52,689 nucleotides of DNA from Clostridiales bacterium (lineage in GTDB: Bacteria; Bacillota; Clostridia; Oscillospirales; Oscillospiraceae). A program made the position numbers and the translations under genes. The DNA is taken from assembly GCA_022787565.1 (NCBI GenBank), contig JALFVN010000046.1, forward strand, positions 1-52,689. Direction: 5' to 3'. Below the pieces are notes generated by a model. The model saw nothing but the letters and a program-made list of their open reading frames with translations, was not told the origin of the DNA and made no database searches. Below, one piece after another: positions 1 to 52,689 of this stretch (the stretch's first letter is position 1; each line of letters opens with the position of its first letter).

Positions 1-198
1 CTGTTCTCCGGCGCGCTGATCACCGAGACGCTGTTCGGCATACCCGGCATCGGATACGCCTCCTATCACTCCATGATTTCCGGCGATATTCCGTTTTCCA
101 TGTTCTATCTGGTGTTCCTGGCCGTACTGACCCTGGCCGGAAACCTGATCTCCGATATTCTGTACGCGGTGGTCGACCCCCGTGTGCGTATCGCATAA
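1..198 (+). CDS. oppB: Oligopeptide ABC transporter permease (OppB/DppB type), C-terminal part
   Basis: The window opens inside this gene; only the last 65 codons are present. The reading frame starts at base 1 and contains the phrase TETLFGIPGIGYA, typical of the last periplasmic loop and helix of OppB/DppB inner-membrane permeases (binding-protein-dependent transport family). It ends in a hydrophobic helix and a short tail, VVDPRVRIA. A strong ribosome site (AAGGAGGGCG) follows 5 bases after the stop and serves the next permease gene, so both belong to one operon. The substrate-binding protein is not in the window, so the peptide specificity cannot be read. The product would pair with the OppC-type protein to form the channel. 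Confidence 0.85.
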   Translation: MFSGALITETLFGIPGIGYASYHSMISGDIPFSMFYLVFLAVLTLAGNLISDILYAVVDPRVRIA

Positions 199-216
199 GA
201 AAGGAGGGCGACTTTC

Positions 217-1779
217 ATGAGCGATAATAACGAGCTGAAGAAAAAGGCAGAAAACGGGGAGGATCTGGACCATCTCTCCCTGAATGACGACCGCCGTGTC
301 AAGGTGCTCTCCCCGGGCGCCATGGTTGCCAAGCGCTTTTTCCGCAACCGCATCGCCGTTGTGGGTATGGCTACGCTGATTTTCATGTTCCTGTTCTCCT
401 TTGTGGGCGGATTGATCACCCCTTACAGCGAGGCCCAGCAGTTCTACCGCATGGACATGCAGAATAAGCAGTACGCCGGCGTCACTTTGAACAGCGAATT
501 CCGCTTCGCGGTAAACGAGGGGCAGGACTTCAACTCCGTGCTCCAGGCCCAGATGACCCTGGCCATGCTCCAGAACAAGGACAGCTTCACTTACCGGGAT
601 GTGAGCTACGACGTCACTGAGGAGGGCAAGGACCTCTACTCTGTCACCCACAGCGGCAAGGACACCATTCTGGCCATTGCCTATAAGGATATCGTCTCCA
701 CCAGCATTCAGGGCAGCAGCGTTCCCTTTGCCGTTCAGTTCGGTGCGCTGAAGGCCTATAGCAACGACGAGACCGAATTCACTGTGGACGGCGTTGACTA
801 CAGCATCGATGAGGACGGCGGCCTGCTCCAGGGCGGCCAGGAGATTGCCTATATCAGCCGCTATGTGGCCCAGGCTATCATGCCCGATATTTTCCTGACC
901 CGCGCTTTCAAGGAAGAACTGGCCGAGTCCATCGACAGCGGTGACAGTGACTTTATCTTCACCGACGAAAACGGCGAGACCCATGAGTATACCATCACCT
1001 ATGATCCGGCCAGCAAGACCTGGTCTGTCCTGCAGCTGACGGAGACCCTGGTGTTTGACACCTATTCCTATCCCAGCAAGGCCCACCTGCTGGGTACCGA
1101 CCGCAACGGCATGGACATGCTGACCCGCCTGATGTACGGCGGCCGCGTGTCTCTGATCATCGGCTTTATCGTGGTCCTGATTGAGACCTTCCTGGGCGTT
1201 ATCATGGGCGGTATCTCCGGCTACTTCGGCGGCTGGGTGGATAACCTGATCATGCGTCTGGTGGATATTTTCTACTGCATCCCCTCCATGCCCATCATCA
1301 TCATTCTGGGTGCCGCCATGGACGCCATGCGTGTGGACCCCCAGATCCGTATGCTGTATCTGATGCTGATCCTTGGCTTCCTGGGTTGGGCCGGTGTTGC
1401 CCGTCTGGTCCGCGGCCAGATCCTGTCCCTCCGCGAGCAGGAGTTCATGACCGCCACCGAGGCCTGCGGCATCCGCGTTTCCCGCCGTATCTTTAAGCAC
1501 CTGATCCCCAACGTCATCCCCCAGCTCATCGTCACCTGCACCATGGGCCTGGGCTCCACGATTCTGACCGAGGCCACCCTCTCCTTCCTGGGACTGGGCG
1601 TCAAGTTCCCCTTTGCTTCCTGGGGCAATATCATCAACGACGTCAACGATACCTTCGTGCTCACCAACTACTGGTTCATCTGGATCCCGGCCGGCGTACT
1701 CCTCCTGCTGACGGTCCTGGCCTTCAACCTGGTGGGCGATGGTCTGCGCGACGCCTTTGACCCGAAGATGAAGCGGTAA
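217..1779 (+). CDS. oppC: Oligopeptide ABC transporter permease (OppC type) with large external insert
   Basis: Second permease subunit of a peptide importer. A cytoplasmic N-terminal tail (residues 1-42) leads to one helix (about 45-66). The conserved OppC core begins near residue 288 with HLLGTDRNGMDMLTRLMYGG, followed by five more helices and the EAA loop (ATEACGIRVSRRIFKHLIPN). At 520 residues it is much longer than the usual 290-320. The excess is about 215 residues between helix 1 and the core, predicted outside the cell. This insert contains at least three related beta-like stretches (around FTYRDVSYDV, FTVDGVDYSI and FIFTDENGETHEYTI). Start ATG has an AAGGAGGG ribosome site. The gene lies between oppB and the two ATPase genes. 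The insert may contact the binding protein or cell wall (inference). Confidence 0.88.
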   Translation: MSDNNELKKKAENGEDLDHLSLNDDRRVKVLSPGAMVAKRFFRNRIAVVGMATLIFMFLFSFVGGLITPYSEAQQFYRMDMQNKQYAGVTLNSEFRFAVNEGQDFNSVLQAQMTLAMLQNKDSFTYRDVSYDVTEEGKDLYSVTHSGKDTILAIAYKDIVSTSIQGSSVPFAVQFGALKAYSNDETEFTVDGVDYSIDEDGGLLQGGQEIAYISRYVAQAIMPDIFLTRAFKEELAESIDSGDSDFIFTDENGETHEYTITYDPASKTWSVLQLTETLVFDTYSYPSKAHLLGTDRNGMDMLTRLMYGGRVSLIIGFIVVLIETFLGVIMGGISGYFGGWVDNLIMRLVDIFYCIPSMPIIIILGAAMDAMRVDPQIRMLYLMLILGFLGWAGVARLVRGQILSLREQEFMTATEACGIRVSRRIFKHLIPNVIPQLIVTCTMGLGSTILTEATLSFLGLGVKFPFASWGNIINDVNDTFVLTNYWFIWIPAGVLLLLTVLAFNLVGDGLRDAFDPKMKR

Positions 1780-1792
1780 AGGAGGAAAGAAA

Positions 1793-2941
1793 ATGGCTAA
1801 GAAAAAACCGGAGGGCTATTTGTCCGCCAGGGAGTCCCGCCGGATCTCCCGTGAAAACCGCAAGGTCACCAACGCCCTGGAAAAGCAGCGCAAACGCAAA
1901 AATGTTCCCGAAGCCGAATATCTGACGGAGATGAAGGACCCCAACAACGCAGTGGAATTTGACAATCTCCACTCCTACTTCTTCACCGACGTGGGCACGG
2001 TCAAGGCCGTGGACGGCGTCACCTTCGAGGTACCCATCGGCAAGACCGTTGGTGTTGTGGGCGAGTCCGGCTGCGGCAAATCTGTCACCAGCCTGAGCCT
2101 GATGCAGCTTCTGCAGCGGCCCCAGGGCCAGGTGGTGGAGGGCGCAATCCGCCTGAATCTGGGCGATAAGGCCTATGACATCGCCAAAACCCCCCAGGAG
2201 CAGATGCAGCATCTGCGGGGCAACTACATCTCCATGATCTTCCAGGAGCCCATGACCTCCCTGAACCCGGTGTTCCGCATCGGCGCACAGATCAATGAGG
2301 TTATCCAGCTGCACGATGGCGGCGGCAAGACCAGGGAAGAGATCAAGGCCCGCACCATCGAGCTTTTAGAGATGGTTGGCATCGCCAACAGCGAGGGCGT
2401 TTACAAAATGTTCCCCCATGAGCTGTCCGGCGGTATGCGCCAGCGCGTCATGATCGCCATGGCGCTGGCCTGCAACCCCAAGGTCATCATTGCCGACGAG
2501 CCTACCACTGCCCTGGACGTGACCATCCAGGCCCAGGTGCTGGATCTGCTGCGCAACCTGAAGGATAAGATCAATTCCTCCATCATGTTCATCACTCACG
2601 ACCTGGGCGTCATCGCCGAGATGGCGGACTATGTTGTGGTCATGTATGCCGGCCGCATTGTGGAAAAGGGCACTGCGGAGGAGATATTCGCTCACCCCGC
2701 TCATCCCTACACCATCGGTCTGATGGCCTCCAAGCCAGTTGTGGGCAAGCAGGTGGATAAGCTCTATTCCATCCCCGGCAAGGTCCCCAACCCGGTCAAC
2801 ATGCCGGACTACTGCTACTTCAAGGACCGCTGCGAGATGTGTGTTGCCGGCTGCGAGGGCGACTACCCCTGCGAGGTCAGCCTTTCGCCCACCCATAAGG
2901 TCAGCTGCTACCGCTATTACGACAAGAAGGAGGGTGAATAA
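1793..2941 (+). CDS. oppD: Oligopeptide ABC transporter ATP-binding protein (OppD type)
   Basis: One of two ATPases that energise the peptide importer on the cytoplasmic face. It has Walker A GESGCGKS (about residues 89-96), signature LSGGMRQR (about 210), Walker B VIIADEPT (about 233) and the H-loop THD. The oligopeptide/dipeptide C-terminal domain follows ([10 protein letters not shown], then a Cys-rich segment [10 protein letters not shown]). In DppD/OppD relatives such cysteines can hold an iron-sulfur cluster. At 382 residues it is a little long because of a basic N-terminal extension of about 45 residues ([12 protein letters not shown]). The ribosome site AAAGGAGG lies before the ATG. 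It ends 2 bases before oppF, so the two are probably translationally coupled. Confidence 0.93.
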
Positions 2942-2943
2942 AC

Positions 2944-3972
2944 ATGGCCGATAAGAAAGTTGTCATTACCCCCGATGATTTCACCCCCGTGGAATATGAC
3001 CCTCAGTATATCCTGATGGTCAACAAGCTGAGAAAATATTTCCCCATCAAGGGCGGCATGGTATCCCGCACCGTGGGCTATGTAAAGGCCGTGGACGGCA
3101 TCACCTTTAACATCCGCCGCGGCACCACCATGGGCCTTGTGGGCGAGTCCGGCTGCGGCAAGACCACCGTTGGCCGCACCATCCTGCGTCTGTCCGGGGA
3201 AAAGACCGGCGGTCAGGTGCTCTTCAACGGCCAGGAGGTCTATGATCTCAGCCCCAAGGAGATGCGCCCCCTGCGCACCAAGATGCAGATCATCTTCCAG
3301 GACCCCTTCTCCTCCCTGTCTCCCCGCCTGCCTGTAGGCGAGATCATCGGCGAGGCTGTCCGGGAGCACAATCTGGTGCCCGCCAATGAGTTTGACGATT
3401 ATATTGACAAAATCATGGACAACTGCGGTCTCCAGCCCTTCCACAAGGACCGCTATCCCCATGAGTTTTCCGGCGGCCAGCGCCAGCGTATCTGCATTGC
3501 CCGCGCTTTGGCCCTGAACCCGGAGTTCGTGGTCTGCGACGAGCCGGTCTCCGCGCTGGACGTGTCCATTCAGGCCCAGATCATCAACCTCTTGAAGGAC
3601 CTGCAGGAGCAGTATAAGCTGACTTATCTCTTCATATCCCACGACTTGAGTGTTGTGGAGCATATTTCCGACTCTGTGGGCGTCATGTATCTGGGCAGCC
3701 TGGTGGAATACGGCGACACCGCCGATATTTTCCGCAACCCTCTGCACCCCTACACCAAGGCCCTGTTCTCCGCCATCCCCGTGCCGGACCCCACCGTGAA
3801 GATGGACCGCATCGTGCTGGAAGGCTCCATTCCTTCCCCGGCAAATCCCCCCGCCGGCTGCAAGTTCCACACTCGCTGCAAATACTGCATGGAGCGCTGC
3901 AAGGTGGAGGCTCCGGAGCAGAAGGAGATCGAGCCGGGCCACTATGTGGTCTGCCACCTCTTCGACGAATAA
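2944..3972 (+). CDS. oppF: Oligopeptide ABC transporter ATP-binding protein (OppF type)
   Basis: Second ATPase of the peptide importer, expected to form a heterodimer with OppD. Walker A GESGCGKT (about residues 65-72), signature SGGQRQR (about 176-182), Walker B FVVCDEPV (about 195) and H-loop SHD are intact. The C-terminal oligopeptide domain contains [10 protein letters not shown] and the cysteine motif [14 protein letters not shown], a pattern linked to a 4Fe-4S site in DppF-type proteins. The length of 342 residues is normal. It begins 2 bases after the oppD stop, with the ribosome site AAGGAGGG inside the end of oppD, and is followed 6 bases later by a small membrane-protein gene. Confidence 0.93.
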
Positions 3973-3978
3973 AGCGTC

Positions 3979-4275
3979 ATGGCAAAAAAAGTTTACGACG
4001 ATGACGACGGCCGCACAATAGCCGACATGAGCGGTCTGGATTTCCCGGGAGCCTTTTCCTTCCGGGGCGTAAGGCCCAAAAAGCCGGAGCCCGAGGGGAA
4101 AGGGGACCAGCCCGAAACCGACGACCGCCCCTGGGAGGCCCAGATGGGCCAGCTTTCCAAAAGCGAACGACGTATGGCCATCCTCGGCGCCCTGAAAGCC
4201 GCCATGCTCATCGCCCTTGCCTATATTGCCGGCCTTGGCCTGCTTATCTGGCTCATGGTCGCCGTACTCACCTGA
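3979..4275 (+). CDS. Small single-pass membrane protein, unknown function
   Basis: A 98-residue protein I do not recognise. The first 70 residues are polar and charged, with an acidic start (KVYDDDDGRT) and a proline/glutamate-rich middle. The last 27 residues form one hydrophobic helix (ALKAAMLIALAYIAGLGLLIWLMVAVLT). It starts 6 bases after oppF with no clear ribosome site of its own, so it is probably translated by coupling. A strong intrinsic terminator begins at its stop codon, making it the last gene of the opp operon. It could be an accessory subunit of the transporter or an unrelated tail-anchored protein. Confidence 0.7.
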   Translation: MAKKVYDDDDGRTIADMSGLDFPGAFSFRGVRPKKPEPEGKGDQPETDDRPWEAQMGQLSKSERRMAILGALKAAMLIALAYIAGLGLLIWLMVAVLT

Positions 4276-4309
4276 AAAAACGCCTGCTGGATCTCAGCAG
4301 GCGTTTTTT
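4275..4309 (+). terminator. Intrinsic terminator of the opp operon
   Basis: The stem arms AACGCCTGCTG and CAGCAGGCGTT enclose a GATCT loop and are followed by a run of T. It starts at the stop codon of the last opp-operon gene. A near-identical hairpin recurs at 4513-4539. Confidence 0.9.
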
Positions 4310-4540
4310 AGTCGTCGGCAAAGTCATTCTGACTTTGCCGGCGAGAGAGGATACACTGCACTCGATGCCTCAATGTGCGCCTTCGGCGCACATTTCGACA
4401 CTCGTTTCGTGAGAAGTGTTTTCTGCGACGCACATGTCGCCGCAGAAAACTGATTCAATTTATTTTTTTGCTGCGACGAAAAAACTCTGCGAGGCTTTGT
4501 TAACAGTCTGATGCCTGCTGGATCTCAGCAGGCGTTTTTC
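4310..4540. repeat. Cluster of hairpins ending in a duplicate of the opp terminator
   Basis: No gene is visible. The segment packs several inverted repeats: GGCAAAGTCA/TGACTTTGCC near 4317-4340, AATGTGCGC/GCGCACATT near 4372-4394, and TTTTCTGCG/CGCAGAAAA near 4419-4451. It ends with a second copy of the terminator hairpin (GCCTGCTG, GATCT, CAGCAGGC, T run) at 4513-4539. The matching terminator copies at both ends suggest a segmental duplication or an inserted palindromic element. Confidence 0.6.
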
Positions 4541-4726
4541 GTGGTATTTTCCCCAACGCCGGGGGCTTGCTCCCGCCGCTTGCGTTGGACACCGTCGGTA
4601 TACAAAAAAGCAGGACGAAGCTGGATAAAGGAAAAGGCTCGAAATCTTTGATTTTGTAAGCCGAATTTACGCCTATGGAGGTCACTCGTAGCATGACTGA
4701 GGGGGGTCCGCTGCACCCCCCGGCTT

Positions 4727-4780
4727 CCGACTGCGTCCAACACGGGCCGTCGGGGACGCCGGCCCCTACAAGGCGCACCC
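4727..4780 (-). repeat. Dispersed repeat, GGGGCCGGCGTCCCCGACGG family
   Basis: In the minus orientation this reads TAGGGGCCGGCGTCCCCGAC followed by GGCCCGTGTTGGACGCAGTCGG. The same core appears at 10870-10945 and 23731-23803. The core is itself palindromic. The rest of the 4541-4830 gap shows no gene. Confidence 0.75.
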
Positions 4781-4830
4781 CGGAACCGCACAAAGCCCTT
4801 GAAAACAGCCCGCGGCGATTCCGTTATTTG

Positions 4831-4859
4831 TTGACACCCCTGCCAGCCTTTGGTATAAT
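4831..4859 (+). promoter_or_regulatory. Consensus sigma-A promoter for the TraB lipoprotein gene
   Basis: The -35 TTGACA (4831-4836) and -10 TATAAT (4854-4859) both match consensus perfectly. The spacer is 17 bp and a TGG just before the -10 adds an extended -10 element. The expected transcript starts near 4866, about 70 bases before the ATG at 4935. Confidence 0.9.
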
Positions 4860-4934
4860 TTGAACAGATAACGAGTTTTTTTCGGCGAAAAACCAAGCAA
4901 TTTGTGAAAATTAAACAGAAAGGCGGCGCTGACC

Positions 4935-7283
4935 ATGAAAAAGATCCTCTCTCTTCTCCTCTGCGCGGCAATGCTCTTCTCCCTCGCGGCCTGCGGTACC
5001 ACAGGGGAAACCCCTGCAGAACAGCAAGCGGCCGAACCTACGGCGGCGGAGGTCTATACCCAGGCCGCGGCGGCGCTGGACGAAAGCGATGTTCTCAGCC
5101 TGCAAAACGACATTACCCTCCTCACCACCGCAGGGGCCGACAGCTTCAAGGAAGAATTCAGCCAGACCCTGGAGCTTCGCGGCCGGAGCGGCGACAGTCT
5201 CAGCGCCAGCCTCACCGAGCGCTGCGAATACGGCAAAGTGACCGAGATGCTGGAGGAGGTCTATTCCGGCGGCACGCTATATTCCAAGCTCAACGGCTAC
5301 AGCTACCGGTCGGAGCTGAGCCGGGAGGCTTTCGAGGATTATCTCTTCCCGGTGATCCTGCTCTCCGCGGAGCTTTACGGCACGGTAGAGTGGGAGGACG
5401 AGGACACCATCCGCTTTACAGACGCCACCGGGCCGGAAGCCTGGCTTGGTCTGGAGGAGACGGACCTGATTGATGCGGAAGGCTTTGTTGATCTGGACGC
5501 CGAGGGCCGCATCGTCAAAAGCGGCTTTGACGCCACATATAGCAGCGGCGCGGCGGAAATCCAACTGAGCATCACCAGCACCCTTCAGGAGCCGGGCACG
5601 GAAGAGATCGCCGCGCCCGCCGACCCCGAGCAGTATGCTTCCCTGGCCGACCCCTATGTGCCCCAGATGCTTTTCCGGGCCCAGGGGCTCAGCGGCAAGA
5701 GCACGGCAATCAGCTTTACCCAGATGGAGACCTTTTCCATGCTGGATCTGTCCTACGGCATGGACAGCGTGATCCGTGTCCAGTCCTTTGCCTATGACTG
5801 TACCGGCGGCCTGGCGGACATGGTGGCCAATATGGACGCGGAGGTGGCGGTCAGCTCCGGCTTTGACGGCGAAATCTACAACACCGTACAGAACGAACAC
5901 TTTGAAAACGGGATCTATACCTATACCATAGACGGCGAGGCCACCCAGGAAGAGGGCATTTCCGCGCTGGATATGCGCAGCTACTACCAGACCCAGCTCT
6001 GCACACAGATCCCCTGGGCCGCCGATTTTTCGGAATACACCCTGACGGACCTGGGCGGCAGCTGCCTGATCGAATTTGTCATGAAGGAGGATTCCTTCGA
6101 CCTCTCCGAGGCTTATATCCTGTATAACCTGTTCTCCGACGAGAATTTCCTGAAGGACATCAGCCAGCAGTCCAGCGTGGAGGCGGGCGAGCGGAAGAGC
6201 GAGGGCTATGTAGGCATCGACAAGGCCACCGGCCTGCCCACCTCCGTGGGCATCAGCTACACGGCGGAATACCTGATCGACGGACTGAGCTACAGCCTGG
6301 GCTATGAGTTTGTCCAGGCCATGAATATCGGCAGTCCCTGGATCGCCCTGTCTGTCAGCGAGACACGGCCCGCCCCGGACGAGAGCCTTACGGCCCCCAC
6401 GCCCCTGTTTTACCATGTGACCGGGGAGGACGGCCAGGAGATGTGGCTTCTGGGCACCATCCATCTGGGCGACAGCCGGACAGAGCGCCTGCCCCAGGAG
6501 ATCACCGACGCCCTTGCCGGGGCCGACGCCCTGGCTGTGGAGTTTGACACCGACGCTTTTATGGCCCAGCTGGAGGAGGACGAAGAGCTGGCCGCCGCCG
6601 TGTTCCAGTCCTATCTGTACAGCGACGGCAGCACGGCCAGGGACCATGTGGAGGACCAGGAGCTGTATGACAACGCCGTCAGGCTGATGAAGGCCGCAGG
6701 ACAGTATAACGCCTACTGCGATTACATGAAGCCCTTCCTGATCAGCCAGAGCATAGAGAGCTTTTACCAGAACCGGGGCTACACCCTCAGCAGCGAATAC
6801 GGCGTGGACCAGCAGCTGATGAAGCTGGCCGGGGAGCTGGATAAGCCCATATGGAATGTGGAGTCCGGCCAGGAGCAGCTGGAGATGCTGTCCGGCTTCT
6901 CCGACGCGCTGCAGGAGCTGATGCTGGCCGAAACGGTGTACATGGGCCAGACGGAATATAACCGCCAATGCCGGGAGCTGTTCGAACTCTGGTGCGGCGG
7001 CGACGAGACGGCGCTGACCCAGGCCGTAGGCCGGGATGAGAGCAATATGACCGAGGAGGAAAAGACCTATTATGTTGAGAACAAGGCCCTCTTCGAGGAA
7101 TACGACAACGCCGTTCTGACCGGGCGCAACGACGGCATGCTGGATGTGGCCGTGTCCTATCTTGAGGGCGGGAAACAGGTGTTCTACGCCGTGGGCCTTG
7201 CCCATCTCCTGTCCGGAAACGGCCTTGTCCAGGCTCTCCGCGACGCCGGATATACCGTGGAGCCGGTCAGCTTCGCAGGATAA
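4935..7283 (+). CDS. Lipoprotein with C-terminal TraB/GumN domain
   Basis: A 782-residue surface protein. Residues 1-20 form a lipoprotein signal with lipobox LAAC, so Cys20 is expected to be lipidated. Roughly residues 25-480 form an uncharacterised region rich in Glu, Ser and Tyr with beta-type patterns; it resembles long lipoprotein sensor-like domains but I cannot name it. The last 270 residues are a TraB/GumN-family domain (Pfam TraB). This has the first conserved motif WLLGTIHLGD near residue 505 and the closing GLAHLL near 757, both carrying His residues linked to the proposed metal-dependent peptidase fold. The ATG has GAAAGG upstream and a perfect promoter. It is a single-gene unit between repeat-filled gaps. 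The function is unknown; protein quality control at the cell surface is a guess. Confidence 0.85.
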   Translation: MKKILSLLLCAAMLFSLAACGTTGETPAEQQAAEPTAAEVYTQAAAALDESDVLSLQNDITLLTTAGADSFKEEFSQTLELRGRSGDSLSASLTERCEYGKVTEMLEEVYSGGTLYSKLNGYSYRSELSREAFEDYLFPVILLSAELYGTVEWEDEDTIRFTDATGPEAWLGLEETDLIDAEGFVDLDAEGRIVKSGFDATYSSGAAEIQLSITSTLQEPGTEEIAAPADPEQYASLADPYVPQMLFRAQGLSGKSTAISFTQMETFSMLDLSYGMDSVIRVQSFAYDCTGGLADMVANMDAEVAVSSGFDGEIYNTVQNEHFENGIYTYTIDGEATQEEGISALDMRSYYQTQLCTQIPWAADFSEYTLTDLGGSCLIEFVMKEDSFDLSEAYILYNLFSDENFLKDISQQSSVEAGERKSEGYVGIDKATGLPTSVGISYTAEYLIDGLSYSLGYEFVQAMNIGSPWIALSVSETRPAPDESLTAPTPLFYHVTGEDGQEMWLLGTIHLGDSRTERLPQEITDALAGADALAVEFDTDAFMAQLEEDEELAAAVFQSYLYSDGSTARDHVEDQELYDNAVRLMKAAGQYNAYCDYMKPFLISQSIESFYQNRGYTLSSEYGVDQQLMKLAGELDKPIWNVESGQEQLEMLSGFSDALQELMLAETVYMGQTEYNRQCRELFELWCGGDETALTQAVGRDESNMTEEEKTYYVENKALFEEYDNAVLTGRNDGMLDVAVSYLEGGKQVFYAVGLAHLLSGNGLVQALRDAGYTVEPVSFAG

Positions 7284-7632
7284 GAAAAAAGCACCCGAAT
7301 AAGCAAAATTTATTCCAACCGGCAGGTCGAATTGACCGGCCGGTTGATTATTGCTGCAGCCCGGGCAATTCAGGCGTGAGCAAGCTGAAGGAATCAGCCG
7401 ACCGCAAGGGTCGCCCCTACAGACAACCCAAACCCCGCCGTAAGGGCCGCAACTGGCGGGATGAGACAAATAAACCGCTGTCATTCTGAGGAGCGAAGCG
7501 ACGAAGAATCCCGTAAACAGAAGTGCATTCTTCTAACCACGGGATTCTTCGCTGGCGCTCAGAATGACAGCATATTTTGGACGTGATCGAAAGCCGGAAA
7601 AACGGTGGGATCGCAGTTTCCCGTTTTCGGTC
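7284..7632. repeat. Intergenic region with two dispersed palindromic repeats
   Basis: No gene is seen. It contains a GGCGACC-type short palindrome with the GCCCCTAC tail (7397-7421). It also contains a 93-base imperfect palindrome at 7478-7570 (CTGTCATTCTGAG and GAATCCCG at one end, CGGGATTCTTCG and CAGAATGACAG at the other). The latter is a member of the family that recurs at 10985, 16078, 37352 and 40486. Confidence 0.75.
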
Positions 7633-7661
7633 TTGTACAAAGGGACAAAAAAGAATATAAT
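7633..7661 (+). promoter_or_regulatory. Probable sigma-A promoter of moaA-moaC-moaB
   Basis: The -10 TATAAT at 7656-7661 is perfect. The -35 TTGTAC at 7633-7638 is weak (three of six) with a 17-bp spacer. It lies 36 bases upstream of the moaA TTG start, in an AT-rich stretch that stands out from the GC-rich surroundings. Confidence 0.6.
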
Positions 7662-7697
7662 AAATATTAAACAAGAAAAAACGCGGAGGAAGCTCTT

Positions 7698-8651
7698 TTG
7701 ATTGACGAATATGGAAGAGAGATCAGCTATCTGCGCCTGTCGGTGACGGAGCTGTGCAATCTGCGCTGCCGCTATTGTATGCCCGAGGACGGGGTGTGCA
7801 AAAAGCGCCATGAGGATATGCTGACCCGGGAGGAAATGCTGGACGCAGTAAAGGCGGCGGCTGAACTGGGGATCCGGAAGGTCCGCATCACCGGCGGAGA
7901 GCCGCTGGTCAAGCGGGACATTCTCTCCATCTGCCGGGGCGTGGCCCGGACGGAGGGGATCGAAGAGGTCTGCATCACCACCAACGGCCTGCTGCTGCCG
8001 GAGCTGGCAAAGCCCCTGCGGGAGGCCGGGGTCAGCCGGGTAAACATCAGTCTGGACACGCTGGACGAGAAAAAATACGCCTACATCACCCGCCGGGGCA
8101 GCCTGGCGGCGGCCGTGGCGGGCATAAAGGCGGCGCTGGACGCCGGCTTTGACAAGGTGAAGATCAACACTGTGCTCATCGGCGGCTTTAACGACGACGA
8201 GATCCCCGCCCTGGCGGAGCTGACGCGCCGCTATCCCCTGGACCTGCGCTTTATCGAGCTGATGCCCATGCTGGACGACCGGGAATTCGGCCCGGAGGCA
8301 TACATTCCCTGCTCCGCCGTGATGAAGGCCCTGCCCGAGCTTCAGCCCGAGCCTCAGGACAAGGGCGTTGCCCGGCTCTGCCGTCTTCCGGGAGCCTTGG
8401 GCTGCATCGGCCTGATCAGCCCGGTGAGCAGCCATTTCTGCGCCAGCTGCAACCGGATCCGGCTCACCGCCGACGGGAAGATCAAGCCCTGCCTCCACTC
8501 CGACCAGGAATTTCCCATAAAGGGCCTGGACCATGAGGGAATGCTGCGGCAGCTGCGCGCCGCCATTCTGGCTAAGCCGCCCTGCCACCAGGAGCTCTCC
8601 GCCCAAAGCCCCAGCCACGCCGGGCGCAGCATGAACCAGATAGGAGGCTGA
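7698..8651 (+). CDS. moaA: GTP 3',8-cyclase MoaA
   Basis: Radical-SAM enzyme that converts GTP to 3',8-cyclo-GTP, the first step of molybdenum cofactor synthesis, with MoaC. The N-terminal cluster motif CNLRCRYC supplies Cys20, Cys24 and Cys27. The second cluster is near the C-terminus (CASCNRIRL, then KPCLH, about residues 248-265). The chain ends in the family's conserved Gly-Gly tail (MNQIGG). The length of 317 is normal. The start is TTG at 7698 with GCGGAGGA 7 bases upstream; no ATG fits. moaC follows after 4 bases. GTP-binding arginines occur in NRIRLT. The first enzyme of a three-gene unit. Confidence 0.95.
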   Translation: MIDEYGREISYLRLSVTELCNLRCRYCMPEDGVCKKRHEDMLTREEMLDAVKAAAELGIRKVRITGGEPLVKRDILSICRGVARTEGIEEVCITTNGLLLPELAKPLREAGVSRVNISLDTLDEKKYAYITRRGSLAAAVAGIKAALDAGFDKVKINTVLIGGFNDDEIPALAELTRRYPLDLRFIELMPMLDDREFGPEAYIPCSAVMKALPELQPEPQDKGVARLCRLPGALGCIGLISPVSSHFCASCNRIRLTADGKIKPCLHSDQEFPIKGLDHEGMLRQLRAAILAKPPCHQELSAQSPSHAGRSMNQIGG

Positions 8652-8655
8652 AAAA

Positions 8656-9138
8656 ATGCCGGATTTTACCCATTTTAACGACCAGGGCCGGGCAAAAATG
8701 GTGGATGTGGGGGAGAAGAGCATCACCCGCCGCACCGCTACCGCCATGGCCCGGGTACTGGTGAACGAAAACACCTTTGCCCTCATCGAAAGCGGCGGCA
8801 TGAAAAAGGGCGACGTGCTCACCGTGGCCCAGATCGCCGGGGTCATGGGCGCAAAGCACACTCCGGACCTGATCCCCATGTGCCACCCCATACTGATGGA
8901 CGGCATCGACTTGAAGCTCTCCCTCTGCCGGGAACGGCTCAGTGTGGAGATACTGGCCACCGTCAGCTGTGACGGCCGCACAGGCGTGGAGATGGAAGCC
9001 CTGACCGCCGTATCCACCGCCGCATTGACGGTTTACGACATGTGCAAGGCCGTCCAGAAGGACATGGTCATCAGCAATATCTGCCTGCTGGAAAAAACAG
9101 GCGGCGTACACGGAGATTTTCACAGAAAGGATGACTGA
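8656..9138 (+). CDS. moaC: Cyclic pyranopterin monophosphate synthase MoaC
   Basis: Converts 3',8-cyclo-GTP into cyclic pyranopterin monophosphate, the second reaction after MoaA. At 160 residues it covers the whole single-domain family. Characteristic segments are the start DFTHFNDQGRAKMVDV, the central AKHTPDLIPMCHPILMDGID with conserved Lys, His and Cys-His-Pro, and the distal TGVEMEALTAV and KAVQKDMVI, which carries the catalytic Lys pair region. It begins 4 bases after moaA with GGAGG in the end of moaA. Confidence 0.95.
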   Translation: MPDFTHFNDQGRAKMVDVGEKSITRRTATAMARVLVNENTFALIESGGMKKGDVLTVAQIAGVMGAKHTPDLIPMCHPILMDGIDLKLSLCRERLSVEILATVSCDGRTGVEMEALTAVSTAALTVYDMCKAVQKDMVISNICLLEKTGGVHGDFHRKDD

Positions 9139-9139
9139 C

Positions 9140-9625
9140 ATGGAATACACCGCAGCGGTTGTTACCGTAAGCGATAAGTGCTGCCGGGGCGAACAGGAGG
9201 ACACCGGCGGCCCCGCCGTCTGCGCCATGCTGGAGGAGCATGGCTGGAAGCTGATCTATAAGAGCTTGGTGCCAAACGAGATGGAGACGATCAAAACCGA
9301 GCTGATGAAATGCGCTGACGAGATAAAGGCGTCTCTTGTGCTGACAGTCGGCGGCACCGGCTTCTCCCCCCGGGACGTGACCCCCGAGGCCACTCTGGCC
9401 GTGGTGGAGCGGGAGACCCGGGGCATCCCCGAGGCCATGCGCTATGCCAGTCTGCAGATCACGCCCAGAGGCTGCCTGTCCCGCAGCGCGGCGGGCATTC
9501 TGGGCCGCACCCTCATCGTCAACCTGCCCGGCAGCGAAAAGGCCGCAAAGGAAAACCTGGCCGCCGTCATCGATCCCATCCGCCACGGGGTGGATATGCT
9601 GGCTGCCTCCGGAGATTCCCAATAA
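9140..9625 (+). CDS. moaB: MogA/MoaB-type molybdopterin adenylyltransferase
   Basis: Adenylates molybdopterin before metal insertion. Family marks: VVTVSDKCCRGEQEDTGGPA at the N-terminus, LTVGGTGFSPRDVTPEA (the substrate loop) near residue 70, and LPGSEKAAKEN near the C-terminus. I place the start at ATG 9140, giving 161 residues. The ribosome site AAAGG (9126-9130) is 9 bases from this ATG but directly abuts the alternative ATG at 9131. The start then lies one base after the moaC stop. MoeA, MoaD, MoaE and molybdate transport genes are not in the window. Confidence 0.9.
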   Translation: MEYTAAVVTVSDKCCRGEQEDTGGPAVCAMLEEHGWKLIYKSLVPNEMETIKTELMKCADEIKASLVLTVGGTGFSPRDVTPEATLAVVERETRGIPEAMRYASLQITPRGCLSRSAAGILGRTLIVNLPGSEKAAKENLAAVIDPIRHGVDMLAASGDSQ

Positions 9626-9647
9626 GCTGCCCCGGTAAAATAGAGAA

Positions 9648-10607
9648 TCAGCGTAAAAAGAAAAAAGCGAACAGCCAGGCAAGGAGTGCCGAAAGAACGC
9701 CGCTGATCACCCGCCCTGCGAAATGCAGGGCGGTTTTTATGTCGCTATCGGAGAAGAGGGACAGGGTCTGAAAATGGACGGAGATCCCGCCCCATCCCAG
9801 AAGACCCGCAGCCAGAGCCAGATTCGCGGGGGAGAGGGACAGCCCCCGCATGGCCCCCACGCCGCTGCCCAGCTCCAGGATCCCGGTGAGCAGGGCGCGG
9901 GAGAAATGCAGCTCCGCCCCGGTGAGGGCGGAGAGACTTCCGGAGAGCAGGGAAAACCAGCCCACGGCATCCAGAAGTCCGGCCAGCACCGTAAAGCAGA
10001 CCACAAAGCCGCAGACACTCAGGGCGGCGCTGACGGCCTGCTTTACGGCCTGGGGCAGGGCGGCGGAAAAGGGCGGCGTCTTGCATGGCGCTGGCGGGGC
10101 CGAGGGGGAAAAGCCCCTTTTCCGCAGAAGCAGCCCCGTGAGCACCGCCGCGAGGATATGTATGCCGTACAGGGCCAGACCCACGGCGGAGGAGCCGAAG
10201 ATCCCCGCCCCTACCGCGCCTACGATAAAGGCGGGGCCGGAATTGTTGCAAAAGCCCAGCAGCCGCTCCGCCTCCTCCCGGCTGACCGCACCGGCGGCGG
10301 ACATCTCCGCAATATAGGCCGCCCCCATGGGGTAGCCCCCGCAAAGGCCGATGAACAGCGCCGAGGCCCCGGCCCCGGACACACCGAAAAGCCGTGAGGC
10401 CGCCGGGCCCAGCAGCCTGCCCAGCGCGGCGGGCAGGCCCAGCTTGCTCAGCAGAATGGAAAGCACAAAAAAGGGAAACAGCGAAGGGAGGATCAGCTCC
10501 GCGCAGAGCTTCAGCGCGTCTCTGGCGCAGCCGATCACCTGAGGTGAGGCAAACATCAGGCAGAACAGCCCACAGAGCGAAGCAAAAACGGCGATGCGGT
10601 TTTTCAT
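9648..10607 (-). CDS. ylbJ: Sporulation integral membrane protein YlbJ
   Basis: Membrane protein of the nucleoside-transporter 'gate' family. B. subtilis YlbJ is made in the mother cell and is needed for spore cortex formation (established for the family). The sequence shows about eight hydrophobic helices and the family phrases LILPSLFPFFVLS, GLCGGYPMGA and LLGFCNNSGPAFI. The start is the ATG at 10607, because AGGAGGT lies 6 bases upstream; this gives 319 residues. It is convergent with moaB and divergent from yqfC. A sigma-E-like promoter lies at 10633-10659, matching mother-cell expression. Confidence 0.85.
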   Translation of the reverse strand: MKNRIAVFASLCGLFCLMFASPQVIGCARDALKLCAELILPSLFPFFVLSILLSKLGLPAALGRLLGPAASRLFGVSGAGASALFIGLCGGYPMGAAYIAEMSAAGAVSREEAERLLGFCNNSGPAFIVGAVGAGIFGSSAVGLALYGIHILAAVLTGLLLRKRGFSPSAPPAPCKTPPFSAALPQAVKQAVSAALSVCGFVVCFTVLAGLLDAVGWFSLLSGSLSALTGAELHFSRALLTGILELGSGVGAMRGLSLSPANLALAAGLLGWGGISVHFQTLSLFSDSDIKTALHFAGRVISGVLSALLAWLFAFFFLR

Positions 10608-10632
10608 ATGCAGACCTCCTTGTCCATGTATC

Positions 10633-10659
10633 AAATTATGTGTGAGCACATAAAGTTAT
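10633..10659 (-). promoter_or_regulatory. Sigma-E-like promoter of ylbJ
   Basis: On the minus strand, ATA (10659-10657), 16 bases, then CATAATTT (10640-10633). This fits the ATA-N16-CATANNNT pattern of the mother-cell factor sigma E. The predicted transcript starts about 7 bases downstream and leaves a short leader carrying the AGGAGGT ribosome site. Based on pattern only. Confidence 0.5.
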
Positions 10660-11124
10660 ACGGAAAGACCGGGGAGACGGTGCCGCCGCTTTTCGCAACG
10701 CGAAGCAAGGCATTCGGGCGATTCGTGAATCGCCCCTACGGACGCAGCGGAAAGCATTGTCGTAGGGGCGCTTCACGAAGCGCCCGTGTGGACCTGTTTA
10801 AAGCCTGTACGGGTGCGAAAAAGAAGCACGCAGTCGGATAAAGGCAAGGGAGCCTTTCGCCGCCCAAAACTGCGCCGGTGTTTTGGACTGCCCCCCTTAT
10901 AGGGGCCGGCGTCCCCGACGGCCCATGTTGGACCCGGTCGGAAGGCGGAAAAGCGGGCAACCTGAAACAGCGCCGTAAAATTTACTGTCATTCTGAACCG
11001 CGAAGCGGTGAAGAATCCCGTGAGCAGAACAGCAAAGCCACAGAATACGGGATCCATCACTTCGTTCAGGATGACAGGTGGGGATTGGGCCCTTTGCATA
11101 CGCTCAGATTAAACACGGGATGAT
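10660..11124. repeat. Repeat-rich intergenic region between ylbJ and yqfC
   Basis: No gene is seen. It contains four dispersed palindromes. Two are short GGGCG...CGCCC units with a CCTACGG tail (10715-10741, and 10761-10787 in the other orientation). One is a GGGGCCGGCGTCCCCGACGG element (10870-10945). One is a 93-base imperfect palindrome bounded by CTGTCATTCTGAA and AGGATGACAG (10985-11077). A possible sigma-E -10 (CATACGCT, 11097-11104) sits 34 bases before the yqfC ribosome site, without a good -35. Confidence 0.75.
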
Positions 11125-11145
11125 TTGAAAAAGGAGGTGGCGGCG

Positions 11146-11418
11146 CTGAAAAGGCTCCGGGAATTGGGGGAAGACCTGGCCGACAGGCTGGAGCTGCCGG
11201 AGGAGGCACTGCTGGGGGCGGCAAAGCTGACGCTGACGGCGAACCGCCGCGCCCTGATCGAAAACCACTGCGGCATAGAGGAGTACGGCCCCGAAGAGAT
11301 CCGCGTCCGGCTCAAGCGGGGCGGGATCGTCCTGCGGGGCAGCGATCTGCGTCTGGAGGCCATGAACAGGGAGGAGCTTCTGATCTGCGGGAAGCTGCAA
11401 TCGGTGGAGTGGGAGTGA
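11146..11418 (+). CDS. yqfC: Sporulation protein YqfC (YabP/YqfC family)
   Basis: Small mother-cell sporulation protein. The family pattern is visible in LPEEALLGAAKLTLTANRRA, IENHCGIEEY, IRVRLKRGGIVLRG and the ending EELLICGKLQSVEW. The open frame extends back to a TTG at 11125, but the strong ribosome site AAGGAGG (11131-11137) lies inside that extension and is 8 bases from an in-frame CTG at 11146. I therefore prefer CTG as start (90 residues), with TTG 11125 as the alternative. yqfD follows after one base. The precise role in sporulation is unknown; it is sigma-E controlled in B. subtilis. Confidence 0.8.
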   Translation: MKRLRELGEDLADRLELPEEALLGAAKLTLTANRRALIENHCGIEEYGPEEIRVRLKRGGIVLRGSDLRLEAMNREELLICGKLQSVEWE

Positions 11419-11419
11419 T

Positions 11420-12595
11420 ATGAGCAAAATTGACCGTCAGGTAAAGGGCACGCTGCGCTTTGAAGTCTGCGGCGCCTGCCCGGAATCGGTGCTGAACGCC
11501 TGCGCCATGCAGGCAGTGGAGCTGATGGAGCTGGAGAGTATCGACAAGTGCACCCTGCGGGTGACGGTGTTTGAAAACCGGGCGGAGGAATTTCAGGCCC
11601 TTGCCCGCCGCTGCATGTGCGAGGCGGAGAAGCTGAGCCAGAGCGGCGGCAGCAAAAGCCGGAAACTGATCAAAAGGCGGCGGGCGCTGCTGCTCTTCGC
11701 CCTGCTGACGGCGGGGCTTCTGCTTCTCAGCTCTCTGTTCATCTGGGACATTCAGGTGCAGGGCTGCCGGAAGCTCAGTCCGGGCCAGGTGCTGCGGGCC
11801 CTTTCCGACTGCGGTGTGGAGCAGGGCAGCTTTCGCTTCGGCGTCAATTCCGACATGGTGCGAAGCCGGGTGATGGTGGAGCTGCCGGAGATCGCCTGGA
11901 TGACGGTGAACGTCCGGGGCTCCCGGGCCACGGTGCTGGTCATGGAGCGGGAGGAAAAGCCGGAAATTTATGCGGAGGCGGAGGCGGCGGACCTGGTAGC
12001 GACAAAGACCGGCATCGTCAAAAGCCTGTCGGTGCTCAGCGGCAAGACCCTGGTGCGCCCGGGCCAGGCCGTGACAGCGGGGGAAACCCTTGTCAGCGGC
12101 ACCGTGGACAGCATCACCGCCCTGCCCCGGCAGCTCCGATCCTCCGGCAGCGTCACGGCAGAGACCTGGACCGAACTTTGCGCCCTTCGCCCGGCTTCGG
12201 AACAGCAAAAAACGGGGGAGACAAAAAAATCTTTCCGTTTTGCCCTGAAATTCGGAGAAAAACGCATAAATTTGTATGTCAGTGGTAGAAATGCGCTTGA
12301 CGAGTGTGATAAAATCGTCTATGAGTATAAACTGGGCATAGAGGGGCTGTTTCTCCTGCCGGTGAGCATAATAAAGGAGGAGCTGTCCTTTTACCAAACC
12401 GAGACGCGGCCCAGCGCCGCCGGGGAAGAGATGAAGGAGGCCCTGCTTGCCTATCTCCGCCAGACCGTGGACGGGGAAGTGCTGGAGACGGATTTTTCCC
12501 TCAGCGACGGCGGGGAGCTGCTCTGCGTTACGTTATATGCCCACTGCCTGGAAAACATTGCGGAAACAAGAGAGATCAAACAGGAGGAGAGCTGA
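11420..12595 (+). CDS. yqfD: Sporulation protein YqfD
   Basis: Membrane-anchored sporulation protein of 391 residues, always paired with YqfC. Residues 1-85 form a cytoplasmic ferredoxin-like domain. One helix spans about 89-110 (RALLLFALLTAGLLLLSSLF). The outer part has a POTRA-like region (WDIQVQGCRKLSPGQVLRAL) followed by beta-rich segments ending near NLAETREIK. The conserved phrase KTGIVKSLSVLSGKTLVRPG matches the family. It starts one base after yqfC and ends 26 bases before phoH. The same yqfC-yqfD-phoH-ybeY-era order is found across spore formers. Confidence 0.88.
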   Translation: MSKIDRQVKGTLRFEVCGACPESVLNACAMQAVELMELESIDKCTLRVTVFENRAEEFQALARRCMCEAEKLSQSGGSKSRKLIKRRRALLLFALLTAGLLLLSSLFIWDIQVQGCRKLSPGQVLRALSDCGVEQGSFRFGVNSDMVRSRVMVELPEIAWMTVNVRGSRATVLVMEREEKPEIYAEAEAADLVATKTGIVKSLSVLSGKTLVRPGQAVTAGETLVSGTVDSITALPRQLRSSGSVTAETWTELCALRPASEQQKTGETKKSFRFALKFGEKRINLYVSGRNALDECDKIVYEYKLGIEGLFLLPVSIIKEELSFYQTETRPSAAGEEMKEALLAYLRQTVDGEVLETDFSLSDGGELLCVTLYAHCLENIAETREIKQEES

Positions 12596-12621
12596 GTCTC
12601 TCCCCCGGAAAAGGATAGACG

Positions 12622-13626
12622 ATGATAGAAAAAACCATTGAAGTGGAAAGAATGGAGCATGTGATCAGCGTGTTCGGCTCCTTTGACCAGAATCTCCGCA
12701 TCATCGAGACGGAACTGGGAGTCAAGGTGCTGGACCGGGACAACATGATCCACATCTGCGGCGAGGCGGAAAACGTCTTGCTGGCGGAAAAGGCCATCAA
12801 CGGCCTGCTGACCCTGGCCGCCAAGGGAGAGAATATCGACGCCCAGAATGTGCGCTACATCCTGAAGCTGGTGGGCGAGGGCAAGGAGACCAAGATCAAC
12901 GAGCTGGCAGGGGACGTGATCTGCATCACCGCCAAGGGCAAGCCCATCAAGCCCAAGACCCTGGGCCAGAAGGAATACTGCGAGGCCATCGCCGAAAACA
13001 CCATCACCCTGGGCATCGGCCCTGCCGGTACGGGCAAGACCTATCTGGCAGTGGCCGCTGCCGTGGCCGCCTTCCGGGCGGAGGAGGTCAACCGCATCAT
13101 CCTGACCCGCCCGGCGGTGGAGGCGGGGGAGCGGCTGGGCTTTCTGCCCGGGGACCTGCAGAGCAAGGTGGACCCCTATCTGCGCCCCCTGTACGACGCC
13201 CTGTTCGACATGCTGGGCGCGGACACCTACCAGAAATATCTGGAGCGGGGCAACATCGAGGTGGCCCCCCTGGCCTATATGCGCGGCCGCACCCTGGACG
13301 ACAGCTTTATCATCCTGGACGAGGCCCAGAACACCTCCCGGGAGCAGATGAAAATGTTTCTGACCCGCATCGGCTTCGGCTCCAAGGTGGTCATCACCGG
13401 CGACATCACTCAGATCGACCTGCCGGAGGACAAGACCAGCGGCCTGAAGGTGGCCATGAAGGTGCTGGACGGCATTGAGGACATTGCCATCTGCAAGCTC
13501 ACCGGTGCGGACGTGGTGCGCCACCGGCTGGTGCAGAAGATCATCGAGGCCTACGAGGAGTACGACAAGAAAAACCCCGGGCCGGACGTGAAAAAGCTGC
13601 CGCCGAAAAAATATAAGAGGGGATAA
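12622..13626 (+). CDS. phoH: PhoH family ATPase
   Basis: P-loop protein of 334 residues with an N-terminal KH-like region (about 15-70) and a PhoH ATPase domain. Walker A is GPAGTGKT (about 132-139) and Walker B is FIILDEAQN (about 230). The motif TRPAVEAGERLGFLPGD is also typical. PhoH proteins act as RNA helicase-like ATPases and genetically accompany YbeY (established association). The ribosome site AAAGGAT precedes the ATG. ybeY follows after 2 bases. Confidence 0.93.
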   Translation: MIEKTIEVERMEHVISVFGSFDQNLRIIETELGVKVLDRDNMIHICGEAENVLLAEKAINGLLTLAAKGENIDAQNVRYILKLVGEGKETKINELAGDVICITAKGKPIKPKTLGQKEYCEAIAENTITLGIGPAGTGKTYLAVAAAVAAFRAEEVNRIILTRPAVEAGERLGFLPGDLQSKVDPYLRPLYDALFDMLGADTYQKYLERGNIEVAPLAYMRGRTLDDSFIILDEAQNTSREQMKMFLTRIGFGSKVVITGDITQIDLPEDKTSGLKVAMKVLDGIEDIAICKLTGADVVRHRLVQKIIEAYEEYDKKNPGPDVKKLPPKKYKRG

Positions 13627-13628
13627 GC

Positions 13629-14111
13629 ATGGAACACCAGATCAGTATCAGCCGGGAAGTGAAAAACCTGGGCCACAACAACTCCGCCGCCCTGATCAAA
13701 AAGGCGGTGAACATGGCCCTGAACGCCGAGGGGGTGGATGTGCCCTGCCTTGTCAGCGTCATGCTCACCGACGACGAGGGCATCCGCCGGGTAAACCGGG
13801 AATTCCGGGACGTGGACAGGCCCACCGACGTGCTGTCCTTCCCCTTGAACGAGCTGGAACCCGGGGACTTTGACCTGTCCCTTTGCGAAAAAGACCTGGA
13901 TACCGGCCTGATTTTGCTGGGCGACATGATGATCTCCGTTCCCCGGTGCGAGGAGCAGGGCAAGGAGTATGGCCACGGCTACGAGCGGGAGATCCAGTAT
14001 CTCACCGTCCACTCCGTACTGCACCTGCTGGGCTACGACCATGTGGACGAGGGCGAAAGGAAGCGCCAGATGAGACAGAGAGAAAAAGAAATAATGGGAG
14101 ATAAAGACTGA
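13629..14111 (+). CDS. ybeY: Endoribonuclease YbeY
   Basis: Metal-dependent RNase for 16S rRNA maturation and ribosome quality control. The zinc site HSVLHLLGYDH is present at about residues 128-138, with a Ser where most members have Gly after the first His. The upstream block RDVDRPTDVLSFPLNE is the other family signature. The length of 160 is normal. The start has GAGGGGAT upstream. It ends one base before era, a classical functional neighbourhood since YbeY and Era interact in small-subunit maturation. Confidence 0.94.
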   Translation: MEHQISISREVKNLGHNNSAALIKKAVNMALNAEGVDVPCLVSVMLTDDEGIRRVNREFRDVDRPTDVLSFPLNELEPGDFDLSLCEKDLDTGLILLGDMMISVPRCEEQGKEYGHGYEREIQYLTVHSVLHLLGYDHVDEGERKRQMRQREKEIMGDKD

Positions 14112-14112
14112 T

Positions 14113-15006
14113 ATGACAAACACCAAAGCCGCCATGATCACCATCTGCGGCAGGCCCAATGTGGGCAAATCCACCCTGACCAACGCCCTTGTGGGCGAAA
14201 AGATCGCCATTGTATCCGATAAGCCCCAGACCACCCGCAACCGCATCACCGCCATTGTCAGCCGGGGGGACACCCAGTTCGTGCTGATGGACACCCCGGG
14301 CTTCCACAAGCCCCGCACCCGCCTGGGGGACTACATGGTGAATGTGGTCAAAGAGAGCGTGGCGGACGTGGACGCGGTGCTGCTGATGGTGGAGCCTGTG
14401 GCCGCCATCGGCCCCCAGGAGGAGGCCCTGATCGACCGGCTGAAAACCACCGGCGCCCCCGCCATTCTGGTCATCAACAAGATCGACACCGTGGACAAGA
14501 CCCGGCTTCTTTCCGTCATTGCCCTTTACAGTCAGGCTTTTGATTTCGACGCTGTTATCCCCGTCTCCGCCAGAACCGGCGAGGGCTTGGAGGAACTGAT
14601 GGACGAGATGGAGAAATACGCCGTGGAAGGCCCCCATCTCTTCCCCGAGGACATGATCACCGACCAGCCCGAGCGGCAGATCTGCGCGGAGCTGGTGCGG
14701 GAAAAGCTGCTGAAATGCCTGGATAAGGAGATCCCCCACGGCACCGCCGTGGAGGTCACCAAATTTTCCGAGCGGGACAACGGCATTATCGACCTGGAAG
14801 TGACCATTTACTGTGAGAAGGACAGCCACAAGGGCATCATTATCGGCAAGAAGGGCGCCATGCTGAAAAAGATCGGCGAGCTTGCCCGGCAGGATATCGA
14901 GGCGTTTATGGGCACGAAGGTCTATCTCCAGACCTGGGTGAAGGTGAAGGAAAACTGGCGGGATTCCCTGGCCCAGCTGAGAAACTTCGGCTTCAATAAC
15001 GATTGA
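14113..15006 (+). CDS. era: GTPase Era
   Basis: Ribosome-assembly GTPase that binds the 3' end of 16S rRNA. G1 is GRPNVGKST, G3 is DTPGFH and G4 is NKID (about residue 121). The C-terminal KH domain contains the conserved GIIIGKKGAMLKKIGE. The 297-residue length is standard. Its ATG lies one base after the ybeY stop, indicating coupled translation. A small yqzL-like gene follows 63 bases later. Confidence 0.96.
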   Translation: MTNTKAAMITICGRPNVGKSTLTNALVGEKIAIVSDKPQTTRNRITAIVSRGDTQFVLMDTPGFHKPRTRLGDYMVNVVKESVADVDAVLLMVEPVAAIGPQEEALIDRLKTTGAPAILVINKIDTVDKTRLLSVIALYSQAFDFDAVIPVSARTGEGLEELMDEMEKYAVEGPHLFPEDMITDQPERQICAELVREKLLKCLDKEIPHGTAVEVTKFSERDNGIIDLEVTIYCEKDSHKGIIIGKKGAMLKKIGELARQDIEAFMGTKVYLQTWVKVKENWRDSLAQLRNFGFNND

Positions 15007-15069
15007 AAAAACTGCCAGCAATAAGGAAAGCGCTCCGCGCAGATACTATCTGCGTGAGAGGTGGTCAAT

Positions 15070-15216
15070 TTGCAGACAGACGCAGTCTGGCGGGCCTTTG
15101 CGGAGACCGGGGATCCGCTCTGCTATATGCTCTACAAGAGCGTGCAGCGCAAAGGCAGGCCGAAAGACGATAAGGATAAAGGGGAAACGGGGGATATGCC
15201 CCGCCCCGGGGACTGA
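15070..15216 (+). CDS. yqzL: YqzL-like small protein between era and recO
   Basis: A 48-residue gene. It starts at TTG 15070 with GAGAGGTGG 5 bases upstream and ends at TGA 15214-15216. The text DAVWRAFAETGDPLCYMLYK matches the YqzL family pattern (Trp-x-x-Phe-x-x-Thr-Gly, then Tyr-x-Leu-Tyr-Lys). B. subtilis yqzL occupies the same slot between era and recO. The tail is charged (RKGRPKDDKDKGE). The function is unknown in any species. Short length limits certainty, but position and sequence agree. Confidence 0.7.
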   Translation: MQTDAVWRAFAETGDPLCYMLYKSVQRKGRPKDDKDKGETGDMPRPGD

Positions 15217-15227
15217 GAGTTACATAA

Positions 15228-15965
15228 ATGTTCAACACCACAAAGGCCCTTGTGCTGCGGGAGGTAAGGTACAAGGAGGCCGACCGGATGCTCACCCTCT
15301 TTACCTCCACCGACGGGAAGATCACGGCCAAGGCCCGGGGCGCGCTGCGCAAGGGCAGCAAAACCGCCGCCGCCACCCAGCAGCTCACCTATTCGGAGAT
15401 GACCCTCTTTGGCAACCGGGGCAAATGGACGGTGAACGAGGCCAGCGTGATCGAGCCCTTTTCCGGCTTGCGTACGGACATTGCCGACTTTGCCCTGGGC
15501 TGCTATTTTGCCGAGTGTCTGGAGGCCCTCAGCGTGGAGGACCAGCCCGACGCCGCCCTTTTGCAGCTGGGATTGAACTCCCTCTATGCCCTCAGCAAAA
15601 AAATGTACCCGCCCAGGCACATCAAGGCCGCCTTTGAACTGCGTCTCATGTGCCTTGCTGGTTATGAGCCCAATTTGACTGCCTGTGCCCTCTGCGGCAG
15701 CACCGCACCGGAGGAGCCGCTCCTCAGTCTGAAGGACGGAAGAATTTTCTGCCGCCGCTGCCGGAACTACGGAGACGCGCTGCAGTTGGACGAGGAGAGC
15801 CTGCGGGCCATGGCTTACATCACCTCCGCCCCGGCAAAGCAGCTTTTTTCTTTCCGCCTTTCTGATCAGGGCCTGAACCGCCTGTCCGCTGCCGCCGAGC
15901 AGTACCTTCTCACCCAGACCGAGCGCCGCTTCGGCACTCTGGACTACTGGAAAAGCGTGAGGTGA
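15228..15965 (+). CDS. recO: DNA repair protein RecO
   Basis: RecFOR recombination mediator that loads RecA on gapped DNA. The N-terminal OB fold begins with TTKALVLREVRYKEADRMLT. The middle is helical. A four-cysteine zinc site is formed by CALCGS (about 154-159) and CRRC (about 173-176). The length of 245 is typical. The start ATG 15228 is 11 bases past the yqzL stop with a weak GAGAG ribosome site, suggesting coupling to the upstream gene. It ends the phoH-ybeY-era-yqzL-recO run; a repeat-filled gap follows. Confidence 0.93.
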   Translation: MFNTTKALVLREVRYKEADRMLTLFTSTDGKITAKARGALRKGSKTAAATQQLTYSEMTLFGNRGKWTVNEASVIEPFSGLRTDIADFALGCYFAECLEALSVEDQPDAALLQLGLNSLYALSKKMYPPRHIKAAFELRLMCLAGYEPNLTACALCGSTAPEEPLLSLKDGRIFCRRCRNYGDALQLDEESLRAMAYITSAPAKQLFSFRLSDQGLNRLSAAAEQYLLTQTERRFGTLDYWKSVR

Positions 15966-16321
15966 GCGAATAATGATAAAATTATTTCGGAAAGACCGGA
16001 TCTCGCCCCTACATTCACCCCGAAACAATGCCGTAGGGGCGACCCTTGCGGTCGCCCGTCTGTTGCAGCTAAATTCGCTGTCATCCAGAGCGTAAGTGTA
16101 GGAGCTCGTATTCAGCGGCTTCGGTGTTCTGTTTACGGGATTCTTCGTCGCTGCCGCGGCGTGGAAAGACAGAAAAATTGAGGCGGAAGGGCTTAAGAAC
16201 GAAGTGATAACCAGCATACGCTCTACATTATCGCGGTGGTAACGTCTGCATACCCTTCAGTCACGCTTCGCGTGCCAGCTCCCCTTTCAGGGGAGCCAAT
16301 ATTGAATATGAGGATTAAGAA
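15966..16321. repeat. Repeat-filled gap between recO and mutS2
   Basis: No gene is seen. It holds a short GGGCGACC...GGTCGCCC palindrome with CCGTAGGG (16031-16058). A 95-base degenerate copy of the CTGTCATTC...GACAG palindrome covers 16078-16172. Near 16258-16300 is a CCCTTCAGTCACGCTTCGCG segment followed by CCAGCTCCCC/GGGGAGCC, a third repeat type partly echoed at 23820-23855. The mutS2 ribosome site (GAGG) is just before 16322. Confidence 0.65.
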
Positions 16322-18694
16322 ATGAGCTTTTTTGAAAAATCACTGATCACGCTGGAGCTGCCGGCAGTGCTGGCAATGCTGGCCCAGCAGGCGGTGGGGG
16401 AAACAGCCAAGGAGCAGGCCCTGGCTCTTACGCCCTCCGGCGACAGGGCGGAGGTCAAGCGCCGTCTGGACGAGACCACAGCCGCCAAAACCATGATGGT
16501 GGTCCGGGGCAGCCCTTCCTTTTCCGGCGTCAAGGACGTGCGCCCCTCATTGGCCCGGGCCGATCTGGGCGGCGCGCTGAACACCCGGGAGCTGCTGGAC
16601 ATTGCAAGGGTATTGCAGTGCGCCCGGCTGGTCCGGGGCTACATTGCCGACGACACCGTGGGCAAGACCCCCATCGACTACCTGTTTTACGCCCTCCACG
16701 CCAATAAATTTTTAGAGGAGAAGATCAACACCTCCATTGTGGGCGAGGACGAGATCGCCGACGGGGCCTCCCATGAACTGGCCTCCATCCGCCGCCAGAT
16801 GCGGGCAGCGGCCTCCCGGGCAAGGGACGCTCTGCAGAAGATCATCTCCTCACCCTCCTATGCCAAGGCCCTGCAGGAGCCCATCATCACCATGCGCTCC
16901 GACCGCTTTGTGGTGCCCGTAAAGGCCGACCATAAGGGCGCGGTGCCCGGCCTTGTCCATGACGTATCCGCCTCGGGCATGACCCTCTTTATCGAGCCCA
17001 TGGCCGCTGTCAAGGCCAATAACGAGCTGCGGGAGCTGGCCGCCAAGGAAAAGCTGGAGATCGAGCGAATCCTGGCCGAGCTTTCCGCCGACTGCGCCGG
17101 ACACCGGGACGATATCGACTCAGACTATCAGGTGCTGGTGCAGCTGGACCTGATCTTTGCCAAGGCCAAGCTGTCCTACAAGCTGGACTGCCAGGAGGCA
17201 AGCCTGGAAGGGGAGGGCATCGTCCTGCGCCGGGCAAGGCACCCGCTGCTGGACCAGGCCAAGGCCGTCCCCATCGATGTGGAGCTGGGGGAGAGCTTCG
17301 ACACCTTAGTGATCACCGGCCCCAACACCGGCGGCAAAACCGTCTCCTTAAAAACTATTGGCCTTCTGTCCGCCATGAACCAGTGCGGCCTGCATATCCC
17401 CGCCGCCGACGGCAGCAGTCTGCCCGTATTCAGCCACATTCTGGCCGACATCGGCGATGAGCAGAGCATTGAGCAGAATCTCTCCACCTTCTCCGCCCAC
17501 ATGACCAACATCGTCAGCATCCTTTCTGAATGTGACGAGCACTCCCTCATCCTCTTTGACGAGCTGGGCGCGGGCACCGACCCCACCGAGGGGGCGGCTC
17601 TGGCCATCTCCATCATCGAGTACGCCCGGCAGAAGGGGGCCATGATCGCCGCCACCACCCACTACGCGGAGCTGAAGGTCTATGCCACCAACGAGAAGGG
17701 TGTACAGAACGCCTCCTGCGAGTTCGATGTGGAGACCCTGCGGCCCACCTACCACCTGCTGGTGGGCATCCCCGGCAAGTCCAACGCCTTTGCCATCTCC
17801 CGGCGCTTAGGCTTGGGGGAGGACATCATCGAGGACGCCAGAAAGCGGGTGGGCACCGAGACGGCCAGCTTTGAGGCCACTATCGAAAAGCTGGAGCAGA
17901 CCCGAAGATTGCTGGAAAAGGACCGGAACGAGGCCGCCCAGAAGCTGCGCCAGGCGGAGGAGAACGCCAAAAAGGCCGCCTTCCTCAAGGCGGAGCTGGA
18001 GGTACGGCTGGAAAAGGCAGATCAGAAATCCCGCCGGGAGGCGGAGCGGATCATTGCCGAGGCCAGAGCCACCGCCGAGGAAACCTTTGCCCAGCTGGAC
18101 GAGATGAAAAAGCACGCCAACGAAGAGGACGACGCCCAGCGCATCAACGAGGCCCGAAGCGAGCTGCGCCGCCGCCTGAACCAGTCTGCGGAGGCCCTGC
18201 GCCCGACCCCGGAGCCGGTGGAGGACAGGAAGTCCGCCCGGCCGGTGAAGGTGGGCGACACGGTGCAGATCAAGTCCATGGGCATGAAGGCCACCGTCAC
18301 GGAGATCTCCTCCGACAGGATACTGACGCTGCGGGCGGGCATAATGAATGTAACGGCCCGGGAGGACGAGGTACTGCTGATCGAAGGCAAGCCGGCGCCG
18401 GACAAAAAAACCGTATCCGCCAACAGCAGTGCCCAGCTGCGCCTGATGCATGTGGAGCCCCAGATCGACCTGCGGGGCATGGAGGCCATCGAGGCCGTCA
18501 CCGCCGCCGAGCGCTATATCGACAGCGCCGTTATGGCAAAGCTCAGCGCTGTCACCATCATCCACGGCAAGGGCACCGGCGCTCTCCGCACCGCCGTTCA
18601 GCAGATGCTCCGGCGGAACAAAGCGGTCAAATCCTTCCGTTTGGGCCGTTACGGCGAGGGCGAGACCGGCGTGACCGTTGTCGAACTGAAATAA
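16322..18694 (+). CDS. mutS2: MutS2 family ATPase/endonuclease
   Basis: A 790-residue MutS2 protein; in Firmicutes MutS2 (RqcU) rescues collided ribosomes and in other bacteria suppresses recombination. It has an N-terminal clamp and core (1-300), Walker A GPNTGGKT (about 333-340), and Walker B LILFDELGAGTDPTEGA. A long charged coiled coil follows (about 515-620). A KOW-like segment (RPVKVGDTVQIKS) comes next, then a C-terminal Smr nuclease domain (about 712-790) with LRGMEAIEA and IIHGKGTGAL. The mismatch-recognition domain of MutS1 is absent, as expected. It stands alone between a repeat gap and ptsH. Confidence 0.95.
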   Translation: MSFFEKSLITLELPAVLAMLAQQAVGETAKEQALALTPSGDRAEVKRRLDETTAAKTMMVVRGSPSFSGVKDVRPSLARADLGGALNTRELLDIARVLQCARLVRGYIADDTVGKTPIDYLFYALHANKFLEEKINTSIVGEDEIADGASHELASIRRQMRAAASRARDALQKIISSPSYAKALQEPIITMRSDRFVVPVKADHKGAVPGLVHDVSASGMTLFIEPMAAVKANNELRELAAKEKLEIERILAELSADCAGHRDDIDSDYQVLVQLDLIFAKAKLSYKLDCQEASLEGEGIVLRRARHPLLDQAKAVPIDVELGESFDTLVITGPNTGGKTVSLKTIGLLSAMNQCGLHIPAADGSSLPVFSHILADIGDEQSIEQNLSTFSAHMTNIVSILSECDEHSLILFDELGAGTDPTEGAALAISIIEYARQKGAMIAATTHYAELKVYATNEKGVQNASCEFDVETLRPTYHLLVGIPGKSNAFAISRRLGLGEDIIEDARKRVGTETASFEATIEKLEQTRRLLEKDRNEAAQKLRQAEENAKKAAFLKAELEVRLEKADQKSRREAERIIAEARATAEETFAQLDEMKKHANEEDDAQRINEARSELRRRLNQSAEALRPTPEPVEDRKSARPVKVGDTVQIKSMGMKATVTEISSDRILTLRAGIMNVTAREDEVLLIEGKPAPDKKTVSANSSAQLRLMHVEPQIDLRGMEAIEAVTAAERYIDSAVMAKLSAVTIIHGKGTGALRTAVQQMLRRNKAVKSFRLGRYGEGETGVTVVELK

Positions 18695-18828
18695 AATTCG
18701 TGTTAAGCAGCTGCAAGAAATGTGAAAAACAACAAATTGGACGAAATCGGTTGACGATTGACTTAAAATTTGTTAAGGTATGGGAGTACCGAAAAGTACA
18801 TCTTGTATAAAAATGAGGAGTGGCGAGT

Positions 18829-19092
18829 ATGATAACCAAAGAGGTAGTCATTAACAATCAGGTAGGTCTTCATGCCAGACCCGCGACTTTCTTCATTCAG
18901 AAAGCCAATGAGTTCAAGAGCAGCATCTGGGTCGAGAAAGAAGAAAGACGCGTAAACGCAAAGAGCCTTCTGGGCGTTCTGTCCCTGGGCATCGTTAAGG
19001 GTACGACAGTAACCATCATTGCCGACGGCGCAGATGAAGATGCTGCCATCGCAACCCTGTCCGAACTCATAGATTCCGACTTTTCCGAGTGA
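18829..19092 (+). CDS. ptsH: HPr phosphocarrier protein
   Basis: Phosphotransferase-system carrier. With the start at ATG 18829 (GAGGAG 8 bases upstream) the active-site His falls exactly at residue 15 (GLHARPA). The regulatory Ser falls at residue 46 (AKSLLGVLSLG), as in Gram-positive HPr. The length of 87 residues is standard. An open frame to GTG 18820 exists but overlaps the ribosome site. No ptsI is adjacent, which is common in this group. Upstream, TTGACG (18751-18756) with a poor -10 17 bp later may be its promoter. Ser46 suggests HPr kinase control (inference). Confidence 0.93.
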   Translation: MITKEVVINNQVGLHARPATFFIQKANEFKSSIWVEKEERRVNAKSLLGVLSLGIVKGTTVTIIADGADEDAAIATLSELIDSDFSE

Positions 19093-19118
19093 TTTTAAAA
19101 GAAAACCACTTACTTACA

Positions 19119-19326
19119 GGGGCGTGTGAAAACACGCCCCTTAGGTCGTAAACAAACCTATCGGCATTGTACAGATATGCTTGGGGAGAGTGCAGAGAGG
19201 GGACGGGAGTCCCCTTTCTGCGTTCAATCCAACGCTTATGCAGAGGTGTTGGATCAATACTTCTGCATAAGCCCTCAAAGCGTCGAACTCTGCCGACGCT
19301 TTGAGGGGCGTGTGTATACACGCCCC
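19119..19326. repeat. Segment bounded by two GGGGCGTGT hairpins
   Basis: Hairpins with identical 9-base arms, GGGGCGTGT and ACACGCCCC, lie at 19119-19140 and 19305-19326. Between them are further inverted repeats: GAGGGGAC/GTCCCCTTT near 19196-19216, GCTTATGCAGA/TCTGCATAAGC across 19230-19272, and AAAGCGTCG/CGACGCTTT near 19278-19302. No coding sequence is evident. The first hairpin may help end ptsH transcription but lacks a T run. Confidence 0.65.
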
Positions 19327-19380
19327 TATTTTCAGGTATAAAGGAATGGTGAACAGTGAATAAGTGTTCGTCCTTTACTT

Positions 19381-19408
19381 CTTCACTCTTCACTCTTCAC
19401 TCTTCACT
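19381..19408. repeat. Four tandem copies of CTTCACT
   Basis: A 7-base unit repeated four times just before the EamA gene (start 19427). Copy number could vary by slippage. It is read through by an open frame that extends upstream of the likely start, but that extension has no ribosome site. Confidence 0.85.
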
Positions 19409-19426
19409 AATTCTACTGAGGCATTT

Positions 19427-20290
19427 ATGAAAAAAGAAAACAAAGCCATCATTGAAATGCTGCTCTGCGCCACGCTGTGGAGCATTGCGGGGATCATCAT
19501 CAAGCTGCTGCCCTGGAACGGCTTTGCCGTGGCGGGGCTGCGCTCCCTCATCGCCGGGGCCACCATCGGCGTGTATATGCTGATCAAAAAAATTCACCTC
19601 GTGCTGAACCGCCGCACGCTCATTTCCGGGCTCTTCACCGGCTGTGTCTACACCTGCTTTGTGCTGGCAAACAAGCTGACCACGGCGGCCAACGCCATCG
19701 TGCTCCAGTTCACGGCCCCGGTGTTTATCGTCATCTTCTCCGCCGCCTTTCTCAAGGCGAAGATCCGCCGTGCGGACCTGGCCGTGGTGCTGCTGACCCT
19801 TGTGGGCATCGCCCTCTTTTTCCTTGACCAGCTCAAGCCCGGCTATATTCTGGGCAACTGCGTGGCCATCGCCGCGGGCATGTTCATGGCCGGCATGTTT
19901 GTCATGGTGGGCGAACAGGAGGGGGACGAGCGCTTCAGCACCATCGCCATCGGCCAGTTTCTGACCTTTTTGATCGGCCTGCCCTTTATCATCGCCACAA
20001 AGCCGGTTATCAACCCCACAACCACCTTGTGTATCCTGACTCTGGGCATTTTCCAGCTGGGCATCGCCTATATCCTGTATGTGAAAGCCAGTATCTACTG
20101 TCCGCCGCTGGCCTGCAGCCTGCTCAGCGCGGTGGAGCCGCTGTTAAACCCGGTATGGGTCCTTCTCTTCAACGGGGAGCGGCCCGGCATATTCGCCCTG
20201 ATCGGCAGCGTGATCGTCATCGTGTCCATCACGGTCTGGTGCATTTTCGGCAAGGAAAAGGCGGTAAGTACGGGGGAAAACCATGCCTGA
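19427..20290 (+). CDS. EamA/DMT family transporter
   Basis: Drug/metabolite-transporter superfamily protein of 287 residues with about ten hydrophobic helices in two EamA repeats. Repeat one covers roughly residues 8-135 (LLCATLWSIAGIIIKLLPWN). Repeat two covers about 145-275, with SLLSAVEPLLNPVWVLLF near the end, the usual DMT motif. The start is ATG 19427; the open frame extends back to 19364 through CTTCACT repeats but only the ATG has a plausible GAGG site. The substrate is unknown. Its last 8 bases overlap uvrC, so the two are co-transcribed. Confidence 0.85.
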   Translation: MKKENKAIIEMLLCATLWSIAGIIIKLLPWNGFAVAGLRSLIAGATIGVYMLIKKIHLVLNRRTLISGLFTGCVYTCFVLANKLTTAANAIVLQFTAPVFIVIFSAAFLKAKIRRADLAVVLLTLVGIALFFLDQLKPGYILGNCVAIAAGMFMAGMFVMVGEQEGDERFSTIAIGQFLTFLIGLPFIIATKPVINPTTTLCILTLGIFQLGIAYILYVKASIYCPPLACSLLSAVEPLLNPVWVLLFNGERPGIFALIGSVIVIVSITVWCIFGKEKAVSTGENHA

Positions 20291-22139
20291 AAGCCTGAGA
20301 GAAAAAGCCAATAACCTGCCCCTGCTCCCCGGCGTGTACATCATGCTGGACCGGCAGGGCCAGGTCATCTATGTGGGCAAGGCCAAAAAGCTGAAAAACC
20401 GGGTCAGCAGCTATTTCCACGGCGAACACCTGCCCAAGGTGCAGGCCATGGTGGACAAGGTGGCGGATTTCAACGTCATCGTTGCCGGCAGCGAGTTTGA
20501 GGCTCTGGTGCTGGAAAACTCCCTCATCAAGCGGCACAAGCCCCACTACAACATCCTCCTGAAGGATGACAAGGGCTACCCCTTCATCCGGGTGGACATG
20601 AAAAGCGAATACCCCGCCATGACCCTTGTGAGCAGGGCGGGAAAGGACGGGGCAAAATATTTCGGCCCCTACGGCGGCCGGAGCCAGACCCGGGACATCA
20701 TCAGCACCATCAGCAAGGCTCTGCTGCTGCCGGACTGCTCCCGCAAATTTCCCCGGGATATCGGCAAGGAGCGCCCCTGCCTGAATTACCACATGGGCAG
20801 CTGCGCGGGCTGGTGCCTGAAGGACAGCTCCGCCGAGGACTACCGCCGCAGTATGCAGCAGGCAGTGCTCATTCTGGAGGGCAAGAGCAATGAACTGATG
20901 GAGGAGCTGAAGGGCCAGATGGAGCAGGCGGCGGAGGAGCTGCGCTTTGAACGGGCGGCAGAGCTCCGGGACCGGCTCCGGGCCATCGAGCGGCTTGCCA
21001 ACCGCCAGCGGGTCATTTCCACTGCCTTTGCGGACACCGACGCCGTGGGCTTCTGCCGGGGGGCCAAAAGCTGCTTTACGGTGCTCCATTTTGTGGACGG
21101 CGACCTGGTGGGCAAGGACGTGGAGATGATGGACGAGCCCATCGAGGAGGACAGCGAGGCCATCTCCGATCTGGTGCGCCAGTATTTCACCGCCCACCGG
21201 GGCGGCTGGCCCAAGTCCATTCTGCTGCCCTGCGAGATCGAGGACCGGCAGGAGCTGGAGGAGCTTTTAAGCGAGACCGCCGGCAGGCGGGTATATATCG
21301 AGGTACCCAAAAGGGGGGAGCGGCTGCGGCTCATCGAGAGCGCGGCATTGAACGCCAGGGAGGAGATCCAGCGGCGTACCACCGCCGCCCAGCGGCGCTC
21401 CAAGACCCTGGAGTGGCTGCAAAAGGCCCTGGAGCTGAAAAATTTTCCGGAGCGGATCGAGGCTTTTGACGTGTCCAATCTGGGCGACACGGGCATCGTG
21501 GCTGCCATGACCGTCCATGTGGACGGCAAGCCCCTGAAACGGGATTACCGTAAATTCCGCATGAAGGAACTGCAGGGCCAGGACGACTATGCCAGCATGT
21601 ATCAGGCAGTGTACCGGCGCTTCAAGCACTATGCAGAGGGGGACGAAAAGTTTTCTCCTTTGCCGGATCTGCTGCTGATCGACGGCGGGGACCGGCACGC
21701 CTCCGTTGCCCTGGAGGCCATGGAGGCGCTGGATATCCGCGTGCCGGTGTTCGGCATGGTGAAGGACGACCGGCACCGCACAAGGGCCTTGATCACCCCC
21801 GACGGGCGGGAGATCGGCATCAGCGGCAATCAGGCCGTATTCGCCCTGGTGGGCGGCATACAGGAGGAGACCCACCGATTTGCCATCGAGTATCAGCGCT
21901 CCCTGCGCAGCGAGGCCTACGGCTCCAGTCTGGACAAGATCCCCGGCGTGGGCGCAAAGCGGCGGGACGATCTGATCAAATATTTTAAATCCGTAAAGGC
22001 CATCCGGGCCGCAAGCCTTGAGCAGCTGCGGCTGGTGGTGCCGAAAAATACGGCCCGGGCCGTATATGATTATTTCAACAGGAAAGAGAGTGAAGACCAA
22101 TGCGCGTCATCACCGGAACGGCAAGAGGAAGAAAACTGA
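20283..22139 (+). CDS. uvrC: Excinuclease ABC subunit C (UvrC)
   Basis: Makes both incisions in nucleotide excision repair with UvrA and UvrB. The GIY-YIG nuclease domain is at the N-terminus (GVYIMLDRQGQVIYVGKAKK, about residues 15-36). A UVR motif for UvrB binding lies near 200-235. The RNase H-like second nuclease follows, with EAFDVSNLGDTGIVAAMTV and LLIDGG supplying acidic residues. The C-terminal helix-hairpin-helix pair is IPGVGAKRRDDLIKYF. At 618 residues it is full length. It overlaps EamA by 8 bases and rsmD by 40 bases. Confidence 0.95.
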   Translation: MPESLREKANNLPLLPGVYIMLDRQGQVIYVGKAKKLKNRVSSYFHGEHLPKVQAMVDKVADFNVIVAGSEFEALVLENSLIKRHKPHYNILLKDDKGYPFIRVDMKSEYPAMTLVSRAGKDGAKYFGPYGGRSQTRDIISTISKALLLPDCSRKFPRDIGKERPCLNYHMGSCAGWCLKDSSAEDYRRSMQQAVLILEGKSNELMEELKGQMEQAAEELRFERAAELRDRLRAIERLANRQRVISTAFADTDAVGFCRGAKSCFTVLHFVDGDLVGKDVEMMDEPIEEDSEAISDLVRQYFTAHRGGWPKSILLPCEIEDRQELEELLSETAGRRVYIEVPKRGERLRLIESAALNAREEIQRRTTAAQRRSKTLEWLQKALELKNFPERIEAFDVSNLGDTGIVAAMTVHVDGKPLKRDYRKFRMKELQGQDDYASMYQAVYRRFKHYAEGDEKFSPLPDLLLIDGGDRHASVALEAMEALDIRVPVFGMVKDDRHRTRALITPDGREIGISGNQAVFALVGGIQEETHRFAIEYQRSLRSEAYGSSLDKIPGVGAKRRDDLIKYFKSVKAIRAASLEQLRLVVPKNTARAVYDYFNRKESEDQCASSPERQEEEN

Positions 22140-22642
22140 AAACCCCGGATAATTACGACATCCGCCCCACCACGGACAATGTGAAGGAGTCTGTGTTCAA
22201 CATCATCCAGTTCGATATTGAGGGCAGAAAGGTGCTGGACCTGTTCGCGGGCACCGGCCAGCTGGGCATCGAATGTCTCAGCCGGGGCGCGGAGAGCGCA
22301 GTGTTCGTGGATAAGGACCGGGACGCCATCCGGATCGTGAAGGAAAACCTGAAGCTCTGCGGCTTGAAGGGCACCGTGGTGCAGGAAGACGCTCTCAGCT
22401 TTCTCCGTCACTGCGGCAGGTTCGATATTCTCTTCGTGGATCCGCCCTACGACTCAAATTTGTATGAATCTGTGCTGGAAACCGTCAAATTGGTTGACAT
22501 ATTGTCGGAAGGTGGTATAATATTATGCGAAGCGCGCCGTGACAGGGCGCTTCCTGAAATGACCCCGCCGTACAGGAAAAAGAAAGAATATGTCTACGGC
22601 AAGGTCAAGCTATGCCTGTATACCAAGGAGAGCACTTCATGA
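22100..22642 (+). CDS. rsmD: 16S rRNA (guanine-966 N2)-methyltransferase RsmD
   Basis: Methylates G966 (E. coli numbering) of 16S rRNA using S-adenosylmethionine. Features: N-terminal RVITGTARGRKLKTP, the RPTTDNVKESVFNI block, SAM motif VLDLFAGTGQLGIE (about 44-57) and catalytic DPPY (about 113-116). The length of 180 is typical. It starts inside the end of uvrC (40-base overlap). Its 3' third carries a perfect promoter for coaD. The stop overlaps the coaD ATG. Confidence 0.94.
   Translation: MRVITGTARGRKLKTPDNYDIRPTTDNVKESVFNIIQFDIEGRKVLDLFAGTGQLGIECLSRGAESAVFVDKDRDAIRIVKENLKLCGLKGTVVQEDALSFLRHCGRFDILFVDPPYDSNLYESVLETVKLVDILSEGGIILCEARRDRALPEMTPPYRKKKEYVYGKVKLCLYTKESTS
22494..22521 (+). promoter_or_regulatory. 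Consensus promoter inside rsmD, driving coaD
   Basis: TTGACA (22494-22499), a 16-bp spacer and TATAAT (22516-22521), with TGG directly before the -10. Both hexamers are perfect although they lie in coding sequence (codons of KLVDILSEGGIIL). The start would be near 22528, about 110 bases before the coaD ATG. Confidence 0.8.
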
Positions 22643-23139
22643 GGACCGCCATCTGCCCGGGAAGCTTTGACCCCATCACGCTGGGGCACCTGAACATTAT
22701 CCGCCGCTGCACCAAGATTTTTGACCGTGTCGTGGTGTGTATCATGGTCAACTCCACAAAGACTTCACCCATGTTTTCCGTTGAGGAGCGGGTGGACATG
22801 GTCAAGCGGGTGGTATCCCGGTTCCCCAACGTAACGGTGGATTTCTCAGACGGGCTTCTGGCGGAGTACGCAAGGCAGTTTGAGGGCGCGGTAGTGGTCA
22901 AGGGGCTGCGCGCCGCTTCCGACTTTGAGTATGAATTCCAGATGGATCTGATCAACAAAAACATCAATCCCCAGCTGGAGACCATGTTCCTTACCGCCAG
23001 CGGAAAGTATACCTTCCTCAGCTCCTCCGTTGTGCGTGAAATGGCAAGATACGGAGCGGACCTCACGGGCCTTGTGCCGGAGGAGATCAAATCCGAAATA
23101 GAAATAAAAGCTAAGCAATGGAGGCGGAACAATGGATAA
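22639..23139 (+). CDS. coaD: Phosphopantetheine adenylyltransferase CoaD
   Basis: Penultimate enzyme of coenzyme A synthesis: adds AMP from ATP to 4'-phosphopantetheine. The nucleotidyltransferase motif PGSFDPITLGHLNII contains the TxGH element (Thr14, His17). The distal motif is FLSSSVVRE. The start is ATG 22639, 8 bases after AAGGAG, giving 166 residues; an upstream in-frame ATG at 22612 has no ribosome site. It overlaps rsmD by 4 bases and the next gene by 8. Both read-through from uvrC-rsmD and an internal promoter should supply transcript. Confidence 0.95.
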   Translation: MRTAICPGSFDPITLGHLNIIRRCTKIFDRVVVCIMVNSTKTSPMFSVEERVDMVKRVVSRFPNVTVDFSDGLLAEYARQFEGAVVVKGLRAASDFEYEFQMDLINKNINPQLETMFLTASGKYTFLSSSVVREMARYGADLTGLVPEEIKSEIEIKAKQWRRNNG

Positions 23140-23614
23140 TAACGATATCATCGAGCTGCTTGACATCCTTTACGGCATGGTAACGGAAGCCTGGGGCGTA
23201 CCTCTTGGCGCCGACAAATGTATTATTGAGCGGGAAAAGGCCATTGAGATCATCAACGATATCAAAGCCAATCTGCCCTCCGCCCTTGCAGAGGCAAAGC
23301 GCCTTGTGGCGGCCAGAGACGAGTTTATCGGCAATGCCAAGCGTGAGGCCGAGGCTCTCCGCAAGAGCGCGGAGGAGAAGGCCCGCGCCATGGTGGAGGA
23401 GCAGGAGGTCGTCCGCGTGGCCCGCACCCGCAGTGCGGAGATGATCGCCTCTGCCGAGGCCAAGTCCAACGAGCTGCGCCGGGTGGCCAGCGAATATGTG
23501 GACGACATCATGCGCCAGGCCGAGGAGAGCATGAGCGCTGCTCTCAGCACCATTCAGGCCTCCCACAACGCCTTCAAGACCGCCGGCGGTGCCAAGCCCG
23601 GCGAGAAGAAATAA
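23132..23614 (+). CDS. Coiled-coil protein, ATP-synthase subunit H/b-like, unknown function
   Basis: A 160-residue protein, soluble by appearance. It has a conserved-looking N-terminal 45 residues (IIELLDILYGMVTEAWGVPL). After that comes a long Ala/Glu/Arg-rich helix (about 50-140) with heptad character, resembling the stalk subunits of V- and F-type ATPases. Databases often call such proteins 'ATPase' on that basis, but no ATPase motif is visible. The tail is basic and flexible. It overlaps coaD by 8 bases and ends before a clear terminator. A DivIVA-like or scaffold role near the division cluster is possible but speculative. Confidence 0.75.
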   Translation: MDNNDIIELLDILYGMVTEAWGVPLGADKCIIEREKAIEIINDIKANLPSALAEAKRLVAARDEFIGNAKREAEALRKSAEEKARAMVEEQEVVRVARTRSAEMIASAEAKSNELRRVASEYVDDIMRQAEESMSAALSTIQASHNAFKTAGGAKPGEKK

Positions 23615-23635
23615 GTAGAATAAGGTTTACTTAAG

Positions 23636-23664
23636 GAGAACAGGTTTTGCCTGTTCTCTTTTTT
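23636..23664 (+). terminator. Intrinsic terminator of the EamA-uvrC-rsmD-coaD operon
   Basis: Perfect 9-base arms GAGAACAGG and CCTGTTCTC flank a TTTTG loop and are followed by six Ts. It lies 22 bases after the stop of the coiled-coil gene. Confidence 0.92.
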
Positions 23665-23691
23665 GTACCTTTTTTTGGGTACTTCAGCAAG

Positions 23692-23860
23692 CGGGCGATT
23701 CGTGAATCGCCCCTACGGTTGTGTTCCGGGCTGCGCCGGTGTTATGGGCTGCGCCCTGTAGGGGCCGGCGTCCCCGACGGCCCGTGTGGGACGCGGTCGG
23801 AAACCGGAGGGACACCTCATCCGGTCCTTCGGGCCACCTTCCCCTCAAGGGGAAGGCAGT
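23692..23860. repeat. Dispersed repeats between coaD operon and mraZ
   Basis: A GGGCGATTCGTGAATCGCCC palindrome with CCTACGG tail (23692-23718) is followed by the GGGGCCGGCGTCCCCGACGG element (23731-23803). After them is a CCTTCCCC/GGGGAAGG hairpin (about 23831-23848). The first two occur in the same order and orientation as parts of the 10715-10945 region. No gene is visible here. Confidence 0.75.
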
Positions 23861-23971
23861 GAATAGTGAGGGGTTTTGCTCCTGAATTGTAGCAATGGAG
23901 AAGGGGAGAAACTATATCTTGTGGTCTGAAAAAATGGCAAAAAATACAAGAAAAATGACAAAAAGTTTCTC

Positions 23972-24000
23972 TTGATTTTTATGTTAACTCCCCCTATAAT
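23972..24000 (+). promoter_or_regulatory. Promoter of the mraZ division/cell-wall cluster
   Basis: -35 TTGATT (23972-23977), a 17-bp spacer and a perfect -10 TATAAT (23995-24000). It sits in an AT-rich tract 68 bases before mraZ and directly upstream of the putative MraZ boxes. Confidence 0.8.
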
Positions 24001-24012
24001 GATGTCACAAGG

Positions 24013-24042
24013 TGGTTTGAAGTGGTGGAAAATGGAGCAAAA
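24013..24042 (+). promoter_or_regulatory. Putative MraZ operator: three TGG repeats at 10-bp spacing
   Basis: TGG occurs at 24013, 24023 and 24033, each starting a 10-base unit ending in A-rich sequence (TGGTTTGAAG, TGGTGGAAAA, TGGAGCAAAA). Known MraZ operators are TGG-containing direct repeats with about one helical turn spacing just downstream of the mra promoter. Autorepression by MraZ is therefore likely (inference). Confidence 0.65.
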
Positions 24043-24067
24043 AACCACAGAAACGGGGGCGTAGTCC

Positions 24068-24484
24068 ATGACAGGTGAATACCAGCACTCGCTGGACAAT
24101 AAGGGAAGACTTTTTATACCCGCCAAGCTCAGAGACGAGCTGGGCGAGGTATTTTTCATCACACTGTCCATGGAACGCTGCCTCTGCGCCTACAGCGCGG
24201 AAAACTGGAAGGCTTTTTCGGACAAGGTCAGCGCCATGCCCTATGTAAAGCAGCGGAAAATGCGGCCTCTCTTTGCCCACGCCGCGCGCTGCGAGCTGGA
24301 CAGCCAGGGCCGCGCCCTGATCCCACAGAATCTGCGGGAATACGCGGGCCTGGTGAAGAGCGTCACCGTGGTAGGCTGCAATAACCACGCGGAGCTCTGG
24401 GACAGCGACGCCTGGAATGCCATCTTTGAAGAGGAGACCACCCCTGAAAATATTGCCGCAGTGATGGAGGAACTGGAATTCTGA
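24068..24484 (+). CDS. mraZ: Transcriptional regulator MraZ
   Basis: First gene of the dcw cluster and its DNA-binding autorepressor. The two AbrB-like repeats are visible: HSLDNKGRLFIPAKLRDEL near the N-terminus and CELDSQGRALIPQNLREYAG near residue 75, each with the conserved Asp-x-x-x-Arg. The length of 138 is normal. The ATG is preceded by a weak GGGGGCG site. Promoter and TGG boxes lie immediately upstream. The stop overlaps the rsmH ATG. Confidence 0.95.
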   Translation: MTGEYQHSLDNKGRLFIPAKLRDELGEVFFITLSMERCLCAYSAENWKAFSDKVSAMPYVKQRKMRPLFAHAARCELDSQGRALIPQNLREYAGLVKSVTVVGCNNHAELWDSDAWNAIFEEETTPENIAAVMEELEF

Positions 24485-25419
24485 TGGATGAACCGCGCCA
24501 TGTTTCCGTACTCCTTGACGAGTGCATTGAAAATCTGAACATCAAGCCCGACGGGATCTATCTGGACGGTACTCTCGGCCTGGGCGGACATTCTTACCAA
24601 ATAGCCTCCCGCCTGAAAGGCGGAAGGCTTATCTGCATTGACCGGGACCAGACCGCCATTGACCGGGCGGGAAAGCGCCTTGCTCCCTTTGGGGATAAGG
24701 TGACCTTTGTCCACGGCAATTTCAGCGACGCGGCGGAGATCCTGGAAGATTTGGGTATCGGGGCCGTGGACGGTATGCTTTTTGACCTCGGTGTGTCCTC
24801 GCCCCAGCTGGATGAGACACAGCGGGGCTTTTCCTATCTGCACGACGCGCCGCTGGACATGCGCATGGACAGCTCGGACAGTCTGACGGCCTATGAGGTG
24901 GTGAACAGCTGGGACGAAAACCGGCTCAACCGCATCTTCTGGGACTACGGCGAAGAGCGCTACGCCCGGCGGATCACCGGCGCCATCCTCTCCGCCCGGC
25001 AGAAAAAGCCCATAGAGAGCACCTTGGAGCTGGTGGAGATCATCAAAAGCGCCATGCCCGCCGCCGCCCTGCGGGAAAAACAGCACCCGGCCAAGCGCAG
25101 CTTTCAGGCCATCCGTATCGCCGTCAACGACGAGCTGGGGGCCATCCGGCAGATGATGGATACCGCGCCGGACAAGCTGAGAAAGGGCGGACGGCTCTGC
25201 GTCATCAGCTTCCATTCCTTAGAGGACAGGATCGTGAAAACCGGTATCGCTGCCAGGGAAAACGGCTGTACCTGCCCCAGGGAGGCGCCCATCTGCACCT
25301 GCGGCTTTGTACAGACCCTGAAAAGCGTGACCAGAAAGCCCATCCTGCCAAGCGCGGAGGAGACGGAGCGCAATCCCCGGGCCAGAAGCGCAAAGCTCCG
25401 GGTGGCGGAGAGAGTATGA
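24484..25419 (+). CDS. rsmH: 16S rRNA (cytosine-1402 N4)-methyltransferase RsmH
   Basis: Methylates C1402 in the decoding centre of 16S rRNA. SAM-binding motif LDGTLGLGGHS (about 27-37), the LFDLGVSSPQLD block, and the C-terminal FHSLEDRIVK and NPRARSAKLRVAER are all family signatures. The length of 311 is typical. A four-cysteine cluster (NGCTCPREAPICTCGF) near residue 260 is a normal zinc-like decoration in Firmicutes members. It overlaps mraZ by one base and ftsL by four. Confidence 0.95.
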   Translation: MDEPRHVSVLLDECIENLNIKPDGIYLDGTLGLGGHSYQIASRLKGGRLICIDRDQTAIDRAGKRLAPFGDKVTFVHGNFSDAAEILEDLGIGAVDGMLFDLGVSSPQLDETQRGFSYLHDAPLDMRMDSSDSLTAYEVVNSWDENRLNRIFWDYGEERYARRITGAILSARQKKPIESTLELVEIIKSAMPAAALREKQHPAKRSFQAIRIAVNDELGAIRQMMDTAPDKLRKGGRLCVISFHSLEDRIVKTGIAARENGCTCPREAPICTCGFVQTLKSVTRKPILPSAEETERNPRARSAKLRVAERV

Positions 25420-25721
25420 GCAGGGAAAAAAGGACCCCGGCGCTTTTATTCAACACCATAGCCGCCCTGTTTTCGGCGGTGCTGCTGGTGCTGTCCCTGC
25501 TGTGCGCGGTGGAGACTGCCGCTGTGAACGACCGGGCCGCCGCACTGAAAAAGGAAAACGAGCGCCTGAAAACCGAAAATCAGATTTTACAGGCCAGGCT
25601 GGACAACAGCCTGAGTATTGCCGAGCTTGAGCGCCGCGCCCTGGAAGAGCTGGGGATGCAGCGCCCCAACCCGGGACAGATACAGACTATAGAATACACA
25701 GCGCTTGTGGACGAAGAATGA
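25416..25721 (+). CDS. ftsL: Cell division protein FtsL (FtsL/DivIC-like)
   Basis: Bitopic division protein that forms a coiled-coil complex with DivIC and FtsQ/DivIB. A short basic N-terminus (MSREKRTP) is followed by one helix (about 9-32). A leucine-zipper-like coiled coil lies at about 38-68 (ALKKENERLKTENQILQARL). It ends with IAELERRALEELGMQRPNPG, typical of the FtsL/DivIC group. Identification rests on topology and position between rsmH and the penicillin-binding protein. It overlaps rsmH by 4 bases (ATGA). Confidence 0.88.
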   Translation: MSREKRTPALLFNTIAALFSAVLLVLSLLCAVETAAVNDRAAALKKENERLKTENQILQARLDNSLSIAELERRALEELGMQRPNPGQIQTIEYTALVDEE

Positions 25722-25783
25722 TGTAGTGTAAGGATAAGCCGCTGAATATATTGGGTATATATTCGTAAAAGCGGGAGTGTGCT

Positions 25784-28105
25784 ATGTCAGGGACAGTTGA
25801 AAAGGGAAGGGGCAGCGGCCCCAACCGTCAGATGCTCCGCCGCGCGCTGGCCCTGATGGGCCTTTGCGGTATTGCCGCCTTTCTTGTGCTGCTTATCCGG
25901 CTGTACAAGCTGCAGATCACAGACCATGAGTTCTACGAGGAGCTGGCCATCGGGCAGCAGCTCCGGGAGGCGGCAGCCTCCCCGTCCAGAGGGACCATTT
26001 ACGACACCAATATGAACCCGCTGGCGGTCAGCGCCTCGGTGGACAATGTTTATCTCAGCCCTGCCGAGATCCAGATGTACGGCGAGGACAGGGAACTGAT
26101 CGCCCGGGGACTTTCTCAGATCCTGGGGCTTGACTATGATGATATACTGGAAAAGACCGGACGGACCGGCTCCTGGTATGTGACGGTGGCCCGGAAGGTG
26201 GAGGCCGAACAGGCGGCGGAGGTCCGCCGCTTCAAAACGGATAACGGCCTGAAGGGCGTCCGTCTGGAGACGGACACCAAGCGCTATTACCCGAATTCTT
26301 CTCTGGCCTGCCATCTCATCGGCTTTGTGGGCACGGACAACACCGGCCTTGAGGGGATAGAGGCAAAATACAATTCCGCTCTTGCCGGCAGTGCCGGCCG
26401 CACCCTGCGTGCCACCAACGCCTACGGCACTGAGCTGCTTTTTACCTCCTTTGAGGAATACTCCCCCGGTAAGGACGGCTGCGATCTGGTGCTGACGGTG
26501 GATTCCACCATCCAATACTATGTGGAAAAGCACCTGAAACAGGCCGTGGAGGACTACGACATCCAAAACGGCGCGGGAGCCATTGCCATGGACGTGAATA
26601 CCGGCGGTATTCTGGCCATGGCCTCCATTGAGGGCTATGATCTGAACGATTTTCTCGCCGTCAGCGACGAGGCACAGGCCCTGATCAACGCTGCCGCCAG
26701 TGAAGAGGAAGCGACGGCCCTCCTTCAGCAGGCCCAGGCCAGACAGTGGCGGAACAAGGCCCTGTCCGACACCTATGAGCCCGGTTCCACCTTCAAGATC
26801 ATTACCCTGTCCATGGCCCTGGAGGAAGGGGCCGTGGATCTGACAGACAGCTTTTACTGCGGCGGGAACGTCAGCGTTCTTGGCCGCACCAGTCCCATCC
26901 GCTGCTGGAAGGACGGGGGCCACGGCTCCCAGAATCTGACCCAGGCGGTGCAGCACTCCTGCAACGTGGCCTTTGTGAATATCGGCCTGCGGGTGGGGGC
27001 GGAGACCTTTTACCAATACTGCGAAGCCTTTGGCTTTTTGAACCTGAGCGCCGACCCGGACGAGAATCTGACCGCCACCACCGGCATCGACCTCGCCGGG
27101 GAGAGCGGCAGCATCTGGTGGAGCCGGAACACCTTCTGTTCGGAGAAAAATCTGTCCCAGCTGGCGGCGGCCTCCTTTGGCCAGACCTTTACCATCACCC
27201 CCCTGCAGCTCATTACCGCGGTCAGCGCCTGCGTCAACGGGGGAAGGCTGATGCAGCCCTATGTGGTGCGGCAGCTGCGAAACCCGGACGGCACAGTGGC
27301 CTATGCGCGTGAGCCCACCCTGGTGCGCCAGGTCATCAGCGGGGAGACCTCGGCCAAGGTGCGCAGTATTTTAGAGCAGGTGGTGGGCGACCCTATGGAC
27401 GGCACCGGCAGAAACGCCGCCGTGGCCGGTTACCGTATCGGCGGCAAGACCGGCACCAGCGAAAAGGTCAGTCTGGAGGCCCAGACGGGGGAGAAGGAGT
27501 ACATCGTCTCCTTTATCGGCTTTGCTCCGGCGGACGATCCGAAGATCGCTCTGCTGGTATTTCTGGATACGCCCTCCAACAAGTCTGGCGTTTATATCAG
27601 CGGCGGACAGATGGCGGCCCCGGTTGTGGGGAATATGATGGCGGATATCCTGCCCTACCTGGGGGTAGAGCCGGAAGGCGCCGAGGGCGCAGGAGCCGAT
27701 GTGACCGTGCCCGATTTTACCGCCCTTGGCCGGGAAGAGCTTTCCGCTGCCGTGAAGGAGGCGGGTCTGGATTACCGGACCATCGGCGAAGGGGACAGCG
27801 TCACCGGGCAGCTGCCCGCGGCAGGCGCTTCCATTGCCGAAGGAAGCCAGATCATCCTTTATTTTGACGCGCAAGTTTCGCCCGACAGGGAGACTGTGCC
27901 TGAGCTTACCGGCATGAGCTACGCCCAGGCCAGAGACACCCTGTCATACTATGGGATATATATACACGCAACCAGTCCCGTCACCGATGCCGGGACGCAG
28001 AAAGTAAGCAGCCAGAGCATACAGCCCGGCTGCCTTGTGGGACACGGCAGCATCGTTGAGGTCACGCTCTTCAGCGACGACGATTCGATGCTGGGAAGGT
28101 ATTGA
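25784..28105 (+). CDS. ftsI: Class B penicillin-binding protein (FtsI/PBP2B/SpoVD type) with two PASTA domains
   Basis: Peptidoglycan transpeptidase of 773 residues. The N-terminal anchor helix spans about 24-44. The dimerisation domain starts at SPSRGTIYDTNMNPLA. The transpeptidase has the active-site GSTFK (Ser about 334), HSCN (about 391) and KTGT (about 556). Two C-terminal PASTA repeats begin near 639 (VPDFTALGREEL) and 703 (VPELTGMSYAQARD). Two PASTA domains favour the vegetative PBP2B type over SpoVD, which has one. Position between ftsL and murE is standard. The ribosome site GGGAG is modest, and a 62-base gap separates it from ftsL. An insert of about 30 residues (SEEEATALLQQAQARQ) precedes the active-site Ser. 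Confidence 0.92.
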   Translation: MSGTVEKGRGSGPNRQMLRRALALMGLCGIAAFLVLLIRLYKLQITDHEFYEELAIGQQLREAAASPSRGTIYDTNMNPLAVSASVDNVYLSPAEIQMYGEDRELIARGLSQILGLDYDDILEKTGRTGSWYVTVARKVEAEQAAEVRRFKTDNGLKGVRLETDTKRYYPNSSLACHLIGFVGTDNTGLEGIEAKYNSALAGSAGRTLRATNAYGTELLFTSFEEYSPGKDGCDLVLTVDSTIQYYVEKHLKQAVEDYDIQNGAGAIAMDVNTGGILAMASIEGYDLNDFLAVSDEAQALINAAASEEEATALLQQAQARQWRNKALSDTYEPGSTFKIITLSMALEEGAVDLTDSFYCGGNVSVLGRTSPIRCWKDGGHGSQNLTQAVQHSCNVAFVNIGLRVGAETFYQYCEAFGFLNLSADPDENLTATTGIDLAGESGSIWWSRNTFCSEKNLSQLAAASFGQTFTITPLQLITAVSACVNGGRLMQPYVVRQLRNPDGTVAYAREPTLVRQVISGETSAKVRSILEQVVGDPMDGTGRNAAVAGYRIGGKTGTSEKVSLEAQTGEKEYIVSFIGFAPADDPKIALLVFLDTPSNKSGVYISGGQMAAPVVGNMMADILPYLGVEPEGAEGAGADVTVPDFTALGREELSAAVKEAGLDYRTIGEGDSVTGQLPAAGASIAEGSQIILYFDAQVSPDRETVPELTGMSYAQARDTLSYYGIYIHATSPVTDAGTQKVSSQSIQPGCLVGHGSIVEVTLFSDDDSMLGRY

Positions 28106-28108
28106 ACA

Positions 28109-29560
28109 ATGAAACTGAAAGAGATCGTAAAAAATCTGGAGATTCTGGATTGCAGCGCCGACCTGGACATGGAGATCGGGGGCATTAGCTATGACTCCCG
28201 GAAGACTCAGCCGGGGGACCTGTTCGTGGCCATCCGGGGCTTTGAATCCGACGGCCACCGCTTCATCCCCAAGGCTGTGGAAAAGGGGGCGGCGGCGGTG
28301 CTCTGCGAGGTCGCTCCGGAGGACGGCACGCCCTATCTGCGCGTGGCCGACTGCCGTCTGGGTCTGGCCCTTGCCAGCCGGGAGTTTTTCGGTAACCCGG
28401 CCGCGGAGATGACCATGATCGGCATCACCGGCACCAGCGGCAAGACCACCTCCTCCTACCTGCTCAAGCACCTGCTGGAGAGCAAGCTGGACGCCAGGGT
28501 GGGTCTGATCGGCACCAACGGCAACATGATCGGCGATGAATTTCTCCACACCGAGCACACCACCCCGGAGAGCTATGAACTGCATAAGCTGTTCCGCGCC
28601 ATGGCGGACGCGGGCTGTACCCATGTGGTGATGGAGGTCTCTTCCCACTCGCTGACCCTTGAGCGGGTGGCCGGGATCCAATACGATGTGGGGCTCTATA
28701 CCAATCTGAGCCAGGACCACCTGGATTTTCACAAGACCATGGAGGAATACGCCGCCGCCAAACGGCTGCTTTTCCGCCAGTGCAGAAAGGGCTGCGTGAA
28801 TCTGGACGACAAATGGGCCGGATTCATGATTTCGGGAGCGGAGTGCCCCATCAGCACCTTTTCTCTTGAGAGAAACGATGCGGACCTGGCCGCCAAGGAC
28901 ATCCGCCTTTCCGCAAACGGCGTGCGCTTTGCCGCCGTGACGGACAATGGCCTTGCGCTGACAAAGCTGGGCATCCCGGGCCTTTTCTCCGTACACAACG
29001 CCCTGGGGGTCATGTCCGTGGGTCTGACCCTGGGCATCAGCCTCAGCGACTGCGCCGACGCCATGTCCAGCGCCAAAGGCGTGAAGGGCAGGCTGGAGAT
29101 CGTTCCCACCGACAGGGACTTTTCCATCATTATCGACTATTCCCACAAGCCCGACGCCCTGGAAAACGTGCTGAAAACCTTAAAGCCCGTGACAAAGGGC
29201 CGCTTAATCGCCCTGTTCGGCTGCGGCGGAGACCGGGATAAGGCCAAGCGGCCCATTATGGGCGCTATCGCCGCCGACAACGCGGATATGGTCATCGTCA
29301 CCAGCGACAATCCCCGCACCGAGGACCCAAACGAGATCATCCGGGAGATCGTGGAGGGCACAAAAGGCAGGCGCACCCCGGTAAAGGTCCTCTGCGACCG
29401 GGTGGAGGCCATACACTGGGCTATTGACAACGCAGGGGCCGGAGATGTAATATTACTTGCCGGAAAAGGTCACGAGGATTACCAGGTGGTGGGCCATGAA
29501 AAACACCACATGGACGAGAGAGAGATCGTGGCCGAAGCCCTTGCGGCCCAAAGCCGATAA
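28109..29560 (+). CDS. murE: UDP-MurNAc-L-Ala-D-Glu:diaminopimelate ligase MurE
   Basis: Adds the third amino acid to the peptidoglycan stem peptide. ATP loop GITGTSGKTTSSYLL (about 106-120), the HTTPESYELH region and VMEVSSHSL are present. The substrate-selecting motif is DNPR (about 399-402), the form found in meso-diaminopimelate enzymes, so the wall is predicted to be DAP type. The length of 483 is normal. It begins 3 bases after the PBP gene. murF, which normally follows, is not here. Confidence 0.95.
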   Translation: MKLKEIVKNLEILDCSADLDMEIGGISYDSRKTQPGDLFVAIRGFESDGHRFIPKAVEKGAAAVLCEVAPEDGTPYLRVADCRLGLALASREFFGNPAAEMTMIGITGTSGKTTSSYLLKHLLESKLDARVGLIGTNGNMIGDEFLHTEHTTPESYELHKLFRAMADAGCTHVVMEVSSHSLTLERVAGIQYDVGLYTNLSQDHLDFHKTMEEYAAAKRLLFRQCRKGCVNLDDKWAGFMISGAECPISTFSLERNDADLAAKDIRLSANGVRFAAVTDNGLALTKLGIPGLFSVHNALGVMSVGLTLGISLSDCADAMSSAKGVKGRLEIVPTDRDFSIIIDYSHKPDALENVLKTLKPVTKGRLIALFGCGGDRDKAKRPIMGAIAADNADMVIVTSDNPRTEDPNEIIREIVEGTKGRRTPVKVLCDRVEAIHWAIDNAGAGDVILLAGKGHEDYQVVGHEKHHMDEREIVAEALAAQSR

Positions 29561-29596
29561 GCCCTTCCCGGAAAAAGACGAAAAGAGGAAAAAACC

Positions 29597-30610
29597 ATGA
29601 CGATAAAGCTGATATGCTCATTTATCCTGGCCTTTTTGTTTGCCACAGCCTTTGGAAAGTATTATATCCCCTGGCTGCGCAGGCAGAAGGCGGGGCAGGA
29701 GATCAAGAAGGACGGCCCCACCTGGCACATGGCCAAAAGCGGCACGCCCACCATGGGCGGCGTGATGTTCATTCTTGCTGTCAGCTTTGTCTGCCTGACC
29801 ATCGGCTTTCCCAGCATGATGAAGGGCAACTTTGTCCACATTTTCGTGCTGCTCTTTGCCATGGTATTCGGCGCCATCGGCCTGCTGGACGATTGGCAGA
29901 AGATCAAGAACAAGCAGAACCTGGGCCTTACGGCCAAAAAGAAGTTTCTGCTCCAGCTGGCCGCAGCTCTGGTGTTTGTACTGCTGATGCGCTCTCTGGG
30001 CTATGTCCGGCCCAACCTGTTCATCCCCTTCTCCGGGAAGACCGTGCCGCTGCCCGAGTGGCTGTACTTCGTGTTTGCGGCCTTTGTCATCGTGGGCACC
30101 GTCAACGCCGTGAACATTACCGACGGCGTGGACGGTCTGGCTACTGGCACCTCCCTGCCGGTGATGCTGTTTTTCGTGGCCGTCACCTTTGCCTGGGGAC
30201 AGGAGTTTCTGGAGCTGGGCATCTTCGCCTCCGGCCTGCTTGGCGGTCTGATGGGCTTTCTGGTGTATAACTTCAACCCGGCCAAGGTGTTCATGGGGGA
30301 CACCGGCTCCCTGTTTTTGGGCGGCGCGGTGGCGGCCCTGGCCTTTGCCTATGATATGCCTCTGGTTCTGATCACCCTGGGCATCATCTATATCATCGAG
30401 ACCCTGTCCGACATCATCCAGGTGGGCTACTTCAAGCTCAGCCACGGCAAGCGGGTGTTCAAAATGGCTCCCTTCCACCACCATCTGGAGATGGGCGGCT
30501 GGACCGGGAAAAAGTGGAGCGAAAAAGAGCTTTTTGTCCTCTTCACAGGCATATCTCTGCTCTTTGCAATCATATCATTTATTGGGGTGTTCCAGCGTTA
30601 CGCCCTGTAA
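29597..30610 (+). CDS. mraY: Phospho-MurNAc-pentapeptide transferase MraY
   Basis: Integral membrane enzyme that makes lipid I on undecaprenyl phosphate. About ten helices are visible. Conserved loops: GTPTMGGVMF, LLDDWQKI with the Asp-Asp pair, NITDGVDGLATG, FNPAKVFMGDTGSLF and the His-rich FHHHLEMGGWTG. The length of 337 is slightly above the usual 320. The ribosome site GAGGAAA precedes the ATG. It lies 36 bases after murE. Confidence 0.96.
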   Translation: MTIKLICSFILAFLFATAFGKYYIPWLRRQKAGQEIKKDGPTWHMAKSGTPTMGGVMFILAVSFVCLTIGFPSMMKGNFVHIFVLLFAMVFGAIGLLDDWQKIKNKQNLGLTAKKKFLLQLAAALVFVLLMRSLGYVRPNLFIPFSGKTVPLPEWLYFVFAAFVIVGTVNAVNITDGVDGLATGTSLPVMLFFVAVTFAWGQEFLELGIFASGLLGGLMGFLVYNFNPAKVFMGDTGSLFLGGAVAALAFAYDMPLVLITLGIIYIIETLSDIIQVGYFKLSHGKRVFKMAPFHHHLEMGGWTGKKWSEKELFVLFTGISLLFAIISFIGVFQRYAL

Positions 30611-30648
30611 TTCATGATCTGTGATTGAAAAGCCGGGGAGGTGGGAAA

Positions 30649-31809
30649 ATGCGTTACGACAGTGCCCGCCTCGCCGGCTTTTCCGATACGGCAGTGAAGG
30701 AGCGGCGCGCGCCCTTCGACACGCCCTTTTTCCTTTTGGTGCTGCTTTTGCTGTCGCTTGGCGTGGTAATGGTCCTGTCTGCAAGCTTCGCCAGGGCCTA
30801 TTACGACCCGGGCAACATCACCGGCGGCAACGCCGCCTATTATTTTGTCCGGCAGCTTTTGTTTGCCCTGTTGGGAACAGGCGGGATGCTTCTGGCGTCT
30901 AAACTGCCGATGAGCCTTTACCGGCGCGGGGCCTTTCCCTTCCTGACCTTCGCGCTGCTGCTGCTGATGCTGGTGCCCTTTATCGGCGTGAAGGTCAACG
31001 GCGCAAGGCGCTGGCTTGGCGTGGGGGGACTGACGCTTCAGCCCTCAGAGCTGGCAAAGCTGGCGGTGATTTTGTCCTTCTCCGCCCTGATTTGCAGAAT
31101 GCGGGGCAGGATGAAGACCTTCCGTTACGGCATTTTGCCCTTTGCCGCCCTTCTCTGCGCCATTGTGGGCCTGCTTGTGCTGGAACCCCATTTTTCCGCT
31201 TCTGTCATCATCATTGCCATTGGCGGGGTGATGCTGTTTTTAGGGGGCGTGCGGCTTGGCTGGTTTATCGGCGCGGCGGCCGCCGCGGGAAGCGCGCTGG
31301 CTGTACTGCTGGCCTTTTTCCCCTATGCCTCAAGCCGAATCACCACCTGGCGGGACCCCTTTTCCAGCTCCTCAGACGAGGGCTATCAGATCGTCCAGTC
31401 CCTCTACTCCATCGGCTCCGGAGGGCTCAGCGGCCTGGGCCTTGGGGGAAGCCGGCAGAAGTATCTGTATCTCCCTGAGGAGCACAACGACTTCATATTC
31501 GCCGTTGTGTGCGAGGAGCTGGGCTTTATCGGCGCGGCGCTGATCCTGACGCTGTTCGCCCTGCTGATTTTAAGGGGCTTCTGGATCGCCCTGCACTGCC
31601 GGGACCGCTATGATTTTCTGGTCTGCGCGGGAATCAGCAGCCTGCTTGCCCTTCAGGTTTTTCTGAACGTGGCGGTGGTCACCAATCTGGTGCCCTGCAC
31701 CGGAATTTCGCTGCCCTTTTTCAGCTACGGGGGCACGGCTTTGCTCATTCAACTGGGCGAGATGGGGATCATCCTCAGCGCGTCCAGAACTATTCTAATA
31801 GAAAAATGA
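30649..31809 (+). CDS. ftsW: Peptidoglycan polymerase FtsW/SpoVE (SEDS family)
   Basis: SEDS glycosyltransferase that polymerises lipid II with its partner penicillin-binding protein. About ten helices are present. Family motifs include NGARRWLGVGGLTLQPSELAK, ARITTWRDPF-like SSRITTWRDPF, SGLGLGGSRQKYLYLPEEHND and the terminal PFFSYGGTALL. The start is ATG 30649 (386 residues) with GGGGAGGTGG 6 bases upstream; an in-frame TTG at 30625 is upstream of that site. It could be named spoVE, since the two paralogues are hard to separate. It lies between mraY and murG; murD is missing. Confidence 0.92.
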   Translation: MRYDSARLAGFSDTAVKERRAPFDTPFFLLVLLLLSLGVVMVLSASFARAYYDPGNITGGNAAYYFVRQLLFALLGTGGMLLASKLPMSLYRRGAFPFLTFALLLLMLVPFIGVKVNGARRWLGVGGLTLQPSELAKLAVILSFSALICRMRGRMKTFRYGILPFAALLCAIVGLLVLEPHFSASVIIIAIGGVMLFLGGVRLGWFIGAAAAAGSALAVLLAFFPYASSRITTWRDPFSSSSDEGYQIVQSLYSIGSGGLSGLGLGGSRQKYLYLPEEHNDFIFAVVCEELGFIGAALILTLFALLILRGFWIALHCRDRYDFLVCAGISSLLALQVFLNVAVVTNLVPCTGISLPFFSYGGTALLIQLGEMGIILSASRTILIEK

Positions 31810-31833
31810 TCCAATGGAAAGGATATGAGATAT

Positions 31834-32952
31834 ATGCGTTTTGTTTTCACCTGCGGCGGTACCGCCGGACATATCAACCCTGCCATCGCCGTGGCTGGCC
31901 GGCTTAGGGAGCTGCTGCCAGACAGCGAATTTCTCTTCCTGGGCGCCGAGGGCAAAATGGAAATGCAGCTGGTTCCCATGGCGGGCTATGACATCAGGCC
32001 CCTGAAGATCACCAACATCAGCCGGGGCAAAAGCCTGAAGGCCATGATGCACAACCTGAAAACCCTGCAGAACGTGGCGGCCTCCACCCGTCAGACCAAA
32101 AAAATTCTGAAGGATTTCAAGCCCGATGTGGTCATCGGTACCGGCGGCTATGTGTGCTATCCGGTGCTGATGGCAGCGGCCAAAATGCACATCCCCACCG
32201 CCGTCCACGAGAGCAACGCCGTCCCGGGCCTGACCACAAAGATGCTCTCCGGCTATGTGGACAAGATCATGGTGGGCTTTGAGGAGAGCCGGAAATACTA
32301 CAAAAACCCGGACAGGGTGGAAGTGACCGGCACGCCGGTGCGGGGCGAATTTTCCTGCTACACCAGGGATTCCGCCAAGGCCCAGCTGGGCCTGCCGGCG
32401 GATAAGCCGCTGGTGGTGTCCGTCTGGGGCTCCCTGGGCGCGGGGCACATGAACAAAATCGTCACGGAGATGATCCCCAAGCTCCGTGGACAGGATGATT
32501 TCCGCCTGATCCACTCTGCCGGAAGCATGTACTATAAGGACGTCTGCGAAACGCTCAGCCAGACCGCCCCCGACCACGGGGAATACGGCGTGGATGTGAA
32601 GGAATATATCTACGACATGCCCAGGGTCATGGCGGCGGCGGATCTGATCATGTGCCGTGCCGGGGCCTCTACTCTGGCGGAGCTGACCTATATGGGCAAG
32701 CCCGTTATCATCGTGCCTTCCCCCAACGTGACCAACAACCACCAGGAGAAAAATGCCCGGGTTCTGGAGCGGGCAGGGGGCGCCAAGGTGCTTTTAGAGG
32801 GCGAGTTTGACGCAGATTCCCTCCTTGCGGAACTGAAAAACCTGCTCTCCGATGAAGAGAAGCTGGCCGGCATGTCTCAGGCCATGCGCTCGCTGGCCGT
32901 GCCCGACGCCACCGAAAAAATCTGCGGGATCATTCTCGACCTGCTGCATTGA
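31834..32952 (+). CDS. murG: Lipid II synthase MurG
   Basis: Adds GlcNAc to lipid I to make lipid II at the inner face of the membrane. The first glycine loop is FTCGGTAGHINPA. The second loop and acceptor region include SLGAGHMNKIV, and the donor pocket is CRAGASTLAELTYMGKPVIIVPSP. The start ATG 31834 is favoured (372 residues) because GGAAAGGA ends 10 bases before it; the ATG at 31825 abuts that site. The length is close to the usual 355-365. It lies 24 bases after ftsW, followed by a hairpin and murA. Confidence 0.95.
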   Translation: MRFVFTCGGTAGHINPAIAVAGRLRELLPDSEFLFLGAEGKMEMQLVPMAGYDIRPLKITNISRGKSLKAMMHNLKTLQNVAASTRQTKKILKDFKPDVVIGTGGYVCYPVLMAAAKMHIPTAVHESNAVPGLTTKMLSGYVDKIMVGFEESRKYYKNPDRVEVTGTPVRGEFSCYTRDSAKAQLGLPADKPLVVSVWGSLGAGHMNKIVTEMIPKLRGQDDFRLIHSAGSMYYKDVCETLSQTAPDHGEYGVDVKEYIYDMPRVMAAADLIMCRAGASTLAELTYMGKPVIIVPSPNVTNNHQEKNARVLERAGGAKVLLEGEFDADSLLAELKNLLSDEEKLAGMSQAMRSLAVPDATEKICGIILDLLH

Positions 32953-32976
32953 GCGCATTTCCCTGAATATCACATG

Positions 32977-33025
32977 AATACGCCCCGCTGCATAGTATGG
33001 CATGATTTCAATGCGCGGGGGTATT
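32977..33025 (+). promoter_or_regulatory. Leader hairpin that buries the murA ribosome site
   Basis: The arms 32977-32993 (AATACGCCCCGCTGCAT) and 33011-33025 (ATGCGCGGGGGTATT) pair over 15 positions with two single-base bulges. The 3' arm contains GGGGG (33017-33021), the only ribosome site for the murA ATG at 33030. The structure should hinder murA initiation unless opened, by a translating ribosome, temperature or a ligand. The sequence after it (TATTATGG) is not a T run, so an intrinsic terminator is unlikely. Confidence 0.6.
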
Positions 33026-33029
33026 TATT

Positions 33030-34280
33030 ATGGAACTATGGCACATCCGGGGAGGAAAGCGGCTGGAAGGCGCCTGCTTTGTCCAGGGCTCCAAAAACGC
33101 CTCGCTCCCCATCCTGGCGGCGTCGGTCATCTGCCCGGCAAGTACCCAGCTGCTGAACGTCCCCCAGCTGCGGGATGTGGACGCGGCACTGCGCATTCTC
33201 CGGCATCTGGGCTGCCGTGCGGAGCAGCGGGACGGAGAGGTGAGCATAGACTCCCGGAGCCTGTCCAGCTGCAATATTCCCCACAGCCTGATGGAGGAGA
33301 TGCGCTCCTCGGTGATCTTCATGGGCGCGCTGGTTGCCCGCTGCGGGGAGGCAAGACTGTCCCTGCCCGGCGGCTGCCAGTTGGGCAGGCGGCCCATCGA
33401 CCTGCATCTGTCCGCCCTGCGGCAGATGGGGGCGGAGATCCGGGAGGACGGGGGAGAGATCTTCTGCTCCGCGCCAGAGCTGAAAGGCGCGGAGATCGTT
33501 CTGCCCTTCCCCAGCGTGGGGGCGACGGAGAACATCATGCTGGCTGCCTGCGCCGCAAAAGGGGAGACCGTGATCCACGGCGCTGCCCGGGAGCCGGAGA
33601 TCGCCGCCCTGCAGGATTATCTGCGGGCCATGGGGGCGGAGGTCCGGGGTGCGGGGACGGATACCGTGGTCATCGGTGCGCTGCGGCCGGAAAAGCAAAT
33701 CGCCTGCCGGATTATCCCGGACCGGATCGTGGCCTCCACCATTGCCTGCGCCGCGGCCTGCACCGGGGGAAATGTTGAGCTGAGGGGCATAGATCCCCGG
33801 CAATTTTCTACGGTTCTGCGCTTCCTAAAACAGGCGGGCTGTGATATAATAAGCACAGACCGCAGTGTCCGGCTCAGATCGGAGGGACGGCTCAAGGCCG
33901 TGGGGGAGATCTCCACCGCCCCCTACCCCGGCTTTCCCACCGACGCCCAGCCGGTTCTGATGGCAGCCCTGCTGAAAGCCAGGGGCCTGACGCGCATTAC
34001 GGAAAATATTTTTGAAAACCGCTACCGGCAGGTGCCGGAGCTGTGCCGTCTGGGCGCGGATATCGTGACCCACGGCAGGATCGCCGAGATCTGGGGCGTG
34101 GATTCCCTGCACGGCACTGCCCTCACCGCCACCGATCTGCGGGGCGGGGCGGCCATGATCGTTGCGGGCCTGTCTGCCCAGGGAGAGACCCTGATCTGCG
34201 ACGAGGGACATATCAGCCGGGGCTATGAACGCTTCGACGCCCGCCTGCGCGCCCTGGGCGCGGATATCAGCCTTGCGTAA
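33030..34280 (+). CDS. murA: UDP-GlcNAc 1-carboxyvinyltransferase MurA
   Basis: Transfers enolpyruvate to UDP-GlcNAc, the committed step of peptidoglycan synthesis. The N-terminal GSKNASLPILAA holds the conserved Lys-Asn pair. The loop LPGGCQLGRRPIDLHL provides the catalytic Cys (Cys116, equivalent to E. coli Cys115), so fosfomycin sensitivity would be expected from this residue (inference). The C-terminal FENRYRQVPELCRLGADI and ATDLRGGAAMIVAGL are typical. The length of 416 is normal. Most Firmicutes carry a second murA elsewhere. It lies inside the dcw cluster where murB or murC often sits. Confidence 0.94.
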   Translation: MELWHIRGGKRLEGACFVQGSKNASLPILAASVICPASTQLLNVPQLRDVDAALRILRHLGCRAEQRDGEVSIDSRSLSSCNIPHSLMEEMRSSVIFMGALVARCGEARLSLPGGCQLGRRPIDLHLSALRQMGAEIREDGGEIFCSAPELKGAEIVLPFPSVGATENIMLAACAAKGETVIHGAAREPEIAALQDYLRAMGAEVRGAGTDTVVIGALRPEKQIACRIIPDRIVASTIACAAACTGGNVELRGIDPRQFSTVLRFLKQAGCDIISTDRSVRLRSEGRLKAVGEISTAPYPGFPTDAQPVLMAALLKARGLTRITENIFENRYRQVPELCRLGADIVTHGRIAEIWGVDSLHGTALTATDLRGGAAMIVAGLSAQGETLICDEGHISRGYERFDARLRALGADISLA

Positions 34281-34315
34281 AGGCGGGAAATACCTTAAGA
34301 GAAAGGAACTGGTCT

Positions 34316-35107
34316 ATGGCCAATTATTCCAAGCTGAACCAACCGCCTGCCAGCAAGCACGGCGAATACAGAAAGCCCAGCCGCCGGAAAAAGACCGGCA
34401 TCGGCGCTCTGCTGACTTTTCTGGTGGTCATCATGGCCGTCATCTTTGTTATGAGCGTTTTCTTCCGCGTGACCGACATTCAGGTGGAAGGAAACGAGCA
34501 TTACACCGACCAGGAGATCATCAAGGCCGTCGTCATCGAGGAGGGCGACAACCTGTTCTTCTTCGACCGCATCGCGGCCACCAGCCGGGTATTTGCCAAG
34601 CTCCCCTACATTGAGGAGGTCTCCGTGGAGAGGCAGCTGCCCAATAAGGTCATCATCTCCGTGCAGGAGTGCAAGGCCCTGGCTTACCTGCAGGTGGGCG
34701 ACGAGGAATGGGCCATCGACTACAGCTGCAAGATCCTGGGCAAGGCTACAGCAGAGGAGACCGGGGACCTGATCCCCATTCTGGGGGTCTCTCCCGGCAC
34801 GCTGATGATCGGCGAAAAGCTCACCACCGCCGACGGAAATGAGGAGCTGGTGAATTTTATCTCCGAGGTGCTCTACCAGCTCCAGGAGCGGGGACTTGCC
34901 CCCCAGGTCAACAAGATCGATTTTTCCAACGCCTATTCCGTCCGCATCGCTTTCGGAGACGGCAGATATACCTTCAAAATCGGCGGAAGCAGCAATGTGG
35001 AATATAAATTCGGCATGATCGTCTCTGTTATGTCCCAGCTGAAGTCCGGTGATGTGGGTACGATTGACGTATCCGATGGCACAACTGCCCATTTTATTCC
35101 CAACTAA
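34316..35107 (+). CDS. ftsQ: Cell division protein FtsQ/DivIB
   Basis: Bitopic divisome protein of 263 residues. A basic cytoplasmic tail (KPSRRKKTG) is followed by one helix (about 27-50). The extracellular POTRA domain starts at VTDIQVEGNEHYTDQEII (about 52-120). The beta domain after it includes VERQLPNKVIISVQE and EWAIDYSCKIL. It lacks the long gamma tail of some DivIB proteins. AAAGGAA lies before the ATG. It is the gene immediately before ftsZ, where ftsA would often be. Confidence 0.9.
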   Translation: MANYSKLNQPPASKHGEYRKPSRRKKTGIGALLTFLVVIMAVIFVMSVFFRVTDIQVEGNEHYTDQEIIKAVVIEEGDNLFFFDRIAATSRVFAKLPYIEEVSVERQLPNKVIISVQECKALAYLQVGDEEWAIDYSCKILGKATAEETGDLIPILGVSPGTLMIGEKLTTADGNEELVNFISEVLYQLQERGLAPQVNKIDFSNAYSVRIAFGDGRYTFKIGGSSNVEYKFGMIVSVMSQLKSGDVGTIDVSDGTTAHFIPN

Positions 35108-35162
35108 CAATGGAAAATTTACAAATTGCTTACAAAAGTTTTCGACAAAACGAAAAAAGCTA

Positions 35163-35191
35163 TTGACCGCAGCGAAAAAATGTAATAATAT
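35163..35191 (+). promoter_or_regulatory. Probable ftsZ promoter
   Basis: TTGACC (35163-35168), a 17-bp spacer and TAATAT (35186-35191), within a strongly AT-rich 147-base gap. An AATATTAATATT palindrome (about 35204-35215) follows and could be a regulatory site. It allows ftsZ expression independent of the dcw transcript. Confidence 0.65.
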
Positions 35192-35254
35192 ATTCATTAC
35201 AAAAAATATTAATATTTCACAGAATTGTGGGTAAAAATACAGGGAGGCAAGAAA

Positions 35255-36412
<1,158 letters not shown>

Positions 36413-36427
36413 GCCGTCAATAAATAC

Positions 36428-36465
36428 AAAAAGCTCCTCCGTCCTCTGGATGAAGGAGCTTTTTT
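36428..36465 (+). terminator. Intrinsic terminator after ftsZ
   Basis: The 11-base arms AAAAAGCTCCT (36428-36438) and AGGAGCTTTTT (36454-36464) continue into T. The 3' arm contains AAGGAG, which is also the only ribosome-like site near the start of the next gene. Confidence 0.9.
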
Positions 36466-36487
36466 GCCGAAAGCCTGTGATCTGTTT

Positions 36488-37333
36488 ATGAAAAGGCAAC
36501 TGAATATCCTGGAACGCATCGCGGAGATCTACACCGCAAAAAAAATCCCCCGGGCCTCGGCGGCTTTGTCCTATTATCTCACCATGACCTTTTTCCCCCT
36601 GCTTATCTGCCTGTATACCATGCTCGGCAGCAGCTACGACCGGGTGATGCTGATGTTGGATTTTGTCCGGGGCTTCATCTCGGCGGAGACCGCCGGGTAT
36701 CTGGAGGAGTTTCTCCGCTATGTGGCGGAGAACAACAATAAAGCCATGATGTTTGGCAGCCTTGCCATTCTGGTTACCTCCTCCTCCGCTGCCATGCGCA
36801 CTTTTCAGGCCACCATCGGCGAGATCCAGGGTCGTCAGCGCTTTCAGGGTCTGCTGGGCTTCGCCTTCAGCATTGTGTTTTCTCTGGTGTTCCTGGCCGC
36901 AATCTATTTCTCTGTTCTGGTCATGCTGACAGGCGGCGAGCTGATCGACCTGCTGAACAGCTACCTGCCCCTGATCGACATTTCCGACTCCTGGAATTAC
37001 CTGCGCTTTCTTCTGCTGGGCGGTATCGGGTTTGTGACCATCTGGGGTGTGTACGGCGTCTCTGTCAGCCGGGACGACGTGTATCCCACCTGGCCCGGTG
37101 CCCTCGCAGCCACAGTCATGCTGGTGGCCGTGAGCATGGCCTTTTCCCAGTTTATCGGCGCGTCCACCAAATACCCGCTGGTCTACGGCTCTCTGGCGGC
37201 GGTGATTCTGCTGATGCTCTGGCTCTATACCTGCTGCATGGTGATCCTCTGCGGCGCCGCCTTCAACGTAGCACGGCGGGATTCTGAACGAAACTGCCTC
37301 CGACCCGCCGAGGAGAAGCAAAGGGAGTTCTGA
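36488..37333 (+). CDS. YihY/BrkB family membrane protein
   Basis: Integral membrane protein with six or so helices, of the YihY (UPF0761, formerly 'RNase BN'/BrkB) family. Family marks: SAALSYYLTMTFFPLLICLY near the N-terminus, MRTFQATIGEIQG, GVYGVSVSRDDVYPTWPGAL and a final helix pair ending in Cys-Gly-Ala-Ala-Phe. I list the ATG at 36488 (281 residues), although no ribosome site precedes it. The alternative TTG at 36464 has AAGGAG 5 bases upstream, but that lies in the ftsZ terminator stem. The function of the family is not established. Confidence 0.85.
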   Translation: MKRQLNILERIAEIYTAKKIPRASAALSYYLTMTFFPLLICLYTMLGSSYDRVMLMLDFVRGFISAETAGYLEEFLRYVAENNNKAMMFGSLAILVTSSSAAMRTFQATIGEIQGRQRFQGLLGFAFSIVFSLVFLAAIYFSVLVMLTGGELIDLLNSYLPLIDISDSWNYLRFLLLGGIGFVTIWGVYGVSVSRDDVYPTWPGALAATVMLVAVSMAFSQFIGASTKYPLVYGSLAAVILLMLWLYTCCMVILCGAAFNVARRDSERNCLRPAEEKQREF

Positions 37334-37351
37334 TTCCGCTTTCCCAAAAAT

Positions 37352-37818
37352 GCTGTTATCCTGAACGAAGTGAAGGATCCCGTCTGGCTACGCTGGCTAT
37401 ACTGTTCAGGGGATTCTTCGTCGCGCTGCTCCTCAGAATGACAGGATTTTTTATGGGCGAATAACCCCAAAACAAGCTGTCATCCTGAACGAAGTGAAGG
37501 ATCCCGTCAGGCTGCGCTGGCTGTTCTGTTCACGGGATTCTTCACCGCTTTGCGGTTCAGAATGACAGGAATTTTTTATGGGCGAATAACCCCAAAACAA
37601 GCTGTCATCCTGAACGAAGTGAAGGATCCCGTCTGGTTACGCTTGCTGTTCTGTTCACGGGATTCTTCACCGCTTCGCGGTTCAGAATGACAGGAATTTT
37701 TTATGGGCGAATAACCCCAAAACAAGCTGTCATCCTGAACGAAGTGAAGGATCCCGTCTGGCTACGCTGGCTGTATTATTCAGGGGATTCTTCACCGCTT
37801 CGCGGTTCAGAATGACAA
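37352..37818. repeat. Four tandem copies of a 125-bp palindromic repeat
   Basis: Units begin at 37352, 37476, 37601 and 37726 (periods 124, 125, 125). Each holds a palindrome of about 95 bases: GTCATCCTGAACGAAGTGAA and GGATCCCG at the left, GGGATTCTTC and CGGTTCAGAATGACAG at the right. A spacer with TTTTTTATGGGCGAATAACC and CCAAAACAA follows. Copies differ by point changes, mostly in the palindrome centre. Single copies of the same palindrome occur at 7478, 10985, 16078 and, partially, 40486. No protein is encoded. Confidence 0.92.
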
Positions 37819-37845
37819 TATGTAAAAAACCAATATAAAAGCAAA

Positions 37846-37882
37846 AAAAGATATCCACTCTCTAAGGGAACGGATATCTTTT
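37846..37882 (-). terminator. Terminator of the csoR-like gene
   Basis: Arms AAAAGATATCC and GGATATCTTTT; on the minus strand the hairpin is followed by a run of seven Ts (37843-37849 complement). It lies just after the csoR stop. Confidence 0.85.
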
Positions 37883-37888
37883 CTTTTC

Positions 37889-38263
37889 TCAGCTCATGAA
37901 CTTGTCGATGGCCTCGTTCAGGGCCTGAAGCTGGTCCGGGTCGCCCTCGCCGGCACCGCTGATGCAGTGCTCCAGGTGGTCCTTCAAAATGACTTTGGCT
38001 GTGCTGTTCAGCGCCGAACGGACAGCGGCAAGCTGCACAAGAACCTCTGTACAGTCCCGCCCGTCCTCCACCATGCGCTTGACCGACTCCAGATGACCGA
38101 TGGCCCGGGCGAGCCGGTTGATCACCGCCTTGGTCTGGGTGTGGGTATGGCCGTGGACCTCACCGTGGGCGTGACTATGGGGATGACCGACACTGTGGCT
38201 GTGGCTGTGCACCACGCCGTCACCGTGATCGTGAACCAAAATCTCTTCTTCCGGTATATGCAT
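37889..38263 (-). CDS. csoR: CsoR-family metal-sensing repressor with His-rich N-terminus
   Basis: Small all-helical repressor of the CsoR/RcnR/FrmR family. The core (about residues 44-124) has Cys71, His96 and Cys100. This spacing of 25 and 4 is identical to the copper site Cys-His-Cys of CsoR rather than the Cys-His-His of the nickel/cobalt sensor RcnR. Unusually, residues 11-42 form a His-rich leader (SHSHSVGHPHSHAHGEVHGH, among others) with 12 His, absent from standard members, which may bind or buffer metal. ATG 38263 is used. A promoter with a GC palindrome lies upstream and a terminator downstream. No copper ATPase or metal transporter is next to it, so the targets are elsewhere. Confidence 0.85.
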   Translation of the reverse strand: MHIPEEEILVHDHGDGVVHSHSHSVGHPHSHAHGEVHGHTHTQTKAVINRLARAIGHLESVKRMVEDGRDCTEVLVQLAAVRSALNSTAKVILKDHLEHCISGAGEGDPDQLQALNEAIDKFMS

Positions 38264-38297
38264 GACTGCCTCCGATTTAGTTCGTTATCATGTTAAA

Positions 38298-38326
38298 ATA
38301 ATACCGCAAATGCGTACACTTAACAA
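38298..38326 (-). promoter_or_regulatory. Promoter of the csoR-like gene
   Basis: On the minus strand, -35 TTGTTA (38326-38321), a 17-bp spacer and -10 TATTAT (38303-38298). The start would be about 30 bases before the ATG. Confidence 0.7.
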
Positions 38327-38343
38327 GCCCCCCAGGGGGATAA
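38325..38343 (-). promoter_or_regulatory. Putative CsoR operator
   Basis: TTATCCCCCTGGGGGGCTT on the minus strand, with a CCCCC/GGGGG palindrome at 38328-38339 directly beside the -35. G/C tracts flanked by AT are the usual operator form of CsoR/RcnR proteins. Autorepression relieved by metal is inferred. Confidence 0.7.
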
Positions 38344-38392
38344 ATCCTGCTACACTCCGATGAAAAGTGTATAATTATGATAGAAAAACGGG

Positions 38393-39073
38393 TTACAGCC
38401 GAATCTCCACCCGGTCCCCGGCCACGAGGCTGCTTTTGCCCACCTCACAGTCCAGGGCAATCAGCTTTACCCCGGCCTGGGCGGCCTGACAGAGCGCCTG
38501 GGCAAATTCCGGGTGGGTGACCCGGTTGGGCTCGAAGTATTTCACGCCCTTCATCTGGATGATGAATACCGCATAAGCCTCAAAACCCTCTTCCACACAG
38601 TGGGCAAGACCCCGCAGGTGCTTTACGCCCCGCTCCGTGGGCGCGTCGGGAAAGCGGACCACGCCATCTTCCTCCAAGGTCACCCCTTTTACCTCGGCAA
38701 AGGCTCTTTTACCGTCGTGCTCAAAATAAAAATCAAAGCGGGAGTCCCCGTGGACGCACTCCGGGCGGATCAGCTCAGGCACAAAGCCCGGCCCGCCGGC
38801 AGCGAGCCACTCGCCGAATACCTTGTTGGGCGCGGCGGCGTCCATGTTGATGAGTCTTCCGCCCTTCCGGACGGCGATCAGGTCATAGGCGGTTTTGCGC
38901 GCGGGATTTGCTGCCTTCTGTATATATACCGTCGCCCCGGGCACAAGCAGCTCCCGGCAGCGCCCGGTGTTTTTTACATGGCAGACCTGCTTATGCCCGT
39001 CCAGGAAAACATGGGCAATAAAGCGGTTGGGGCGGTCGAGAAAGACCGCCTCAAAAATGTTTTCATAGGTCAT
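38393..39073 (-). CDS. sfsA: SfsA family nuclease
   Basis: SfsA ('sugar fermentation stimulation') family of 226 residues, with an N-terminal OB fold and a C-terminal PD-(D/E)XK-type nuclease. Family text: RFIAHVFLDG, CHVKNTGRCRELLVPGATVY, DFYFEHDGKRAFAEVKGVTLE (catalytic Glu-x-Lys) and FPDAPTERGVKHLRGL. Its role in most species is unclear. It starts 0 bases after the DUF364 gene, so it is the last gene of the NTPase-DUF364-sfsA unit. Confidence 0.92.
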   Translation of the reverse strand: MTYENIFEAVFLDRPNRFIAHVFLDGHKQVCHVKNTGRCRELLVPGATVYIQKAANPARKTAYDLIAVRKGGRLINMDAAAPNKVFGEWLAAGGPGFVPELIRPECVHGDSRFDFYFEHDGKRAFAEVKGVTLEEDGVVRFPDAPTERGVKHLRGLAHCVEEGFEAYAVFIIQMKGVKYFEPNRVTHPEFAQALCQAAQAGVKLIALDCEVGKSSLVAGDRVEIRL

Positions 39074-39808
39074 CTATTTCACCAGCAAAAATGGCTCCCC
39101 GTAGCGGTAGGGGTTGCCCCGCTGCCCGCTAAGGACGCTGTTTTTCATACCCTCCCGGTCCGTCACCACCATTCCCGCAATCCTGTCCAGCCCCTGCTCC
39201 AGCAGAGCAGGGCAAAGGGGCACGGAAGGGCCGGTGAGAATGGTATAGGCGTTCCGGCACAGATCCAGCAGATGGGGCAGGGTCTTGTTAATGAGGGCGC
39301 TGCCGGTGATGATCACAATGTCACAGCGGGGGAGGAGCAGGTCACAGGCGGAATCGGGGTAGTCCCCCGGCTGGGGCTGCTTTTCCAGCGTGTAAACTGT
39401 TTTTGCCTCCCTGCGCATCTCCGGCGGGCCGTTCAGGTGGCCGATCAGGCCCACGGTCTTGCCCCTGAAGTCCAGTCCATGAGTGTAATAGCGGTCCATA
39501 CTGTCCTCAGCGTGAAGGGCTTTTACCCGCTCAGGCGTGTTCAGCGCGGAATTGACGGCGGCAAGTGCCATGCTTGCCTCCTCAAAATTCCAGCTTTTGA
39601 CGCCCGCCGCCGCCTGCCGGACCTCCATGCCGCAAAGCCCCTGAGAAAACAGGGGCGGGATGCTGCTGCCGGGCGTGAACATGGCCACAGCGGCGCTGTT
39701 TTTCTGAAAGGCCATGGCCCAGCGCTCACCGAGACAGGTCTCGGTCACTACCGAGCCCGGAGGCACGGCGTCGATAATACTGTCGTAAAGGGAGAAAAAA
39801 TCAGCCAT
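39074..39808 (-). CDS. DUF364/DUF4213 domain protein (putative heavy-metal chelation domain)
   Basis: A 244-residue protein of the DUF4213-DUF364 family, whose known structure has an enolase-like N-terminal fold and a Rossmann-like domain suggested to bind metal or a pterin-like ligand. Visible signs are VTETCLGERWAMAFQ near the start, the LCGMEVRQAAAGVKSWN block and the Rossmann-like KTVGLIGHLNG and DIVIITGSALINKTLP. The ATG 39808 has AAGGAG 8 bases upstream and lies inside the end of the NTPase gene (8-base overlap). Function is unproven; metal or cofactor handling is a guess. Confidence 0.8.
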   Translation of the reverse strand: MADFFSLYDSIIDAVPPGSVVTETCLGERWAMAFQKNSAAVAMFTPGSSIPPLFSQGLCGMEVRQAAAGVKSWNFEEASMALAAVNSALNTPERVKALHAEDSMDRYYTHGLDFRGKTVGLIGHLNGPPEMRREAKTVYTLEKQPQPGDYPDSACDLLLPRCDIVIITGSALINKTLPHLLDLCRNAYTILTGPSVPLCPALLEQGLDRIAGMVVTDREGMKNSVLSGQRGNPYRYGEPFLLVK

Positions 39809-40388
39809 TGACAAACTCCTTTACCCACTGACGGACGATGCGGCGGGTGGTCTCGTCGCTATATCCGCCGGTTTTCAGCAGAACCGTATCGCTGTCCTGG
39901 GCCAGAACCTGGTGGAGGTTTTGAATCAGCATGGTATATTTCTCACCCAGACCAAACTGCTCTCTTGCCTTTTCAGCCTCTTCGGTGCTTTTCAGCACGC
40001 CGATGCAGGGCTGCTCTGAGGACAGAAATTCCGCAAGCTGCTGCCGGTACTGGGGGATGACCATCTCAAAGCCGCCGAACTCGTCAATAACGGAGAAGGG
40101 GTAGTATTCCGCCTCCTGTAAAAGCTGCGCTGCCGGTCCGCGGAAAACCTCGTTGTCCCTTTTGGGCGGGACGCTGCTCATATCCAGAAAGCGCAGGGCC
40201 TCAAAGCCATCGATCCCCGCGGCGGCCGCCGCCGGAAACAGGTCGACGCCGATAACTTTTCCAGTTTCGTCCCGGGCACACTCCGTCACATAGCCCCCGG
40301 CCATAGCCAGGGCAGGGCCCAGCTCTTCCCGTAAAAGCCTGGATTTTCCGCAGCCCGCAGGGCCGCAAAGAAATAAATGCTTTTTCAT
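39801..40388 (-). CDS. P-loop nucleoside-triphosphatase (THEP1-like)
   Basis: A 195-residue P-loop protein with Walker A GPAGCGKS at residues 9-16 and a Walker B-type FSVIDEFGGFEM at about 98-109. It fits the NTPase_1/THEP1 group, small NTPases of uncertain role. GGYVTECARDETGKVIGVDL follows the first helix, as in that group. It overlaps the DUF364 gene by 8 bases, so the two are very likely co-translated and may work together. GAGGGT lies upstream of the ATG. Confidence 0.78.
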   Translation of the reverse strand: MKKHLFLCGPAGCGKSRLLREELGPALAMAGGYVTECARDETGKVIGVDLFPAAAAAGIDGFEALRFLDMSSVPPKRDNEVFRGPAAQLLQEAEYYPFSVIDEFGGFEMVIPQYRQQLAEFLSSEQPCIGVLKSTEEAEKAREQFGLGEKYTMLIQNLHQVLAQDSDTVLLKTGGYSDETTRRIVRQWVKEFVNG

Positions 40389-40480
40389 GGCAATTACCCT
40401 CTGTTGTTTCAGATAGCTCCAGTATACACGATTTTGCTTTTTTGTAAAGATGGCCGCCGGGCTTCAAAATATTCACCTTT

Positions 40481-40534
40481 AAAAAAGCCGTCATCCTGAA
40501 AAACGAAGTGACGAAGGATGACAGCTTTTTTTCA
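40481..40534. terminator. Bidirectional terminator built from a repeat copy
   Basis: Arms AAAAAAGCCGTCATCCT (40481-40497) and AGGATGACAGCTTTTTTT pair with one mismatch, leaving a T run on either strand. It sits directly at the stop of the 40532-41875 minus gene. The inner sequence is a shortened GTCATCCTGA...ACGAAG...AGGATGAC repeat of the family at 37352. Confidence 0.85.
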
Positions 40535-41875
40535 ATCATAATGAAACTGGGCGGTGACGAAAGGCATGATCTGCGTCAGCAGAGCGTTTCCGCCCCATTC
40601 TTTCACCGTGCGGATGAGAATTTCGTGGAAATACAGCGCCTCGTCGCCGGGCGCGCAGAGCTTTTCCCGGATGGCCTTCTCCGCCGTAAACTCATAGTGG
40701 GAATCGGCGGCGCCCTCGTAGTCAAGGACGTATTTTTTCAAACCGCCGTCTTCACTGACAAACACCGATAAAAACCACAGCCGCTCCTCATCCAGCTGCA
40801 CCGTCAGCCGCCACTGACGCTGCCCTTTTTCAAACCGGAGTTTCTGGGCCCCGGGCCCCTGCTCCCGGAAGGGGACGTCCAGCGCCAGAAGGTAATCCAG
40901 CGTGTACTGCCCGCAGGCGGGATCGACCCGACGGGGTGCTTTGGGGCCGGGTTTCGGGTCGGTCCAGTCCAGACCCAGACTGCCGTAGGTGGCCGCGTCA
41001 TCGGCACTGCCCGGAAATTCCCCCGCAATATAGACCTTCCAGATCCTGCCGCTGCCAAGATCCAGGTAGTTTTCCCGGGACTGAGAATGGACAAGATGCA
41101 GTTTATGCTCCCGGCACAGGGCCAGACACTGCTCTGTGTCCTCTCCCATTTTCAGAAAGCTCTCTTTGGTGACGATCAGGAAACGGAGCTCGTAGTAAAA
41201 CTGCATCAGCCCGTACAGGGTGTGATTCTCCGTGTTTTTCGGATTGACGCCGTGGACATCACAGGCCTTGCGATAGCTGTCCACCTCCGCGTACAGCCGG
41301 ACGACTTTGGCAAGATTGCTGTCCTTGCCGAGAATAAACCAGTCCGCTCCGGTGTGGTCATAGAGGCCGTCCAGCCCCTGGTCATCCACCATGGCGGACA
41401 GATAACAGCGCTTTATGGCACAGTCACCGGCCAGAGCGCTCTCCCACCGGGCGATATGCTCCGCCTCCTGGGGGTCTATATCCTTCCACGGTGCTAAAGC
41501 CTCCCTGCGCGCTTTCTTCATCGCTTCCGCCTGCTCACGCCAGAGCCGCTCACGTTCAGCTTTTTCCTCTGCCTGACGATGCTTTTCTTCGGCGGTCAGC
41601 TCCCGGGGCTTGGGCGGGGCGTGAACCGGTTTTGCCGGGGCGGGGCGCGCCTGCTCCGGATCCCTTGCCTTGTCCCGCGGGTGCCGCAGCCGCCAGCCCA
41701 GCGTGAAGATGCCCGCGTTGAAAAGGACATAAATCAGTACCATGACCGTGCTGGCCAGACGGTAGTCCACATCTCTTGTGATCAGCACCGCCCACAGGGA
41801 GATCAGGCCCGTTAAAAAGCCAAAACCGCCCACAATGAGCAGCACCATGCCGATGATCCGTTTTGCTTTTTTCAT
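40532..41875 (-). CDS. Membrane-anchored protein of unknown function
   Basis: A 447-residue protein I do not recognise. It has two N-terminal helices (about 8-30 and 40-62), then a Pro-rich and highly charged stretch. A coiled-coil-like segment (LTAEEKHRQAEEKAERERLW, about 94-130) comes next. After that is a soluble domain of about 310 residues, probably cytoplasmic, that mixes helices and beta-type stretches (RQWRLTVQLDEERLWFLSVF near the end). No catalytic motif is evident. GAGAGGA lies before the ATG. A small 53-residue gene lies 35 bases upstream on the same strand, and a bidirectional terminator follows. Confidence 0.75.
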   Translation of the reverse strand: MKKAKRIIGMVLLIVGGFGFLTGLISLWAVLITRDVDYRLASTVMVLIYVLFNAGIFTLGWRLRHPRDKARDPEQARPAPAKPVHAPPKPRELTAEEKHRQAEEKAERERLWREQAEAMKKARREALAPWKDIDPQEAEHIARWESALAGDCAIKRCYLSAMVDDQGLDGLYDHTGADWFILGKDSNLAKVVRLYAEVDSYRKACDVHGVNPKNTENHTLYGLMQFYYELRFLIVTKESFLKMGEDTEQCLALCREHKLHLVHSQSRENYLDLGSGRIWKVYIAGEFPGSADDAATYGSLGLDWTDPKPGPKAPRRVDPACGQYTLDYLLALDVPFREQGPGAQKLRFEKGQRQWRLTVQLDEERLWFLSVFVSEDGGLKKYVLDYEGAADSHYEFTAEKAIREKLCAPGDEALYFHEILIRTVKEWGGNALLTQIMPFVTAQFHYD

Positions 41876-41910
41876 TTGCTATCGGTCCTCTCTTTTTCGC
41901 GGTGAAGGGC

Positions 41911-42072
41911 TCAGAATTGAAGCTCCGCCAGGAGAAATTGATTCAATAGCAGATGCTCCACGGCGGAGCCCAGGCTGCCGGACTCCACAGCAAGCAGCAC
42001 CCTGATATCGTACCGCTTTTCCAGCGCGTCCAATTTCTGCGGAACAAGAAGGTTCATCTTTTCCTGGGTCAT
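41911..42072 (-). pseudogene. Short remnant resembling the start of an RlaP-type nucleotidyltransferase
   Basis: A 53-residue open frame from ATG 42072 (GAGGAG 8 bases upstream) to TGA 41911. It contains LEKRYDIRVLLAVESGS, which looks like the Ala-x-Glu-Ser-Gly-Ser nucleotide-binding strand of the RlaP/PF10127 family. There it continues with Arg-Ala-Trp-Gly and a Ser-Asp-x-Asp site. Here it diverges into LGSAVEHLLLNQFLL and stops, so the catalytic aspartates are missing. It is either a decayed 5' fragment or an unrelated small protein; the good ribosome site means it may still be translated. Confidence 0.45.
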
Positions 42073-42399
42073 GCTGCTTTCTCCTCTTTTATTTCCCGTA
42101 ATGGCATTATCATTATAAACTGTTTTTTGTGGGAATAAAAGGCCATAAAAGGATTAATTGGTAAAAAAATGTCCCCGCAGTGGGGAGTGACCGCTGGCCA
42201 TTCCCCGCTGCGGCGCCGATGAGCCATTGACAGGCGCGCAATCACAGGCGAAAAGGAGCCAAAGAAGACCGTATAAGCGCAATACCAACGTATAGAGAAA
42301 GAAAAAGGGCCGGCAATTAAGGGCATGCAAGACAGGGAGGCGGATTCCTACCTTGCATGCCCTAAGGGCCGCTCCTTTGCGTTATCTGTAATCCTGTAA
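42073..42399. other. Intergenic region with two strong hairpins
   Basis: No gene is seen. A 12-base stem around GCAGTGGGGA/TCCCCGCTGC spans 42175-42213. A second, perfect 12-base stem AGGGCATGCAAG/CTTGCATGCCCT spans 42320-42363 with a 20-base loop. On the minus strand the second is followed by CCCTTTTTCTTTC and may terminate transcription of the degraded exporter gene. Either could also be a structured RNA; I cannot match it to a known class. Confidence 0.5.
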
Positions 42400-42880
42400 T
42401 CAGGAGGCGCCTTTTTCTTTCGGCAGCCTTACGGTAAAGCAGCTGCCCCGGCTAAAAGTAAAGAAAAAGGCGCCGGCCAGGATCACCGCGGAAAAAACGC
42501 CCATCAGGAATTTTACGGCTTTTCTCTCTGCGGGCAGGCTCAAAAGCACGCCGGTCACGCTGAAAACCGCTGCCAGGATCAGCAGCTTTTCCGGCGTCAG
42601 CAGACCGCTTAAGGAGCCGCCCTGGGAGAGCATGGACAGGCCCAGAACCACCACCAGCACTGCACCGACGGTCATCACCCCGCTGTTAAACCTTTTTCCC
42701 AGCAGAGAGACAAGGGGCCAAGCCCCAGCATCAGAGGCACGGTGCCTAAACTGAAAAGCAGCATGGAGAAAGCCCCGGCAAAGGAGCTGCCGCCGGCCAG
42801 CGCCACGATCCACATGGACTGCAGCGGGCCGCAGGGCATAAAGCCGTTATGTATACCCACAATAAAGGGCCGGCCCTGCA
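42400..42880 (-). pseudogene. Sulfite exporter TauE/SafE-type gene, 5'-truncated and frameshifted
   Basis: Two overlapping frames together give a recognisable TauE/SafE (cytochrome-biogenesis-like) transporter tail. The upstream frame reads GIHNGFMPCGPLQSMWIVAL and FSLGTVPLMLGLGPLSL. After a CT-repeat (TCTCTCTG, near 42703-42710) the match jumps frame to LLGKRFNSGVMTVGAVLVVV. No start codon remains: upstream of the Phe-Ile-Val-Gly-Ile segment lies a dispersed palindromic repeat (42900-42927). The first helices and any N-terminal metal-binding domain are gone. It is therefore a dead copy, broken by repeat-associated deletion plus a slippage frameshift. Confidence 0.75.
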
Positions 42881-43131
42881 AGGCGCGGCCCAAAACAAGT
42901 CCGTAGGGGCGATTCACGAATCGCCCGTTTTCCGCAGCTGAAACTTGCGTCACCCTGAGCTGTTTTCAATTTTTTACGGCAGCAGATACTCCGCTGGGCG
43001 GCGATGGTCAGCAGGGTATCGCCAAGCTGGGTCACGGCGGCGCCCAGAATGTTCAGCTCGTCGTCGTTCAGCTGATTTGCAAGGGCGTTGGCTATTGCGG
43101 TAATGAGGGTTGTCAATTCGCAGGGGTCCAT
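42847..43131 (-). CDS. DUF6774-like small protein with a repeat-derived tail
   Basis: It starts at ATG 43131 with GGGAGGTGAT 8 bases upstream. Residues 1-58 (MDPCELTTLITAIANALANQ, LNILGAAVTQLGDTLLTIAA, QRSICCRKK) look like the DUF6774 family of about 60-70-residue proteins in Clostridia, function unknown. Beyond that, the frame runs through a dispersed palindrome (encoding RAIRESPLR) and into the dead exporter gene, giving an extra 30 or so residues. The natural stop seems to have been lost when the repeat arrived. Whether the tailed protein is stable is unknown. Confidence 0.6.
   Translation of the reverse strand: MDPCELTTLITAIANALANQLNDDELNILGAAVTQLGDTLLTIAAQRSICCRKKLKTAQGDASFSCGKRAIRESPLRTCFGPRLAGPALYCGYT
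42900..42927 (-). repeat. Short palindrome, GGGCGATTCGTGAATCGCCC family
   Basis: On the minus strand, GGGCGATTCGTGAATCGCCC followed by CTACGG. The same unit is found at 10715-10741 and 23692-23718, with variants at 7397, 10761 and 16031. Here it separates the DUF6774-like gene from the truncated exporter gene. Confidence 0.9.
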
Positions 43132-43228
43132 GGGGAATCACCTCCCGCCATTCTATGCGCCGCCCTGCCGCAGCGGCAGGAGAGGGGGAGAGCAAAGATG
43201 AAGAATTCTGAAGAATGGGGCCAAAATC

Positions 43229-43256
43229 TTGAAGAAAGGAACTGAAATGCTATAAT
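43229..43256 (+). promoter_or_regulatory. Promoter of the SurA-like lipoprotein gene
   Basis: TTGAAG (43229-43234), 16-bp spacer, perfect TATAAT (43251-43256) with TGC before it (extended -10). It lies 36 bases before the start codon. Confidence 0.75.
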
Positions 43257-43291
43257 CAAATCACAAAATCCCATGAAAAGGAGAATTTGTG

Positions 43292-44593
43292 ATGAAAAGA
43301 AAAGCAGTCTGTTTCTTTCTTGCTCTGGCCCTTGTCCTCTCCCTGTGCGCCTGCGGGGCGGAGGAGGCGCGGGGAAGCTTTACGGAGAGCGAGGTTTCTT
43401 ACCCAAGGCTTGTGTGGTTTGCCCGCGAAGAGGGGAAAGGCGGGGATCCATATTATCTCCCCCTGTCCCCGGACCTTGTGGAGCTTTGCCGGGAGGCACT
43501 GGATAATCCGGAAAAGGAAAGGCTGGACCCGGCCACGGTGGTGCAGCTGTTTCAGGTGGAGCTGGATCGGGAAGAGCGCTTCACGGTGTTCGAGACCCTG
43601 TCCGGGGAGCGTTTTTTCGGCAGCGGCGTGGAGACCTTTATCAAAGCCGATGAAGCGGTGGCTGCCATGCTGAATCGGATCGGGGAAGCTGCCGGTGAGC
43701 CCTGCGGCGCGGGCCTGTACGACTGCAAAGCCGCCTCACGGCTGGAGCTGATCCGGGAGGGGGAAGTGATATGGAGCACAGAGTCCCAGACGGATATCAA
43801 CCGTATGGCAGCCCTGCTGGACGCTTATCAGGGCAGCTCCGCCGGAAACTTTGACCGCTACAACATGGAGCTTCGCTGCAGCCTTTCCGACGGCAGGCAG
43901 CTCTCCCTGCTGATTTCCGATGAGGAGGACTGCATCTTCCTCCCGCCCCTCCGTTACTACCGCCTGCCCCAGGAGACAGCGCCGGGAAATGAAGCCTGGC
44001 TTTCGGTCTTCGGCTGGGAGGAATGGCCGGGTGATGGCGTACTTGCGGAAGCAGGCGAGGCCCTGCACAAGGCTCTGGACGAGACAGAGAACGGTGCAGA
44101 GAACATCGCGGCGAAATATAAAGATAAAACTGTCAGCTGGACAGAGGTGGAGTATGCCAGAAATACCGCTTCTCTCCGCGGGGAAAGCGATGAGAGCACG
44201 GATAAGGCGATCGTGGACCGTCTGATCAGAGGCAAAATACTGGTGGAAATGGCGGAAGAGCGGGGCGTTGCTGCAACGGAAGAGGAAATCGAAGCCATGA
44301 TTGAAAATACCCGTCTGGCCTATGAGCTGCCGGAGGGAAAAACCATGATCGACGAATATTGCCGGGGCTTGGAGATGAGCTTTGCGGAATATCTGGAATT
44401 GCTTCGTTCACAGGCTTATGAAAGCATTTCCATGCAGAAAATGAGAGACCGGCTGGCCCAGGATATCTGCGAGGAATACCAGATGGAATACAGCAAAGAC
44501 CGGCTCCCGGAGAAGGTGCAGAAAGAACTGGAGCGGGTCCTGAATTCGCTGACTGAGGAGCACAGGGACGACATAGCATACTTCCTGCCGTAG
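43292..44593 (+). CDS. Lipoprotein with C-terminal SurA-N-like domain
   Basis: A 433-residue surface lipoprotein: signal peptide with lipobox LCAC (Cys about 21). Residues 25-260 are an unrecognised mixed domain. Residues about 270-430 are helical, with KAIVDRLIRGKILVEMAEER and GVAATEEEIEAMIENTR. This pattern matches the N-terminal helical domain of SurA/PrsA-type foldases; the parvulin isomerase domain itself is absent. The start is ATG 43292 (AAAGGAGAA 8 bases upstream), not the GTG 3 bases earlier. A role in folding or holding exported proteins is inferred only from the domain resemblance. Confidence 0.72.
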   Translation: MKRKAVCFFLALALVLSLCACGAEEARGSFTESEVSYPRLVWFAREEGKGGDPYYLPLSPDLVELCREALDNPEKERLDPATVVQLFQVELDREERFTVFETLSGERFFGSGVETFIKADEAVAAMLNRIGEAAGEPCGAGLYDCKAASRLELIREGEVIWSTESQTDINRMAALLDAYQGSSAGNFDRYNMELRCSLSDGRQLSLLISDEEDCIFLPPLRYYRLPQETAPGNEAWLSVFGWEEWPGDGVLAEAGEALHKALDETENGAENIAAKYKDKTVSWTEVEYARNTASLRGESDESTDKAIVDRLIRGKILVEMAEERGVAATEEEIEAMIENTRLAYELPEGKTMIDEYCRGLEMSFAEYLELLRSQAYESISMQKMRDRLAQDICEEYQMEYSKDRLPEKVQKELERVLNSLTEEHRDDIAYFLP

Positions 44594-44725
44594 TGCTTTC
44601 CCCATCGGTCCGGGGTGAAGAGGCTTTACCTGAAAAACGGACACATTCTGCTGTAAAAAATACCTATCTGCGGGACAGGGGTTCTGGTAGAATGAAGTCA
44701 CAAACAAGGGTAAAGGAGAAAAAAC

Positions 44726-44902
44726 GTGGAAAAAGGATCGGTCAGAAAAATTGCTGCGCTGGTTTTCCGGGCGCTGACCCTGGCGATGGGCGCCGCGGTG
44801 GTGGCGCTGTCCTGCCTGGGCAGTCTGGAGACGGGGACGGCAATCACTCTGCTGGGCATAGGGCTGGCCTGCGCCGGGGCGGCAATGCTGGAAAAAGCGT
44901 AA
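44726..44902 (+). CDS. Small two-helix membrane protein
   Basis: A 58-residue gene with a GTG start (AAAGGAGA 6 bases upstream). Two hydrophobic segments (ALVFRALTLAMGAAVVALSC and AITLLGIGLACAGAAML) are joined by SLETGT. It lies 18 bases before another small membrane-protein gene and in the same direction. TAGAAT with TGG before it at 44688-44693 may be a promoter -10, though the -35 is poor. Function unknown. Confidence 0.65.
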   Translation: MEKGSVRKIAALVFRALTLAMGAAVVALSCLGSLETGTAITLLGIGLACAGAAMLEKA

Positions 44903-44920
44903 TTCAGGGAGGAAAGGTAT

Positions 44921-45220
44921 ATGGATAAAGTAATTGAATTTGTCATGGCGGCTCTGCCATGGATCGCGGTGGGCCTGCTGCTGGCCGTGTTTGCCGCCAG
45001 AAGTGCGGGAAGCAAAAAGAAAGCAAAGCAGAGCGGGGAAAAACAGAACGGCGATTACGGAACGGAGGGTATGTGCCTTGGCATGTGCTTCGGCACGGCA
45101 ATCGGGACCTCTCTGGGCAATAACACCGGCCTTGGCATCTCCCTGGGGATGCTGCTGGGCCTTGCCGTCGGCAGCTCTATCAAAAAGAAGAGGCAGGACG
45201 ACGGCGATGACCAGGAGTAA
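44921..45220 (+). CDS. Small glycine-rich membrane protein
   Basis: A 99-residue protein with one N-terminal helix (about 5-26), a short charged loop (GSKKKAKQSGEKQNGDYG) and a glycine-zipper-like stretch. The latter reads MCLGMCFGTAIGTSLGNNTG then LGISLGMLLGLAVGSSI, the sort of small-residue pattern seen in membrane-associated glycine-zipper proteins. It ends in a charged tail. GGAGGAAAGG precedes the ATG. It overlaps the next gene by 14 bases. Function unknown. Confidence 0.75.
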   Translation: MDKVIEFVMAALPWIAVGLLLAVFAARSAGSKKKAKQSGEKQNGDYGTEGMCLGMCFGTAIGTSLGNNTGLGISLGMLLGLAVGSSIKKKRQDDGDDQE

Positions 45221-45605
45221 AGCCCTGATCCTCTTCGGTCTGCCGCTGCTGCTGGTGGCGGGCTACGCGCTGTTTCTGCTGTGCCTTAATCAGCCGGGCT
45301 TTAGCGTCAGCCGGGTGAAAAATCCGGACGCCTATCTGCTGAACATCCGGCGGATGAACGGCACGGACCAGCACAGCCTGGCCCTCCGGCAGGGCGACTG
45401 CCTGCAGATCCGTTTTGAAACGGAGAAAGGCAGCCTGACCATGGAGATCACAGGGCCCGACGGCAGTGAAGTCTATTCCGGAAACGGACGGGAGACCACG
45501 GATTTTACCGTGACCGTCCCGGAGAGCGGCCTTTACACCATCACCGTATCGGCCCGGCAGGCACAGGGGAGCATTTCGGTCCTGGCCCCGGGAGGAAAGG
45601 AATGA
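45207..45605 (+). CDS. Single-pass exported protein with a beta-sandwich-like domain
   Basis: A 132-residue protein starting at ATG 45207, inside the end of the preceding gene. One N-terminal helix (about 6-28) may be an anchor or uncleaved signal. The rest alternates beta-type segments (SLTMEITGPDGSEVYSG, DFTVTVPESGLYTITVSA), the pattern of a small Ig-like or jelly-roll domain facing outside. GGCAGG-type weak ribosome site; coupling to the upstream gene is likely. Third gene of a small envelope-protein unit that ends in a terminator at 45690. Function unknown. Confidence 0.65.
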   Translation: MTRSKALILFGLPLLLVAGYALFLLCLNQPGFSVSRVKNPDAYLLNIRRMNGTDQHSLALRQGDCLQIRFETEKGSLTMEITGPDGSEVYSGNGRETTDFTVTVPESGLYTITVSARQAQGSISVLAPGGKE

Positions 45606-45793
45606 AAAGAGCCGTGAAGCTAATGCCGGGCGCGGTGGCCCTGCTAAGCTTTGCGCTGCTGAACGACAGCACCGCAATAAGCAAAAACACGACCCGCGGA
45701 GACTTGAAAAGCAAGTACCCGCGGGCTTTTTGCGCGGCGAAAACAAAGATCAGGGACAATACCCCTTTGAATTTTTCATCTGGCGTTGTATAA
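45602..45793 (+). CDS. Doubtful small ORF after the envelope-protein unit
   Basis: 63 codons from ATG 45602, which overlaps the previous stop (ATGA) and has GGAGGAAAGG upstream. The start looks like a short hydrophobic leader (PGAVALLSFALLN), but the frame then runs through the intrinsic terminator at 45690-45731 and into the larB promoter. A short truncated peptide or no product is more likely. Kept because the ribosome site is good. Confidence 0.25.
   Translation: MKRAVKLMPGAVALLSFALLNDSTAISKNTTRGDLKSKYPRAFCAAKTKIRDNTPLNFSSGVV
45690..45731 (+). terminator. Intrinsic terminator before larB
   Basis: Outer arms CCCGCGG and CCGCGGG, inner arms ACTTG and CAAGT, loop AAAAG, then CTTTTT. It ends the 44726-45605 transcript. 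Confidence 0.88.
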
Positions 45794-45794
45794 T
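45767..45794 (+). promoter_or_regulatory. Promoter of the larB-larE-larC operon
   Basis: TTGAAT (45767-45772), 16-bp spacer, perfect TATAAT (45789-45794), about 50 bases before the larB ATG. No obvious operator or riboswitch is seen. Confidence 0.75.
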
Positions 45795-45845
45795 AAGAAA
45801 ACAAATGAAAATCTGGCGGATTTTGCGGCCGGGAAAGGAACACAG

Positions 45846-46598
45846 ATGGACAAGCACCAATTGACAGAACTATTGCAGCATGTGGCGGACGGCAGCGTCA
45901 GTCCCGAAGAGGCTGCCCTGAAGCTGAAAATGCAGCCCTTTCAGGAGATCGGCGAATACGCCAGAGTGGATTTTCACCGGGGCATCCGGCAGGGCGTCCC
46001 CGAGGTTATATACGGCGAGAGCAAGACGAAGGAGCACATTCTGGGCATCGCTCAGGCCATGGTCAACAACGGGCAGGAGACCATCCTGATCACCCGCATG
46101 AGCCCGGAGGCGGCGGAGTTTGTGGGCGCTGAACTGCCCTTAGATTACAGCAGCCAGGCCCGGGTGGGCATCATCGGGAAAATGCCCGAGCCCAGCGGCA
46201 AGGGACAAATACTGGTGGCCACCGGCGGCACCAGCGACATCCCCGTGGCCGAGGAGGCCGCGCTGACGGCGGAGGCCCTGGGCAACCGGGTGCTGAGACT
46301 GTACGACGTGGGCGTCTCCGGCATCCACCGGCTTTTGTCCCACATGGACGCCATTATGAGCGCCCGGGTCATCGTGGCCGTGGCGGGCATGGAGGGGGCG
46401 CTGCCCTCGGTCATCGGCGGGCTGGCCGACTGCCCGGTGATCGCCGTGCCCACCAGCGTGGGCTACGGCGCGGCCTTCGGCGGCGTCGCGGCACTGCTGA
46501 GTATGCTCAACTCCTGCGCCAGCGGAATGTCGGTGGTGAATATCGACAACGGCTTCGGCGCGGGCTATCTTGCCAGCATGATCAATCATTTGGAGTAA
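45846..46598 (+). CDS. larB: Nickel-pincer cofactor synthesis carboxylase/hydrolase LarB
   Basis: LarB carboxylates nicotinic acid adenine dinucleotide and releases AMP, the first step to the nickel-pincer nucleotide. Family marks: DFHRGIRQGVPEVIYGESKT, the RVGIIGKMPEPSG segment, ILVATGGTSDIPVAEEAALT (PurE-like core) and VAGMEGALPSVIGGL. The start is ATG 45846 (250 residues) after AAAGGAA; the frame extends back to 45786 through the promoter. larE follows after 3 bases. Confidence 0.94.
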   Translation: MDKHQLTELLQHVADGSVSPEEAALKLKMQPFQEIGEYARVDFHRGIRQGVPEVIYGESKTKEHILGIAQAMVNNGQETILITRMSPEAAEFVGAELPLDYSSQARVGIIGKMPEPSGKGQILVATGGTSDIPVAEEAALTAEALGNRVLRLYDVGVSGIHRLLSHMDAIMSARVIVAVAGMEGALPSVIGGLADCPVIAVPTSVGYGAAFGGVAALLSMLNSCASGMSVVNIDNGFGAGYLASMINHLE

Positions 46599-46601
46599 AG
46601 T

Positions 46602-47357
46602 ATGGAACTGAAAGAATTTTTCGCTGAGCATCATAAAGTGGCCCTGGCCTTCTCCGGCGGAGTGGATTCGGCTTATCTGCTGTACGCGGCGAAGGACTGC
46701 GGCGCGGATGTGGCCGCCTATTTTGTCCGGTCACAGTTTCAGCCGGCCTTTGAGCGGGAGGACGCCCGCCGATTCGCTGCCGGACTTGGCATTGAGCTGC
46801 GGGAGATCGAGCTTGACGTGCTGCAGTTTGACGAGGTCATTGCAAACCCCGAAAACCGCTGTTATTTCTGCAAAAAACGCATTATGTCCGCCATCGGCGC
46901 GGCAGCTGCTGCGGAGGGCTACGACCAGCTCATCGACGGCACCAACGCCAGTGACAGCGGCGGCGACCGGCCGGGCATGATGGTGCTGGAGGAGCAGCAT
47001 ATCCTCTCGCCCCTGCGCATCTGCGGCCTGACCAAGAGCATGGTGCGTGATCGGGCAAGAGAGGCGGGACTGTTTCTCTGGAATAAACCGGCCTATGCGT
47101 GCCTGGCTACCCGTATTCCCGCGGGAGAGCGGATCACCGGCCAGAAGCTCCGGGCGGTGGAGGAGAGCGAGGAATTTCTCTTCTCCCTGGGCTTTTCCGA
47201 TTTCCGCGTCCGCCTGCGGGACGGCGGCGCCCTGCTGCAAATCACGGCGAAGCAGCAGGAGAAAGCCCGGCAGCTGTTCCCACAGATCCGGGCCGCCCTG
47301 GCCCAAAATTTTGACATCGTGCGCCTTGACCCAAAAGCGCGGGAGGAGAGCCAATGA
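46602..47357 (+). CDS. larE: Sulfur transferase LarE of nickel-pincer synthesis
   Basis: Inserts sulfur into the LarB product after AMP activation. The ATP-pyrophosphatase loop FSGGVDSAY lies at about residues 17-25. Three cysteines stand out: Cys87 and Cys90 in NRCYFCKKR and Cys167 in YACLATRIP. The Cys167 motif corresponds to the sacrificial Cys of the L. plantarum enzyme. The extra CxxC would allow a 4Fe-4S cluster and thus catalytic rather than sacrificial sulfur transfer (inference from described LarE variants). The length of 251 is normal. It overlaps larC by 4 bases. Confidence 0.93.
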   Translation: MELKEFFAEHHKVALAFSGGVDSAYLLYAAKDCGADVAAYFVRSQFQPAFEREDARRFAAGLGIELREIELDVLQFDEVIANPENRCYFCKKRIMSAIGAAAAAEGYDQLIDGTNASDSGGDRPGMMVLEEQHILSPLRICGLTKSMVRDRAREAGLFLWNKPAYACLATRIPAGERITGQKLRAVEESEEFLFSLGFSDFRVRLRDGGALLQITAKQQEKARQLFPQIRAALAQNFDIVRLDPKAREESQ

Positions 47358-48547
47358 AGACCTTGTTTATCGACTGCGCCATGGGCTGCGCCGGGGATAT
47401 GCTGACGGCGGCCCTGCTGGAGCTTCACCCGGACAGAGAGGCTTTTCTGCAAAAAATGAATGCGGTGTTCGGCGGCCGGGTCCTGATCTCGGCTGCGGCG
47501 GACGAAAAATGCGGCATCCGGGGCACCCACGTCTCCGTCAGGATCGACGGGGAAGAGGAAGGGGAGCGGGAGCATCACCACGACCACGGCCATCACCACC
47601 ATCACACAGGCGTGCAGGAGATCATAAGCTTCATCGAGGAGACAGAGCTGCCCGAAGCGGTGAAGGAGGACGCGAAGGCGGTGTACGGCCTGATCGCCCG
47701 GGCGGAGAGCCAGGTCCATGGCCGGGAAGTGGATCAGATCCATTTTCACGAGGTGGGCACTCTGGATGCACTGGCCGATGTGCTGAATGTGTGCGCGCTG
47801 ATCCACGAGCTGGCACCGGAGAAGATTCTGGCATCCCCGGTAAATGTGGGCTCCGGCTTTGTCCAGTGCGCCCATGGCGTGCTGCCTGTCCCGGCCCCGG
47901 CCACAGAGCTTATTTTGCGGGGCGTTCCCATCTATTCCGGGCAGATCAGAAGCGAGCTCTGCACCCCCACAGGGGCTGCCCTGCTGAAGCATTTTGTACA
48001 GAGCTTCGGCCCCATGCCCGTGATGACCGTGAAGAAAACCGGCTACGGTACCGGTAAAAAGGATTTTGAGGCGGCAAATGTTGTGCGCGTTTTTTGGGGA
48101 AAAAGGGAGGAAGCAGGTGAACAGATCACTGAGCTTGCCTGCAATCTGGACGACATGACCCCGGAGGCCCTGGCCTTTGCCGCAGAGGAACTCCTGTCCC
48201 TGGGGGCGCTGGACGTGTATATGAGCAATATCCTCATGAAAAAGGGCCGGCCCGGTGTGATTTTGCACTGCCTGTGCGCCTCGGAGCAGCGGGAGGAGAT
48301 GCTCCGCTGCATCTTCAAAAACACCACCACGCTGGGCGTGCGGGAGACCCGCTGGGACCGCTGTAAGCTCCGCCGCAGCATGGTTATGGCCGAAACGCCC
48401 TTTGGTCCTGTCCGCGTCAAGCGGGCCGAGGGCTACGGCGTTGTCCGGGAAAAGGCCGAGTACGAGGATCTGGCCGCCCTCGCCCGGAAAACCGGTCTGA
48501 GCCTGGAGGAGATCCGGCAAAAGCTGTACCCCGGCCCCACGGAATAA
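47354..48547 (+). CDS. larC: Nickel insertion protein LarC (uninterrupted)
   Basis: CTP-dependent nickel insertase that completes the nickel-pincer cofactor. The N-terminal LarC1-like part has FIDCAMGCAGDMLTAALLE, a His-rich loop (HHHDHGHHHHH, about residues 76-87) probably storing nickel, and HFHEVGTLDALADV. The LarC2-like part starts near 255 with ELACNLDDMTPEALAFA. In Lactiplantibacillus these halves need a ribosomal frameshift. Here one frame runs through, although the junction still carries T6-G4-A5-G3 homopolymers (about 48090-48107). The length of 397 is typical. A terminator follows. Confidence 0.93.
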   Translation: MKTLFIDCAMGCAGDMLTAALLELHPDREAFLQKMNAVFGGRVLISAAADEKCGIRGTHVSVRIDGEEEGEREHHHDHGHHHHHTGVQEIISFIEETELPEAVKEDAKAVYGLIARAESQVHGREVDQIHFHEVGTLDALADVLNVCALIHELAPEKILASPVNVGSGFVQCAHGVLPVPAPATELILRGVPIYSGQIRSELCTPTGAALLKHFVQSFGPMPVMTVKKTGYGTGKKDFEAANVVRVFWGKREEAGEQITELACNLDDMTPEALAFAAEELLSLGALDVYMSNILMKKGRPGVILHCLCASEQREEMLRCIFKNTTTLGVRETRWDRCKLRRSMVMAETPFGPVRVKRAEGYGVVREKAEYEDLAALARKTGLSLEEIRQKLYPGPTE

Positions 48548-48556
48548 TGATAACAG

Positions 48557-48603
48557 ACTGCTGCCCAGATAAGAACTCGTGCTTATGCGGGCGGCAGTTT
48601 TTT
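48557..48603 (+). terminator. Intrinsic terminator of larBEC
   Basis: Outer arms ACTGCTGCCC and GGGCGGCAGT (one G-U pair), inner arms ATAAG and CTTAT, then TTTTTT. It lies between the convergent larC and degV genes. Confidence 0.9.
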
Positions 48604-49441
48604 ATTTTTTGAAGAAGGCCACGGCGATGGCTCCCGGTCCCGCATGGGTGCCGATCACGCTGCCGATGGTGGTATAGCGTACCTCATTCAGCCCCTGTTC
48701 CCAGAGCCGACGGCTGTCCTTGATGTATTTTTGCAGCAGTATGTCGGACAGACCGGTGTAGCCCAGCAGCACAGGCGCGGAGAAATCCACGCCGCCGGCC
48801 TTTTCGATCTCCTGCTCCAGCAGGTTGTTGCCCATTTTGGAGCCGCGGGCCTTTCCCAGCATCAGGATCTCACCGCTATAAACCGAGATGACCGGCTTGA
48901 TATTCAAAACTGCGCCAGCAAAGGCCACGGTTTTGGAAATGCGGCCGCCTTTTTTCAGATACTCAAGGGTATCCAGCAGCGCTACGATCAGGATTCTTTT
49001 CTTCTCCACCTCCAGCCGTGCGGCGATCTCTTTGGCCTCCATCCCTGCGTCCAGATATTGCAGTGCAAGCTCCGTCAGAACGGCTGTGCCGATGGCCACG
49101 CTTCCGCTGTCCACCACATAGATGTTTTCAAATTCTCTGGCGGCGATCACCGCGCTCTGATAGGTGCCGGACAGCCTGGCTGACAGGGTGATCACCACGG
49201 CGCTGTCCCCGGCCTCTCTCACTTTTTCGAATTCAGCCATAAAGGCTGCAGGCGTGGCCTGACTGGTGGTGGGGTGAACGTCGGTCTCCACCAGTTTTTC
49301 ATAAAACCTCCTGTGGTCGATGGTTACGCCGTCAAGGAATTCCTCCTCGCCGAAGTGGACGGTGAGAGGAACAACGCCGACTCTCGCTCTGACTTCCGGC
49401 AGCAGGTCGGTGGTGGAATCCACGATAATTCTTGTGCTCAT
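48602..49441 (-). CDS. DegV family fatty-acid-binding protein
   Basis: A 279-residue DegV protein; members (FakB) hold a fatty acid while the kinase FakA phosphorylates it for phospholipid synthesis. Signs: IVDSTTDLLPEVRARVGVVP, the TSQATPAAFMAEFE motif with the Ser/Thr acyl pocket, ITLSARLSGTYQSAVIAA, and the terminal VIGTHAGPGAIAVAFFKK with the conserved His. ATG 49441 overlaps the marR stop by 4 bases, so it is co-translated with the regulator. No fakA is in the window. Confidence 0.92.
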   Translation of the reverse strand: MSTRIIVDSTTDLLPEVRARVGVVPLTVHFGEEEFLDGVTIDHRRFYEKLVETDVHPTTSQATPAAFMAEFEKVREAGDSAVVITLSARLSGTYQSAVIAAREFENIYVVDSGSVAIGTAVLTELALQYLDAGMEAKEIAARLEVEKKRILIVALLDTLEYLKKGGRISKTVAFAGAVLNIKPVISVYSGEILMLGKARGSKMGNNLLEQEIEKAGGVDFSAPVLLGYTGLSDILLQKYIKDSRRLWEQGLNEVRYTTIGSVIGTHAGPGAIAVAFFKK

Positions 49442-49917
49442 TGTTCATCGTTCCTTTCTGCTGCCTGAAGCGTGTCAATGCTGGTTCTGACCACAGCATC
49501 CAGACTGCTGCTGATGATGAACAGACTGCGGTAAAAGGCCAGCCGTTCCTCCTCGGTCAGACCTGCGCTGACTTCTTTCAGCACCCAGTCGATCTTTCCG
49601 GCGATCAACCCAGCGATCTCCTCCCCCTTTTCCGTCAGAAGCAGGGGGCTTTTGTAGCGCTTGGCGGTTTTGGATTCACAGCAGAGATAACCCCTGCCCT
49701 CCAGAAATTCCAGCGCCCGGGAGATGGTGGCCTTGTCCTCCTCACAGCATTCGCAAAGGTCCGTGGCGGTCAGTCCCTTTTCCGTGTACAGATAGTACAG
49801 GCAGGAGACATGGGCGCTGCGCAGCCCGTATTCCGCCATCTCCTGATTTTTGATTTTGCGGATATTGCGGCTGATCCGGTTGACCAGGACGGTGAAGGTT
49901 TCAAAACGTTTTTCCAT
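49438..49917 (-). CDS. MarR family transcriptional regulator
   Basis: A 159-residue winged-helix repressor. Core: SAHVSCLYYLYTEKGLTATD, recognition region CEEDKATISRALEFLEGRGY, and the wing AKRYKSPLLLTEKGEEIA. Long terminal helices are for dimerisation. The start is ATG 49917 (AAGGAG 6 bases upstream); the frame extends back to 49983 through the operators. It is followed directly by degV. Because DegV/FakB proteins bind fatty acids and FabT-type MarR regulators sense acyl-ACP, lipid control is a reasonable guess. Its promoter is flanked by two palindromes that it probably binds. Confidence 0.9.
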   Translation of the reverse strand: MEKRFETFTVLVNRISRNIRKIKNQEMAEYGLRSAHVSCLYYLYTEKGLTATDLCECCEEDKATISRALEFLEGRGYLCCESKTAKRYKSPLLLTEKGEEIAGLIAGKIDWVLKEVSAGLTEEERLAFYRSLFIISSSLDAVVRTSIDTLQAAERNDEQ

Positions 49918-49928
49918 GGCAGCTCTCC

Positions 49929-49946
49929 TTGTTGAAGTTTCAACAA
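49929..49946 (-). promoter_or_regulatory. MarR operator O1
   Basis: The half-sites TTGTTGAA and TTCAACAA are separated by 2 bases. It lies downstream of the -10, over the expected transcript start and leader. The half-sites are the same as in O2. Confidence 0.8.
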
Positions 49947-49951
49947 TTGAA

Positions 49952-49980
49952 AATATAACAGCTTCTTGTTGAAATTTCAA
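49952..49980 (-). promoter_or_regulatory. marR-degV promoter
   Basis: On the minus strand, -35 TTGAAA (49980-49975), 17-bp spacer and -10 TATATT (49957-49952), each five of six consensus. The -35 lies inside operator O2. Confidence 0.8.
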
Positions 49981-49990
49981 CAAGAAGCTG
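49959..49990. promoter_or_regulatory. MarR operator O2, a perfect 32-base palindrome
   Basis: All 16 base pairs are symmetric; the half reads CAGCTTCTTGTTGAAA. It contains the TTGTTGAA/TTCAACAA core of O1 with an extended AGCTTC arm and covers the -35. It could also fold as a hairpin in read-through RNA. Confidence 0.85.
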
Positions 49991-50031
49991 AAAAAAGTGA
50001 CTGAGAGGGGACAAGGGCCTGTTCTGGGGGA

Positions 50032-50319
50032 TCATTCCGTCCCCGTGTCCAGGGTCCAGCCGAACAGCTCTTTAAAATCCCCATAGCATTCCGGACAGAT
50101 CCAGAAAGCGCTGCGTTCGTTTTCCGGGCTTGTACAATAGCCCTCCTGCAAGCAGCCTTCCAGAGGGGCAAATTTATTCCAACAGAATACGCAGTGTTCA
50201 TGGTCCCATTGTTCGGAAAGGGGCCGGAAGGGGATGTGATACAGGGGAATGTTCCTTAGTTTTTCTTCGTGGCCCAGCACAGGCCCGGCAGTCAGACGCC
50301 AATCGTCCTTTTCAACCAT
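50032..50319 (-). CDS. Cys-rich small protein, unknown function
   Basis: A 95-residue soluble protein with four or more metal-ligand-like residues: HEHCVFCWNKF (about 41-51), YCTSPENERSAFWICPECYG (about 61-80). The two CxxC pairs and surrounding His suggest one zinc ribbon. It ends FKELFGWTL. AAAGGAGG precedes the ATG. It lies 28 bases downstream of the PARG-like gene in the same direction, so the two are probably one transcript. No family name comes to mind. Confidence 0.72.
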   Translation of the reverse strand: MVEKDDWRLTAGPVLGHEEKLRNIPLYHIPFRPLSEQWDHEHCVFCWNKFAPLEGCLQEGYCTSPENERSAFWICPECYGDFKELFGWTLDTGTE

Positions 50320-50347
50320 AACAGCCGCCTCCTTTCCTGCTCACATA

Positions 50348-51193
50348 CTACATCCAGAACTGTCTCTTGCTTCCCCCTGCGGAAATTCCGAAAAAGGCAT
50401 CTTCAAAGGCAGAGAGATTTTGACTGGAGCTCCCGGAACGTTTGATGGCGAAGTTCACCTTTTTGAAATATCGTGCGTATTCATCCCGGATCAGCATGTT
50501 GTAAAATGCTTTGGACATGACAGCGGGATCATTATGAAAGGCGCCGCATCCAAATGCGCCGAGAATCAGGATGTCCACCTCGTTGGACATGGCCACTTCC
50601 AGGATGTTTTTTATTCGTGACTCATAGACAGACAGCAGCTCCTGCTCCGTTCGCAAACTATCGTTATTGATATACGGGGCGGCGCAGGTGATAACATCCG
50701 CAAAAAACGCTTTCGGTAAAAGCCGCGGAATTGTGTCGTCCGATTTGATTACGGCCACATTGGGAGAATAAATCAGACGGTCAGAGAAGAAATTGTCACA
50801 GTTCCGGTAATGGTACTGATAGTAGTGCTTCTGAAAATAGGGTTGAGCAAGAGCGTTATACAGATTGCTGCACCTACACAGACATTCTTCCTGGGCCTTG
50901 GCCCCCCGGAGGACACCTCCGCCGGGTTCATGAGGGTTTGCAAAATTCAAAACTGCCGTTCTCGCCCCAGGCACAGCGGATTCTCTTGCGCACTGAAACG
51001 TGGTGTTTGCAAGGATGTCAACGCGCAGATTTCCCTTTATTGTGCGGAGAGGCGATGTGTAGTTTTCCAGATACAGTTGACTGGATGCCTGGGTACGCAG
51101 GGTGTATTGCTGTAAAACCGGATCTTCGGCGATGATCTTTTGCGTATCCTTAAAAATCAAGATCAGTTCTTTCGGCGACATATCCATTTCCAT
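50348..51193 (-). CDS. TIGR02452/PARG-like macrodomain protein
   Basis: A 281-residue member of the bacterial poly(ADP-ribose) glycohydrolase-type family. The catalytic signature is complete: NFANPHEPGGGVLRGAKAQE, with GGG at 91-93 and the Gln-Glu-Glu at 101-103. ITCAAPYIN and LGAFGCGAFHNDP form the rest of the ADP-ribose pocket. It is expected to cleave ADP-ribose from proteins or nucleic acids. Three close ATGs are possible starts (51193, 51187, 51181); the ribosome site is unclear. A strong promoter lies upstream. No partner ADP-ribosyltransferase is visible nearby. Confidence 0.88.
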   Translation of the reverse strand: MEMDMSPKELILIFKDTQKIIAEDPVLQQYTLRTQASSQLYLENYTSPLRTIKGNLRVDILANTTFQCARESAVPGARTAVLNFANPHEPGGGVLRGAKAQEECLCRCSNLYNALAQPYFQKHYYQYHYRNCDNFFSDRLIYSPNVAVIKSDDTIPRLLPKAFFADVITCAAPYINNDSLRTEQELLSVYESRIKNILEVAMSNEVDILILGAFGCGAFHNDPAVMSKAFYNMLIRDEYARYFKKVNFAIKRSGSSSQNLSAFEDAFFGISAGGSKRQFWM

Positions 51194-51223
51194 TCTGATT
51201 GTTTGATCTGTTTTTTTTGAAAA

Positions 51224-51251
51224 AGTATACCATATCTGTAAAAAATGACAA
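51224..51251 (-). promoter_or_regulatory. Promoter of the PARG-like gene
   Basis: On the minus strand, TTGTCA (51251-51246), 16-bp spacer and TATACT (51229-51224), with TGG before the -10. Each hexamer has five of six matches. The start codon is about 24 bases beyond the expected transcript start. Confidence 0.78.
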
Positions 51252-51276
51252 GGGCAAACAGTCTCTGCCAGAAGAT

Positions 51277-51424
51277 TTACCCCGCCGTGCCCGGCATATT
51301 CTCAATATAAATTCCATACCCTCTCGTCGGATCATTCACCAAAACGTGCGTCACCGCGCCCACCAGTTTACCGTCCTGTATAATCGGACTGCCGCTCAAT
51401 CCCTGTACGGTCCCGCAGTTGTCG
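51277..51424 (-). pseudogene. spoIVB: 3' remnant of spoIVB
   Basis: On the minus strand, the frame ending at TAA 51277-51279 encodes the C-terminal end of the SpoIVB serine peptidase. It includes [20 protein letters not shown] (with the catalytic Ser of the Ser-Gly-Ser motif), [19 protein letters not shown] and the closing Pro-Gly-Thr-Ala-Gly. Only about 45 residues match; upstream of Gly-Thr-Val-Gln-Gly the frame reads unrelated sequence and no start or PDZ domain remains. SpoIVB signals pro-sigma-K processing, so finding its tail beside sigK is notable. It is a dead fragment left by recombination or duplication; an intact copy should exist elsewhere. Confidence 0.75.
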
Positions 51425-51479
51425 AAAGGCGGGGAATGGGGAAAAGCAGGGCGCGAATAGAATGAACGGAGGTGAGCTT

Positions 51480-51917
51480 ATGGTGGAGACCGCGTTTATT
51501 CTGCTGATGAACAGCCTGCTGCTGATGCTGCGCATTGCCCCCGGGGATTCTTTCCCCAAACCTCTGAGCCGGACCGAGGAGCAGGAATATCTGGCCCGCT
51601 GGGCCCGGGGCGATGTGGAGGCCAGAAACCTGCTGGTGGAGCATAATCTCCGCCTGGTAGCGCACATTATGAAAAAATATTACACCCAGACCGACGATGT
51701 GGACGATCTGATTTCCATCGGAACCATAGGCCTGATCAAGGGCGTGAACACCTACAAGCCCGACAAAGGCGTGCGCCTTGCGACCTATGCAAGCCGCTGT
51801 ATTGAAAATGCTATACTATCTCAGCGGAACAAACGGCGGTTGAGGCGGCGGAACGGGTGTCTTTTGAGGCAAAATGGCGCCTGCTGGCGAGAGTGGGAGT
51901 CCGCTGCTATATTCTGA
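51480..51917 (+). CDS. sigK: Pro-sigma-K, N-terminal half, interrupted after codon 110
   Basis: Late mother-cell sporulation sigma factor. The start is ATG 51480 with GGAGGTGA upstream. The first 20 residues are hydrophobic (MVETAFILLMNSLLLML), the cleavable pro-sequence. Sigma region 2 follows: PLSRTEEQEYLARWARGD, NLLVEHNLRLVAHIMKKYY, DDLISIGTIGLIKGVNTYKP and ATYASRCIEN. The match ends abruptly at Asn110 (codon 51807-51809). Then come 35 unrelated basic residues and a stop. Regions 3 and 4 are absent. The break point matches that of B. subtilis spoIVCB, where the skin element splits sigK. Without excision the product would be inactive. Confidence 0.88.
   Translation: MVETAFILLMNSLLLMLRIAPGDSFPKPLSRTEEQEYLARWARGDVEARNLLVEHNLRLVAHIMKKYYTQTDDVDDLISIGTIGLIKGVNTYKPDKGVRLATYASRCIENAILSQRNKRRLRRRNGCLLRQNGACWREWESAAIF
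51802..51816 (+). other. Putative left attachment site of a sigK intervening element
   Basis: Conserved sigK sequence ends inside TTGAAAATGCTATAC. The B. subtilis recombination core lies in the corresponding Ile-Glu-Asn-Glu codons and contains AATGA; here AATG is kept and the next base differs. The exact core cannot be fixed without the right-hand junction, which is outside the window. Confidence 0.55.
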
Positions 51918-52435
51918 TTTCCAATGTATCAGGTGCGGTAAAAGTAGCCCCGCTCCAGATTCTTCAATTTCCGGTGGTGCTGCCGCACAAGTTTCAGGAC
52001 GCGGAAAAGTTCAATTTGCAGTTCTCAGACTTCTCAGAAATTACCGAAACAGCGGACAAGCTGCGCTGGCTTCGATACCAGAAAGGCCTGCGCCAGAGAG
52101 ATGTTGCAGACTACGCAGGGATAGACCGGAGCACCTATGTCCACTATGAAGAATACGGAAAAGACCTCTATCCGCTAGAGCACATGGAGAAAATCGCGCA
52201 GCTTTTTGAAGTGCCGGTCGATACGCTTCTGGATGACTACAATCTATTTCTGAGGAATGGTCAGGGCAACCAGATCAAGGCAATCCGAATGAAACTGGGG
52301 CTGACGCAAAAACAATATGCGGACAAGCTGGGCGTCAGTCTTGGAAATCTCAAGCATTGGGAGCAAAACCGCAAGCAGATTTTCAAATCCACATGGGAGA
52401 AGTATTTCAAACAGAGTCTTGAAAGCCGTAAATAA
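51857..52435 (+). CDS. Regulator with two XRE-type helix-turn-helix domains, start uncertain
   Basis: Two Cro/C1-type domains are clear: LRWLRYQKGLRQRDVADYAG with IDRSTYVHYEE, and IKAIRMKLGLTQKQYADKLG with VSLGNLKHWEQNRKQ. Between them is the usual PLEHMEKIAQLFEVPVDTLL. The frame opens at GTG 51857, but there is no ribosome site there or at later GTG/TTG codons. The first 35 residues look unlike the rest; recognisable protein begins around LQILQFPVVLPHKF. The gene may have lost its true 5' end at the sigK junction. The likely role is a repressor of the inserted element, or a decayed copy. Confidence 0.7.
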   Translation: MSFEAKWRLLARVGVRCYILISNVSGAVKVAPLQILQFPVVLPHKFQDAEKFNLQFSDFSEITETADKLRWLRYQKGLRQRDVADYAGIDRSTYVHYEEYGKDLYPLEHMEKIAQLFEVPVDTLLDDYNLFLRNGQGNQIKAIRMKLGLTQKQYADKLGVSLGNLKHWEQNRKQIFKSTWEKYFKQSLESRK

Positions 52436-52478
52436 TTCCGATAGAATTATTACAGAATCATTCAGGAGATACAGACCC

Positions 52479-52682
52479 ATGATTATTAAATCTTCGACTG
52501 CACTGTGTAACGACTACAGCATGGTCTCTGATCTGGCGCATGAAAAAGCCGAACAGCATGAGGAAACCTTGAAGCTGCGCGCAAAGCTGGAGGCAGCAGA
52601 GGCCGCTCGGCTTTCCGGCGCACCTGCCTACACGTTGGAGGAATCCAGAAAACGGTTGGAGGCAATCTATCAGCGTGACTGA
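52479..52682 (+). CDS. Phd/YefM-type antitoxin with internal deletion
   Basis: 67 residues from ATG 52479 (AGGAG 10 bases upstream). The start MIIKSSTALCNDYSMVSDLA matches the N-terminus of Phd/YefM antitoxins. The end, EETLKLRAKLEAAEAARLSG with YTLEESRKRLEAIY, matches the toxin-binding C-terminal helices of the same proteins. Missing is the middle, about 25 residues usually reading like Pro-x-x-Ile-Thr-Lys-Asn-Gly-x-Gly and a Met-Ser-Ile-Glu strand, which forms the fold core. A RelE/ParE toxin gene would be expected just past the window. The protein may keep toxin binding but not DNA binding, or may be inactive. Confidence 0.65.
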   Translation: MIIKSSTALCNDYSMVSDLAHEKAEQHEETLKLRAKLEAAEAARLSGAPAYTLEESRKRLEAIYQRD

Positions 52683-52689
52683 CCTTGCG

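What the first reader, a model, noticed from the sequence alone, without database searches (positions are those of the whole stretch)
51480..52689. sigK split at the skin-element position: left edge of a new sigK intervening element
The pro-sigma-K gene is intact through its pro-sequence and region 2, then ends at Asn110 followed by foreign sequence. In B. subtilis (and, at the same conserved site, C. difficile) a prophage-like skin element interrupts sigK in the codons just after Ile-Glu-Asn and is excised in the mother cell by a serine recombinase. The coincidence of breakpoint strongly suggests a developmentally excised element here. The first element genes seen are a two-HTH regulator and an antitoxin relic. 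A sigK switch of this kind in this lineage would link spore formation to a mobile element.
Basis: partly seen in the sequence, partly recalled or inferred. Interest (0 to 1): 0.9.

Follow-up and report, generated by a model that had tools for sequence, protein, structure and literature searches.

The report
Sporulation gene split by mobile DNA
A gene this uncultured bacterium would need late in spore formation is cut in two by a mobile DNA element that carries its own recombinase, and some related bacteria have the same gene cut twice, so two elements would have to leave before the gene could work.

Summary
The window is a whole contig (C2, 52,689 bp). sigK is intact to Asn110 (51807-51809), then foreign DNA begins. 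The predicted 3' half is in the same genome, near the end of contig C63, directly behind the C-terminal 361 aa of a large serine recombinase (LSR). No contiguous sigK was found. Joining the flanks at the shared AATG in a script gives a 230-aa SigK scoring like congeners' intact SigK. The middle of the element is not assembled.

Survey: 73 of the 80 LSR relatives kept (of 263 found) lie at most 335 bp upstream of a sigK 3' part. In the window's genus (102 genomes) sigK is contiguous in 62, split in 10, partial in 1, not found in 29. Two congeners, Oscillibacter sp. ER4 and others have sigK interrupted twice; in seven of nine such cases two unlike LSRs are seen. A 55-72 aa protein without a known family is in all 19 elements whose left part is in view, and in the genus it tracks split sigK. 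I propose it as the excision factor.

The window's element is a new member of the skin kind. Doubly split sigK looks like a new variant. Excision in the mother cell is inferred, not shown.

The parts
51480..51809 (+). 5' part of sigK (codons 1-110, to Asn110), with a hydrophobic pro-like N terminus and region 2
   Evidence: TIGR02846 E 5.8e-46; Sigma70_r2 E 3.3e-17; sequence
51807..51810 (.). AATG, shared by left (window) and right (C63) junctions; recombination core
   Evidence: left ..GAAAATGCTATACT.., right ..AGCGAATGAGATACTG..
51810..51827 (+). element-side arm of attL; imperfect inverted repeat (14 of 18) of the arm before the core on C63
   Evidence: 0 of 20,000 shuffles reach 14 matches; arms chosen by eye
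51857..52435 (+). left-edge element gene: 192-aa regulator with two HTH domains
   Evidence: HTH_3 E 2e-17, two stretches; left-edge homologue in 8 of 18 complete elements at E 5e-12 or better
   Evidence: no NCBIfam or Pfam match

Best explanation
The window's right end is the left edge of a mobile element inserted in sigK between codons 110 and 111, of the sigK-intervening (skin) kind. Its LSR gene lies at the other end and abuts the 3' half of sigK, on contig C63 of the same genome. As inferred from the C. difficile and B. subtilis systems, during sporulation an excision factor turns the LSR towards attL x attR recombination in the mother cell. The element leaves as a circle, the two sigK pieces join in frame at AATG, and sigma-K can be made. 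The mother cell dies, so the spore keeps the element. Shown by sequence: both sigK halves, the C-terminal part of the LSR, the shared core, inverted arms, in-frame joining, and purifying selection on both halves. Inferred: excision itself, its timing and cell type, and the excision factor. For the factor I propose the small protein family found in related elements; this genome's copy, if any, lies in the unassembled middle.
For: 3' half and LSR end in the same genome. LSR domains: Recombinase and zinc ribbon in the 361-aa part, PHROG integrase. A near-identical LSR in an IMG/VR contig (96% over 142 aa) has the N-terminal part and puts full length near 569 aa. The joined gene encodes 230 aa and scores 422.9 bits against 352-429 for 27 intact relatives, which are also the sequences the HMM was built from. 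dN is far below dS in both halves in six comparisons, with dS near saturation. attP-like arms match at 14 of 18. 73 of the 80 LSR relatives kept lie directly upstream of a sigK 3' part. A left-edge HTH homologue is in 8 of 18 complete elements. A sigE-like gene, spoIIID and full-length spoIVB are present.
Against: The two halves are on separate contigs and the middle, including the LSR catalytic domain, is missing from the bin, so an active LSR in this genome is not shown. The candidate excision factor was not found in this genome. No read, expression or excision data were available. The left-edge HTH gene is not universal: 10 of 18 complete elements lack a convincing left-edge homologue, and four of the five congeners with a left edge fetched gave no match at 1e-6, the fifth (G097) only a 37% match over 60 aa. 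The first start codon of the window's HTH ORF is GTG.
Confidence: 0.85

Rival explanations
1. Assembly or binning artefact: C2 ends in a chimera and the C63 3' half belongs to something else.
For: Both are contig ends in a draft genome with 4.04% estimated contamination.
Against: Both junctions share AATG and carry opposed arms of one inverted repeat. The halves join in frame to a SigK typical of the genus. The left-edge gene and LSR resemble those of other genomes where both sigK ends are present on one contig.
Confidence: 0.04
2. Dead insertion: sigK is a pseudogene in a lineage that has stopped sporulating.
For: 29 of 102 genus genomes have no sigK at the threshold used; many are incomplete, but some are over 90% complete.
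Against: Both halves show purifying selection, no stop or frameshift disturbs the joined frame, and spoIIID, spoIVB and a sigE-like gene are present.
Confidence: 0.06
3. An ordinary prophage or mobile island that uses sigK as its attachment site and leaves only for its own transfer, without developmental control.
For: An infectious phage identical to a sigK-integrated prophage is described, and another is cited (PMC13141910 passages). The gene content of the middle is unknown here.
Against: Many relatives are small (17 complete elements of 2.6-11.5 kb), unlike full prophages. A sporulating host with no sigK copy other than the split one would need excision. Not excluded, and partly compatible with the best explanation.
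Confidence: 0.12

Closest known systems
skin of Clostridioides difficile (skinCd; LSR CD1231, excision factor CD1234)
   Same: Splits sigK; the LSR gene lies immediately upstream of the sigK 3' part (PMC5025042 passages).
   Different: C. [quoted passage not shown] CD1231 was not available to align, so LSR kinship and exact site were not compared.
skin of Bacillus subtilis (SpoIVCA, Skr) and B. cereus group sigK insertions
   Same: sigK split by an element with its own LSR; AATGA core in B. subtilis and some B. cereus strains (PMC10745906 passages).
   Different: There the LSR lies next to the 5' part (in the opposite direction in B. cereus biovar anthracis, which the paper says is similar in B. 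subtilis). Here it lies next to the 3' part, in the same direction. B. cereus positions are nt 195 and 423.
Other sporulation-gene elements: SP-beta in spsM, gin in gerE, yin in yabG
   Same: LSR-borne elements in sporulation genes whose excision restores the gene (passages).
   Different: Different target genes; none of the passages seen describes two elements in one gene. PMC4191935 notes that spsM expression needs two rearrangements, but in two genes.
Interruption elements of heterocyst-forming cyanobacteria
   Same: Developmental excision restores interrupted genes; 10 of 87 interrupted genes held multiple elements, nifD of one strain four (PMC4874684 passages).
   Different: Different phylum, cell type and genes. 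It is the known precedent for one gene with several elements, so the doubly split state is not categorically new.

Membership tests
sigK-intervening (skin) element | sigK coding sequence split, both parts in the same genome | tested here: met
   5' part in the window, 3' part on C63
sigK-intervening (skin) element | element carries a site-specific recombinase | tested here: met
   C-terminal 361 aa of an LSR with Recombinase and zinc-ribbon domains; catalytic domain lies beyond the contig end
sigK-intervening (skin) element | short shared core; precise joining restores the frame | tested here: met
   AATG core and in-frame 230-aa SigK in a script; in silico only
sigK-intervening (skin) element | excised during sporulation in the mother cell | not testable with these tools
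   no reads or expression data
sigK-intervening (skin) element | element encodes an excision factor (RDF) | tested here: inconclusive
   candidate family found in relatives; not found in this genome, middle missing
sigK-intervening (skin) element | same insertion site as B. subtilis skin | tested here: inconclusive
   AATGA occurs at two sites in sigK; passages in PMC10745906 put strains with the B. subtilis core at nt 423
C. difficile-type skin | LSR gene immediately upstream of the sigK 3' part | tested here: met
   LSR stop codon overlaps the core at the 3' junction
C. difficile-type skin | LSR homologous to CD1231 | not tested
   CD1231 sequence not in hand

The most novel reading that the evidence does not exclude
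sigK is a multi-site hotspot for developmentally excised elements. In some lineages it is a three-piece gene whose product needs two independent excisions, a two-key control on the last mother-cell sigma factor, with an unrelated LSR serving each site (seen in seven of nine doubly split cases, among them two congeners of the window and Oscillibacter sp. ER4). A previously undescribed 55-72 aa protein family is the excision factor for the elements at the window's site.
Probability: 0.6. Interest if true: 0.82.

Novelty: new variant of a known kind. Interest (0 to 1): 0.68.

Why it matters
PMC5025042 (passage) calls skin elements 'an exception in clostridia'. Here one LSR family marks sigK elements in many Clostridia and Negativicutes records, including isolates. 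If the doubly split genes are functional, spore formation in these bacteria depends on two mobile elements leaving one gene, which makes it directly testable whether such elements act as timing devices or as parasites that only avoid harm. The smallest complete element is 2.6 kb, close to a minimal recombinase plus candidate excision factor.

Tried and rejected
Contig-end chimera and intact-sigK-elsewhere were tested and rejected. Missing LSR N terminus in other contigs of the bin: 11 resolvase-domain matches, none fits as the missing piece. The left-edge HTH protein found no relative in viral contigs. The LSR has only distant matches in the phage collection (17 records, all under 60% identity). 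A shared small protein for the region-4 elements was sought in four elements, with ORFs of two of them as reference; apart from the LSR and ORFs overlapping it, none was shared by three or more, so no excision factor is proposed for that family. L156 first looked doubly split, but its two pieces are adjacent and fit a frameshift. A structure of the candidate factor could not be obtained.

Full report
WHAT IS IN THE WINDOW. The window is the whole of contig C2 of a 77-contig draft genome. sigK begins at 51480 and is a good SigK to residue 110 (TIGR02846 E 5.8e-46). After Asn110 (51807-51809) the frame leaves SigK and stops at 51917. A 192-aa protein with two HTH domains follows (51857-52435), then a small unidentified ORF and the contig end.

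THE OTHER SIDE. A search of the same genome for sigma region 4 gave 52 matches at E<=10; one, on C63 near its end, reads IANEILMHFRSRKKSAGD... to the end of SigK. Upstream of it, in the same direction, is the C-terminal 361 aa of a large serine recombinase, open at the contig end. Its stop codon overlaps the junction: GAGGATAGCGAATGAGATACTG. Pfam finds the Recombinase and zinc-ribbon domains and PHROGs an integrase. The left junction reads ATTGAAAATGCTATACTATC, so AATG is shared. The element-side arms form an imperfect inverted repeat, 14 of 18, reached by 0 of 20,000 shuffles; in three other elements the match is 11, 14 and 12 of 18 (16, 0 and 6 shuffles of 20,000). The arms were picked by eye.

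DOES IT JOIN? Joining the flanks at AATG in a script gives 230 codons in frame, scoring 422.9 bits on a sigK HMM built from 27 intact relatives, which themselves score 352-429. Six codon comparisons with intact congeners give dN 0.09-0.15 against dS 0.93-1.66 for the 5' part, and dN 0.25-0.26 against dS 1.0-2.0 for the 3' part. dS is near saturation, so only the sign is safe. No second sigK was found.

WHAT IS MISSING. The middle of the element is not in the bin; none of the 11 resolvase-domain matches fits as the LSR's N terminus. An IMG/VR contig encodes a near-identical LSR (96% over 142 aa) with its N-terminal part and puts the full length near 569 aa.

A FAMILY OF sigK ELEMENTS. A scan of named genomes with an alignment of this LSR found 263 relatives and kept 80. 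Of the 80, 73 lie at most 335 bp upstream of a sigK 3' part. Of the 73, 65 parts run to the end of SigK (HMM position 226 or beyond), 6 are broken again, 1 looks like a frameshift and 1 is cut by the contig end. The 7 without are L106, L113, L116, L124, L132, L138 and L163; in L124 and L132 the 5' part of sigK lies next to the LSR in the opposite direction. In 17 loci the 5' and 3' parts are both present, bounding elements of 2.6 to 11.5 kb; ER4's is 15.3 kb. The window's left-edge HTH protein has a left-edge homologue at E 5e-12 or better in 8 of these 18 elements, not in the other 10.

CENSUS OF THE GENUS. Searching the 102 genomes of the window's genus with a consensus SigK (my hand count of its list, which was truncated below about E 1e-35): contiguous to query position 230 or beyond in 62 (stops flagged inside in 6), split in 10, partial in 1 (G116), no sigK in 29. 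The 10: at the window's site G000, G097, G114, G117, G118, G126; at a region-4 site G031 and G005; at both G070 and G094. In G117 both contigs end exactly at the junction and no element sequence is seen; in G114 only the 5' part and in G126 only the 3' part was found.

A SECOND SITE. In G031 and G005 sigK runs to ISRSYV, leaves the frame, and resumes 5.5 and 5.1 kb later as SRIEK or SRLEK, directly after an LSR gene of another family. That LSR has 21-29% identity to members of the window's LSR family in the matched stretches.

DOUBLY SPLIT sigK. All three pieces were found in five genomes. G070 is the genome that holds L139 (Clostridiales bacterium UBA1701), recognised because G063 and G070 give the same coordinates; its three pieces lie on one contig in order and direction (C19:35827-36204, 16784-17098, 9213-9293, all minus). 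The others are G094 (C5; C46), Oscillibacter sp. ER4 (C45; C100), a Selenomonadales MAG G064 (C31; C5, second element about 37.9 kb) and a Defluviitaleaceae MAG G065 (three contigs). Four more are incomplete: G067, G066 (Pelosinus MAG) and IMG/VR contigs L097 and L098. Some last pieces are short (21-28 codons; E 0.006 to 0.2) and rest on context: an LSR of the region-4 family, 71-74% identical to that of G031, lies just upstream in G070, ER4 and G067, and about 1.9 kb upstream in G094. L098's record ends with a 50% identical LSR. In G064 the second site is different (about HMM position 147), with an LSR on the opposite strand next to the middle piece, and L097 has an LSR on the opposite strand after its break near HMM position 225; both are unlike the window's LSR family (about 24% identity to the region-4 family, and not hit by the window's LSR). 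So two unlike LSRs are seen in seven of the nine. In G065 I found no second LSR in the stretches fetched; in G066 I did not look. Script joins of G070, G094, ER4 and G064 give full-length SigK (423, 410, 342 and 259 bits; the last two are below the intact controls, from less related hosts).

CANDIDATE EXCISION FACTOR. Two of the smallest elements (L172, L165) share a small protein on the opposite strand. jackhmmer, started from the L165 copy, found it in all 19 elements with the left part in view (17 complete, ER4, G070), always antisense to sigK, and in none of 4 partial stretches (window end, C63 end, and two overlapping pieces of one IMG/VR record). There is no convincing Pfam, PHROGs or NCBIfam match (12 members scanned; best E 0.0068). 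In the genus, an alignment of 12 hits G070, G094, G097, G114 and G118 (E 1e-29 to 5e-10), each beside the sigK 5' part, and weakly G099 (E 0.0018), which has contiguous sigK. It was not found in G000, G117 and G126, where that part of the element is not assembled, nor in the region-4-only genomes. In the wider order, 28 of 394 genomes gave 30 matches. 17 lie within about 1.5 kb of a sigK fragment (12) or this LSR (5). Of the other 13, with up to 10 kb each side, 6 lie near a sigK fragment, 1 (L310) near a contiguous sigK and 6 near neither, some at contig ends. At least one (L306, same contig as L170 by length) belongs to an element already in the jackhmmer set. Known factors are similarly small: CD1234 53 aa, Skr 64 aa.

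HOW IT LIKELY WORKS. As in C. difficile and B. subtilis: the LSR alone integrates; with an excision factor it joins attL to attR, circularises the element and restores sigK in the mother cell, which dies (PMC5025042, PMC6957869, PMC4191935; passages). In doubly split genes two separate systems would each have to act. Sequence shows the parts; excision and timing are inferred.

KNOWN OR NEW. sigK elements are known, at different sites in different species. PMC5025042 calls them an exception in clostridia. Several elements in one gene are known in cyanobacteria (PMC4874684). Six searches of the open library (listings, plus passages of some papers) showed me no report of sigK interrupted twice; none was aimed at the small protein itself. 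Subscription papers and PMC3442830 were not available. That the nt-423 position of B. cereus matches the G064 site is my inference from recalled B. subtilis numbering.

Noticed in passing
window 51295-51417 (-): A fragment matching the last ~41 positions of the SpoIVB peptidase family (76.7 bits) lies just upstream of sigK; a full-length copy is on C62. A spoIVB remnant beside sigK suggests past rearrangement.
   Followed up: partly
L094 and L095: sigK plus its region-4 element is inverted relative to its neighbours in G031 compared with G005 (gene names by eye).
   Followed up: no
L107 16714-16974; L221 5909-6169: Sporomusa ovata has a complete sigK 3' half and, 4.6 kb on, a second copy of the last part (HMM 144-232), as if a second element brought its own 3' end.
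   Followed up: partly
L124 2510-2860; L132 11747-11896: Members of the same LSR family lie next to the 5' part of sigK in the opposite direction, as if inserted the other way round.
   Followed up: no
L256 end and L257 end (G117): Both contigs end exactly at the sigK junction with no element sequence, as expected if the sample mixes split and unsplit copies.
   Followed up: no
L168 11691-12041: A record titled Faecalibacterium prausnitzii has a sigK 3' part after this LSR; I recall this species as not known to sporulate.
   Followed up: no
L310 9897 and 11788-12441: The candidate excision factor lies 2 kb from a contiguous sigK, perhaps a leftover.
   Followed up: no
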